42,496 bases of DNA from Spirochaetaceae bacterium (GTDB lineage: Bacteria; Spirochaetota; Spirochaetia; Treponematales; Rectinemataceae), in the NCBI GenBank assembly GCA_025356015.1, contig JANXYO010000094.1, positions 1 through 42,496 of the forward strand, read 5' to 3'. Position 1 is the first letter of the stretch. Every line of letters starts with the position of its first letter. The notes under the pieces are model-generated. The model saw nothing but the letters and a program-made list of their open reading frames with translations, did not search any database and was not told where the DNA came from. The position numbers and the translations under genes were made by a program. Of the stretch, positions 1-42,496 are shown in pieces.

Positions 1-840
1 GGCAGCGGCAGCTTCGCCGGAATCCAGAAACGCGACGCTTTGGTCGGCACCTGGAGCGCGGTCAACACAGCGGCGATCAGCGCGGCCGGGTACAGCTACG
101 TCGATGCCCTCTTCGCCGCGAACGGCTTCCTCTTTGCCCAGGGCCACCATTCGGTGGGCACAAGCACAACCTCGACCCCCGCCGACACCTATGCCCTGTT
201 CTGGTCGGACGGGACCAACCCCTTCGTGGCCGCCTCCACCCCGGCCGGAGTGTCCACACCCTTCACCGGAGTCTCCTTTTCCGACGGCCAGTTCTGGTGC
301 TCGAACGCCAGCACGGTCTATGTCTCTGCCACGGCCGGAGGTGCCTTCGTCGCCGGTCCCCTGCCCGCTGCGGTGAGCCCGCACGCGATGAGCACCAACG
401 CCGCCGGGACGGTCCTCTACATCACGGCGGGAAACGGCAATGCCTACAAAAGGCCAGCCGGCGGGCCCTGGGCCTTGCTTGCCGGCGTCGAGGGCAACAC
501 GAGCATCCCCCTCACCGACATCGTCGACCTCGGAACCGTGGCCCCCGCCACGACGATGATACTCGTGGGCACCAGCACCATCGGCGTGAACACAAGCGCC
601 CCCGGCTATTTCCAGAGCACAAACGGCGGCGCCTTCGTCACCGACGCCTCGAGCACCATCTCCGACGAATCGAACTACGCCACGACCATACTCGACAAGC
701 CGGTCAACTCCTTCTTCTGGGACGCCTCGGGCATGCGTCTCTTCGCCTGCACCAATGCCTCGGGCCTCACGAGCGGCTCGGGCCTCTACTCGAACAAGTT
801 CGACGGCAGCAGCTCCTGGTCGGGCTGGAACTCGGAGTAA
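1..840 (+). CDS. Secreted or surface protein of unknown function, 5' truncated
   Basis: The reading frame is open from the first base, so the N-terminus lies outside the window; about 279 residues are present. The protein is rich in Ser, Thr, Gly and Ala and poor in charged residues. Short segments of the type YFQSTNGG, FWSDG and LYITAGNG, separated by turns, recall the blades of BNR or sortilin-like beta-propellers. That fold is a guess from composition and periodicity; no catalytic motif is visible. The composition suggests an exported protein, but no signal peptide can be seen because the start is missing. A TTG at 40 is in frame but has no reason to be the true start. The gene ends 16 bp before rarA on the same strand. 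Confidence 0.6.
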   Translation, partial: GSGSFAGIQKRDALVGTWSAVNTAAISAAGYSYVDALFAANGFLFAQGHHSVGTSTTSTPADTYALFWSDGTNPFVAASTPAGVSTPFTGVSFSDGQFWCSNASTVYVSATAGGAFVAGPLPAAVSPHAMSTNAAGTVLYITAGNGNAYKRPAGGPWALLAGVEGNTSIPLTDIVDLGTVAPATTMILVGTSTIGVNTSAPGYFQSTNGGAFVTDASSTISDESNYATTILDKPVNSFFWDASGMRLFACTNASGLTSGSGLYSNKFDGSSSWSGWNSE

Positions 841-856
841 GACCCCGGCAGGCATC

Positions 857-3166
857 ATGGCAAAGGAGCGGGAAGACTCCCTCTTCGCGGGCGCCAGGAG
901 TTTGGGGGGCGGACCAGGACCCCCTTCCGCTTCCGAGCCTCTGGCCGCCCGGATGCGGCCCCGAAGCCTCGACGAGTTCGTCGGCCAGGACCACATCGTC
1001 GGGCCCGGGCGCCTTCTCAGGCGGGCGATCCAGAAGGACCAGCTTTCCTCGATCATCCTCTCTGGCCCACCCGGCACCGGCAAGACCACCCTCGCGCGGG
1101 TCATCGCCAACGGGACGGTGAGCCGTTTTGTCACCCTGAACGCAGTCCTCGCCGGTGTCGCCGACATACGCCAGGCCATCGAGGAGGCGAGGCGCCACCG
1201 GGAACTCTACGACAGGAAGACCATCCTCTTCGTCGACGAGGTCCACCGCTGGAACAAGGCCCAGCAGGACGCCCTCCTACCCTGGGTCGAGAGCGGCACG
1301 ATCGTCCTCATAGGCGCCACCACAGAGAACCCCTTCTTCGAGGTCAACAGGGCCCTCGTCTCAAGGTCGCGGGTCTTCCAGCTCGCCCCCCTCGGCGAGG
1401 AGAGCCTCAGGGCCGTCGCGGCCGCCGCGTTAGGCGACGTCGAAAGGGGCTACGGCCGCTGGAAGGTCGTCTTCGAGCCGGGTGCCCTAGAGCACCTCGT
1501 GGCGGTCTCGGACGGGGACGCGAGGAGCCTGCTCAACGCCCTTGAGCTCGCTGTCGAGACCAGCGCCCAGAGCTGGCCCCCGAGCGAGGGCAGCCAGGTC
1601 TCGGTGGCCATGGCAGCGGCCGAGGAGAGCATCCAGCGCAGGGCTGTGCTCTACGACAAGGACGGGGACTACCACTACGACGCGGCGAGCGCCTTCATAA
1701 AAAGCCTGCGCGGCTCTGATCCCGACGCCGCCCTTTACTGGCTCGCGCGCATGGTCTACGCGGGCGAGGATCCCCGCTTCGTGTTCAGGCGGATGCTCAT
1801 CTCGGCGAGTGAGGACATCGGCCTCGCGGATCCCGCAGCGATCGGCGTCGTGCTCTCCTGCGCCGAGACTTTTGACAGGATCGGCATGCCCGAGGGCCAG
1901 TTCCCCCTCGCCGAAGCCGCCCTCTACCTCGCGACGGCACCCAAGTCCAACTCAGCCCTCGGCTTCTTCGACGCCCTGAAATCGGTCGAGGCCGAGGCCG
2001 CCGAGGTCCCCACCCACATCAAGGACGCGAGCCGCGACGCCAAGGGTTTCGGCCACGGAGAGGGCTACCTGTATCCCCACGCCTTCCGTGACCATTGGGT
2101 CGCCCAGGAATACCTGCCCGAGACCCTGCGAGGCCGGGTCTTCTACCACCCCGGCTCCCTCGGCCTCGAGGGCCAGCGCCGCGACCTCGTGCTCGAGCGC
2201 CGCGAGGCCCAGGTCGCGGCGGCCTACGAGGCCGAGCGCTCCCCGACCGGCGAGGCCGCGCAGGCCGAGGCGGGAGCCGAGCAGGGATCCTGGTCCAAGG
2301 CCGGGGAGGACAAGGCGCGCTGGCGCTCAAGGGCCGAGTCCTCCGCGACGCGGCGCCTGGCCATCGTGAGGGACGCGTTGTACGAACTCGCTTCCCCCTC
2401 CCGGGCCGACCGCATCCTGGTCCTCGACGCGCGGGAGGGCTACCTCGTGTGGGAGGCCCTGAGGCGCTCCGTCGAGGGAACCGTGGCCGCCGCCGTGTCC
2501 CGCCAGGGCGAGAGGGAGCTTGTCGAGCAGTACGCCTCGACCCTCCAGGAGCTCGAGCGTCCCCTCGTCGCCTTCCTGCGGCCCGAATCGGTTTCTGGAG
2601 CGTCCCTCGAGGAGGCCTTCGGCTTTTCGCGCTTCGACCTCGTCCTCGGCCGGGAGCTCTTCGCCCAGAAGGCCGATCCCGCGGGGCTCCTGGCCTCCCT
2701 GCTCTCCGCCATTCCCGGGGCAAGGCTCGTATCGGCCGAGGCCCTGCCCCGCGAGGGAGACCGGCTATCCTCGATCCTCGCGCGCGGCGACCTCGCCCAA
2801 GGCGGCCTCTCCCCAGCCCTCCTCGCCCGCTTCGCCGCTTTCGAGGACGGCTTCTACGCCGACCCCGCTTCTCCCCTCGGCCCGGGCCAGGAAGCCCTCC
2901 GCGCCTCGCTTGAGAAGGCAGGGGCCGCGAGCCTTGGCTTCGAGTGCCGGAGCTCCGAGTATCCTCGGAGCTTCACGCGGCGCGAGCTTGAGGCCTGGTT
3001 CTCCCCCTCCTCGCCCTACGGGGCCGCCGCCGCCCCCAAGCTCGGGGCCGAGGAGCTTTCGCTCATCGCCTCGGCGGCCGAGACGATGACAGAGAAGCGG
3101 CCTGCGAGCTGGCGCTTCTCGATCCTGTATGTCTCGGCGGCCGCGCCTGGCATGAAAGGGGCCTAG
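857..3166 (+). CDS. rarA: RarA/MgsA-type AAA+ ATPase with a fused C-terminal domain
   Basis: RarA ATPases act at stalled replication forks. The clear AAA+ core is in the first ~440 residues: Walker [10 protein letters not shown] near residue 70, Walker B FVDEVHR near 125, the sensor region [11 protein letters not shown], then the tetramerisation region with [11 protein letters not shown] and the family end FYHPG. The protein has 769 residues against about 430-450 for classical RarA. The extra ~300 residues begin with a charged Ala/Glu linker and then read [19 protein letters not shown], which resembles motif I of a Rossmann methyltransferase but lacks the GxGxG core. RarA proteins fused to a domain of unknown function are known in other phyla such as cyanobacteria. 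ATG 857 is chosen because it follows the preceding stop and gives a normal N-terminus; an in-frame ATG at 755 lies inside the upstream gene. The stop overlaps the convergent HAD gene in CTAG. Confidence 0.9.
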
Positions 3167-4095
3167 CGTAGCCAGGGCGGGGAGAGGGGCATTGCGTCGA
3201 AGAAGGCCGCGATGGGCGCCGCCGGGGCCGAGCCGGCCATGAAGGCTCCGAGGTAGCCGGAGGCGAACGAGGCCCAGCTCTCCTCCTCCCTGCCCGGCAC
3301 GATGGGATAGAAGAACGCGCCCGCCGACCTCGCCGCCTCGAGGTCCCCTGGCGCGTCGCCCACGACGAGCACACGCTCGGGCGCATAACGTCCCTCCATG
3401 GCGGCAAGGAGGCTCGGCCCCTTGGGCCCCCGCTCCTGGCCAGCGATCGAGGCGACGTGGTGGAGTATCCCGGCTTCCTGCCAGTCCCGGGCTATGGCCC
3501 CCGAGGGGCCGGCGGTGAGGACGATGAGCTCGGCCTCGCCCAGGAGGGGCAGGGCTGCCCTCGCGCCGGCGAAGGCCGCGGGCGGAGGCAGACCCGCTAT
3601 GGATTCGTCGACGGCAATCGACCAGATGAGGACCTTCTCGAGCATCGGATCGACCTTCCGCGAGGCGAGGGCCGTCTCGAGCCTGCCCCGGGAAGGGGAG
3701 CCCTCGACGGCGAGCCAGGCATCCAGGGCAGCGACGACGGGCTCCTCCCGTTTCATGGCCCTGGCAGTCTGGGGGTGGCGGAGGGCGAGGTGGAGGCAGG
3801 CAGAGAGGCCCTTGAAGCGGTTGATGCCCCTCTGGCGCGAACCGAGGTTGACGAAGCGCCAGATCCCCTCGAGGATCTCCAGATGCTTCGCGGGGCCGAA
3901 CCACCTGGCGAAGACCGGACCGAAGCAGAGGTCGTGCTTGGCGCTCATCGAATCAAAGACCGTGCCGTCAGAGTCGAGGGCGACGAGGATCGCCCGGCTG
4001 GAGGCTTCCCTGCCCCGTCCTCCCTGCCTGGAGCGGGAGGGGCGCGAGGATGCCTGACTGCGCTTGTTGGTGGCCGTGCTGCTGTCCGTCTTCAT
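3163..4095 (-). CDS. HAD-superfamily hydrolase
   Basis: A 310-residue protein with HAD motif I as DSDGTVFDS (nucleophile D41, acid/base D43), a Thr in VLTAG as motif II, a Lys in GPKGPSL as the likely motif III, and VVGDAPGDLEAA as motif IV. This is the layout of phosphatases of the phosphoglycolate-phosphatase type; the substrate cannot be told. The ~100-residue helical cap between motifs I and II is larger than in simple C1-cap members. The first 33 residues are Ser/Arg/Gly-rich and probably disordered. The start at 4095 has no Shine-Dalgarno sequence but has a GATACT box 7 bp upstream, suggesting a leaderless transcript. A longer reading frame exists to 4323 but would run through the divergent folC start. 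The stop shares CTAG with rarA. Confidence 0.8.
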   Translation of the reverse strand: MKTDSSTATNKRSQASSRPSRSRQGGRGREASSRAILVALDSDGTVFDSMSAKHDLCFGPVFARWFGPAKHLEILEGIWRFVNLGSRQRGINRFKGLSACLHLALRHPQTARAMKREEPVVAALDAWLAVEGSPSRGRLETALASRKVDPMLEKVLIWSIAVDESIAGLPPPAAFAGARAALPLLGEAELIVLTAGPSGAIARDWQEAGILHHVASIAGQERGPKGPSLLAAMEGRYAPERVLVVGDAPGDLEAARSAGAFFYPIVPGREEESWASFASGYLGAFMAGSAPAAPIAAFFDAMPLSPPWLR

Positions 4096-4102
4096 ACCAC
4101 CC

Positions 4103-4108
4103 AGTATC
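4103..4108 (-). promoter_or_regulatory. Candidate -10 box for the HAD gene
   Basis: Read on the minus strand the hexamer is GATACT, five of six against TATAAT apart from the first and fifth positions, and it lies 7 bp before the ATG. No good -35 element was found at 16-18 bp. If used, transcription would begin at or next to the start codon. Confidence 0.3.
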
Positions 4109-4127
4109 GGCTCCCGATCCCCTCGGC

Positions 4128-4156
4128 TTGACGCTCCTCGCAGGCCCCGGCATGAT
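4128..4156 (+). promoter_or_regulatory. Candidate sigma-70 promoter of folC
   Basis: TTGACG at 4128-4133, a 17-bp spacer, and CATGAT at 4151-4156. The -10 box ends 8 bp before the folC ATG, so the expected transcript start is within a few bases of the codon. This fits the absence of a ribosome binding site there. Confidence 0.5.
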
Positions 4157-4164
4157 CCCTCGCC

Positions 4165-5517
4165 ATGGGGAAAGCGCGTTTCTCTTCGTCCGACGGGATC
4201 TTCGACCACCTCCTCGGTTTCGTGAACGTGGAGAAGGGCCAGAAGACCGAGTTCAAGCTGGACAGGATGGCAGGGCTCTGTTCGGCCCTGGGCAATCCCG
4301 AAGCGGCCTATGCCACGATCCACGTGGCGGGGTCCAAGGGCAAGGGCTCAGTCTCGGTCATGATCGCAAGGATACTCGAGGCTTCGGGCTCGCGGACAGG
4401 GCTCTACACCTCGCCACACCTCATCCGCTGGAAGGAGAGGATCAGCCTCGCGGGCGAGGAGATGCCAGAGGACTTGCTCATCGCCGCAGCCGAGGAGGTC
4501 CTCCCCCTCGTGGACGGAAAGGCCCCTGACGATTTCCCCGGGGCCGAGCTTCCCACCTATTTCGAGCTCAGCACCCTCATCGCCTTCTGCGCCTTCAGGA
4601 GGGCGGGCTGCGAGCGCGTCGTGGTCGAGACCGGGCTCGGGGGAAGGCTCGATTCGACCAACGTGGTCCCATCAAGGGCGAGCGTCATCACCCCTATAGA
4701 GCTTGAGCACACCGAGTGGCTCGGCGAAAGCATCCCGGCGATCGCCTTTGAAAAGGCGGGCATCATAAAGCCAGGCCGACCCTGCTACCTGAGCCGCCAG
4801 AGGCCCGAGGCCCGCGAGGTCTTCGTAAAGGCCTGCAGGGAGCGCGGCAGTCCCTTGCGCGAGGCCCCCCTCCTTGCCCCCCGATCCGAGATCGAGGTCG
4901 ATGAGCGGGGGACCAGGTCTGTCCTCGATCTATCGGGCGACGAGACCCTCGCGCGGCGCCTCGGCGGCAGGCTCGAGCTTCACACCCCCATGATCGGCGA
5001 GATCCAGGCCGAGAACATGGCCCTCGCCATCCTGGCCGCGGCTGAAACCTTCGCAGACGTCGGTCCGGAAGCGGTTAGGGCCGGGCTCGAGCGGGCTTTC
5101 CTTCCCGCCCGCTTCCAGATCCTCCCCCTCTCTCCCCCTGTGGTCCTCGACGGTGCCCACACCCCCGATTCGGCGCGGATCGTCCTTGCCAGCTTCGAGC
5201 GGCTTTTCCCCGGGAAAAAGATCCTTCTCTTCGCCTGCGCCCAGGACAAGAACCACGCCGAGATGGCGAGGATCCTGGGAGGCAGCTTTGAGAGGGTGGT
5301 GGTCACGAGGCCGGGGACTTTCAAGCACAGCGATCCGCGCGCGGCCTTCGGGAGCTTTGTCGCGGCAGGAGCGCGGGTCAGCCTCATCGAGGACACCGAG
5401 GCCGCCTTGCTCGCTGCCCGCTCCGAGGCTGTGGCACTCGGCCTCCCCCTCCTCGTCGCGGGTTCCTTCTACCTCTGCGCCGAGGCCCTCAGGATCCTGG
5501 GAGCAAAGGGAGACTAG
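4165..5517 (+). CDS. folC: Folylpolyglutamate synthase / dihydrofolate synthase
   Basis: Mur-ligase-like ATP-dependent enzyme that adds glutamate to dihydropteroate or to folates in the cytoplasm. The 450 residues match the usual length. The N-terminal FDHLLGFVNVEKG and FKLDRM are family hallmarks. The P-loop HVAGSKGKGS follows near residue 52, then TGLYTSPHL, the ETGLGGRLDSTNV motif, and the ligase segment EHTEWLGESIPAIAFEKAGIIK. The C-terminal domain has VVLDGAHTPDSA. No Shine-Dalgarno sequence precedes the ATG; a -35/-10 pair ends 8 bp upstream. The gene is divergent from the HAD hydrolase with 69 bp between them. Its TAG stop overlaps the stop of the convergent lipoprotein gene in CTAG. 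Confidence 0.95.
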   Translation: MGKARFSSSDGIFDHLLGFVNVEKGQKTEFKLDRMAGLCSALGNPEAAYATIHVAGSKGKGSVSVMIARILEASGSRTGLYTSPHLIRWKERISLAGEEMPEDLLIAAAEEVLPLVDGKAPDDFPGAELPTYFELSTLIAFCAFRRAGCERVVVETGLGGRLDSTNVVPSRASVITPIELEHTEWLGESIPAIAFEKAGIIKPGRPCYLSRQRPEAREVFVKACRERGSPLREAPLLAPRSEIEVDERGTRSVLDLSGDETLARRLGGRLELHTPMIGEIQAENMALAILAAAETFADVGPEAVRAGLERAFLPARFQILPLSPPVVLDGAHTPDSARIVLASFERLFPGKKILLFACAQDKNHAEMARILGGSFERVVVTRPGTFKHSDPRAAFGSFVAAGARVSLIEDTEAALLAARSEAVALGLPLLVAGSFYLCAEALRILGAKGD

Positions 5518-5894
5518 CGGTAGGCCAAGGCCGCCCGCTCGGCCTGTTCCTTCGTGGAGAAGACATCGAGCTCTGTCTCGCGCATGAAGCCGCTTGCTCC
5601 CTCGGCCTTGAGCGCGTACCACAGGCCCTTGTCCTCATCCCTGCCAGGAAGGGCGAGCTCTCGGCCCTCGAGCTGGACGACGCTGCCCCTCCGCAGATGG
5701 GCGAGGTCGCCCGAGGCCAGGCTCGGCTTTTCCTTGAGGCGGGCATAGGCTTCCTTGACCACGGCCCAGCCCGGGCCCTTTGATATTGGCGGGGTCGGGG
5801 CCAGGGTGACGGAGGCATCGCCCGAGCCGCGGCAGGAGCCGAGGAATGCAAGGAGAACAAGGATGGATGTGGCGAATACCTGTCGAGTGCGCAT
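5514..5894 (-). CDS. Small lipoprotein with an SH3-like domain
   Basis: A 126-residue protein with a basic start, a hydrophobic stretch SILVLLAFLG and Cys21 in LGSC, a convincing lipobox, so it is probably anchored in a membrane on the periplasmic side. The mature part contains LAHLRRGSVVQLEGR, KGLWYALKAEGASGFM and the end ETELDVF. This is the pattern of bacterial SH3 domains, which often bind peptidoglycan; the binding partner is inferred only. A GAGGAAAGG ribosome site lies upstream of the ATG. The gene is divergent from the outer-membrane-like protein and caspase pair with a ~59 bp shared upstream region, so the three could be co-regulated. It ends inside the folC stop codon. Confidence 0.75.
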   Translation of the reverse strand: MRTRQVFATSILVLLAFLGSCRGSGDASVTLAPTPPISKGPGWAVVKEAYARLKEKPSLASGDLAHLRRGSVVQLEGRELALPGRDEDKGLWYALKAEGASGFMRETELDVFSTKEQAERAALAYR

Positions 5895-5953
5895 TCTAGT
5901 GATACCTTTCCTCTTCGTTGACTTTATACGATCGTAGTGGCATCGTGAAGCCC

Positions 5954-6547
5954 ATGAAAAACCCCTTCCCTGTCGCGGCCCTCCTCATCCTCGCCGCGAT
6001 CGCGCCTCTTTCGGCTCAAGGGGCCGGCGGGCATGATCAGCAAGAAGGCGTCGTCATCAGGATCGAGGCAGGGGGCGAGGGAAGAGTCGCGGCGACAAAT
6101 GCCCCGGACACCGGCCTCCTCGCCCAGTTCGGCTACGCTGGTGATTTCGGCGCATCCCTCGAATACGGCAGGATCACGGTCTTCAGGTTCGGCCTCAGCC
6201 TCTTCCGCATCGCCCCTTCGGGCATAAGCCCTGACGGGCAGCTTTACCGCGGCTGGGAAGGCACGCGCTTTTCCGCGGAGGCCGGCTATTCCTGGGAGGT
6301 CCTGCACACAAGACTCGCGGTCCTCGCCGGCGGGGCGCTGAGCGCGGCCGGATATTCGGGCACCCCCCTGGTCTTCGCCTATCCCTCCATCCTCCTCGGA
6401 GCCAAGCTCGACCTGGGCAAGAGGGAGGGCTTCGGCTTCTGGCTGGCCCTCCCCCTCGAACTCGTCATCCGCGGCTCACTCCTCACGCCCTCGGCCTCGC
6501 TCGCGGCGGGAATTCGCTGGACAGTGCCCTCGGGGAGGAAAGGATGA
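5954..6547 (+). CDS. Predicted outer-membrane or periplasmic beta-rich protein
   Basis: A 197-residue protein. It begins MKNPFPVAALLILAAIAPLSAQG, a typical type I signal peptide with cleavage after Ala-Gln or nearby. The mature part alternates short hydrophobic/aromatic segments with turns (FGASLEYGRITVFRFGLSLFRI, TRFSAEAGYSWEV, LLGAKLDLG) and ends with ASLAAGIRWTV, as in small outer-membrane beta-barrels. No family was recognised with certainty. An in-frame ATG at 5918 would add residues before the signal peptide and is less likely. The stop overlaps the start of the lipoprotein caspase in ATGA, so the two are probably translated together. Confidence 0.7.
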   Translation: MKNPFPVAALLILAAIAPLSAQGAGGHDQQEGVVIRIEAGGEGRVAATNAPDTGLLAQFGYAGDFGASLEYGRITVFRFGLSLFRIAPSGISPDGQLYRGWEGTRFSAEAGYSWEVLHTRLAVLAGGALSAAGYSGTPLVFAYPSILLGAKLDLGKREGFGFWLALPLELVIRGSLLTPSASLAAGIRWTVPSGRKG

Positions 6548-7488
6548 GGCCCCGGATGCGGGCCGGGACCCTGGCGATCCACGCGGCCGCGCTCTGCTGC
6601 CTGGTCGCGGCGTCTTCCTGCTCCATGATGGGAGGCGACATCACAGCCCCGCGTTATGCGCTCGTATACGGGGTATCGGCCTACCCCTTCGCCCCGGACC
6701 AACTCAGCTACCCCTCGATCGACGCCGCCGACATGAAGGCTGTCCTGGCAGGCTCGGGCTACCAGGTCCTGTCGAGGATGGATCTCGACGCGAGCTCTAC
6801 CAACATAGTCGCCGATATCCAGAGCCTCTCTGGAGTCCCGTCCAACGCCACGGTCCTCGTCTACTTCTCCGGCCACGGCACCCTCGATTCGAACGGCACG
6901 ACCTACTTCATACCCGCCGACGGGATAGATTCCTCGGGGGCATTTGTGCGCTCGGCCTGGATGGACCCGGCCCGTCTATCCAAGGCCCTCGCAGTCCTGC
7001 CCATCAAGAACATCATCGTGATCCTTGATACCTGCTACTCTGGCGGCTTTGTGCAGGCAGGAAGCTCATCAGACAGCGCGCCGCAGAACTACGGTCCCAA
7101 CGACGGCGGCGTGACCCCCGATGTCTTCTCGGCGGCGATGGGGAAGTTCGGCGTGCTTCTTGCGGCGAACGCAGGGGAAACAGGGAAGGCGGCACCGATC
7201 GTCATATCGGCGGCGGGCTCGAGGGAGCTCTCCTACGAGACCGCCTCATTGGCCAACGGGGTCTTCACCCATTACCTTCTTGAGTCGGCGCGGAATGGGG
7301 ATGACAACGGTGATGGCTATGTAACCACGACCGAGGCCTACGCGTATTCATCAAAGGCCATCCAGTCTAAGTGGAACGCTATCTACTCTGACTACTACAC
7401 CTCCGGATCGCTGAACGAGCCTATCTTCATGGACTTCCTCCCCCACATCTCAGGCGGGGTGAGGGACCTGGTCCTTTTCAAGCGCTAG
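6544..7488 (+). CDS. Lipoprotein caspase-like peptidase (family C14) with EF-hand loop
   Basis: A 314-residue caspase/metacaspase-fold peptidase. The catalytic pair is visible: His111 in VYFSGHG and Cys164 in ILDTCYSGG, with the normal beta-strand context (RYALVYGVSAYP at the start of the fold). The N-terminus has a hydrophobic signal and Cys26 in VAASSC, a loose lipobox of the kind seen in spirochaetes, so the enzyme is probably anchored outside the cytoplasm. Residues 253-264 form a complete 12-residue EF-hand loop (D, N, D, G, E at positions 1, 3, 5, 6, 12), suggesting calcium binding; many metacaspases are calcium-activated. The ATG overlaps the upstream stop by 4 bp. The natural substrate is unknown. 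The stop is shared with the convergent Nudix gene in CTAG. Confidence 0.88.
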   Translation: MRPRMRAGTLAIHAAALCCLVAASSCSMMGGDITAPRYALVYGVSAYPFAPDQLSYPSIDAADMKAVLAGSGYQVLSRMDLDASSTNIVADIQSLSGVPSNATVLVYFSGHGTLDSNGTTYFIPADGIDSSGAFVRSAWMDPARLSKALAVLPIKNIIVILDTCYSGGFVQAGSSSDSAPQNYGPNDGGVTPDVFSAAMGKFGVLLAANAGETGKAAPIVISAAGSRELSYETASLANGVFTHYLLESARNGDDNGDGYVTTTEAYAYSSKAIQSKWNAIYSDYYTSGSLNEPIFMDFLPHISGGVRDLVLFKR

Positions 7489-7982
7489 GGACCGGGGGAA
7501 GGGGAAGCTGGCAGACCAGGCCCCGCCTCGATATCCCGAATCCAGTCCGCCAGGGGCCTTGAGTCAAGGGGCGCGAGGTCGTATTCGCCGAGGCGCGAGC
7601 GCGGCACGTACTCCCAGCTGTCGTGGTCGCTCAAACGCGGTGGCTCGCCGCCAAGATCGACGGGGAATACCAAGAAGATGAAATCGCGGCCCTCGACCCT
7701 GGACTCATAGCGCCGGGCCGGGCCAAGCAGACGGGCCTCAAGGCCGAGTTCTTCACGCAACTCGCGGAGCATGGCCGTCTCGGGATCTTCCCCGGCCTCG
7801 ACCTTGCCGCCAGGCAATTCCCAGAGCCCCGCGTGGGCGCCTCGCGCGCGGCGCGCCAGGAAGAGGGAAGGCTCGCTGGCCGAGCCCCCGGAGGCGATGC
7901 CTCCGGGCAGGCCTCCCGGGGCGATCCGCCCCGGCCAGAGCGCGGCAAGGGCCCCGACGACTACTACCGCACTCCCCTTCAT
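7485..7982 (-). CDS. Nudix hydrolase (MutT-like)
   Basis: A 165-residue protein with a perfect Nudix box at residues 59-81 (G59, E65, R73-E74, E77-E78, G80), preceded by AHAGLWELPGGK. This is the pattern of nucleotide pyrophosphohydrolases such as MutT, which clean the nucleotide pool; ELPGGKVE followed by DFIFLVFPV points to that branch but does not fix the substrate. Between the first strand (AVVVVGALAAL) and the second (SLFLARR) there is an unusual Gly/Pro/Ala-rich insert of about 20 residues. The start ATG overlaps the stop of the upstream PC4-like gene by 4 bp. Confidence 0.88.
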   Translation of the reverse strand: MKGSAVVVVGALAALWPGRIAPGGLPGGIASGGSASEPSLFLARRARGAHAGLWELPGGKVEAGEDPETAMLRELREELGLEARLLGPARRYESRVEGRDFIFLVFPVDLGGEPPRLSDHDSWEYVPRSRLGEYDLAPLDSRPLADWIRDIEAGPGLPASPSPGP

Positions 7983-8224
7983 CCCTTGAGGTATGACTCG
8001 AGGAGGCTGGCCAGGGTGGAGGCCTCTTCCCTGGTGAGGGTGACGCCCTTGCTCATCTTCGAGTGATCCTCTGACCAGTCGCGGATGTCGAGCTTGCCAT
8101 CGCGGCCGTTCCAGGAAACCACATTGAGCTCGCGTCTCCAGCCACGGGGGTTGGGCTCGCCCAGATTCCCGATATGGCGCTTGATCTCGAAACTGATCTC
8201 TTCTTTTTCCTTGGTCTTGTCCAT
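7979..8224 (-). CDS. YdbC/PC4-family single-strand nucleic-acid-binding protein
   Basis: An 81-residue protein matching the small bacterial YdbC family, related to the eukaryotic coactivator PC4: FEIKRHIGNLGE, GWRRELNVVSWNGRDGKLDIRDWSEDHSKMSKGVTLT and a C-terminal helix. Family members bind single-stranded DNA or RNA as dimers. The length is normal. A strong GGGAGGGAG ribosome site precedes the ATG. It is followed without a gap by the Nudix gene, so one transcript probably carries both. The minus-strand TM2 gene ends 62 bp upstream and may belong to the same unit. Confidence 0.85.
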   Translation of the reverse strand: MDKTKEKEEISFEIKRHIGNLGEPNPRGWRRELNVVSWNGRDGKLDIRDWSEDHSKMSKGVTLTREEASTLASLLESYLKG

Positions 8225-8286
8225 GTTCGTTCTCCCTCCCGCAGCTTCACGCGCGGGATCAGTCCGTTCGATTCAAATGGGAGGGC

Positions 8287-8793
8287 CTAGACGGCGAAAT
8301 TGTCATTGCCCTCGCGGGCAAACTCCGGGAAGAAATACACCACCACGCCGCTCTGCCTCACGCGCATCTCCGCGTTCCCCGCTGCCGTGAGCTTCTCGAG
8401 TTCCTTGCGGGCCTGGTCTACGGTCAGGTCTCCCTCGAGGGCGACCTCGCCCGGGGTGACGAAGCCCGCATTCCTCCGGGCGACCCTGAGGATCGTCTTC
8501 TCGGCGCTTTCCTTCTTCGCCCCCGGGGCTTCGCCTCCGGCATAGTAGTCGACCGGCCTGCCGCCGTATTCCCCGTACTCGATCGCGGCCTTCACCCCGG
8601 CCTTGATGTTGGCTTCTCGTACCTGCCTGGGCATGGTGACGGCGTCATAGACGGCGCCGATCATGAAGGCGCCGCCGCTCAGGAACCAGAGGCAGCCGGT
8701 GAAGGGCTTGCCGAGGTAGAATCGGTGGAATCCCAGGGCACCGAAACCAGAGAAGAGCCATAGAATGTAGGCAACCGCTACGTTGTAGCGCAT
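8287..8793 (-). CDS. TM2-domain membrane protein
   Basis: A 168-residue protein. Residues 1-50 carry two membrane helices joined by the TM2 signature: AYILWLFSGFGALGFHRFYLGKPFTGCLWFL, then a helix ending in GAVYDAVTMP. The rest is soluble. It has a charged linker and a compact segment (KTILRVARRNAGFVTPGEVALEGDLTVDQARKELEKL) that looks like a winged helix ending in VVVYFFPEF. TM2 proteins with such a tail are known, but their role is unclear. The start at 8793 is set by an AAGGGGGA ribosome site; a longer frame to 8859 lacks one. The gene is divergent from asnS. Confidence 0.78.
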   Translation of the reverse strand: MRYNVAVAYILWLFSGFGALGFHRFYLGKPFTGCLWFLSGGAFMIGAVYDAVTMPRQVREANIKAGVKAAIEYGEYGGRPVDYYAGGEAPGAKKESAEKTILRVARRNAGFVTPGEVALEGDLTVDQARKELEKLTAAGNAEMRVRQSGVVVYFFPEFAREGNDNFAV

Positions 8794-8859
8794 GTCGTTC
8801 CCCCTTGCAGGCTGGCTCCCGAGTGTACTACGAAGGCCAGCGTCGGGGAAAGCGTCCAT

Positions 8860-8889
8860 TTGACCCTCGGGCCCGATTCATGGTAGATA
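8860..8889 (+). promoter_or_regulatory. Candidate sigma-70 promoter of asnS
   Basis: TTGACC at 8860-8865, an 18-bp spacer, and TAGATA at 8884-8889. The predicted start near 8896 leaves about 30 bases of leader containing the GAGGAG ribosome site of asnS. Confidence 0.5.
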
Positions 8890-8925
8890 CGAGGCTTGTT
8901 GATTCCTCCGTCCGAGGAGCGGGAA

Positions 8926-10317
8926 ATGAAACGTCTGACAGTCAAGGAAATATTCGCCCTCGAGCCTGATGGCCGATCGATCACCGTCAAGGGCTGGATC
9001 CGCACAAAGCGGGAGACCAAGGCCGCAGTGTTCCTCGAGCTCAACGACGGCTCCCGGATGGGGAACCTCCAGTGCGTCTTCGGCGAGGCCGAGGCCGCTG
9101 CGAACTCGGGCGAGATCGCCAGGGCGGGCACGGGAGCCAGCGTCTCCGTGACGGGGAGCCTCGTCGCCTCCCCCGCGGCTGGCCAGAAGCTTGAGCTCAG
9201 GGCAGAAAGCGTGTCGGTGATCGGGGAAGCTCCGGCCGAGACCTACCCCTTGCAGAAGAAGGCCCACTCCCTGGAATTCCTCCGCGAGATCGCCCACCTC
9301 CGCCCAAGGACGAACACCTTTGGCGCCGTGGCGCGGGTGCGAAACAGGATGGCCTTCGCCGTCCACCAGTTTTTCCAGGGCCGCGGTTTCCAGTACATCC
9401 ACACCCCCCTCATCACGGCCTCCGATGCCGAGGGCGCGGGCGCGATGTTCCAGGTCACGACCCTCGACCTGGCGCGCATCGCGTCATCGGGCCAGGAGCC
9501 CGACTACTCCAAGGACTTCTTCGGCAAGCCCGCCTACCTGACCGTGTCCGGCCAGCTCAACGTCGAGACCTACTGCGAGGCCCTCGGCTCGGTCTATACC
9601 TTCGGCCCCACCTTCAGGGCCGAGAACTCCAACACGAGCCGCCACCTCTCCGAGTTCTGGATGATCGAGCCCGAGGTGGCCTTCGCCGACATCGGCGACA
9701 ACATGGACCTCGCCGAGGACTTCCTCAAGCACCTGGTCACTGTCGCCCTCGAGGACTGCGCCGAGGACCTCGAGTTCTTCGACAAGCGGATACAGCCCGG
9801 CCTCCTTGAATCCCTGCGCAAGGTGATCTCCTCACCCTTCACGAGGATGAGCTACACCGACGCGGTCAAGGAACTCGAGAAGAGCCCCGGGAGCTTCGAG
9901 TTCAAGCCCTACTGGGGCTGCGACCTCCAGAGCGAGCACGAGAAATTCCTGACCGAGAAGGTCGCCGGCGGGCCGGTCATCGTCACCGACTACCCCAAGG
10001 AGATCAAGTCCTTCTACATGAAGGTCAACGAGGACGGGAAGACCGTCCGCGCCATGGATGTCCTCGTGCCACGCTTCGGCGAGATCATCGGTGGATCGGA
10101 GCGCGAGGAGGGCCTCGAGGTCCTCCTTGGCCGGATCCGCGATCTGGGCCTGCGCGAGCAGGACTACTGGTGGTACCTCGACCTCAGGCGCTACGGGACG
10201 ACGCCCCACTCGGGCTTTGGCCTGGGTTTCGAGCGCCTCATGCTCTACGTCACCGGGATGACGAACATCCGCGACGTGATTCCCTTCCCAAGGGCACCGA
10301 AACTTGCCGATTTCTAA
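8926..10317 (+). CDS. asnS: Asparaginyl-tRNA synthetase
   Basis: Class IIb synthetase that charges tRNA-Asn, 463 residues. The N-terminal OB-fold ([29 protein letters not shown]) binds the anticodon. The catalytic core follows: motif 1 in [17 protein letters not shown], the AsnRS-specific [24 protein letters not shown], motif 2 [21 protein letters not shown], and motif 3 [27 protein letters not shown]. The ending IPFPR with AENSN rather than the AspRS residues supports asparagine specificity. ATG 8926 is chosen for the GAGGAG site just upstream and the normal N-terminus. The following carboxypeptidase gene begins at once, so they probably share a transcript. Confidence 0.97.
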
Positions 10318-10318
10318 G

Positions 10319-11593
10319 ATGAGAATCATGGACCCGAAGCGATATGCCCTTGCCGCCCTCGCGGCGAGCCTCCTCATCCTCGGCTCGGCCGGACCGGCCC
10401 AGGCGAAGGCGACGGTGCGCAGCCTGCGCTCCCTCCCCATACCAAGCGGGGCCATCCCCAGCCTCAACGCCCAAGCCGCCGTCGTCATCGATGCCGCGAC
10501 AGGCAGCGTCCTCCTTGCGAAAAATCCCGACCTCTCGATCCCGCCGGCCTCTCTCACCAAGCTCCTCACCCTTCACATCGTCTACGAGGAGATCGCGGCA
10601 GGCAGGCTTTCCAAAGACGAGCTCATCACCATCGACAAGCGCGACTGCTCCCCCTATATACCCTATGGCTCCTCACTCATGTACCTCAGGCCCGGCATGA
10701 AGGTGAGCCTCATCGACCTCATGCGCGGCGCCGCCGTGGTCTCGGGCAACGACGCGGCCTTCGCCCTCGCGCGCCGCGTCTCGGGCTCGAACGAGGCCTT
10801 CGCCCTCCGGATGAACGCCGAGGCCAAGGCGATGGGCTTCCAGCGCATGTTCTTCGTCGAGCCCTCGGGTCTTTCAGAGCTGAACAGCGTGACCGCCCGG
10901 GAGTTCGCGCAGTTCTGCAGGCTCTACCTCCAGCTCCACCCCGAGTCCCTGGCCGAGCTCCACTCGCTTCGTTACATCGAGTTCCCGAGGCCCGAGCATC
11001 AGACGGCCGACTACAAGGTCACCGGCAGGATCATCCAGTACAACCGCAACGACCTTGTCCTTGGCTATGAGGGCTGCGATGGCCTCAAGACCGGCTACAT
11101 CATCGAGGCTGGCTACAATCTCGCAGCCACGGCCTTGCGCGGGGGCTCCCGCTTCATCCTCGTGACCCTTGGCGGCAACGGGGAAGGCTCGCCCGGAGGC
11201 GGGGCCCAGCAGCGCTCCCGCGACGGGGCCGTCCTCCTCGACTGGTGTTTCGCGAACTTTGTCAGCCTCGAGCCACCCGTCCCCGCGATCGCTGCGCCGA
11301 GGGCCTGGTTCGGGACAGCGAAAAGGGTCGAGCTCGTGCCCGATTCCGCCCTCGCCGTCACCCTTGCCAAGGCCCAGGCCCCCGGCCTGAGCCTCAGGGT
11401 CGATGTCCCCGCATCGGTGCAGGCGCCGATCTCCAAGGGCCAGCGCATCGGGGAGGTGACCTACTCCTCGGGAGGGGTCGCGCTCAGGCGGGTTGCCCTC
11501 GTCGCCGCGGCCGATGTTCCCCGCGGCGGTTTTTTCGTGATCGTCGGTGATACCATCGCTAGATTCTTCACGAGGCTCTTCGGGGGATACTGA
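10319..11593 (+). CDS. D-alanyl-D-alanine carboxypeptidase (DacF/PBP5 type)
   Basis: Low-molecular-weight penicillin-binding protein that trims the pentapeptide of peptidoglycan. With the start at 10319 it has 424 residues. A hydrophobic signal (ALAALAASLLILGSAGPAQA) ends near residue 30. The S11 peptidase motifs follow in order: SLTK (nucleophile S78, K81), SGN at 142-144 and KTG at 257-259. A C-terminal beta-rich PBP5_C domain follows, then a short amphipathic or hydrophobic tail (GFFVIVGDTIARFFTRLFGGY) that could anchor it to the membrane. ATG codons at 10304, 10319 and 10328 are all possible; 10319 is the first after the asnS stop. Confidence 0.93.
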   Translation: MRIMDPKRYALAALAASLLILGSAGPAQAKATVRSLRSLPIPSGAIPSLNAQAAVVIDAATGSVLLAKNPDLSIPPASLTKLLTLHIVYEEIAAGRLSKDELITIDKRDCSPYIPYGSSLMYLRPGMKVSLIDLMRGAAVVSGNDAAFALARRVSGSNEAFALRMNAEAKAMGFQRMFFVEPSGLSELNSVTAREFAQFCRLYLQLHPESLAELHSLRYIEFPRPEHQTADYKVTGRIIQYNRNDLVLGYEGCDGLKTGYIIEAGYNLAATALRGGSRFILVTLGGNGEGSPGGGAQQRSRDGAVLLDWCFANFVSLEPPVPAIAAPRAWFGTAKRVELVPDSALAVTLAKAQAPGLSLRVDVPASVQAPISKGQRIGEVTYSSGGVALRRVALVAAADVPRGGFFVIVGDTIARFFTRLFGGY

Positions 11594-11628
11594 CCGAGAT
11601 CACTCGGCTGCGAGTGCGGGGGTGCCGG

Positions 11629-12678
11629 ATGAGCGACAGTCATGAAACCGGGTTCTCGCTCGATCGGTCGATGGAAGAGCTGGCGAGGAGGGCGACCGAG
11701 CTCGCCTACGCCAGACAGCCTGAATACCTGAATTACGGCGAAGAGGGAAGGAAGAAAAGCCAGAGGGACATGGGCTATCATCTGGCCTACCTTGCCGAGG
11801 CGGTGAGGAGCGGCGTCGACGCCCTCTTCCTGGACTATCTCGACTGGGCCGCGACCCTGTTCCAATCGATGCATCTGCCCGACAAGACAATGTCAGATGT
11901 GCTGCAGTGCATCCTCGATGCCCTGAGGGAGATAGCGGGACACAGGAACATCGAGGCGGCCGAGCGCCTCCTCCTCGCGGGCATTTCCCGCGCCAGGGAG
12001 TCACCTGCCGAGGCCGAATCCCCGAGTCCGGCCGAGGCCCCCTTTGCTGAGCTCGCTTCCCTCTACAGCTCCCTCCTGCTCGATGGCAAGTCACGCGAGG
12101 CGGGAGAGCTCATCCGAAAGGCCATGGAGGAGGGGACGGGGATAAAGGACATCTATCTCGGGGTCTTCCAGCCAGTCCTGAGGGAGATAGGCCGTTTCTG
12201 GCATACGGGGAGGATAAGCGTGGCCAAGGAGCATTTCTGCACGGCCGCCACCTCCATGATCATGGCGCGCATCGTGCCCGAACATCGACCGCAGAAGACG
12301 GGGGCGAGGATAATCACGGCCTGCGTGGGCGACGAACTCCACTCCCTCGGCATCCGCATGGTCACGGATTTCTTCGAGCTCGATGGCTGGGACACGCGCT
12401 ATCTGGGCCCGGCCATGCCGCCGGCAGCGATCTCGGGCATTCTGGCCGAGTGGAAGCCGGAGCTGCTCGCCCTCTCGGTCACCATGACCTTCCACCTCTC
12501 CCAGCTCAGGACCGTCATAGCGAGCGCCCGTGCGGCGGGGGGACCCGACCTCAAGATCATCGTGGGTGGCTATCCCTTCCGTATCTCGACTGAGCTTTGG
12601 CGCAGCATGGGAGCCGATGGCTGCGGCCGCGATGCCAAGGAGGCAGTCGAGGTCGCCACTTCCCTCCTAGTGAGCTAG
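11629..12678 (+). CDS. B12-binding sensor protein with CarH-type light-sensing motifs
   Basis: A 349-residue protein. Residues ~10-115 form a helical module with YLNYGEEGRKKSQRDMGYHLAYLAEAV, found in front of some B12 domains. Residues ~140-215 are the four-helix cap, with W191-H192 and E201-H202 spaced exactly as in the Wx9EH motif of the CarH photoreceptor. Residues ~220-349 are the Rossmann B12 domain, with GDELHSLG giving His238 as the likely lower axial ligand. In CarH the Trp and His of the cap cover adenosylcobalamin and react to light. No MerR DNA-binding domain is present, so the output must be through another protein. A GTG start at 11614 is also in frame. It lies 35 bp after the carboxypeptidase gene and is convergent with the kinase ending the chemotaxis operon. 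Confidence 0.85.
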   Translation: MSDSHETGFSLDRSMEELARRATELAYARQPEYLNYGEEGRKKSQRDMGYHLAYLAEAVRSGVDALFLDYLDWAATLFQSMHLPDKTMSDVLQCILDALREIAGHRNIEAAERLLLAGISRARESPAEAESPSPAEAPFAELASLYSSLLLDGKSREAGELIRKAMEEGTGIKDIYLGVFQPVLREIGRFWHTGRISVAKEHFCTAATSMIMARIVPEHRPQKTGARIITACVGDELHSLGIRMVTDFFELDGWDTRYLGPAMPPAAISGILAEWKPELLALSVTMTFHLSQLRTVIASARAAGGPDLKIIVGGYPFRISTELWRSMGADGCGRDAKEAVEVATSLLVS

Positions 12679-12715
12679 GGTGGCAGCAATCCCGTGGGCA
12701 GGCTCGCCCTCCCTC

Positions 12716-14902
12716 CTAGTCCCTGAATTCGATCCTGTAGCTCGTGCCGCCCCGGCCGGCCGAGCTGATCGAGCCGTCGATCTGCCGTACCAGCATCCCG
12801 ACAAGCTGGAGGCCGAAACCTGCGGATTTCTCGACGCTGCTGGCCTCGGGCATGCCGAGCCCGTTGTCGGCGAAAAGGATCGATACCCGGTTCCCCACCT
12901 TCGCGAGCTCAAGGGAGATCTCCGCGTCCTGCCTGCCCGTGAAGGCGTGTTTCATCGCGTTGGTCATGAGCTCATTCAGGAGGATGCCGAGCACAGACAA
13001 GATCCTCGTGCTCATGACGATGTCCTCGATCCTCGTCCTGAGCCTGACCTCGTGGCCGTTCGGGAAGATGGCGAGGATCTCGGCCATCAGGGCCGGAAGA
13101 TAGTCCCTGACGGAGATCGCGCTCTCGTTCTCGGAGCGGTAAAGCTTGTCGTAGAGGACCTTCATGCTCTGGAGGCGGCCAGCCGCGCTCATCAGGACGG
13201 CACTGGCATCTGGGCTGTCCTGGAACCTCGCCTGGATCGCGAGGAGGCTCATGATAGTGTTGATGTTGTTCTTCACCCGATGGTGCACCTCCTTCAGGAT
13301 GATCTCCTTCTCGCGCAGAAGACGCCTGTTCTCCTCCTCGGCCAGGACGCGCTGCGAGATGTCGCTCAGGGTTCCAAGCATCCGCAGCGCCTTGCCAGCG
13401 GCATCCTGCTTCACGGCATTGCCGCGGGTGCAGACCCAGAGCCATGAGCCATTGCCCGTCCGCATCCGGAAGTCGATGGAAAAACCCTTGCCCCTCGTGG
13501 TGCAGCGCAGCAGTTCCTCCTCCACCCTTTCCAGGTCCTCGGGATGGACCAGCAGGCGCCAGCTTTCGTAGTTGGCCGGGAATTCCCCGTCCTCGAAACC
13601 GAGGAGGGCGTAGTAAAGCGGGCTAAAGAATGCCCTGCCGCTCGGGACATGCCAATCCCAGAAACCGTCCATCACCGCGGAAAGCGTCAGGCTGTAGCGC
13701 TCCTCGCTCTCGCGCAGGGCCTCCTCGGAGCGCTTGCGCTCGGTTATGTCGATCACAATGCCGAGGTAGCTGCGCACCCGGCCCGAGGAATCCCTGATGG
13801 GCTTGCCGCGGGACATGTTCCACCGGATCGTTCCATCTGCGTCGCGGACCCGCCACTCCACATTGAGCTCGCCACCATTTCTCACGGCCTCGGCGACGGC
13901 CATCTCGGCCCCGGCCCTGTCTTCGGGCATGATCGATCCCAGCCAGGCCTCGTAGGATGACGGCACACAATGTGGATCGAGGCCGTAGAGCCGCCATAGC
14001 TCCTCGGACCAGAGGTTCTCGTTCGTATCGAGGCTCCACTCCCAGGTCCCCGCCTTCGCCGCTTCCAGGGCAAGGTGCAGGCGTTCCTCGCTCTCCCTGA
14101 GGGCGGCCTCGCCGCGTTTGCGAGCCGAAATGTCATGATAGTTGAGTACTATTCCCTCGATGTCGGGATCGCCCAGGCTGTTGACCGCGGTGAGCTCGAT
14201 CCAGCTATAGCTCCCGTCCTTGTGCTTGTACCTGTACTCAACCGTCGCCTTGGCCTTGTCCTGCGACACCAGGGCCGCGAAAGCCGTCCTGATCCGCTCG
14301 ATGTCGCCAGGGTGGACCGTGTCCCAGCCGTCGGTTCCCACCAGGTCCTCCGGCTTCCAGCCGAAGAGGCCCTCGATGTTCGGGCTCTTGTATTTCATGA
14401 TGCCGTCCGCAGCCATGATGCCGATCACGTCGCCTATGTTCGCCAGCATGGCGCCTGGGAGGGCATCCTTCCCGCACGCAGGGGATTCGCCCTGGTGCCT
14501 TTGCTGGAACTGCCTCGCCTCGAAGAGCCTGAAGGCCATCTTTATCGACGCGTCGAGGACGAACATCCCGGAATTCTTCAAGACATAGCCGTAGGATGTG
14601 ATCTTCTCGGTCTTCTCGACGATGTTCCTCTCGGTGTGGGAGGACAGGAACACCACGGGGACCTTGTGCGTCCTCAGTATCTCCTCGGCGGCCTCGGTGC
14701 CATCCATGCCCTCCCCGAGGTCGATGTCCATGAGCACGAGATCGATGGGCGGGGAGGCCCCGCGGACGGCAGCTATGGCCTTCTCGCCGTCACCGGCATG
14801 GATGACGAGATAGCCTTCCCTGCGGAGCTCCCTGGCCTCGATCATGGCGATTATCGCCTCGTCTTCCACGAGGAGGATCCTCTTCTTCCCAGACTCATCC
14901 AT
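12716..14902 (-). CDS. Receiver-PAS-histidine kinase (HisKA_2 type)
   Basis: A 728-residue soluble signalling protein. Residues 1-125 are a receiver domain with the acceptor D59 in VLMDIDLGEGMDG. Three PAS/PAC units follow, each ending in a DIS/DIT-type motif (HDISARKRGE, IDITERKRSE, SDISQRVLAE). The kinase region has EVHHRVKNNINTIMSLL with the likely phospho-His near 540, then the ATPase N-box NELMTNAMKHAF and G1 DNGLGMP. The HisKA_2 family often works with unusual receivers, as in general stress or light signalling. No transmembrane segment is present, so signals are cytoplasmic. The ATG overlaps the stop of the upstream chemoreceptor by 8 bp, placing it last in the chemotaxis operon. The B12 sensor gene is its convergent neighbour. 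Confidence 0.88.
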   Translation of the reverse strand: MDESGKKRILLVEDEAIIAMIEARELRREGYLVIHAGDGEKAIAAVRGASPPIDLVLMDIDLGEGMDGTEAAEEILRTHKVPVVFLSSHTERNIVEKTEKITSYGYVLKNSGMFVLDASIKMAFRLFEARQFQQRHQGESPACGKDALPGAMLANIGDVIGIMAADGIMKYKSPNIEGLFGWKPEDLVGTDGWDTVHPGDIERIRTAFAALVSQDKAKATVEYRYKHKDGSYSWIELTAVNSLGDPDIEGIVLNYHDISARKRGEAALRESEERLHLALEAAKAGTWEWSLDTNENLWSEELWRLYGLDPHCVPSSYEAWLGSIMPEDRAGAEMAVAEAVRNGGELNVEWRVRDADGTIRWNMSRGKPIRDSSGRVRSYLGIVIDITERKRSEEALRESEERYSLTLSAVMDGFWDWHVPSGRAFFSPLYYALLGFEDGEFPANYESWRLLVHPEDLERVEEELLRCTTRGKGFSIDFRMRTGNGSWLWVCTRGNAVKQDAAGKALRMLGTLSDISQRVLAEEENRRLLREKEIILKEVHHRVKNNINTIMSLLAIQARFQDSPDASAVLMSAAGRLQSMKVLYDKLYRSENESAISVRDYLPALMAEILAIFPNGHEVRLRTRIEDIVMSTRILSVLGILLNELMTNAMKHAFTGRQDAEISLELAKVGNRVSILFADNGLGMPEASSVEKSAGFGLQLVGMLVRQIDGSISSAGRGGTSYRIEFRD

Positions 14903-16157
14903 CGAGCCCGTCCTCCCTGCCCGCCCCCTCGGAGCCGAGCTCACGGACGCGGTCCGATTCCTTGCGCATCTCGAGGAAGGCCCTCATCATCGACCCGGCG
15001 TCGCTTCGGATCGTGGCCGCGATCTCCACGACAGTCTCCAGGGAGGCCTTGGCCTTGCCTATGCTCGATTCGGATACCTCGATGGCCTCTCCCGTGCTCG
15101 AGGTGAGTCTTCCTATCCGCGCGACCGAGTCGAGAAGGCCGGATGCGCCGATCGACATGGTCTGCATCCCGTCGGTGAGCTCCTCGAACATGGCCGCCAT
15201 CCCGCGGATCTCGGCCGATACGTTCGCGAAGAACTGGATCGCCTCGGACGCCTCCCCCGAGCACTCGCGTATCGCTGCCTTGGTCTCCGAGAGGGTATCC
15301 GAGATGGACCGCGAGCTCTTGGCCGTCTCCACAGAGAGGAGGCGGACCTGACCTGCTATGACGGCGAAGCCCCTTCCCGACTTGCCCGCATGGGCGGCCT
15401 CGATCGAGGCGTTCATCGCGAGGAGGTTCGTGCGGTCGGCAACCTCGGTGATGAGGGCGTTCATCGCGTTCATCTTCTCGGCCGAGCCGCTCATCCTCGC
15501 CACCGCCTTCTGGATGGAGTCGAGGCGCTTCGAGGCCCCGTCGGAGAGGAGGAGCAGCTCCTTCGCCCTCTCGCTCTTCCTGCGCGAGGCCTCGGCGGCC
15601 GCGGTCAGGGAGCTCGCCATCGACTCGACGGCTGTCGACTCCGAGGCGACCTCCCCCGAATAGGACTTGAGGACCTCCCTGAGGCGGCCCTGGCTCGCCA
15701 CGATCATTTCGTTCGACTGGGAAGTGTCCCTCAAGACCTGGTTCAGGACCTCGATGCCGTCGGTCGTGCCCGAAACCAGTCCCTCGAGCCTGTGGATCGC
15801 GCCGACGGTCCGGTCAGCCGCGGCCTTTATCACAAGCCTGGTCTCGTGGGCTTTCTTGAGCGCGATGACGGTGGCGTCGTTCGACCTCGTGTAGCGCTGC
15901 GAAAGCTCGCCGAGCTCGGATTCCTTTGCCTTTGCAAGCCGGCCTTGGATGCCTATGCCCGCGGCCGAGAGGGCGCCGACCAGGACAAAGGCGAGGAGGC
16001 CCACCAGGTTCGCCAGCATCGGCGCCCCGGCCGACGAAAGCGCGGCCAGCGCCTGCGCGGCCAGCCCCAGGCCCGACAGGCCGACACTCGCCATCAAAAG
16101 CAGCCTGGCCGCGCCTTGGCCGGGGCGGGCAGCCTGTATCACGCTCCTGTCTTTCAT
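14895..16157 (-). CDS. Short chemoreceptor without a periplasmic sensor domain
   Basis: A 420-residue methyl-accepting chemotaxis protein. Residues ~17-70 hold two hydrophobic helices (LLLMASVGLSGLGLAAQAL and LANLVGLLAFVLVGALSAAG) with only a few residues between them, so there is practically no extracytoplasmic part. The rest is helical and includes the signalling tip: RTNLLAMNASIEAAHAGKSGRGFAVIAGQVR near residue 240. A classical HAMP domain was not seen. It may sense membrane or cytoplasmic cues or pair with another receptor or with a soluble partner. Its ATG shares one base with the cheX stop (TGATG). Confidence 0.85.
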   Translation of the reverse strand: MKDRSVIQAARPGQGAARLLLMASVGLSGLGLAAQALAALSSAGAPMLANLVGLLAFVLVGALSAAGIGIQGRLAKAKESELGELSQRYTRSNDATVIALKKAHETRLVIKAAADRTVGAIHRLEGLVSGTTDGIEVLNQVLRDTSQSNEMIVASQGRLREVLKSYSGEVASESTAVESMASSLTAAAEASRRKSERAKELLLLSDGASKRLDSIQKAVARMSGSAEKMNAMNALITEVADRTNLLAMNASIEAAHAGKSGRGFAVIAGQVRLLSVETAKSSRSISDTLSETKAAIRECSGEASEAIQFFANVSAEIRGMAAMFEELTDGMQTMSIGASGLLDSVARIGRLTSSTGEAIEVSESSIGKAKASLETVVEIAATIRSDAGSMMRAFLEMRKESDRVRELGSEGAGREDGLDG

Positions 16158-16624
16158 CAGTACCTGTAACGTATCGAGCTCAGGGTGGCCCGGAGGGGAA
16201 GGCCCTCGACGTCGAAATCGAGAACGGCGATCGCCTCGCCCTCCTCCCCATCGGAGGAGTAGACATACTGTGGCAGCTCGAGCTTGATCTCCGCCCCGGG
16301 CCCGTAGTAGTCGGCGAGGAAGCTGCCAGCCATTACGTTGAGGATCTCAAGGATCGAGTCTCCCTGGTTCCTGTCGGCGCCTGCCTCGTCGCCGAAGAGG
16401 ATGTCCACGATCCTCGCGATGAGGGAGGCTGGGCTGCGCAGCTCGAGCCGGCAGCTGATCGGCTTGAGCGCGTCGATCGCGACCCGGGATTCCCAGGAAG
16501 CGCCGGCCTCGGCGGGATCATGGATCCTGGGCTCGGCGTCGATGAAGGCCATCTCCGCCATGACATCGCGGACCGCGCGGGAGAGCGAGGCCTCGATGCG
16601 CGTGGTGTCCAGGCTCTCGTTCAT
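16157..16624 (-). CDS. cheX: CheX-like CheY-P phosphatase
   Basis: A 155-residue protein of the CheC/CheX/FliY group. It has GDSILEILNVMAGSFLADYYG, which contains the ExxN phosphatase motif at E93 and N96, followed by a beta-strand end (AIAVLDFDVEGLPLRATLSSIRY). CheX dephosphorylates CheY-P and is the usual phosphatase in spirochaetes; no cheZ is present in the operon. Only one ExxN motif is visible, as expected for CheX rather than CheC. The start overlaps the cheY stop by 4 bp. Confidence 0.75.
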   Translation of the reverse strand: MNESLDTTRIEASLSRAVRDVMAEMAFIDAEPRIHDPAEAGASWESRVAIDALKPISCRLELRSPASLIARIVDILFGDEAGADRNQGDSILEILNVMAGSFLADYYGPGAEIKLELPQYVYSSDGEEGEAIAVLDFDVEGLPLRATLSSIRYRY

Positions 16625-16995
16625 GCTATGCCTCCAAAAGCCTCGAGGATCTTCGCCGGCGACACCGGCTTCTTGATGACCGCGAGGGCTCCGAGCGAAT
16701 GGAGCTCCGAGTTGCTGCCTTCGACGACGCTCGACACGATTATCGCCGGGATGGAGGCTGTGGCGGGGTCGGCCTTGAGCAGCCTGAGGAATGTCTGGCC
16801 GTCCATCTTGGGCATGTTTATGTCGGTCACGATCACGCTTATGAGCGGGTGCTCCCGTATCTCGGCAATCGCGTCGAGGCCGTTCTCGGCATACCTGAAA
16901 CCGCCGACGACGAATCCCGCCATCTCGATGCAGCGCTGGATGATCATGCGGGAGGTGAAGGAATCGTCGACGATCAGCACTTCTCCGAGGTCCAT
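16621..16995 (-). CDS. cheY: CheY-type single-domain response regulator
   Basis: A 124-residue receiver domain: the acidic pair D10-D11 in LIVDDS, the acceptor D58 in VIVTDINMPKMDG, the Ser in IIVSSV and the conserved Lys in VIKKPV. The length is that of CheY, with no output domain, so the natural partners are CheA and the flagellar switch. ATG 16995 is chosen because an AGGAG site lies 7-8 bp upstream; a longer frame runs into cheD. It is followed directly by cheX, matching the kinase-regulator-phosphatase order. Confidence 0.9.
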   Translation of the reverse strand: MDLGEVLIVDDSFTSRMIIQRCIEMAGFVVGGFRYAENGLDAIAEIREHPLISVIVTDINMPKMDGQTFLRLLKADPATASIPAIIVSSVVEGSNSELHSLGALAVIKKPVSPAKILEAFGGIA

Positions 16996-17006
16996 CTTTC
17001 TCTCTC

Positions 17007-17486
17007 CTATATGCACCATGTCTCCCCGCCCGTTGAGATGGTGATTCCGCCGTCGCTCGGATCGGCCTTCACCGTCCGGCTGATCTGCCCGCCGGTGTCC
17101 TCGGCAGTGATGCCGAGAGAGCTGCGCCACAGTATGCGCTTGGCGGCGACGATGTTGCGTCTGCCGATGTCGAAGAGGAGGCCCGGGTCCATGACCGATG
17201 CCCCGCCGACGAGCTTCACCCAGATGTTCGGCTTGGCCGCGCCCTTCTTCTTCATCTCCTCGATCATGAGCGGCAGGCCCGTGTCCGCGAAGTACCCGGG
17301 CAGGCTCACCGAGCGAGCCTTGTCGATCGCCGAATCAGGCAGGGCTATGTGGATCATGCCGAGGACCCTGATCTTCACGTCGTAGATCAGCACGGCGACG
17401 CATGACCCGAGGGCAAAGGTCTCTAGCAGCTCGTCACTCCTGTCGGAGACAACCCACTCTCCTATCCCGATGGTCCTGCGGATCAC
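17007..17486 (-). CDS. cheD: Chemoreceptor glutamine deamidase CheD
   Basis: A 159-residue protein. CheD converts Gln to Glu in receptor methylation sites. The catalytic Cys29 in TFALGSCVAVLIYD and His46 in GMIHIALPDS are in the family pattern, and KLVGGASVM and NIVAAKRIL follow. In species with CheC the two interact; here only CheX-like is present, so regulation by CheY-P may differ. It overlaps cheB by 4 bp at its start, and its stop lies 11 bp before the cheY start. Confidence 0.92.
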   Translation of the reverse strand: MIRRTIGIGEWVVSDRSDELLETFALGSCVAVLIYDVKIRVLGMIHIALPDSAIDKARSVSLPGYFADTGLPLMIEEMKKKGAAKPNIWVKLVGGASVMDPGLLFDIGRRNIVAAKRILWRSSLGITAEDTGGQISRTVKADPSDGGITISTGGETWCI

Positions 17487-18550
17487 GTCTGCCCCTCCTT
17501 CGCCGGGCTCTCCGAGAGGCGCGCGAGGATCTCGTCGGCCGCCCTGTCCAGGGGAACGAGCATTTCAGCCCCGCCGTTCTCCCAGGCCTCCCGCGGCATG
17601 CCAAACACGACGGAGCTCGCCTCGTCCTGGGCCAGGCAGCGGCCGCCCTTGCGGCGGATGGCGAGAAGGCCTTCCGCTCCATCCCGCCCCATCCCCGTGA
17701 GGAGCATCGCCACCGCCCTGGCTCCCGCGACCTGGGCCACGGAGCCGAACAGGATGTCGACCGAGGGGCGGTGCCCGCAGGTCTTGGGCGCCTTGTCGCA
17801 GCGGACCATGAGGACAGCCGACTCCTTCACGAGCCGCATGTGGAAATCGCCGGGAGCCACCAGCGCCAAGCCGTCGCGAAGGACATCGCCGTCAACAGCC
17901 TCGCGCACCTCGAGCCCTGATTCCTTGTTGAGCGACTCGGCGAACATCTTGGTGAAGACGGGAGGCATGTGCTGGACGATCAGGATGGGCGGCATGTCCT
18001 TCGGCAGGGCCTGGAAGATGCTGCGCAGGGCGGTGGTCCCTCCCGTCGAGGCCCCGAGCGCGACGATCTGGTTGCGTTTCGGGGGGCGGGAAGTGGATCT
18101 TCGCCTTGAAGGCTGCGCGGCCGCCCTGGGCCTGAGCTTGCTCACGTCTGCCTTCGCCGCCTCCTTGATCCTCTCGGCGAGCTCGAGGAGCATCCGCTTC
18201 AGACCCTGGCCATCCTGGGTCGAGGGTTTCGCGACCACGTCGACGGCTCCTGCCTCGAGGGCCTCAAGGGCCCGGCGTGAACCCTCCTGGGTCACTGCCG
18301 AGACCACGATGACAGCCTTTGGATACTGGGGCATGAGGCGGCGCAGGAACTCGATGCCGTCCATGCCCGGCATCTCGACATCGAGAGTGATCACGTCGGG
18401 CTCGAGGAACACGATCTTGTCCCTGGCCGAGAGGACGTCGGAGGCCTTTCCCACGACCTCGATCTCGGGATCGAGGGAAAGGCCCCTTTCGATGAGCTCA
18501 CGGGCGATGGCCGAGTCGTCGACCACGAGGACCCTGGTCCTGGCCTTCAT
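17483..18550 (-). CDS. cheB: Chemotaxis protein-glutamate methylesterase CheB
   Basis: A 355-residue protein with an N-terminal receiver (D11-D12, acceptor D57 in VITLDVEMPGMDG, Lys in VAKPS) and a C-terminal methylesterase domain. The catalytic triad is S168 in LGASTGGT, H194 in VQHMP and D290 in GMGRDGA. A basic Ser/Arg-rich linker separates the domains near residues 140-160. It removes methyl groups from the receptors after phosphorylation by CheA. ATG 18550 overlaps the cheR stop by 4 bp; a longer frame extends inside cheR and is rejected. Confidence 0.95.
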   Translation of the reverse strand: MKARTRVLVVDDSAIARELIERGLSLDPEIEVVGKASDVLSARDKIVFLEPDVITLDVEMPGMDGIEFLRRLMPQYPKAVIVVSAVTQEGSRRALEALEAGAVDVVAKPSTQDGQGLKRMLLELAERIKEAAKADVSKLRPRAAAQPSRRRSTSRPPKRNQIVALGASTGGTTALRSIFQALPKDMPPILIVQHMPPVFTKMFAESLNKESGLEVREAVDGDVLRDGLALVAPGDFHMRLVKESAVLMVRCDKAPKTCGHRPSVDILFGSVAQVAGARAVAMLLTGMGRDGAEGLLAIRRKGGRCLAQDEASSVVFGMPREAWENGGAEMLVPLDRAADEILARLSESPAKEGQT

Positions 18551-19386
18551 TTGGCCTCCCCCCTCGAGTAGATCGCCGGGCTCAGGTACTCGAAAGGACA
18601 GGTCTCGCGGCGGAGCGACTCGGAATGGCCGATGAACAGGTTCCCGCCAGACTTGGTCACCGAGTACAGGGAGTTCACCAGGTGCTCGCGTGAGGCCGTG
18701 TCGAAATAGATCATGACGTTCCTGCAGAATATGATGTCGAAGCCGTGCTTTAGGGGCAGTCGCTCGCTCATGAGGTTCAACTTCTTGAAGAGGACCATGC
18801 CCTTGATCTCCTTCGCGACAGCGTATTTCCTGTCGCCCGTCTCCTCCATGTAGCGCGACCTGTAGGCCGGCGGCATCTCGTGGAGCTTCGCCTCGTCGTA
18901 GACACCCCTGGCCGCGCTGGCGAGGGCCGCCATGGAGATGTCGGTGGCTAGGATCCCGATATCGAGGCGGTCGGTCTCGGTACCGAAGTACTCGCGCACC
19001 AGCATCGCGATCGTGTAGGCCTCCTCGCCAGCCGCGCATCCCGCGCTCCAGATGCGGAAGGCGTAGTTGCCGCGGGAGAGCCTCGCCTTGGCGCGGGGGA
19101 GGATGACCTTCGACAGGAACTCGAAGTGGTCAGCCTCCCTGAAGAAGAAGGAATGGTTGGTCGTGATGAGGTTGAGGAGCTCGACCACCTCCTTGCCCGT
19201 GCCGTCGTTGCGCACGAGCTCGAAATACTCGGAGAATGACGCGATGCCGAGAGCGCGCAGGCGCTTGCTGAGCCTGCCGGCGACCAGTATTCGCTTCTCG
19301 TCGGTGAGACGTATGCCGAAGCGCTCGTAGATGAAAAGGGCCGCGAAGCGGAAGTCCGCGTCGCCGATCCTGATCAGGTCGCTCAT
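18547..19386 (-). CDS. cheR: Chemotaxis methyltransferase CheR
   Basis: A 279-residue SAM-dependent methyltransferase that adds methyl groups to glutamates of chemoreceptors. It has the N-terminal CheR_N helices (LITTNHSFFFREADHFEFL) and a catalytic domain with RIWSAGCAAGEEAYTIAML (SAM motif, about residues 111-129), ILATDIS, and IIFCRNVMIYFD. The length is normal. A GGGGAGA site precedes the ATG; cheW ends 16 bp upstream. Confidence 0.95.
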   Translation of the reverse strand: MSDLIRIGDADFRFAALFIYERFGIRLTDEKRILVAGRLSKRLRALGIASFSEYFELVRNDGTGKEVVELLNLITTNHSFFFREADHFEFLSKVILPRAKARLSRGNYAFRIWSAGCAAGEEAYTIAMLVREYFGTETDRLDIGILATDISMAALASAARGVYDEAKLHEMPPAYRSRYMEETGDRKYAVAKEIKGMVLFKKLNLMSERLPLKHGFDIIFCRNVMIYFDTASREHLVNSLYSVTKSGGNLFIGHSESLRRETCPFEYLSPAIYSRGEAK

Positions 19387-19402
19387 CGCGTCATTCTCCC
19401 CA

Positions 19403-19936
19403 TCATGCGCTCTTCGTGGCTGGGTCTTCGACCAGGCTGCGGATTTCCTCGTCCTCGATTATCTTCTCGACATCGATGAGGATCTTCACGGCCTCTCCCG
19501 CCTTCCCAAGCCCAGAGATGTAGCGGTCCTTCCCACTCGCCGACTTGAAGCGTGGCGGGGGCTCGATGTTGGCTTCCGAGATCTCCATGACCTCCTCGAC
19601 CGTGTCCACGATGAAGCCGATCCTCACCCCGCCGATCTCGGTCACGACGATGCAGGTCCTGTCGTCGTAGGCCCTCTCCTCCAAGGTGAAGCGCAGGCGC
19701 AGGTCGACGATGGGGATCACCTTCCCGCGGAGGTTGATCACGCCCTTCACGTAGTCGGGCATGTCTGGCACCGCGGAGATCTTCTGCAGCTCAATTATCT
19801 CGATGATATGCCGTATCCCGATCCCGTAGGACTCCTTGCCTATCCGGAAGAACAGGTACTTGTCGGCCTGGGTATCCTCGTTGTCGTCCTCGACGATCGT
19901 GTCGTCGAGGGTCTCTCTTCTGCTTGTTTCGGCCAT
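19403..19936 (-). CDS. cheW: Chemotaxis coupling protein CheW
   Basis: A 177-residue adaptor that links chemoreceptors to CheA. An acidic N-terminal tail of ~25 residues precedes the CheW fold: KYLFFRIGKESYGIGIRHIIEII, the conserved PDYVKGVINLRGKVIPIVDLR, and VGFIVDTVEEV-like strands, here RIGFIVDTVEEVMEI. ATG 19936 and ATG 19945 are both in frame; 19936 has the better spacing from AGGGA. It starts 12 bp after the large receptor gene. Confidence 0.93.
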   Translation of the reverse strand: MAETSRRETLDDTIVEDDNEDTQADKYLFFRIGKESYGIGIRHIIEIIELQKISAVPDMPDYVKGVINLRGKVIPIVDLRLRFTLEERAYDDRTCIVVTEIGGVRIGFIVDTVEEVMEISEANIEPPPRFKSASGKDRYISGLGKAGEAVKILIDVEKIIEDEEIRSLVEDPATKSA

Positions 19937-19948
19937 TTTCCGCATTCC

Positions 19949-22900
19949 CTAGAACTTGCCGAAGTTGTCGTCGTCGAGGGCGATCAGGTCGGCCGGGTTC
20001 ACCCGCTGGCCCGGAGCCTTCTTCCGCGCAGCCTCGTGCCCACGCCCCTGGACTGGCGCGGGAGCTCCGCTGGTCGTGGTCCTGTGGCCCTGCTGCTTCG
20101 CGAGCTCGTCCCTGAGCATCTGCATCATCTCGTTGTTGTTCATCCGCTTGTCCGAGGCCTTGAGCACGAAGCGTCCGAGCATCCCCTTTAGCTGCTGGGA
20201 CTGGGAGCTGAGCTCCTCGGCCGCGGACGCGCTCTCCTCGGCGCTGGCCGTGTTGGACTGGGTGACCTGGTCGATCTGCCCCAGGCCGGTGGAGATCTGC
20301 TCGAGGCCCTGGGTCTGCTCCTTGCTTGCTGTGGAGACCTCCTCGGCGAGGGTGGCGACCTTGGCCGCCCCGTCCACGATCGCGGCGAGCTGCTTGGCCG
20401 TGACGTCCACGAGGCTGTTGCCCCGCTCGATGTTGCTGATGGCCTCGTCGACCATCCTGGTCGTGTCCTTGACCGAGCTCGCCGACCTCACCGCGAGGTT
20501 TCGCACTTCCTCGGCGACGACCGCGAAGCCCTTGCCGTACTTGCCCGCCCTCGCCGCCTCGACGTTCGCATTGAGCGCGAGCAAGTTGATCTGGAAGCTG
20601 ATGTCGTCGATCGCCTTGACGATCTTGCGGATCTCCTCGGCACTTGCGTTGATGTCGGTCATCGCGGCTACGAGGTCCTTCATCTGGATGTTGCCCTGCT
20701 CCGCGTTGTCCCTCGCGGTCTTGGCCAGGCTGTTCACCTGGATCGCGTTCTCGGTGTTCTGCTTGGTCTGGCCCGCGACCTCGGTGATCGAGGAGGTGAT
20801 CTGCTCGAGGGAACTCGCCTGCTCGGTGGCGCCCTGGGAAAGTGACTGGCTCGCCTGGGAGACCTGGAGGGATCCGGCAGTGACCTGCTCGACGGCGGTG
20901 TTCACCTGTCCGAGGATGTCGTTGAAGGAGTCGAGGGAATCGACGAGGGCCTTCTTCAGTATGTCGAAGTCCCCCCTGTAGTCCCCGCTCATCACCACGG
21001 TGAGGTCTCCCTCGGCGAGGCGCTTGAGGACGGTGATGGTCTCGTTGATCGGCGTGATCACGAGGTCGAGGGTCTGGTTTACCCCGTCGACGATCTTCCT
21101 GTAGTCGCCCTGGTGCTTTGAGGCCTCGGCACGGGTACCCAGCCTTCCCTCGACCGCTGCCTGCGCGAGCATGGCGGCGTCACTCACGAGGGCGTTGATG
21201 CTGTCGATTGCGACGTTGAGGTTGTTCTTGATCAGATTGAAATCGCCGTTGTAGTTCTCGGTGATCTTGGCGGGGATGGCTCCCTTAGAGATCTGGTCGA
21301 CGTAGGCCGCGGCGACGTTAAGGGGTCCGATCACGGCCTCGAGGGTCTGGTTGATACCAGCAACCAGGGTGTTCCAGCCGCCGACGAATTTCTGGGCCTC
21401 AGCGCGGGTCTCGAGCTTGCCGCCTATCGCCGCCTTCACAAGCTTGTCCGTCTCTGACAGGAGCTCTGCCATCATGCGCACAAGGTTGTTGAGGTTCTGC
21501 TTGATGAGGTTGTACTGGCCCTTGTAGACAGTCGTGATCTCCGGGGGGATCACGCCCTTGGCGACCTTGTCCACATAGTCCGCGGTGACCATGAGAGGAT
21601 CTACGATGTTGGTGATGGTGTCGTTGATGCCTGCCACGAGCTTGTTCCAGCCGCCGACGAACTTCGCGGCGTCAGCCCTGGTATCAAGTGCTCCGTCGGC
21701 TGCGGCCTTGACGATCTTGTCGGTCTCAGCGAGGAGCTCCGACATCATGCGCACCATGTTGTTGAGGTTGGTCTTTATGACGTTGTACTGACCCTTGTAG
21801 ACCGTGGTGATCTCCGGAGGGATCACGCCCTTGGAGACCTTGTCCACGTAGTCTGCGGTGACGTTGAGCGGATCGACGATGTTGGTTATGGTGTCGTTGA
21901 CACCCTTGACCAGCTGGTTCCAACCGCCGAGGAAGAGACCGGCGTTGGCGCGCTTGTCGAGTTCACCGTCGGCCGCGGCCTTGATGATCACGTCGGTCTC
22001 CTTGAGGAGGTCCGACATCATCTTCACGACTGTGTTGAGGTTGTTCTTGATGACGTTGAAGTCGCCGTTGTAGGTCTCGACGATCATGGGCGGTATCACG
22101 CCCTTGCTTATGTCCTCGACGTACCTGGCGGTTACGTTGAGGGGGCCGATCACGGAGTCGAGTGTCTTGTTTACGCCTTCCACGATCTTCCTGTAGTCGC
22201 CCTGGTGCTTGCTCACATCTGCCCGCGTGGCAAGCCTCCCCTCTATTGCCGCGGTGACAAGCATTCCAGCGTCGGCGATGAGGGCGGCAATGTTGTCCTC
22301 GAGCTTGTTGACCGACACCGCCATGAGGCCGAACTCGTCCTTCGAGCCTGTTTCCATCCTCTCTGATACATCCCCCTTGGCGATCATGTCGATGTGCCTG
22401 ACCGTCTTTCCAAGGGCCTTGGCGATCGAGCTGCCGAGCATCAGGCCGAGGGCGATGGCGACGCCAAAGGCAATGACGGTGAAAACGACCACGACGGAGA
22501 TGGCCTGGGCAGCCGACGCGACCGCGGCCTTGGGGACGTCCTCGCCATAGTATTTCTGGTCGTAGTCAGCGACCTTCTGGGCCTTGGCCATCATGTCCTC
22601 GAAGATCGCCCGCTTGTCCCCAGAGACAAGCTCATAGATCTGGGCGACGATGGAGTCGCGCTCAGATGCCGTGGCGGCTGCCACGGGCGCGTTGCGGCCG
22701 GCGACCGCCGCGACCGCCACCTGGCTGGGGGTCTTGCGGTATTTGTCCACGAGGGCCACGATCGAGTCATTGTAGGCGGCTGCCGCGGGCAGGGAGGACT
22801 TGAAGGTATCCCAGAGCCGCTGCTCCTCGGGGGTGTTGGACGTGCCCTCCCATCGCTTGATCGCCTCGTCGCGGATGGCGCGGGCATCTGCCAGGTTCTT

Positions 22901-23149
22901 CTTCTCCATCTGGATGTAGTTGTCATCCAGGAGTCCCGATGGGTTGGCAAGGGACCTGACCGCCGCGTCGATTGCGTAGAGCTGGGTCTGCACATTGTTG
23001 ATGGCCACGATGGTCGGGATGTAGTTGACGCTGTTGTTCGACAGCGAGGTCTCCAGGTTGCCCAGCTGGATGATCCCCAGGACTCCCACGACGCCGCAGA
23101 GCACGGCGACCGAGACGAATCCGACGAGGAGCTTCGTCCTAATCTTCAT
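19949..23149 (-). CDS. Large chemoreceptor with poly-HAMP array
   Basis: A 1066-residue methyl-accepting chemotaxis protein. A first membrane helix (residues 9-29) and a second (~218-240) flank a 190-residue helical periplasmic domain, probably a four-helix bundle. After a HAMP domain (~240-300), four 91-residue repeats run from 311 to 674, with a partial fifth unit to ~755. Each repeat resembles a HAMP pair (PLNVTADYVDKVSKG and similar). The signalling tip FQINLLALNANVEAARAGKYGKGFAVVAEEVR is near residue 870. A flexible 60-residue tail ends in DDDNFGKF, which fits the loose pentapeptide consensus for CheR/CheB tethering (aromatic, two residues, aromatic). An AGGA site precedes the ATG. It lies between cheA and cheW and is probably the main receptor for this pathway. 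Confidence 0.93.
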   Translation of the reverse strand: MKIRTKLLVGFVSVAVLCGVVGVLGIIQLGNLETSLSNNSVNYIPTIVAINNVQTQLYAIDAAVRSLANPSGLLDDNYIQMEKKNLADARAIRDEAIKRWEGTSNTPEEQRLWDTFKSSLPAAAAYNDSIVALVDKYRKTPSQVAVAAVAGRNAPVAAATASERDSIVAQIYELVSGDKRAIFEDMMAKAQKVADYDQKYYGEDVPKAAVASAAQAISVVVVFTVIAFGVAIALGLMLGSSIAKALGKTVRHIDMIAKGDVSERMETGSKDEFGLMAVSVNKLEDNIAALIADAGMLVTAAIEGRLATRADVSKHQGDYRKIVEGVNKTLDSVIGPLNVTARYVEDISKGVIPPMIVETYNGDFNVIKNNLNTVVKMMSDLLKETDVIIKAAADGELDKRANAGLFLGGWNQLVKGVNDTITNIVDPLNVTADYVDKVSKGVIPPEITTVYKGQYNVIKTNLNNMVRMMSELLAETDKIVKAAADGALDTRADAAKFVGGWNKLVAGINDTITNIVDPLMVTADYVDKVAKGVIPPEITTVYKGQYNLIKQNLNNLVRMMAELLSETDKLVKAAIGGKLETRAEAQKFVGGWNTLVAGINQTLEAVIGPLNVAAAYVDQISKGAIPAKITENYNGDFNLIKNNLNVAIDSINALVSDAAMLAQAAVEGRLGTRAEASKHQGDYRKIVDGVNQTLDLVITPINETITVLKRLAEGDLTVVMSGDYRGDFDILKKALVDSLDSFNDILGQVNTAVEQVTAGSLQVSQASQSLSQGATEQASSLEQITSSITEVAGQTKQNTENAIQVNSLAKTARDNAEQGNIQMKDLVAAMTDINASAEEIRKIVKAIDDISFQINLLALNANVEAARAGKYGKGFAVVAEEVRNLAVRSASSVKDTTRMVDEAISNIERGNSLVDVTAKQLAAIVDGAAKVATLAEEVSTASKEQTQGLEQISTGLGQIDQVTQSNTASAEESASAAEELSSQSQQLKGMLGRFVLKASDKRMNNNEMMQMLRDELAKQQGHRTTTSGAPAPVQGRGHEAARKKAPGQRVNPADLIALDDDNFGKF
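21128..22219 (-). repeat. Four tandem 273-bp repeats inside the chemoreceptor gene
   Basis: Four in-frame units of 273 bp (91 residues each; protein residues 311-401, 402-492, 493-583, 584-674) follow without spacers, with a partly matching fifth unit after them. Units 2 and 3 are the most alike. Unit 1 and the fifth unit open with SKHQGDYRKIV, while units 2-4 open with a GGWN.LV pattern, so the outer and inner copies form two subfamilies. This suggests expansion by internal duplication followed by divergence. Confidence 0.9.
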
Positions 23150-23180
23150 TGCAATCCTCCCTAGAGCGAAAACGTCCCGC

Positions 23181-25451
23181 CTACTCGAGGCGGAGTGACA
23201 TGAGCCTTCCCGTATCGATGATGAAACTCACAGTGCCATCGCCAAGGATGGAACAGCCCGATATGCCTTCAACCTTACCCAGGTACTCCGAAAGCGACTT
23301 GACGACGATCTGCTGATTGCCCACCACCTCGTCGATGAGCAGGCAGGCCCGCCGCTCTGCGTTGCGGATGATTATCACGATGCCGGCGAGGGGATCGCGG
23401 ACGGCCCCGGGTATGGCGAAGATCTCCCCCAAGGCCATGAGGGGCAGGAGGGAGCCGCGCACGTTGACGGTCATCTCGCCCCTGTCGGTCTCGGTGAGCT
23501 GGGCCGGGGCGACCTTGAAGAACTCGAGGATGTCGCCCAATGGTATGGAGTAGAAGTTTCCGCCGGCCCGCAGGGTGATCCCGTCGATGATGGCCATGGT
23601 GAGCGGGATCTTGAGGACAAACTCGGTGAACTGGCCGCTCTCCGTCCTTATGTCGACCCTGCCCCTGATCCGCTCGAGGTTCTTGCGCACAACGTCCATG
23701 CCCACGCCCCGGCCGGAGACCTCGGTAACCTTCTCCGAGGTTGAGAAGCCAGGCTCGAAGATGATCTTCCAGACCTCCTCGTCCGACAGGGTCTCAGGGT
23801 CGACGCTCAGGAGCCCCCTATCCTGGGCCTTCCTCAAGATGCGCTCGCGGTCGAGGCCCGCGCCGTCGTCCCTCACGCTTATCCAGATCTCCGAGCCCTC
23901 GTAGCGCGCGTCCAGGCGTATGCTCGCCGTTGCGCTCTTGCCCGCTGCGGCCCGGCGGGGGCCATCCTCTATGCCGTGGTCAAGGGCGTTGCGTAGGATG
24001 TGGACCAGGGGGTCGGACACCTGCTCTATGACGTTCTTGTCCATCTCCGTCTCGGCTCCGGTTACTATGAACTCGGCGGGCTTTCCGGTCTTGCGGGAGA
24101 GGTCGTGGACCAGGCGGGACATCTTGTGGAAAAGGGCCTCGAGGGGGATCATCCGGATCATCATCGTGGTTTCCTGGATCTCACGGCTGATCTTGTTGAG
24201 GCTCAGGTAGGCCTTGTTGAAGTTGTCGAGCTTGAGGCCGGCGAGGTCAGGGCTGTTGTAGACCATGGACTCGGCCGTGATGAGCTCCCCTACGAGCTCG
24301 AAGAGCTTGTCCAGCTTCGCGGTGTCGACCCTGATCTCCTTGCGCTGGACTTCCTCCGCGGCCCGGCGCTCCGGCGAGAGAGCGGCCTTCTGGATGACGA
24401 GGGCGGCCTCGACGTCTGCTGGGCTCGCCGCCCCCTCGGCGACGAGGATCTCCCCGATCGGCCTCTCCTGCATCTCCAGAGCCTTCCTGACCGCGTCCTC
24501 GCTCGCCGCGCCGATGCCGACGAGGATCTCCCCGAGGGGCTTGAAGAAGTCACCCTGCCCGCCCAGGGCCGCGTTGGCTGACATGGCCGCCTTGGCCTGC
24601 CCATGGCTAGGCGCGGCTGGCGGCTCGGCTCCATCCTGCCCGAGCTCGGTTTCGGCTCTGATCTCCACTGTGCCGATGCAGGACCTGATCGCATCCACGC
24701 CGGCGATCAAGCCGTTGGCGAGGGACTCGTTGATCGGGACCTCGCCCCTGCGGGCCCTGTCCAGATGGCTCTCGAGGCTCATGCAGAGCCCCTCGAGGGA
24801 GGCGAAATCGAAGAAGCCAGAATTGCCCTTTATCGTATGGACTGCCCTGAAGAGGTCGTTGACGAGGGCGGTGCTGTCCATTGTAGTGACAAGCACAAGG
24901 GCCTTGCGCTCGACTTCGTCCACGAGGTCGGCGCATTCGACGAGGAAGCGCTCGACCATGTCGCGGGAGACGAGCTCGCTGAGGACGATGACATTGGCGG
25001 GCGTAGGGGACAGCACCGCGGCCGGGGCCGTCTTCGCTTGCGCGATTGCCGCAACGCAGGAGCGCAGGATCCCCGCCTGGGCCCGGCCCGCATCGAGGAG
25101 CTCGTCGTCGTTGTTGTCGCGCTCAACAGCCTGGATCATCTTCCGCAGGAGGTCGATTGTCTGGTAGATGACATCGAGGGCATCGGGGCTCAGGGCCTCC
25201 CTGCCCTTGATGAAGACCTCGAGGAGGGTCTCGGCATCGTGGGTGAGGAGCTTGATCGCCTCGAAGCCGAGGAAGCCGGCCGAACCTTTTACCGAATGGA
25301 AGAGACGGAAGACGGAATTGAGGCAGTCGTCGTTGCAGGACTTGTCGAGCTGGCCGAGCTGAGCCTCGGCGTCGTCGAGCCGCTCGAAGCCTTCGGCCAC
25401 GAAGGAGGCGATGATCTCCGCAGTCTGATTATCAACCTTCCTCTTAGCCAT
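23181..25451 (-). CDS. cheA: Chemotaxis histidine kinase CheA with two Hpt domains
   Basis: A 756-residue kinase. Two phosphotransfer domains are present: H52 in LFHSVKGSAGF and H205 in AVHTIKGNSGF. Where a CheY-binding P2 domain is expected there are two short repeats (PLGEILVGIGAASEDAVRKAL at 305-325, PIGEILVAEGAASPADVEAAL at 331-351), which look like the MshEN/GspE N-terminal motif. The P3 dimerisation helices follow (VDTAKLDKLFELVGELI), then the ATPase: HILRNALDHGIE, DDGAGLD, GFSTSEKVTEVSGRGVGMDVV. The C-terminus is a CheW-like P5 domain (TLRAGGNFYSIPLGDI to the end). The ATG overlaps a possible upstream leader ORF by 8 bp and has only a weak ribosome site. Confidence 0.95.
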   Translation of the reverse strand: MAKRKVDNQTAEIIASFVAEGFERLDDAEAQLGQLDKSCNDDCLNSVFRLFHSVKGSAGFLGFEAIKLLTHDAETLLEVFIKGREALSPDALDVIYQTIDLLRKMIQAVERDNNDDELLDAGRAQAGILRSCVAAIAQAKTAPAAVLSPTPANVIVLSELVSRDMVERFLVECADLVDEVERKALVLVTTMDSTALVNDLFRAVHTIKGNSGFFDFASLEGLCMSLESHLDRARRGEVPINESLANGLIAGVDAIRSCIGTVEIRAETELGQDGAEPPAAPSHGQAKAAMSANAALGGQGDFFKPLGEILVGIGAASEDAVRKALEMQERPIGEILVAEGAASPADVEAALVIQKAALSPERRAAEEVQRKEIRVDTAKLDKLFELVGELITAESMVYNSPDLAGLKLDNFNKAYLSLNKISREIQETTMMIRMIPLEALFHKMSRLVHDLSRKTGKPAEFIVTGAETEMDKNVIEQVSDPLVHILRNALDHGIEDGPRRAAAGKSATASIRLDARYEGSEIWISVRDDGAGLDRERILRKAQDRGLLSVDPETLSDEEVWKIIFEPGFSTSEKVTEVSGRGVGMDVVRKNLERIRGRVDIRTESGQFTEFVLKIPLTMAIIDGITLRAGGNFYSIPLGDILEFFKVAPAQLTETDRGEMTVNVRGSLLPLMALGEIFAIPGAVRDPLAGIVIIIRNAERRACLLIDEVVGNQQIVVKSLSEYLGKVEGISGCSILGDGTVSFIIDTGRLMSLRLE

Positions 25452-25623
25452 TGGCTTCTGGTCCCCGCTGCGAGCCTCCGGCCAGCCTGAGGCTCGGGCT
25501 CGAAGTGCCCGTCAGGGTGCCGCTGCTGCCCGGCCGCCTGGTGACCGCAAATACCGTACCGGTGATCGTGTCCCCGTTCTGTTCGGGGTAGCCGCCTGCC
25601 CCTCTCGGTTTTTTGTCCCGCAT
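25444..25623 (-). CDS. Possible 59-residue leader protein upstream of cheA
   Basis: A small frame starting MRDKKPRGAGGYPEQNG and ending SQRGPEANG, with a GGGGGAAGG purine run right before its ATG (2-3 bp, rather close). The last 8 bp overlap the cheA start, a layout typical of translational coupling, and cheA itself has a poor ribosome site. The sequence is basic at the N-terminus, then Gly/Ser/Thr-rich, without a signal peptide or motif; a beta-strand-like GDTITGTVFAVTRR is the only ordered segment. No family was recognised. It could be a real small protein or only a translated leader. The predicted sigma-54 start site lies ~32 bases upstream, so it would be in the transcript. Confidence 0.42.
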   Translation of the reverse strand: MRDKKPRGAGGYPEQNGDTITGTVFAVTRRPGSSGTLTGTSSPSLRLAGGSQRGPEANG

Positions 25624-25664
25624 GACCTTCCCCCGTGGCTTCCGCCTGAGCTTCGCCTCAAGTA

Positions 25665-25682
25665 AAGCAGGCTTCGTGCCAA
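25665..25682 (-). promoter_or_regulatory. Candidate sigma-54 promoter of the chemotaxis operon
   Basis: The minus strand reads TTGGCACGAAGCCTGCTT. It matches the -24/-12 consensus TTGGCACG-N4-TTGCW except for C instead of T at the first base of the -12 element, and the GG-to-GC distance is the required one. The start is expected near 25655, about 32 bases before the small leader ORF and ~200 before cheA. Confidence 0.5.
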
Positions 25683-25695
25683 GCGGTCATGAGGC

Positions 25696-25756
25696 CCGTA
25701 TGTGCATGCGGGGAAAGAAACAGCTCGATGATGTGGGGAGGCCTCGCGGGAGCTGT
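25696..25756 (-). promoter_or_regulatory. Dyads upstream of the sigma-54 promoter
   Basis: ACAGCTC (25720-25726) and GAGCTGT (25750-25756) are a perfect 7-bp inverted repeat about 65-100 bp upstream of the predicted start. Next to it 25696-25713 is an imperfect palindrome (CCCG...CGGG). Sigma-54 promoters need an activator bound at such a distance, so these are candidate activator sites. The rest of the 242-bp gap between 25624 and 25865 shows no gene; it is less GC-rich than the surroundings near 25795-25825. Confidence 0.25.
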
Positions 25757-25865
25757 CTTCAACCAAGGTTGCGGAGCCTTCCTGCGAAATTCCTTTAGTC
25801 TTTCTGTCAAAATAAATTAGCCTGAATCCCCCGTGGTTGATCCCGGCACGATGATTGAGCGCCTT

Positions 25866-26684
25866 CTAGGTCCTGATTCGGAGCAATGTTCCCGCGTATT
25901 CGGCGAAACCTTCGGCTACAAGCTCGGCAAGGGCCTTGTCGACACGTTCGCGGGAGAATGGCAGCGAGGCCGCGAGGTCCTCGCTGTCGATGCTCCCCCC
26001 AGCCGCCAGTGCCCTGAGGACGGCGCCCCTTATTCTCCGGTGCGAGTCGGCGAAGGGGCTCTGTTTCGTGTAGTGCGCGCTCCGCCTCGAGGCATTGCCC
26101 TCCCGCTTCTTGAGGAAGGCACCATAGTCCATGAGGGCCCAATACCAGGTCCTGGGGTCATCCCGGTCCAGGGCGGCGGCCACCAGGGGAAGGATCCGGG
26201 AATCCGGCACAAGCTCATCGGAAGGGAAGAAATAGTGGAGGAAGGCGCTGCGGACATTGGTCTCGATGAAGACCAGCTCCATGCCGAAGGCGAAGGTGAG
26301 CACGGCCCTCGCGGTGTAGCTGCCTATGCCCGGAAGCCGGAGCAGGGCCGCCTCGTCCCTGGGCAGCTCCCCTCCGTGCTCGCTGGCTATGATTCCCGCG
26401 CTCCTCACCAGGGAAAGTGCCCTTCGGTTGTAGCCGAGGCCGCTCCACAGGCCAAGGACCTCGCCCAGGGGAGCGGCAGCCAGCTCGGCAGGGCCCTTCC
26501 AGCGAGCCGTCCATTCCTCGAACTTGGGAACTACCCTCGAAGTCTGGGTCTGCTGGAGCATCACCTCGGAGACCAGGATGGCCCAGGGGTCTCTGGTCTC
26601 GCGCCAGGGGAAGGACCGCCCATGCTCGCGGTAGTGGTCCATCACAAGGGCGTGGAAGGCCGAGATCCGGGCGCTATCGATCAC
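25866..26684 (-). CDS. MutY-like HhH-GPD DNA glycosylase without Fe-S cluster
   Basis: A 272-residue adenine-glycosylase-like protein. It has FPWRETRDPWAILVSEVMLQQTQ with catalytic E40, the helix-hairpin-helix LPGIGSYTARAVLTFAFG (117-134) and the segment ALMDYGAFLKK. In MutY the helix-hairpin-helix is followed by a DGNV motif carrying the catalytic Asp; here it reads FIETNVRSAFLHYFF, with Glu141 in that place. The four Cys of the [4Fe-4S] loop are absent; the protein contains no Cys at all. The NUDIX-like MutY C-domain is missing too, replaced by a short winged-helix-like end (GSIDSEDLAASL). Cluster-free MutY relatives of this kind are known in several phyla. The start codon is GTG, 16 bp after the chemoreceptor gene. 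Confidence 0.85.
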   Translation of the reverse strand: MIDSARISAFHALVMDHYREHGRSFPWRETRDPWAILVSEVMLQQTQTSRVVPKFEEWTARWKGPAELAAAPLGEVLGLWSGLGYNRRALSLVRSAGIIASEHGGELPRDEAALLRLPGIGSYTARAVLTFAFGMELVFIETNVRSAFLHYFFPSDELVPDSRILPLVAAALDRDDPRTWYWALMDYGAFLKKREGNASRRSAHYTKQSPFADSHRRIRGAVLRALAAGGSIDSEDLAASLPFSRERVDKALAELVAEGFAEYAGTLLRIRT

Positions 26685-26700
26685 TGGGGCGCTCCCGGGT

Positions 26701-28917
26701 TCAGGGCGCGTGGCTCGATCCCGAGGACGCGAGGGCCGAGGTCAACTCCCTGCCCTTCGCGGCGAGGTCGCCCATCCTCCTCATCGCGTCGACAAGCCCT
26801 GCCCCCTCCTGTGCGATGGCGGATGCCGACTCCTGGACCCCTACAGCCCGCGCGGCCATCGTCGCGACCGTGTCGCGGACCTGGGCCGAATAGGCCGACT
26901 GCCGCTCGGCCTCGTCCCTGATCGCAGCCCCGCTGCGCGAGAGGGACTCCATCGAGCCGCCAATCTCCGAGATGGCGCGCTTCTGCTCGCCCGTCCCGGC
27001 CCTGACCTCGCCTATGCGCGCCGCCGCCTCCACGGCTCCGGCGGCGATGTCGCTCAACGCGGACCTGACCTGGGCCGCCTGCACGGCCCCGTCCTGGATC
27101 CGCGACGAGATCTCGGCCACCCTGTCCTTTATGCGCGCCGCCCTCTCGGCCTGGGCCGCCGCCAGCTTCTTGACCTCGCCGGCGATCACGGCGAAGCCCC
27201 TGCCCGAGGCGCCGGAGTGGGCGGCCTCGATCGCCGCGTTCATCGCGAGGAGGTTCGTTCGCTCGGCGAACTCGTTCACCGAGGCCACGACCTCGGCTAT
27301 GCCCTCGGAGGCCCTCGCCACGCCCTCCATCGCCGCCACCAGGGCCGCTGCGGCCTTCTCGCCAGATCCGGTGAGGGCAGCGAGGCCCTCGGCGAAGGAA
27401 CCGGTGCGCTCGATGTTCGCCGCCACGGCCTCGGCCCCGGCCGAGAGTTCGACCACCGCCGAGGCGGTTCGCTGCACGTTCTCTGTCTGGCTCCCGAGCG
27501 AGGCGTTGACCTTTCCGATGGACTGCACGAGCCCCGACACGAGGTCCTTTGCCTCCCTGGCGGAGTCGGCTTGGCCGCTGGCCTGGGTCTCGATGAGGGC
27601 AGAGCCGCGGGCCGCCGACTCGGCTCCGCGCGCCGCCTTGGAGGCCGCGAGGTCGAGGTCCTGCGAGATGCGCGAGGCCGCCTCGCCGGCGCTCACGAGC
27701 CGGCCCAGGTAGAGCGACAGCTCGGCCTGCTTGCCCTCGACCTCGCGCGCATAACGCTCAAGGTCGCTCTTGAGCCTGCCCGAGCGCATCGAGAGGGCTA
27801 TGAAGATCGACATGTTGAGAGAGAAGAAGGCTATGCCCTGGAGCCAGGCGAAGGGCTCGGCGCCTGTCACCTGGTAGCTCACGTCGTAGGCGGAGAGGAC
27901 GATGCCAAGGCCGATCCCCACGAGGACGGGCCAGGCCTCGGCGGCTCCCGCCCTGAGAGCCTTCACCGTCGCGAAGAGGCCGTAGAATATGGCAAGCGTA
28001 ACCGGCAGGAGGGAGAGGGTGAAGACGAGGTTAAGCATGGTGTCGTCGCCCGAAAACCAGAGGAAGGCCGCGGTGAAGGCCACCCCCGCCGCGAGGAAGG
28101 CCCTCCTCACGAAGCGGGAGCCCCCCAGGGCGAAGAACTCCCCAAGGAAGGGGACGAGGAAGGACATGGAGAGCACGAGGCCCGAGCGCGCGATGCCGCG
28201 GAACCAGGAGCCGGCGAAGGGGGCGTGCTCGGCTCCTATTTCCATGAAATACATCGCTATGAAGATGAGGGTCAGTGCGTAGTAGGCATTCTCGCGCTCC
28301 GAAGGCCTTGAGGCGAAGAGCATGAGGAAGTAAAGGCCCAGGAAGAAGCAGAGGCTGGAGAGAAGGGCGTAGAGCCTCCCGTTCCAGAAATTGACGGGTC
28401 CGAGCTCGAAGGCGGCCGCGGCCGCGTCGCCCAGCGAGTACAGGGGGAGCCGGGCAGTCGAGCCCAGGTAGGAGCAGCGCAGGGCGATGACCAGGCTTCC
28501 TCCCGGCTTGGCGGCGCTCGATGGAAGGAGGATGGCCGAGGCGTGGGTCGCGCGAAGCTCGAAGACAGGTGGCAGGGAGCCCCTTGCCCCGCTGAAGATC
28601 CCGGAGGCGTAGACCTCGAGGGCCACCCCTGATTTGCCGCTGAGGAACCAGAGCCTCTCGGGTCCCGATGCGGGGATCGCCACCCGGGCCCTGAGCCAGA
28701 AGACATCGCCGATCCGCGCCGGCCGCACCGAGGCGGGAAGTCTTATGCTCTCCCAGGAGGAATCGTCGAAGTCAGGCGAGGCGTAGGCCGGCTTGTCGTC
28801 GGCAATCCACCTCCAGTCGACGAGCTCGAGGCGGAAGGACTCGGCATGGGCCAAACCCTGGCTCAATGCCAGGGCGAGGATAGCTGCGAGGAGGAGTGCG
28901 TTGCTTGTTCTGGCCAT
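26701..28917 (-). CDS. 7TMR-DISM chemoreceptor
   Basis: A 738-residue protein. Residues 1-25 are a signal peptide (LLLAAILALALSQGLAHA). Residues ~26-175 form an extracellular beta-sandwich like the 7TMR-DISM extracellular domain (WRWIADDKPAYASPDFDDSSW, VFWLRARVAIP). About seven membrane helices run from ~180 to ~385 (ALLSSLCFFLGLYFLMLFA to FFSLNMSIFIALSM). The cytoplasmic part is a long coiled coil with the receptor tip RTNLLAMNAAIEAAHSGASGRGFAVIAGEVKKLA near 575. 7TMR-DISM modules more often carry kinases or cyclases; a chemoreceptor output is less usual. A TTGAAG/TACCAT promoter ends 8 bp before the ATG. The mutY-like gene follows after 16 bp. Confidence 0.9.
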   Translation of the reverse strand: MARTSNALLLAAILALALSQGLAHAESFRLELVDWRWIADDKPAYASPDFDDSSWESIRLPASVRPARIGDVFWLRARVAIPASGPERLWFLSGKSGVALEVYASGIFSGARGSLPPVFELRATHASAILLPSSAAKPGGSLVIALRCSYLGSTARLPLYSLGDAAAAAFELGPVNFWNGRLYALLSSLCFFLGLYFLMLFASRPSERENAYYALTLIFIAMYFMEIGAEHAPFAGSWFRGIARSGLVLSMSFLVPFLGEFFALGGSRFVRRAFLAAGVAFTAAFLWFSGDDTMLNLVFTLSLLPVTLAIFYGLFATVKALRAGAAEAWPVLVGIGLGIVLSAYDVSYQVTGAEPFAWLQGIAFFSLNMSIFIALSMRSGRLKSDLERYAREVEGKQAELSLYLGRLVSAGEAASRISQDLDLAASKAARGAESAARGSALIETQASGQADSAREAKDLVSGLVQSIGKVNASLGSQTENVQRTASAVVELSAGAEAVAANIERTGSFAEGLAALTGSGEKAAAALVAAMEGVARASEGIAEVVASVNEFAERTNLLAMNAAIEAAHSGASGRGFAVIAGEVKKLAAAQAERAARIKDRVAEISSRIQDGAVQAAQVRSALSDIAAGAVEAAARIGEVRAGTGEQKRAISEIGGSMESLSRSGAAIRDEAERQSAYSAQVRDTVATMAARAVGVQESASAIAQEGAGLVDAMRRMGDLAAKGRELTSALASSGSSHAP

Positions 28918-28925
28918 GGCCTACC

Positions 28926-28954
28926 ATGGTAACGCCTTGGCTTGGGCTCTTCAA
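28926..28954 (-). promoter_or_regulatory. Candidate promoter of the 7TMR-DISM chemoreceptor
   Basis: On the minus strand TTGAAG (28954-28949), a 17-bp spacer, and TACCAT (28931-28926). The -10 box ends 8 bp before the ATG and no ribosome site is present, which suggests a leaderless transcript. It lies in the 68-bp gap after nifU. Confidence 0.42.
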
Positions 28955-28985
28955 GCGGAACCGCTATCGGCCTTCCCTGTCCGAC

Positions 28986-29588
28986 CTAGGCCCCGTAGAT
29001 GTGGGCGAACTCGTGGAGGAATTCCTCGGCCTTGACCTTGCAGCCCCCGCAGACGGTGCCGATCTTGGTCGCTGCCTGGAGGGCCTCCCAGGTCCTGGCA
29101 CCGTCCTTGACCGCCTGCTCGATGTCCTTGTCGGTGATGTTGAGGCAGGTGCAGACCACGACGGCGTCCTCGCCCTTGAACTCGCCCGAACGGCCGTTCT
29201 TGTCGAGCCAGGAATCGATAGCCGCCCTGAGGGCCTTGTCGCCGAGGACCGAGCAATGGATCTTGTTCTCGGGCAGACCGCCAAGGCGCTTGGCGATGTC
29301 GGCGGGCTTGATCCCGTAGGCCTCGCGGAGGGGCATGCCGACTATCACCGAGGAGAGCATCGAGGTGCTCGCGATGGCGCTCGCGCAGCCGTAGGTGCGC
29401 CACCTCACGTCGCTGATCGTGTCGTCCTTGATCTTGAGGAGGAACATCATCTGGTCGCCGCACTTGATGTTGCCAACGACGCCCTCGGCGTCCGCGACGA
29501 ACTTCTCGTCGGGATCGAAGACGTTCTTGGGGTTCTGGAAATGCTCCTTCACGATATCGGAATAGAGCCACTGGAAGGCATCGCTCAT
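28986..29588 (-). CDS. nifU: Fe-S scaffold NifU/IscU-like protein with BFD-type [2Fe-2S] domain
   Basis: A 200-residue scaffold on which NifS builds Fe-S clusters. The N-terminal IscU-like domain has its three cysteines at C43 (NIKCGDQM), C68 (RTYGCASAIAS) and C112 (KIHCSVLG). Residues 141-200 form a BFD-like [2Fe-2S] domain with C146, C148, C180 and C183 (VCTCLNITDKDIEQAV, GTVCGGCK), as in the middle of NifU. The C-terminal Nfu domain of full NifU is missing. An AGGAG site is 7-8 bp before the ATG. It follows nifS in the same operon by 46 bp. Confidence 0.9.
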   Translation of the reverse strand: MSDAFQWLYSDIVKEHFQNPKNVFDPDEKFVADAEGVVGNIKCGDQMMFLLKIKDDTISDVRWRTYGCASAIASTSMLSSVIVGMPLREAYGIKPADIAKRLGGLPENKIHCSVLGDKALRAAIDSWLDKNGRSGEFKGEDAVVVCTCLNITDKDIEQAVKDGARTWEALQAATKIGTVCGGCKVKAEEFLHEFAHIYGA

Positions 29589-29634
29589 ATGCTGCTCCTG
29601 CTGGGGTCTGATTTTCGCCTGGTGTGGCGCGGGC

Positions 29635-30840
29635 CTAGACGCATGCCGCCACCGGATTGAGGGTGGACATGCGCCGCAGCCTCGTGATGATGGGCGGCAG
29701 TTTTTCTAGCACGTAGTCGATGTCGGCCTCGCTCGTGTCCCGCCCCAGGCTGAAGCGGATCGAGCCGTGGGCGAGCTCAGGCCCTACCCCCGTGGCCATG
29801 AGGACGTGGCTGGGCTCGAGGCTCCCCGAGGCGCAGGCCGAGCCGGTCGACACCTCGATGCCCTCGAGGTCGAGGGAGAGGAGGATGGCCTCGCCCTCGG
29901 CCCCGGGGAAGGAGAGGTTGAGGGTGTTCGGAAGATTGTGCACGGGATGGCCATTCACGTGGACCAGGGGCAGCCTGGCCATGATCCCCGCGCGCAGCCT
30001 CTCCCTCAAGGCTCCGACCCGGGCCTGGTACTCGCCCAGCTCCGCCAGGGCGAGCTCGGCGGCGAGGCCGAAACCGATGATGCCAAGATTGTTGTAGGTC
30101 CCTGCCCTCACCCCGAGCTCCTGATGGCCTCCCCTGATGAGGGGCTGGATGGGGGCGCCCTTGCGGACATAAAGGGCACCGATGCCCTTGGGTCCGTAGA
30201 GCTTGTGGCAGGAGAGGGTGAGGTAGTCGACGCCCCAGTCCTCGACGTCGATGGGAACCTTTCCCGCGGCCTGGACGGCGTCGGTGTGGACAAGGGCGCC
30301 GGCGGCCTTGGAGAGCCTGACTATCTCCTTCATGTCCTGGAGGCTGCCGATCTCGTTGTTGGCGGCCATGACCGACACGAGGAGGGTCGGCCCCCCGGGG
30401 CTTTCCGGGTCGAGCTCGGCCTTGAGGGCCTCGAGGTCGAGCCTGCCCTCGGAGTCGACACCGAGATAGACGACGGGGAAGCCCGAGTCCCTGAGATGGG
30501 CCGCCGAGTTGAGGACGCAGGGGTGCTCGATCGCGCTCGTGATGATCTTGCGCCTTGGCCCTCGCCCCGGATCGCGGGCGTTCTCGTACATGGTCTGGAA
30601 GACCGTGTTGTTCGATTCAGAGCCGCCGGAGGTGAAGTAGATGCTCAAGGGGTCCCTCGCGCCTATGAGGGCGGCGACACTGGCCCTTGCCCTCTCGACC
30701 CTGTCGCGGGCCCTGCGCCCGGCCTCGTGCATGCTCGACGCGTTCGCGTACACCTCGAGGCCTTCGATGAGCCTGGCCTTGACCTCGCTCCGCAGCGGGG
30801 TCGTCGCGTTGTAGTCGAGATACACGAATCGCTTGTCCAT
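29635..30840 (-). CDS. nifS: Cysteine desulfurase NifS/IscS
   Basis: A PLP enzyme that takes sulfur from cysteine for Fe-S assembly. The protein begins DKRFVYLDYNATTPLR as expected. It has the HTDAVQAAGKVP strand, the PLP lysine K213 in TLSCHKLYGPKG and the active Cys336 in STGSACASGS, whose short loop is that of the NifS/IscS group rather than SufS. The end holds GSIRFSLGRDTSEADID. ATG 30840 has an AAGGAG site 7-8 bp upstream; ATG 30855, which overlaps the Rrf2 stop in ATGA, is also possible and would add five residues. The length is about 400. Confidence 0.95.
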   Translation of the reverse strand: MDKRFVYLDYNATTPLRSEVKARLIEGLEVYANASSMHEAGRRARDRVERARASVAALIGARDPLSIYFTSGGSESNNTVFQTMYENARDPGRGPRRKIITSAIEHPCVLNSAAHLRDSGFPVVYLGVDSEGRLDLEALKAELDPESPGGPTLLVSVMAANNEIGSLQDMKEIVRLSKAAGALVHTDAVQAAGKVPIDVEDWGVDYLTLSCHKLYGPKGIGALYVRKGAPIQPLIRGGHQELGVRAGTYNNLGIIGFGLAAELALAELGEYQARVGALRERLRAGIMARLPLVHVNGHPVHNLPNTLNLSFPGAEGEAILLSLDLEGIEVSTGSACASGSLEPSHVLMATGVGPELAHGSIRFSLGRDTSEADIDYVLEKLPPIITRLRRMSTLNPVAACV

Positions 30841-30851
30841 TTCCTTCTCCT

Positions 30852-31253
30852 TCATGCCTCTATCACGTCTCTTAGAGTCTTCGAATCGAGGTAGCCGTCG
30901 ATGGCCTGCTTGAGCCCGATCCAGAAGCGCCGGGGCAGGCAGTCGACTCCCTGCTCGCAGCAGTCGGAATCGTCGACGCAGCCCACAGGCCTGATCTCGC
31001 CCTCGAGGGCCTCGACAATCTCCCGCATCGGGATGCTTTCTGGCTCTCGGGCAAGACGGTATCCGCCGTGGGCCCCGCGCTCGCTCAGGACGAGGCCCGA
31101 TGTCTTGAGCTGACCAAGGATGCCCTCGAGGTACTTGGGCGAGATCGCCTGGGCCTTCGCGATCTCCGCGCTCGTCGAGGAGCGGGCCTCGCTTGTGGCC
31201 AGGTGGACGAGGGCGCGGATGCCGTACTGTGTCCTTGTTGGAACCGAAAACAT
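30852..31253 (-). CDS. Rrf2-family regulator, IscR-like
   Basis: A 133-residue winged-helix regulator. The N-terminal half matches Rrf2 proteins (TQYGIRALVHLAT, ISPKYLEGILGQLKTSGLVLSERGAHGGYRLAR). Cys92, Cys98 and Cys105 (with an extra Cys99) sit at nearly the same positions as the [2Fe-2S] ligands of E. coli IscR. It therefore probably senses Fe-S status and controls the nifS-nifU genes that follow it directly. Its own promoter overlaps a 25-bp dyad, so autoregulation is likely. Confidence 0.9.
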   Translation of the reverse strand: MFSVPTRTQYGIRALVHLATSEARSSTSAEIAKAQAISPKYLEGILGQLKTSGLVLSERGAHGGYRLAREPESIPMREIVEALEGEIRPVGCVDDSDCCEQGVDCLPRRFWIGLKQAIDGYLDSKTLRDVIEA

Positions 31254-31264
31254 CTATACTCCGG

Positions 31265-31289
31265 TATTCCTATCGGGATAGTAGGAATA
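31265..31289 (-). promoter_or_regulatory. Operator-like dyad at the Rrf2 promoter
   Basis: TATTCCTA (31265-31272) and TAGGAATA (31282-31289) are perfect 8-bp arms with a 9-bp centre. The CC and GG pairs are 13 bp apart, as in cluster-independent IscR sites. A second short dyad (CTATCGGGATAG) lies inside. It overlaps the -10 box and the expected start, so a bound regulator would repress. Confidence 0.55.
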
Positions 31290-31315
31290 TACCTGCCCAG
31301 GCACCGGCGGGTCAA
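31286..31315 (-). promoter_or_regulatory. Sigma-70 promoter of the Rrf2-nifS-nifU operon
   Basis: On the minus strand TTGACC (31315-31310), an 18-bp spacer and TATATT (31291-31286). Transcription should start near 31279, about 26 bases before the ATG. The promoter begins 8 bp after the end of the preceding operon. Confidence 0.6.
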
Positions 31316-31322
31316 GACCGGC

Positions 31323-31910
31323 CTAGTGAAACTTCCTCATCCGGCCGAGCAGGAGGAGGCGGTTCTCGGGCTGCTCGCACCAGGCCTTGAAGTCCTCGAA
31401 GTCGTCCTTGGCCTCGGAGTCTGCCCCCGATATGGTCAGGAGCCCTGCCCGCCACTGGTACCAGAGGTAATGCTTCTGGCTTATGTCCCCGCTCCGGCTC
31501 CGCTCGAGATCGGACTCGAGATAGTCGTGGAGGACCCTATGGTTCTCGTCCCCCGCTATCACCCATATCTTGCGTTCGCCGATGAAGACCACCAGACGCC
31601 GGAAACCCTGGGCGACCGAGGCGTCTCCGCGGAAACCCTTCACGGAAAGCTCGAGGGCGCCCAGGGTGAGGTCGTAGCCCTGGATCCTGAGCGAGGCCCT
31701 GATCTCGGTGAGCCTCAGCCTCACCGCCCTGACAACTGTGTCGTCCCTTCCGGCCGTGCTAAGTGACCTTCGGAGCTCCATGAGCTCGCCCTCGTACTGG
31801 TGAAATAGCGAGGTGCGCGAAAGAAAGCTCGTGGTATCGGAGAGGAGGCGCCAGGTCGAGGCGATGCGCTCCTGGAAACCGGCCGCGACCCGACGCAGGA
31901 GGCCGGCCAT
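31323..31910 (-). CDS. Unknown protein at the end of the transporter operon
   Basis: A 195-residue soluble protein not assigned to a family. It has an amphipathic N-terminal third (FQERIASTWRLLSDTTSFLSRTSLFHQYEGELMELRR), a central part with alternating strands (GYDLTLGALELSVKGFRGD, RRLVVFIGERKIWVIAGDE), and a helical end (WYQWRAGLLTISGADSEAKDDFEDFKAWCEQ). No signal peptide or membrane segment is seen. The start ATG shares one base with the stop of the permease gene (TGATG), so it is part of the transporter operon, but its role there is unknown. A much longer frame upstream overlaps the permease and is rejected. Confidence 0.75.
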   Translation of the reverse strand: MAGLLRRVAAGFQERIASTWRLLSDTTSFLSRTSLFHQYEGELMELRRSLSTAGRDDTVVRAVRLRLTEIRASLRIQGYDLTLGALELSVKGFRGDASVAQGFRRLVVFIGERKIWVIAGDENHRVLHDYLESDLERSRSGDISQKHYLWYQWRAGLLTISGADSEAKDDFEDFKAWCEQPENRLLLLGRMRKFH

Positions 31911-32791
31911 CAGGCCCTCCTCTCGAGCCGCTTCCAGGCGACGAGGGCGAGGGCTGTGGCGACGAAGGGCAGTGCAGCCAGGAGCTCGGCCGTGAGGCCG
32001 AGGCCCTGGGCAGCGTTCGAGACGGCGATGAGGAGGCCGAGGCCGAGGCAGGCGAGGATGACACCGAGGGGGCGCTTGCCGCCAAGATAGATGGCGACGA
32101 GGGCGATCCAGCCCCGCCCCGCGGACAGGCCGGGGACGAAGGCCGCGACATGGGAGGCGAGGGCCGCTCCGGCCAGTCCGGCCGCCCCTCCCGCAGCCAG
32201 GTGGGCCGCGAAGCGGTAGCGCCCCGAGGCGATGCCTGCCGCCTCCGAGACCTCCCTGCCCTCCCCCGCCGCCCTGAGCCTGAGGCCGAAGACCGTCTTC
32301 GAATAGGTGGCGGCCAGGAGGGCGGCTGCGCCAGACAGGACATAGAAGAGGGGCTCCTGGCCGAGGAGGGCACCGATGAAGGGGATGGAAGAGAGGGGCC
32401 CCTGCCGCGCATAGGAGCCGAGGACCTCGGCCTGGACCACTCCCTTGGTGCCGAAGAGGGCCTGGGACGCTATGGATATGGCCCCGGGGGCGAGGAGGTT
32501 GGCCGCGAGGCCCGCTATGAAGACATCGGCGCCCAGGGCCCCAGCGGCCCCGCCGACCAGGGCTGCCAGGAGCATGCCCGCGGCGATGGCTGCCAGTATC
32601 GCAAGGGTGACGCTGTCGCTCGCCCTGGCTGCAGCGGCCGCGGCGAAGGCGCCCAGGAGCATGCATCCCTCGAGGGCGACGGAGAGGGATCCGGCCGCCT
32701 CGGTGAGGAGGCCACCGAGGGCGGCTACGGCAAGGGGGGCCGCGGCGGCGAGGGCGACGGTCAGGAGGGAGGCGGCGAGATCGATGCTCAT
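31910..32791 (-). CDS. ABC transporter permease, nucleoside type (YufQ-like)
   Basis: A 293-residue inner-membrane protein, nearly all hydrophobic, with about 8-9 helices. The segment GGLLTEAAGSLSVALEGCMLLGAF is the hallmark region of the second permease of BMP-type (nucleoside or basic membrane protein) ABC transporters. A conserved cytoplasmic turn GLRLRAAGEGREVSEAAGI follows. It would pair with the permease encoded upstream. The two genes overlap by 4 bp. The sequence is strongly Ala-rich in line with the GC content. Confidence 0.9.
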   Translation of the reverse strand: MSIDLAASLLTVALAAAAPLAVAALGGLLTEAAGSLSVALEGCMLLGAFAAAAAARASDSVTLAILAAIAAGMLLAALVGGAAGALGADVFIAGLAANLLAPGAISIASQALFGTKGVVQAEVLGSYARQGPLSSIPFIGALLGQEPLFYVLSGAAALLAATYSKTVFGLRLRAAGEGREVSEAAGIASGRYRFAAHLAAGGAAGLAGAALASHVAAFVPGLSAGRGWIALVAIYLGGKRPLGVILACLGLGLLIAVSNAAQGLGLTAELLAALPFVATALALVAWKRLERRA

Positions 32792-33864
32792 TGCCCAGCT
32801 CCCTGTCCAGTTCTGCCCCGGGCCAGGCGGCGCTTCCGCCAGGTGCCGATTCCCGGGAGGTATCGGGCAGTGATGAGGAGGAGGGCCACCGCCTTCATTA
32901 CCGTGCTTGCGTCGGGGGATAGGTCTGAGACGATCGAAGCCTGCCGGGCGCCGGCGTCGAGCCAGGACAGGAAGAGGGCCGAGGGAATGGCGGCAAGGGG
33001 GGCATTGTTGGCGATGAGGGCGGCCGCAAGGCCGTTCCAGCCGACTCCTCCCGTCATTCCTTCGACTGCCCGCCCCGCCTGGCCCAGCACAAGGAGGCCA
33101 CCGGCGAGGCCGCTCAGGGCCCCGCTGAGGATGAGGGCGCCCGAGCCAAGAGCCTTTCCGAGGCCAGAGGCCCGGGCAAAGCCAGGTCCCCTGCCATAGA
33201 GCGAGAGCTCGTAGCCCAGCCTTGTCCTTCCCACGAAGAGCGATGCCGCGAGGGCGAGGCCCAGTGCCAGGGCTGCGCCAAGACTCAAGGGGCTGGGCGG
33301 GGCAAGCCTGGGCAACCTGTATTGTCCGGGCAGGGGGGCCATGGCGAGGAGGTTGCTGCCGAGGTCACGGAAAGGGCCGCCGATCGCCCAGTCGACGGTG
33401 ATCAGGGCGGCCTGGGAGAGGAGGAAGGTGGTAAGGAGGATCTCGGCCCCCGACCAGCTCTCGGCGAAGGCGGAGAGCGATGCGAGGGCCGCACCGGCTG
33501 CAGCCGCGCCAAGGAGAGCAAGGGGCAGGGCCAGGCCGGGCTCGAGGGAGGGAGAGGGACCAAGGGCGCGCAGGACGAGGGCAGAGGCGAGACAGCCGAC
33601 GGCAGCCTGGCCTTCGCCACCGAGGTTGAAGGCTCCCGACCTGAAGGCGATCGCCGCTCCGAGGGCGCAGACCAGGAGGGGCCCTGCGTTCTCAAGGAGG
33701 GCGAAGAATGTGTAGGGGCTTGAGAAGGGGCCGATGAAGAAGGCGGCGAGGGCCCTCCTTGGCTCAGAGCTGGCCAGGACAGCGTAGGCCGCCGCAAGGG
33801 CCAGGGCCAGGGAGAGTGCCGCGATGCGGGCGAGCCAGGCCTCGCTCCGTGCCCGGCTTCTCAA
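32788..33864 (-). CDS. ABC transporter permease, nucleoside type (YufP-like)
   Basis: A 358-residue membrane protein, the first permease of the BMP-type system. It has the family segment LLENAGPLLVCALGAAIAFRSGAFNLGGEGQAAVG, several helices, and the coupling-helix turn TRLGYELSLYGRGPGFARASGLGK. About 65 residues longer than its partner, as usual for this pair. It overlaps the ATPase gene by 4 bp at its start. Confidence 0.9.
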   Translation of the reverse strand: MRSRARSEAWLARIAALSLALALAAAYAVLASSEPRRALAAFFIGPFSSPYTFFALLENAGPLLVCALGAAIAFRSGAFNLGGEGQAAVGCLASALVLRALGPSPSLEPGLALPLALLGAAAAGAALASLSAFAESWSGAEILLTTFLLSQAALITVDWAIGGPFRDLGSNLLAMAPLPGQYRLPRLAPPSPLSLGAALALGLALAASLFVGRTRLGYELSLYGRGPGFARASGLGKALGSGALILSGALSGLAGGLLVLGQAGRAVEGMTGGVGWNGLAAALIANNAPLAAIPSALFLSWLDAGARQASIVSDLSPDASTVMKAVALLLITARYLPGIGTWRKRRLARGRTGQGAGQ

Positions 33865-35405
33865 GCGATGTCCTCGGCCGGCGCCGATCCCGTCATCAGC
33901 GCGAGGAGGGCGTGGGCGCTCCCCTGGCCCTCGTTGCCGCCAAGGTGGACAAGGGAACCCCGGTACAGGATCGCGATGCGGTCGGCTATCGGGAAGAGCT
34001 CGTCGAGGCTCGAGGAGAGCAGGACGATGGCGCTTCCCTCTTCTGCGAGCTCGGCTATCCTCCTGGCCGCCGACTCCTGGGCTGCGAGGTCGAGGTTCTG
34101 AAAGGGCTCGGCGAGGATCGCCACCTTCCTTGTCCTGTCAAGCTCCCTCGCAAGGACAAGACGCTGTCTGTTGCCCCCCGACAGGGAGCCGGCCGCTATC
34201 CCGGTGTCGGTGGAAAGGGAGAAGGCCGAGGCCATCGCCGCGGCGCCCTCAGAGAGGCTTCGCTTGAGGGCGAAATCCACAAGGCCGTATTCCCTCCGCC
34301 TGAGCACGAGGATATTGTCGCGGAGGCTCGCCGATGCCGCCAGTGCACGGCCCTCCCTGTCCGCGGGAACATAGGCGAGCTCCTCCGCCCTGAGCCGGCC
34401 GCGCGGGATGCCGCCGAGCTCCCTGCCGCCGATGCGTACGGAGCCCTGGGTAGGGGTCAAGAAACCCGAGAGATAGTCCTCGAGCCGCCCCAGTCCGTTT
34501 CCGGCGAGGGCGGCTATGCCGAGGATCTCCCCCGGGGCCACCGAAAAGGAGAGCTGCCTCGATCCTCGGGCGAGGAGGAGGCCCGAGACCTTGAGGGCAG
34601 CCTCCTCTTCCCCCCCGAATCGGGCCCTGGTCCCCGATTCGGGTCGATGCCGGGCCGGGCCTCCGACCGAGAGCGGTGAGCCGCTGCGCGACATTAGCCG
34701 GGACAGCCCGGCCTCGCCCACTGCCCCCGCGGCGAGCTCGGCCACGACCCTCCCCTCCCGCAGGACGGCGATCGAGTCGGCGACACCGAGGACCTCGGCG
34801 ACCCTGTGGGTGATGAAGAGGACGGCCTTTCCCGAGTCGGCGAGACGGCGCAGGAGGGAAAAGAGGCTCCCGGCCTCGCTTTCCGAGAGTATCGAGGTCG
34901 GCTCGTCGAGGACCAGGACCTCGCCACCGCGCGCGAGGGCCCGCGCTATCTCGGCCTGGCGCCTCTCCGGCGGGCTGAGATCGGAGGCGCGGGCCCCGGG
35001 ATCGAGGTGGAAGCCAAAACGCTCCACGAGGGCGGCCGCCTCGACCTGGGCCCTCTTGCGGTCGAAGAGGAAGCCCATCCTCCTCTGCTCAGAACCGAGG
35101 GAGAGGTTCTCGGCGACGCTTAAGCCGTCGGCGAGGAGGGACTGCTGGGGCACATAGCCTATCCCCGCGGCCTCGGCCTCTCGCACGCTCCCCAGCCTGA
35201 GCCTCCTTCCCCGGACCCAGAGCGCTCCTGAGTCCGGGACCAGGAGGCCCGCTATCATCCGGGCGAAGGTGCTCTTGCCCGCCCCGTTCTCGCCCACGAC
35301 GGCCTTTATTTCCCCTGCCGCGAGGCCGAGGGACACCCCGTCGTTCGCCAGGGTGGCGGTCTCGCTGAAGTACTTGGTCAGGCCGCGGGCGCTGAGCATT
35401 TCCAT
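33861..35405 (-). CDS. ABC transporter ATPase with two fused nucleotide-binding domains
   Basis: A 514-residue protein of the RbsA/YufO type. The first domain has Walker A GENGAGKST (residue ~40) and Walker B VLVLDEPTS, but its signature is a degenerate LSPPERRQ. The second domain has a degenerate Walker A (GNGLGRLED, no Lys), a full signature LSGGNRQR and Walker B AILAEPFQNLD. So one composite site (first Walker A with second signature) looks active and the other looks dead. Loss of the second Walker A Lys is common in this family. It drives uptake with the two permeases and the binding protein. It starts 22 bp after the binding protein gene. Confidence 0.93.
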   Translation of the reverse strand: MEMLSARGLTKYFSETATLANDGVSLGLAAGEIKAVVGENGAGKSTFARMIAGLLVPDSGALWVRGRRLRLGSVREAEAAGIGYVPQQSLLADGLSVAENLSLGSEQRRMGFLFDRKRAQVEAAALVERFGFHLDPGARASDLSPPERRQAEIARALARGGEVLVLDEPTSILSESEAGSLFSLLRRLADSGKAVLFITHRVAEVLGVADSIAVLREGRVVAELAAGAVGEAGLSRLMSRSGSPLSVGGPARHRPESGTRARFGGEEEAALKVSGLLLARGSRQLSFSVAPGEILGIAALAGNGLGRLEDYLSGFLTPTQGSVRIGGRELGGIPRGRLRAEELAYVPADREGRALAASASLRDNILVLRRREYGLVDFALKRSLSEGAAAMASAFSLSTDTGIAAGSLSGGNRQRLVLARELDRTRKVAILAEPFQNLDLAAQESAARRIAELAEEGSAIVLLSSSLDELFPIADRIAILYRGSLVHLGGNEGQGSAHALLALMTGSAPAEDIA

Positions 35406-35427
35406 GAGGGATCAGCCTGCGATGGGA

Positions 35428-36453
35428 CTAGAGGCCCTTGACGGGAAATGCGAGGCTTCCGGACCTGAGCCGGGCGAGCATGGCCTCGAAGCTGGCCCTC
35501 AAGCCCGGCGGAAGGGCCTTGTACGCGGCCCCGGATGCGTCAAAGTCGACATAGCCATCCTTGACGCCGACCACATCGGCATTGCCGTAGAGCGGGCTCT
35601 TCTCCCCGAGTGCGAGCAGCTTCTTAACCCGCTCGTACACGAGGCGGTCCTGCCTGAGGATGGCGCAGCCCACGATCGTCCCGGGGGCGAGGGCATAGCC
35701 GTCACCGTCGAACCAGAGGGCGTACTTTCCCCTGCCCTTGGCGGCGTTGATGGCGCCCTGGCCTGCCCCTCCCGCGATGGGAAGGATCACGTTGGCCCCG
35801 GCGTCGAGGAGGGAGGCGGCGAGCTCGGCGGCCTTGTTCGCGTCGTACCAGTTGCCGATTTCCCTCGTCTCGAGGCTAGCCGACCTGTCGGCGTCGACGA
35901 GGCCCTTCGTGAAGCCGGGGACGATGAGCTTGTCGAAGCTAGGGTAGCGTTGGGCGACGACGATGCCGGCCTTGTGGCTTGCCGAGGTGCCGGGCAGGCC
36001 GCTCGATCCGACGAGGCCACCCAGGTAGCCGACGATGTAGCCTTCCTCGAACTGGTTGTAAAGCACGGTGTGGATGCGGGGGTTCCCGGGCAGCCAGCCG
36101 TCGGCGACGAAGAAACGCGCGGCGGGGAATGACTCAGAGACCTGGCGGCAGAGATCGGGCATGGCGGGATTCGAGCTGACGATGAGGGAGAACTCCCCCG
36201 TCGCCGCGAGGGCGGAGAGCTTGTCCAGCCATTCGGCCTGGTTGAACCCGGCCTCGACCACCTTCAGGCTGGCGCCCGGACTCTCGTCCACGGCCCGCTT
36301 GGCTCCGGCGACAAGCTGCTCGTAGATCGGGCTCCCCGACACGACACCGGGGACGAAGACGCAGACCCTCGGGCCACCCGCGGCCGCGGCGAACGCCGCG
36401 CAGAGGGCCGAGAGGGCGAGCGCAGCCAGGATCCTTGAAGCTGTATGTCTCAT
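35428..36453 (-). CDS. BMP/PnrA-type substrate-binding protein
   Basis: A 341-residue periplasmic binding protein of the basic-membrane-protein family, which binds purine nucleosides or related ligands. The signal peptide (ILAALALSALCAAFAAAAGG) is followed by a periplasmic-binding fold: VCVFVPGVVSGSPIYEQLVAGAKRAV, FSLIVSSNPAMPDL, GYIVGYLGGLV, KAGIVVAQRYPSFDKLIVPGFTKGL and ILPIAGGAGQGAI. The Cys in SALC could be a loose lipobox, though the residue before it is unusual. An AGTGAGG site lies upstream of the ATG. It is first in the transporter operon and divergent from the MerR regulator. Confidence 0.9.
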   Translation of the reverse strand: MRHTASRILAALALSALCAAFAAAAGGPRVCVFVPGVVSGSPIYEQLVAGAKRAVDESPGASLKVVEAGFNQAEWLDKLSALAATGEFSLIVSSNPAMPDLCRQVSESFPAARFFVADGWLPGNPRIHTVLYNQFEEGYIVGYLGGLVGSSGLPGTSASHKAGIVVAQRYPSFDKLIVPGFTKGLVDADRSASLETREIGNWYDANKAAELAASLLDAGANVILPIAGGAGQGAINAAKGRGKYALWFDGDGYALAPGTIVGCAILRQDRLVYERVKKLLALGEKSPLYGNADVVGVKDGYVDFDASGAAYKALPPGLRASFEAMLARLRSGSLAFPVKGL

Positions 36454-36481
36454 GCTCGATTACCTCACTTCTCAATGTAAT

Positions 36482-36503
36482 ACGCCGGACAGTATACTGG
36501 CGT
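36482..36503 (-). promoter_or_regulatory. Candidate MerR operator at the transporter promoter
   Basis: CAGTATACTG (36490-36499) is a perfect 10-bp palindrome, flanked by ACGCC (36482-36486) and GGCGT (36499-36503). Read on the minus strand it contains TATACT, a good -10 box 38 bp before the binding protein ATG, with only a weak -35 (TCGAAT at 17 bp). A good -10 with poor -35 under a dyad fits a promoter that needs MerR-type activation. Confidence 0.38.
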
Positions 36504-36572
36504 CCGCATGGCGATTCGACGACCGCCTTCCTTACGCGGTGCGGAGTTGACGTGAAAGGTGAAGTTCATCAT

Positions 36573-37043
36573 ATGGAGAGCGCGGAAAGCCCACAGACCT
36601 ACCGCATCGGCGAGCTCGCCGCTGTGTTCGGGGTGACGAGCCGGACCATCAGGTATTACGAGGAGCTCGGCCTCCTCGAGGCATTTGAAAGGGAAGACGG
36701 TGGCCACCGCAGGTACGACGAGCGGAACGCCGTCCATCTCAAGCGCATACAGCAGCTAAAGGACTATGGCCTCAGCCTCGCGGAGATCAGCGAGCTCTTC
36801 GAGCTCGCGAAACAGGACCGCTCGGGCGAGAGGGTGCGCAAGCGCCTGGCCGAGAAGTACCGCGAGAAGCTCGGCGAGGCCGAGAAGCGCAGACAGGCCC
36901 TCGAGGCCTACATCGAGGACCTCTCCTGGCACATCGAGCAGCTCGAGCGGGTCCCCGACTTCTTCGACTGCCCGGGGGCCTCATGCGCGTCCTGCAGCTT
37001 CTCGGAGCGATGCGACGTGCGCCTCCTCCTGAAGAGGGCCTAG
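36573..37043 (+). CDS. MerR-family regulator with four-Cys C-terminus
   Basis: A 156-residue regulator. Residues ~10-77 form the MerR DNA-binding domain (YRIGELAAVFGVTSRTIRYYEELGLL, HRRYDERNAVHLKRIQQLKDYGLSL). A long dimerisation helix follows (~85-127). The end carries C133, C138, C141 and C147, i.e. CX4CX2CX5C. SoxR also ends in four Cys that hold a [2Fe-2S] cluster, but with different spacing, so metal or cluster binding here is only a suggestion. The start ATG is the first one giving the normal MerR N-terminus; longer frames go to 36435. It sits between the transporter operon and the FGGY kinase, and probably controls both. Confidence 0.88.
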   Translation: MESAESPQTYRIGELAAVFGVTSRTIRYYEELGLLEAFEREDGGHRRYDERNAVHLKRIQQLKDYGLSLAEISELFELAKQDRSGERVRKRLAEKYREKLGEAEKRRQALEAYIEDLSWHIEQLERVPDFFDCPGASCASCSFSERCDVRLLLKRA

Positions 37044-37046
37044 CTC

Positions 37047-38531
37047 GTGGCCTATCTTTCCATCGACATCGGTTCCTCTGTCGTGAAGGCGGCCTACATC
37101 GCCGAGGACGGGCGGCTCCTCGGCCTCGCGCGCCGCAACTCGCCCATGAGCCACTCGGGCCAGGCCCACGAGGCCGACGCCCTCGCCTGGATCGAGGCCG
37201 CAGCCTCGGCCAGCAGGGAGCTCGCGGCCAGCCTGCCCGGCACAGAGCTCAGGGCGGTCTCGGTGAGCGGCAACGGACCAACCCTCCTGGCGGCCGACTC
37301 CCGTGGCCTCCCCATCGGTCCCGCCCTCTCCTGGATGGACAGGAGGGCCCAGGCCGAGGCCGCAGAGGTCTCGCGTATAGTCGAGATGCCCGTCGATCCC
37401 TCGTTCTACCTGCCCAAGGCCCTGAGGCTCTGGCGCTCCTCCCCCGAGCTCAGGCAAAGGGTCCGCTGGTTCTTCTCCTGCCCCGAGTATCTCCTCTACG
37501 CCCTCTCGGGCGAGGCTGTCACCTACCTTCCCCACCCAGGCTACGCGCCATACATCTGGGACTCCTCCCTCCTCGAGGCCCTTGAGCTCCCACCTGAGCG
37601 CTTCCCGCCCTTCGCCCCCCCCTGCCGTCTCGTCGGCTCAGTTCCCTCGGGCGCTGCCGACCGCTTCTCCATCCCCAGGGGCATGGCTGTCGTCGCGGGA
37701 TTCCCGGACTTCCTCGCTTCGATAGTCGGCTCGGCTGCCGTCGAGACGGGCATCGCCTGCGACAGGGGCGGCACCTCGGAGGCCCTCAACCTCTGCGCGG
37801 CGAAACCCTTCCCGGGCAGGGAGCTGCTCTCCCTGCCGCATGCCATCGATGGCCTGTGGAATGTCTCTGCGGGGCTCTCGACGGCCGGCAAGGCCCTCGA
37901 ATGGCTGGCCGGGTCAACGGGCTTCCTCGACGGGGCCAACAGCGAGTGCTCAGAGGCAGGCAGGCCCGAGGAAGCGACGGCCCGCCTCCTCGCCGCGGCC
38001 CGGAGCTCGCCGCCGGGATCCAGGGGACTCCTCTTCCTGCCATTCCTCGCTGGTGAGCGGGCTCCGCTCTGGGATCCCGACCGCAGGGCTGCCTTCGTCG
38101 GCCTCTCCCTTTCCCACGGGAGCGCTGACCTGGCCAGGGCAGCCTGCGAATCGATAGCCTTCGCCCTCCGCCAGGCGGCCGAGCTGGCGACCGGGGCCGG
38201 ATTCCCCTTCCGCCTCATGAGGACGAGTGGATCGCCCGCCCGGAACCCCTTCCTCAACAGCCTCAAGGCCGATGTCCTCGGCCTTCCCGTCGAGGCACCC
38301 GAGGTGTCGGACTGCGAGCTCGTCGGCGACGCCTGCGCCTGCGCCGTCGCCCTGGGCGACTCTCGCAGCCTCGGCGAGGCATCACGCTCCCTTGTGCGCA
38401 TTGCGAGCCGCCACGAGCCCGATCAGTCCCTCGCCGCCACCTACACCGAGCTCTACTCGGCCTTCAAGGCGGCTGTCCTCGCCCTCGGCCCCGTCGACCA
38501 GCTCCTGGCCCGCTACCGGGCCGGGCACTAG
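37047..38531 (+). CDS. FGGY-family carbohydrate kinase
   Basis: A 494-residue kinase of the xylulokinase/gluconokinase superfamily. The N-terminal phosphate loop is YLSIDIGSSVVKAAYI. The middle has the substrate-site AVSVSGNGPTLL, the likely catalytic D221 in AGFPDFLAS and DRGGTSEALN (239-248). The C-terminal half has the FGGY signature FLAGERAPLWDPDRRAAFVGLSLSHG and GSPARNPFLNSLKADVLGLPV. The substrate cannot be deduced; SGNGPT differs from the typical xylulokinase SGQMHG. The start is GTG, three bases after the MerR stop, so both genes are on one transcript. Confidence 0.92.
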   Translation: MAYLSIDIGSSVVKAAYIAEDGRLLGLARRNSPMSHSGQAHEADALAWIEAAASASRELAASLPGTELRAVSVSGNGPTLLAADSRGLPIGPALSWMDRRAQAEAAEVSRIVEMPVDPSFYLPKALRLWRSSPELRQRVRWFFSCPEYLLYALSGEAVTYLPHPGYAPYIWDSSLLEALELPPERFPPFAPPCRLVGSVPSGAADRFSIPRGMAVVAGFPDFLASIVGSAAVETGIACDRGGTSEALNLCAAKPFPGRELLSLPHAIDGLWNVSAGLSTAGKALEWLAGSTGFLDGANSECSEAGRPEEATARLLAAARSSPPGSRGLLFLPFLAGERAPLWDPDRRAAFVGLSLSHGSADLARAACESIAFALRQAAELATGAGFPFRLMRTSGSPARNPFLNSLKADVLGLPVEAPEVSDCELVGDACACAVALGDSRSLGEASRSLVRIASRHEPDQSLAATYTELYSAFKAAVLALGPVDQLLARYRAGH

Positions 38532-38539
38532 GGCGGCCA

Positions 38540-38552
38540 GAGGCCGGGCCTC
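38540..38552. terminator. Hairpin between convergent genes, possible two-way terminator
   Basis: GAGGC-CGG-GCCTC forms a strong 5-bp stem inside the 24-bp gap between the FGGY kinase and the FecR-domain gene, with outer GGCG and CGCC that could pair further. There is no T-run on either side, so an intrinsic terminator is uncertain. Confidence 0.28.
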
Positions 38553-38555
38553 CGC

Positions 38556-39575
38556 CTATCTCGCCGGAGCGAAGGGATCGATCGAGATCGAGAGGATAAG
38601 GACGGGGATTCCCACGACGGAGCAGGCCGCTCCCGCGATGGCAAGGGCGTTGGAGGCCGAGGCGTTCGAGTTCCTGAGGTAGATGGCCGCTCCCTGCATC
38701 GCGGCTCCGGCCGCGACAAAGCCGATCGTGGCGACGGCTATGGAGTTCTTGCGCGCAACGCTCTTCTTCCAGGTCCCAAGATCTGCAGCGGTGATGCCGG
38801 CGGGTCCCGGCCCGCCCGGCCCGGACGGCTTGGCAGCCGTTTCCCCTCCAGCGCCGCCCTGGGGCAGGGCTGCCGCCTGGGTCCCGGCCGAGCTGAAGCC
38901 CCTGTCCTTCCAGAAATCCTGTATGTCCTGGGAGATCGGGGCCGTCTCTATGGGGGCGGCGCCGGGCCCCGTCTCGATGGTGGCCATGGCCCCGGCGTCA
39001 AGAAAGACGGGCTCGCTCTCCTGCTCGGCCTCCTTCCCGGCCTCGCTTTTCACTTCGGTCGTGACCTGGATGGCGCCCTCGAAACAATAGACCACCACGA
39101 GGGCCTTCGCTCCAGGCTTCGCCGCGACGTAGTCGCAGCCGAAGTCGGTCCCCCTCACTCCGGCGACAATGCCTGAGGCCCGCAGCTCGAAGGGATTGCC
39201 GCGGGCTGCCAGCTTTTCCACCTTCGACCTGAGCCGTCCGTACAGGAGCTCGAGGTCGGTTGACTGGTCCGAGAGCCCGTGGATCGAGAGCACGGTGTTC
39301 TCCGAGAGCCTGAGCCTTGCCCCGCGCGGCTGCAGGAGGATCTCGGCCTGGGTCTTAGGTCCGGTCTGGAGGACGTCGCCTGGCAGGAGTCGGGTCCCGA
39401 TGGGATCGCCTAGGGAGACGGAAGCCCCCTTGCTCAGGACCATGAGGTCGCTTCCCTGGAGATACACGATCTCGGCATAGCCAGTCACCGCCGCGGCGGC
39501 GGCGGGAGCGGTGGGAGCCTGGGCGCAGAGACCGGCGGCAAGCAGGAGGAAGACGATGACCAAGTTTCTTTTCAT
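38556..39575 (-). CDS. FecR-domain exported protein
   Basis: A 339-residue protein. A signal peptide (MKRNLVIVFLLLAAGLCAQ) precedes a FecR-like beta-domain: DLMVLSKGASVSLGDPIGTRLLPGDVLQTGPKTQAEILLQPRGARLRLSENTVLSI, then GRLRSKVEKL and SGIVAGVRGTDFGCDYV. A Pro/Gly/Ala-rich linker leads to two C-terminal hydrophobic helices (IAVATIGFVAAGAAMQGAAIYL and ALAIAGAACSVVGIPVLILSI). FecR domains of this type occur in spirochaete envelope proteins and do not imply iron transport. The ATG has no ribosome site but a good promoter ends 9 bp before it. Confidence 0.83.
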   Translation of the reverse strand: MKRNLVIVFLLLAAGLCAQAPTAPAAAAAVTGYAEIVYLQGSDLMVLSKGASVSLGDPIGTRLLPGDVLQTGPKTQAEILLQPRGARLRLSENTVLSIHGLSDQSTDLELLYGRLRSKVEKLAARGNPFELRASGIVAGVRGTDFGCDYVAAKPGAKALVVVYCFEGAIQVTTEVKSEAGKEAEQESEPVFLDAGAMATIETGPGAAPIETAPISQDIQDFWKDRGFSSAGTQAAALPQGGAGGETAAKPSGPGGPGPAGITAADLGTWKKSVARKNSIAVATIGFVAAGAAMQGAAIYLRNSNASASNALAIAGAACSVVGIPVLILSISIDPFAPAR

Positions 39576-39584
39576 GGTGAGACC

Positions 39585-39613
39585 ATCATAGATCGGGTCG
39601 GGGCGCCCTGCAA
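39585..39613 (-). promoter_or_regulatory. Sigma-70 promoter of the FecR-domain gene
   Basis: On the minus strand TTGCAG (39613-39608), a 17-bp spacer and TATGAT (39590-39585), five of six to TATAAT. The -10 box ends 9 bp before the ATG, so the mRNA would have almost no leader. Confidence 0.55.
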
Positions 39614-39674
39614 CGCGGGATCCCGGGCTCTCTGACACCGGGTCCCTCGGCAGCGTGGAAAAGTACAGGCGGCT

Positions 39675-39702
39675 TTGCACGGCGGGCCGCGGGCGCTATA
39701 CT
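39675..39702 (+). promoter_or_regulatory. Sigma-70 promoter of the gene before murD
   Basis: TTGCAC at 39675-39680, a 16-bp spacer and TATACT at 39697-39702. The -10 box ends 12 bp before the ATG at 39715, predicting a leader of about 5 bases. Confidence 0.5.
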
Positions 39703-39714
39703 AGGACTCCAGTC

Positions 39715-40680
39715 ATGGATCAGCTCAGTAACGAGATCCGCGTGGCCTACGCCGATGCGGAGATAAACGCGGTTCTCGCGGCGATCCCAGAAAACGCCCG
39801 GAGCTCGACCCACAAGCCTCGGTACACCCAGAACGAGGAGCTCTTCCTCGAGCTAGCCGAGGACATACTGGTGCCGCGCTTCCCCATACACCATGACGTC
39901 AGGGCGGACGAGCCGAGCGCTCCCTATGCCTACGCCCTCAGGGACTTCGTAAAACAGCTGTCCTCGAGCCTTCCCGACATCTACTTCGGCCTCACCTACT
40001 TCTTCGATCCCGCCGAGACCTTAAGGCCACGCTTCTACCGGCTCTACAAGGTCGAGGACTCGATCTACCTCTACATCCTGCGCCTTGACCTCCTGTACCG
40101 GCCCTTCCTCGGCGAGATCGTCGAGCCGGGCACAAATGACGTGACGCCCGCCTACCGCACCCGTCGCCTCTTCATCGAGAGCGAGCTCATCCCCCTCGAG
40201 GCTGTCATGTGGGAGCTCGGGCGGGCCAAGGCCTTCAAGGTCAGGCAACTTGTCTCGAACACCTGGATAGGCGAGACCGGCCGTGGCTACCTGGTCCGCG
40301 GAATCTGGATGGACAATGACCTCTCGAAGTTCTTCTCCAAGCTCGTCCTCCCCGAGGGGGTCAAGACCTATCCCTTCTATCCCCTGTTCTGCAAGTACAA
40401 GACCATCTGCGCCGAGACACCACAGCCGGGGCCCGAAGGCCGCAAGCGAATGCTCCCCCTCCTGCACCGGGCCATTGGCCTGCTCGCGCCGGAGATGGAA
40501 CGCATCCAGAACTCGCTCTACAACACGCCATTCTCCGAAACCATGCAGGAATACACCGAGCTCAGGAACCGGGTCCCTCCGGCCTGGCGAGAGGTCCTGC
40601 GCGGGGTTTCGACTCGCGCCTATCTCAACGATCACGACATGAAGGAGTTCTCGCTTGAATTCGCCGCTCCAGTCTCTTGA
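39715..40680 (+). CDS. Unknown soluble protein coupled to murD
   Basis: A 321-residue protein not assigned to a family. It is rich in aromatic and charged residues, with segments such as LPDIYFGLTYFFDPAETLRPRFYRLYKV, YLYILRLDLLYRPFLGEIVEPG and GVKTYPFYPLFCKYKTIC; it has no signal peptide or membrane helix. The first 20 codons of the longer frame from 39655 overlap the promoter, so ATG 39715 is preferred. Its last 26 bp overlap the murD start, and the murD ribosome site lies inside it. Such tight coupling suggests a role near cell-wall synthesis or simply shared expression. Confidence 0.78.
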   Translation: MDQLSNEIRVAYADAEINAVLAAIPENARSSTHKPRYTQNEELFLELAEDILVPRFPIHHDVRADEPSAPYAYALRDFVKQLSSSLPDIYFGLTYFFDPAETLRPRFYRLYKVEDSIYLYILRLDLLYRPFLGEIVEPGTNDVTPAYRTRRLFIESELIPLEAVMWELGRAKAFKVRQLVSNTWIGETGRGYLVRGIWMDNDLSKFFSKLVLPEGVKTYPFYPLFCKYKTICAETPQPGPEGRKRMLPLLHRAIGLLAPEMERIQNSLYNTPFSETMQEYTELRNRVPPAWREVLRGVSTRAYLNDHDMKEFSLEFAAPVS

Positions 40681-42055
40681 GCAGCTCCCCGGCCTCCGAG
40701 TCACCGTCATGGGCCTCGGCCTCAATGGCGGCGGCCTCGCGAGCGTCCGCTTCTTCGCGCAGCGCGGAGCCACGGTCACCGTGACCGATATGAAGGACGA
40801 GGCTGCCCTCGCCGAGAGCGTCGCCGCCCTCGCCGGCCTCCCGGTCCGCTTCGTGCTCGGCCGCCACGAGCTCGACGACTTCCGCAAGGCCGACATCGTC
40901 ATCAAGAACCCGGCGGTGCGCCCGGACTCTCCCTTCCTCCTGGCCTCCAGGGCCGTCGAGACCGACCTCTCGGTGTTCCTGCGCTTCAGCCCCTCGCCCC
41001 TCATCGCCATCACGGGATCAAAGGGCAAGTCCTCGACCTCGAGCGCGATCCACTGGGGCCTGGTCGCGGCCGGCCGCAAGGCCTTCCTCGGGGGCAACAT
41101 AACCGTCTCGCCCCTGGGCTTCCTCGACTCGACCGGACCCGACACCCCCGTCGTCCTCGAGCTCTCGTCCTGGCAGCTCGCCGACCTCAAGGACATGGGG
41201 GTCCTCAAGCCCCGCATCGCCCTGCTCACGAGCATCATGCCCGACCACATGAACCGCTACGCCTCGATGGACGAGTATGTGGCCGACAAGCGCCTCATCT
41301 ATGCCGACCAGGACCAGGATTGCTACACGATCTGCAACCGCGACGACCCCTGGGGCCGAGCCTTCGCCCTCGAGTCCAGGGCCAGGGTGCGATGGTACTG
41401 CGACGCCGACGAGGGCCTGCCCGGAGCCTGGCTTGACCCCTCCACGAGGAAGGGCTGGTTCTCGGAGCGCGGGCCGGGGAGCTCGCCCGATGAGATCCTC
41501 GGCGGCGAGCTCCTCGTGCCCGGCCACCACCAGCGCAAGAATCTCCTCGGGGCCGCCCTTGCCCTGCGGCTCTTTGGCGTCGACGCCGCCGCCATCCGCC
41601 CGGCGATGGCTTCCTTCCCCGGGGTCGAGCACCGCCTCGAGTTCTTCGCCGAGAAGGACGAGGTGAGGTGGTTCAACGACTCGGCGGCCACCATACCCCA
41701 GGCCGTCGGGGCTGCCCTCGAGAGCTTCCCCGGCCCCGTCGTCCTCATCACAGGAGGGACAGACAAGAACCTCGACTTCGAGCCAGTCAGGAGGGCGTAC
41801 AGGAAGCCGAGGATCATCATCCTCCTCTCGGGCTCTGGCACGGACAAACTGCGGACCATCCTCGACCAGGACGGGATCGAGTATCTCGGGCCCTACACCG
41901 AGCTCCAGGCCGCCGTCCGCGAGGCCGCAGCCCGGGCCCGGCCAGCCGACACCGTCCTGCTCTCCCCCGGCTGCACCTCCTTTGGCATGTTCATCCACGA
42001 GTTCGACCGCGGCAGGAAGTTCAAGGAGATGGTGCGCTCAGTTCTTGGGGTCTAA
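40655..42055 (+). CDS. murD: UDP-N-acetylmuramoyl-alanine--D-glutamate ligase
   Basis: Cytoplasmic peptidoglycan enzyme that adds D-Glu to UDP-MurNAc-L-Ala; 466 residues. It has an N-terminal Rossmann domain (VTVMGLGLNGGGLASVRFF), a P-loop ITGSKGKSSTS near residue 120, ELSSWQLADL, SIMPDHMNRY, the carbamylated-Lys region VADKRLIYADQ and the C-terminal ligase part (NDSAATIPQAVGAALESF, ITGGTDKNLDF, LLSPGCTSFGMF), all typical of MurD. The start is TTG at 40655, chosen because AAGGAG lies 7 bp upstream; the next ATG would cut into the Rossmann domain. Confidence 0.95.
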   Translation: MNSPLQSLEQLPGLRVTVMGLGLNGGGLASVRFFAQRGATVTVTDMKDEAALAESVAALAGLPVRFVLGRHELDDFRKADIVIKNPAVRPDSPFLLASRAVETDLSVFLRFSPSPLIAITGSKGKSSTSSAIHWGLVAAGRKAFLGGNITVSPLGFLDSTGPDTPVVLELSSWQLADLKDMGVLKPRIALLTSIMPDHMNRYASMDEYVADKRLIYADQDQDCYTICNRDDPWGRAFALESRARVRWYCDADEGLPGAWLDPSTRKGWFSERGPGSSPDEILGGELLVPGHHQRKNLLGAALALRLFGVDAAAIRPAMASFPGVEHRLEFFAEKDEVRWFNDSAATIPQAVGAALESFPGPVVLITGGTDKNLDFEPVRRAYRKPRIIILLSGSGTDKLRTILDQDGIEYLGPYTELQAAVREAAARARPADTVLLSPGCTSFGMFIHEFDRGRKFKEMVRSVLGV

Positions 42056-42104
42056 AGCTTGTCCGACACGACGAAGACGCTTCCCGCTTCCGGGTGGGAT
42101 ACGG

Positions 42105-42110
42105 TAGATT
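42105..42110 (+). promoter_or_regulatory. Candidate -10 box before the HD-domain gene
   Basis: TAGATT ends 7 bp before the ATG at 42118. The -35 region is poor (TTCCCG at 18 bp). No ribosome site is present in the 62-bp gap after murD. Confidence 0.28.
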
Positions 42111-42117
42111 TCCAAGC

Positions 42118-42496
42118 ATGAGCGACGACAACGAAGAGAAGGCGGAAGCCGGGGAGCAGGGCGATCCCGGTGCCTCCCATCTCGCGATCCACGAGCCCGG
42201 CATAGAGATACGGCTCCCCGTCCGCCACAATCCCGTCCTGAAGAGCGTCGTGGAGCGCGTGAACGCCGACGAGGAGCTTTTCGCCCTGTGGCGGGCTGCG
42301 AACGTCAACGCCGTCGACAGGCTGGGCATGACCGACCACGGCCCGGTCCATTTCCAGATCGTCTCCAACATCGCCCTCAAGATGCTCAGGCAGCTCGTGG
42401 AGTGCGGGGTCGTGCCGAGCATCGTGTCAGACCACGGCATGAAGAACGAGGACGCCGAGCTTGTCGTCGTCCTCGGAGCCCTCCTCCACGACCTTG
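42118..42496 (+). CDS. HD-domain phosphohydrolase, 3' truncated by the window
   Basis: The first 126 residues are present. After an acidic N-terminal tail (SDDNEEKAEAGEQGD) comes IRLPVRHNPVLKSVVERVNADEELFALWRAANVNAVDRLGMTDHGPVHFQIVSNIALKML, then VVVLGALLHDL at the window edge. The His in DHGPVH and the HD of LLHDL are metal ligands of HD phosphohydrolases. Members of this type include nucleotide and tRNA-processing hydrolases; the rest of the protein would be needed to decide. It is on the same strand as murD, 62 bp downstream. Confidence 0.8.
   Translation, partial: MSDDNEEKAEAGEQGDPGASHLAIHEPGIEIRLPVRHNPVLKSVVERVNADEELFALWRAANVNAVDRLGMTDHGPVHFQIVSNIALKMLRQLVECGVVPSIVSDHGMKNEDAELVVVLGALLHDL

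Follow-up and report, generated by a model that had tools for sequence, protein, structure and literature searches.

A standalone, globin-first photocobilin lies convergent to a chemotaxis operon in a Spirochaetaceae genome

Introduction

Photocobilins with a C-terminal B12 domain, as well as standalone ones, have already been described, and for SasPcob/AbPcob the photochemistry, the opening of the dimer and the contact-dependent activation of a separate enzyme were measured (PMC10979010). SasPcob from Saccharothrix syringae (PDB 8J2W/8J2X; PMC10979010) resembles the protein analyzed here in being standalone, in having the same two parts and in carrying the W/EH signature together with a lower-ligand His. 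It differs in its domain order, which is reversed with respect to the globin-first order of our protein, and the identity between both proteins in the B12 half is only about 27%. The sensor parts of AbDPcob, a photocobilin-diguanylate cyclase fusion from Acidimicrobiaceae (8J2Y), are also the same, but its output is fused, whereas some relatives of our gene have the diguanylate cyclase as a separate downstream gene; moreover, in AbDPcob a His replaces the bilin-contact Asp and biliverdin binding is weak. CarH from Thermus thermophilus (5C8A and others) shares the B12 core, the WH...EH residues and the lower-ligand His (Z of about 21), but it combines this core with a MerR DNA-binding domain and lacks the globin, the reverse of the situation in the protein studied here.

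To our knowledge, only two photocobilins have been characterized in depth, both of them actinobacterial. The photoglobin-B12 family reported by Schneider et al. 2022 (cited in PMC10979010 and PMC10151467) reportedly associates globin and B12 domains with signal-transduction partners; unlike that family, the member described here is without its co-encoded partner. For the globin-first subfamily, no experimental work was found in the literature.

Results

A globin and a CarH-type B12 module in one chain

The genome under study has 4.17 Mb and is 99.4% complete; the window, that is, the whole 42.5-kb stretch of DNA that was analyzed, corresponds to its contig C121. An open reading frame spanning positions 11614-12678 on the + strand encodes a protein of 349 aa from the ATG at 11629, with a GTG at 11614 as a possible alternative start. 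It is preceded on the same strand by a D-Ala-D-Ala carboxypeptidase gene and lies outside the chemotaxis (che) operon. The following features were assigned:

11629..12678 (+): photocobilin, 349-aa photoglobin plus CarH-type B12-binding protein (ORF, Pfam, solved-structure matches, AF2)
11629..12030 (+): N-terminal photoglobin (bilin-binding-type globin), residues 1-134 (sub-threshold Pfam Phycobilisome match, AF2 fold match, D47/W73 conservation)
11767-11769 and 11845-11847 (+): codons of Asp47 and Trp73, respectively, in the photoglobin domain
12037..12294 (+): B12-binding_2 four-helix bundle with W191-H192...E201-H202 (codons 12199-12234; Pfam 4.5e-15)
12295..12675 (+): Rossmann-like B12-binding domain carrying the lower ligand, His238 (codons 12334-12342 for E236-L-H238; Pfam 9e-21)

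The two motifs on which an initial annotation of this DNA had relied are indeed present, W191-H192 and E201-H202 with the exact spacing of Wx9EH (WHTGRISVAKEH, residues 191-202, numbering from ATG 11629) and the lower-ligand motif E236-L-H238-S-L-G. Both appeared together in 206 of 200,000 residue shuffles of the protein, and a chance origin is excluded because they occupy homologous positions in a B12 domain that superposes on the solved photocobilin and CarH structures. Pfam recognized B12-binding and B12-binding_2 but no DNA-binding domain, in agreement with the earlier statement on the sensor; in particular, no match was obtained to the MerR-type DNA-binding domain of CarH regulators, and the N-terminus is a globin instead, although the Pfam Phycobilisome match to this region (E of 0.004) was below cut-off. 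The NCBIfam CarH model scored the protein at 52 bits, compared to a cut-off of 400.

Among proteins of solved structure, the photocobilins 8J2W, 8J2X, and 8J2Y matched the sequence best; they contain both parts as well, but in the opposite order. An AF2 model of the whole protein reached a pLDDT of 93, and its B12 half (residues 137-349) superposed on SasPcob 8J2W with a Z of 27.5 and an rmsd of 1.8 Å over 208 residues. Since the matches that Foldseek returned for the complete model were to its B12 half, the N-terminal domain was modeled separately (pLDDT of 89). Its best fold match was the bilin domain of SasPcob (Z of 14.9), and nearly all the others among the matches listed were phycobiliproteins or engineered bilin-binding proteins. 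While Z values of 13-15 for a helical domain are weak alone, the globin assignment is strong because nearly all the matches listed bind bilin, and the N-terminal domain is predicted from these models to have the phycobiliprotein fold (photoglobin), in the same chain as the B12 domains.

Hence, 11629-12678 encodes a standalone photocobilin in the order globin then B12, and not merely a CarH-like protein. The initial designation as a CarH-like B12 light sensor had correctly captured the CarH-type AdoCbl site but had missed the bilin-type globin and with it the identity of the protein. By analogy with its characterized homologues, it is probably a B12-dependent photoreceptor that acts on another protein. 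As photocobilins are an already known kind of receptor, what is of interest here is the loss of the partner and the source of the bilin.

Cofactor-binding residues are invariant

Conservation was analyzed in an alignment of 90 sequences comprising the window protein and 89 homologues, mostly from non-spirochaetes. Asp47, Trp73, Trp191, Glu201, His202, and His238 were identical in all 90; Glu201 and His202, like Trp254, were partly selected for, as most loci had been found with two conserved peptides around these residues, and the conservation of Asp47, Trp73, Trp191, and His238 is free of such selection. Asp47 and Trp73 align with Asp270 and Trp296 of SasPcob, which contact biliverdin or the corrin (PMC10979010). 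At position 192, directly after the Trp, the window protein and 13 others carry His, as CarH does, and most homologues as well as SasPcob carry Gln. We take His192 to be the counterpart of His132, the upper ligand of CarH in its light state, and with a His at this position a CarH-like bis-His light state would be possible in the window photocobilin. The protein departs from otherwise conserved positions by Q184L, L190F, Q209S, Y216V, and A261P, and in a quick tree its terminal branch measured 0.51 versus 0.30 for its sister, so that decay of an orphan photocobilin is conceivable.

Relatives encode a partner directly downstream

In 82 of the 90 distinct loci outside the window, a co-directional ORF begins no more than 133 bp past the photocobilin stop (no more than 40 bp in 76), and many of these pairs show the 4-base overlap of coupled genes. 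HATPase_c was found in 67 of the 82 downstream products, HisKA in 62, and GGDEF in 8, and a coiled-coil pattern of the form LNNELVNxQREL in 63 of 80. The conserved partner of the photocobilin is thus the co-directional downstream gene, a kinase or a diguanylate cyclase, and not the che genes. Modulation of a separate diguanylate cyclase by contact with a standalone photocobilin has been measured (PMC10979010).

Most partners also have in common a conserved N-terminal domain (about 110-140 aa) with no Pfam match, such as residues 1-141 of the product of L065:6928-7350 (+), which is a candidate docking or sensing domain. The pair occurs in archaea as well (L089, L119, L128, and L137, from Methanolobus, Methanohalophilus, and Lokiarchaeota bins).

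The partner is missing from the window genome

The window photocobilin has no co-directional downstream partner, and 37 bp separate its stop codon from that of a convergent kinase gene. A profile search of the same genome for the partner N-terminal domain found none, and the partner coiled coil was detected only on contig C2, beside a decayed second photocobilin. In this second copy (L144, about 2590-3460, -) the globin is frame-shifted and part of the B12 domain is missing; a truncated partner with the coiled-coil motif directly follows it.

In the nearest relative with the gene (G002), the photocobilin is 59% identical to that of the window, and its own co-directional kinase begins immediately past the photocobilin stop. 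Beyond this kinase lies, in convergent orientation, a 90-residue tail of the receiver-PAS-kinase of the window (62% identical), which adjoins an unrelated AAA+ gene. The simplest history is an ancestral order of photocobilin, partner kinase and convergent receiver-PAS-kinase, with deletion of the partner on the window lineage. No match to the window carboxypeptidase was found within 261 bp upstream of the G002 photocobilin.

The best match to a partner kinase elsewhere in the window genome, on contig C69, was considered as a relocated partner and rejected, as only the kinase core is common and the gene adjoins a different corrinoid protein. That place (L142:7450-9964, +) holds, one after another, genes for a histidine kinase, for a corrinoid-binding protein lacking the EH light motif and for a protein resembling URO-D-type methyltransferases; a similar corrinoid/URO-D/kinase set at L044:5676-9047 (-) is divergent from the photocobilin of that locus, and the corrinoid protein is also present in L043. 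Another apparent orphan, in a Sphaerochaetaceae bin (L121:1005-5447), is divergent from a TPR-PAS-GGDEF gene; the sequence from a Fermentibacteraceae bin (L126) is identical to it, so one of the two may be a binning error.

Chromophore supply

Adenosyltransferase genes are present in the window genome, which can therefore convert cobalamin to AdoCbl. A search for heme oxygenase (PF01126) was negative in this genome, where a known way to biliverdin is consequently lacking, and equally in 12 spirochaete relatives that have a photocobilin. Among the photocobilin genomes searched, 8 of 57 had one, some of these genomes being incomplete and other heme-degrading families being only partly covered. 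Searches for HutW/ChuW (NCBIfam HutW TIGR04107) in 35 genomes gave no match above cut-off, only sub-cut-off radical-SAM matches; as weak HutW matches occurred in all 14 control genomes, this result tells no more than that a clear member is absent.

In Candidatus Magnetocorallium, a heme oxygenase gene (L107:9214-9870, +; Pfam 1.2e-55) is located directly upstream of the photocobilin, which is followed by kinase and receiver-domain genes, an arrangement that looks like a whole bilin-photoreceptor operon. This neighbor speaks for biliverdin being the natural chromophore in organisms with oxygen-using enzymes.

The chemotaxis operon is not a conserved neighbor

The genes facing the photocobilin were assigned as follows:

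12716..14944 (-): convergent histidine kinase (receiver-PAS-PAS-PAS-HisKA_2) that closes the chemotaxis operon (Pfam)
14895-16157 (-): short chemoreceptor, MCP signaling domain only (Pfam)

The - strand carries genes for CheA, a long MCP, CheW, CheR, CheB, CheD, CheY, CheX, and the short MCP, ending in the convergent kinase, which consists of a receiver, three PAS_3 domains, HisKA_2 and HATPase and has an in-frame ATG at 14902, the end point given in the initial annotation. Pfam and gene order thus agree with the initial annotation that the kinase is convergent and closes a chemotaxis operon, and that the chemoreceptor next to it is sensor-less. The same annotation had proposed B12-based light control of motility through either protein. 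No che operon was found beside the photocobilin in any of the 90 other loci (several contigs are short, so that absence is less firm for some loci), and a few of them contain single MCP, CheB-like, or CheR-like matches but no operon. One relative (G040) has a che operon on contig C128 (CheA, long MCP, CheW, CheR, CheB, CheD, CheY, short MCP), where the gene directly after the short MCP encodes a receiver 54% identical over 123 aa to that of the window kinase; its photocobilin is on contig C87, apart from this operon, with its own diguanylate cyclase. Since G040 keeps them together on a contig without a photocobilin, the receiver-kinase belongs with the che operon and not with the sensor. The pair is thus not conserved in relatives, with the che operon on another contig in G040 and only the kinase tail in G002, and on that account the proposed link to motility is not supported. 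The coiled-coil motif common to most partners is absent from the convergent kinase, and a literature search by title or abstract revealed no paper tying a B12 photoreceptor to chemotaxis.

Discussion

Our results make it likely that the window encodes a standalone photocobilin, switched by light via AdoCbl, that has been orphaned from its co-encoded partner and has the convergent kinase as a neighbor by chance of gene order. By comparison with the characterized homologues, the protein would be a soluble dimeric photoreceptor. In the dark, AdoCbl would be held between the helix bundle and the Rossmann domain, His238 would serve as its lower ligand, Trp191 would stack on the ribose, and Glu201-His202 would bridge the dimer. 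Under green light the cobalt-carbon bond would break, whereupon the adenosyl group would leave and the dimer would open; a linear tetrapyrrole, if present in the globin pocket (Asp47, Trp73), could let longer wavelengths trigger the same reaction. The signal would then reach, through contact between proteins, a kinase or diguanylate cyclase encoded by another gene, which in relatives is the next one. With this gene gone, the orphan sensor may use an unlinked partner or be in the course of being lost.

That the photocobilin acts instead on the convergent receiver-PAS-kinase or on the sensor-less chemoreceptor, and so places motility under light control, appears highly improbable. The two stop codons are indeed only 37 bp apart, the kinase tail in G002 is also convergent, so that the neighborhood is older than the window genome, and the nearest kinase could have taken on a sensor left without its own partner. 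However, the genes are convergent and not co-transcribed, the kinase lacks the coiled coil of the partners, no che operon adjoins the photocobilin in the 90 other loci, G040 has both on separate contigs, and G002 keeps the photocobilin with its own kinase and just the tail of the convergent one. A vestigial gene, with the partner kinase lost and a sensor without output decaying like the second copy, is a poor candidate as well: the missing partner, the frame-broken copy with its truncated partner on contig C2 and the somewhat longer branch in the quick tree fit it, but the open frame is of normal length, the cofactor residues are all intact, the fold is predicted with high confidence, and the other apparent orphans (L121 and L126, identical sequences) are intact too.

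We also regard it as unlikely that the protein reports AdoCbl supply (or the redox state through B12) rather than light, with a globin that is structural or binds a non-photoactive tetrapyrrole. Heme oxygenase is lacking in the window genome, the 12 spirochaete relatives and most photocobilin genomes searched, and HutW/ChuW above cut-off in 35 genomes, as this reading would have it. AbDPcob works despite poor bilin binding and its activity is altered by AdoCbl alone (PMC10979010), and among the hosts of photocobilins are archaea and groups commonly encountered in dark habitats, in which B12 sensing rather than light sensing is conceivable. Against it stand the invariance of the light-responsive W/EH signature and of the bilin contacts D47 and W73, the methyltransferase-type corrinoid protein of the same genome, which unlike the photocobilin has no EH, and the homologue co-encoded with a heme oxygenase (L107). 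Returning to the light-switched orphan sensor, we tentatively raise the further idea, which we hold to be rather doubtful, that a two-chromophore photoreceptor family with an invariant bilin pocket occurs in many bacteria and archaea without a recognized heme oxygenase and scavenges its second chromophore, a bilin, or obtains it from an unknown, perhaps oxygen-independent, route, and that the window member, no longer tied to a kinase of its own, has turned to a different output.

The invariant bilin pocket, set against the missing heme oxygenases, makes the question of the bound tetrapyrrole testable. The globin-first, partnerless spirochaete member is a direct test case for standalone signaling, and further test cases are offered by the conserved two-gene module of many phyla, archaea included, in which the photocobilin gene precedes that of a cytoplasmic kinase or diguanylate cyclase, in most cases with the unannotated N-terminal domain. 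Elsewhere in the window, at 6544-7488 (+), a lipoprotein-like gene resembles, as judged by eye, a caspase-type peptidase (SGHG and DTCYSG motifs).
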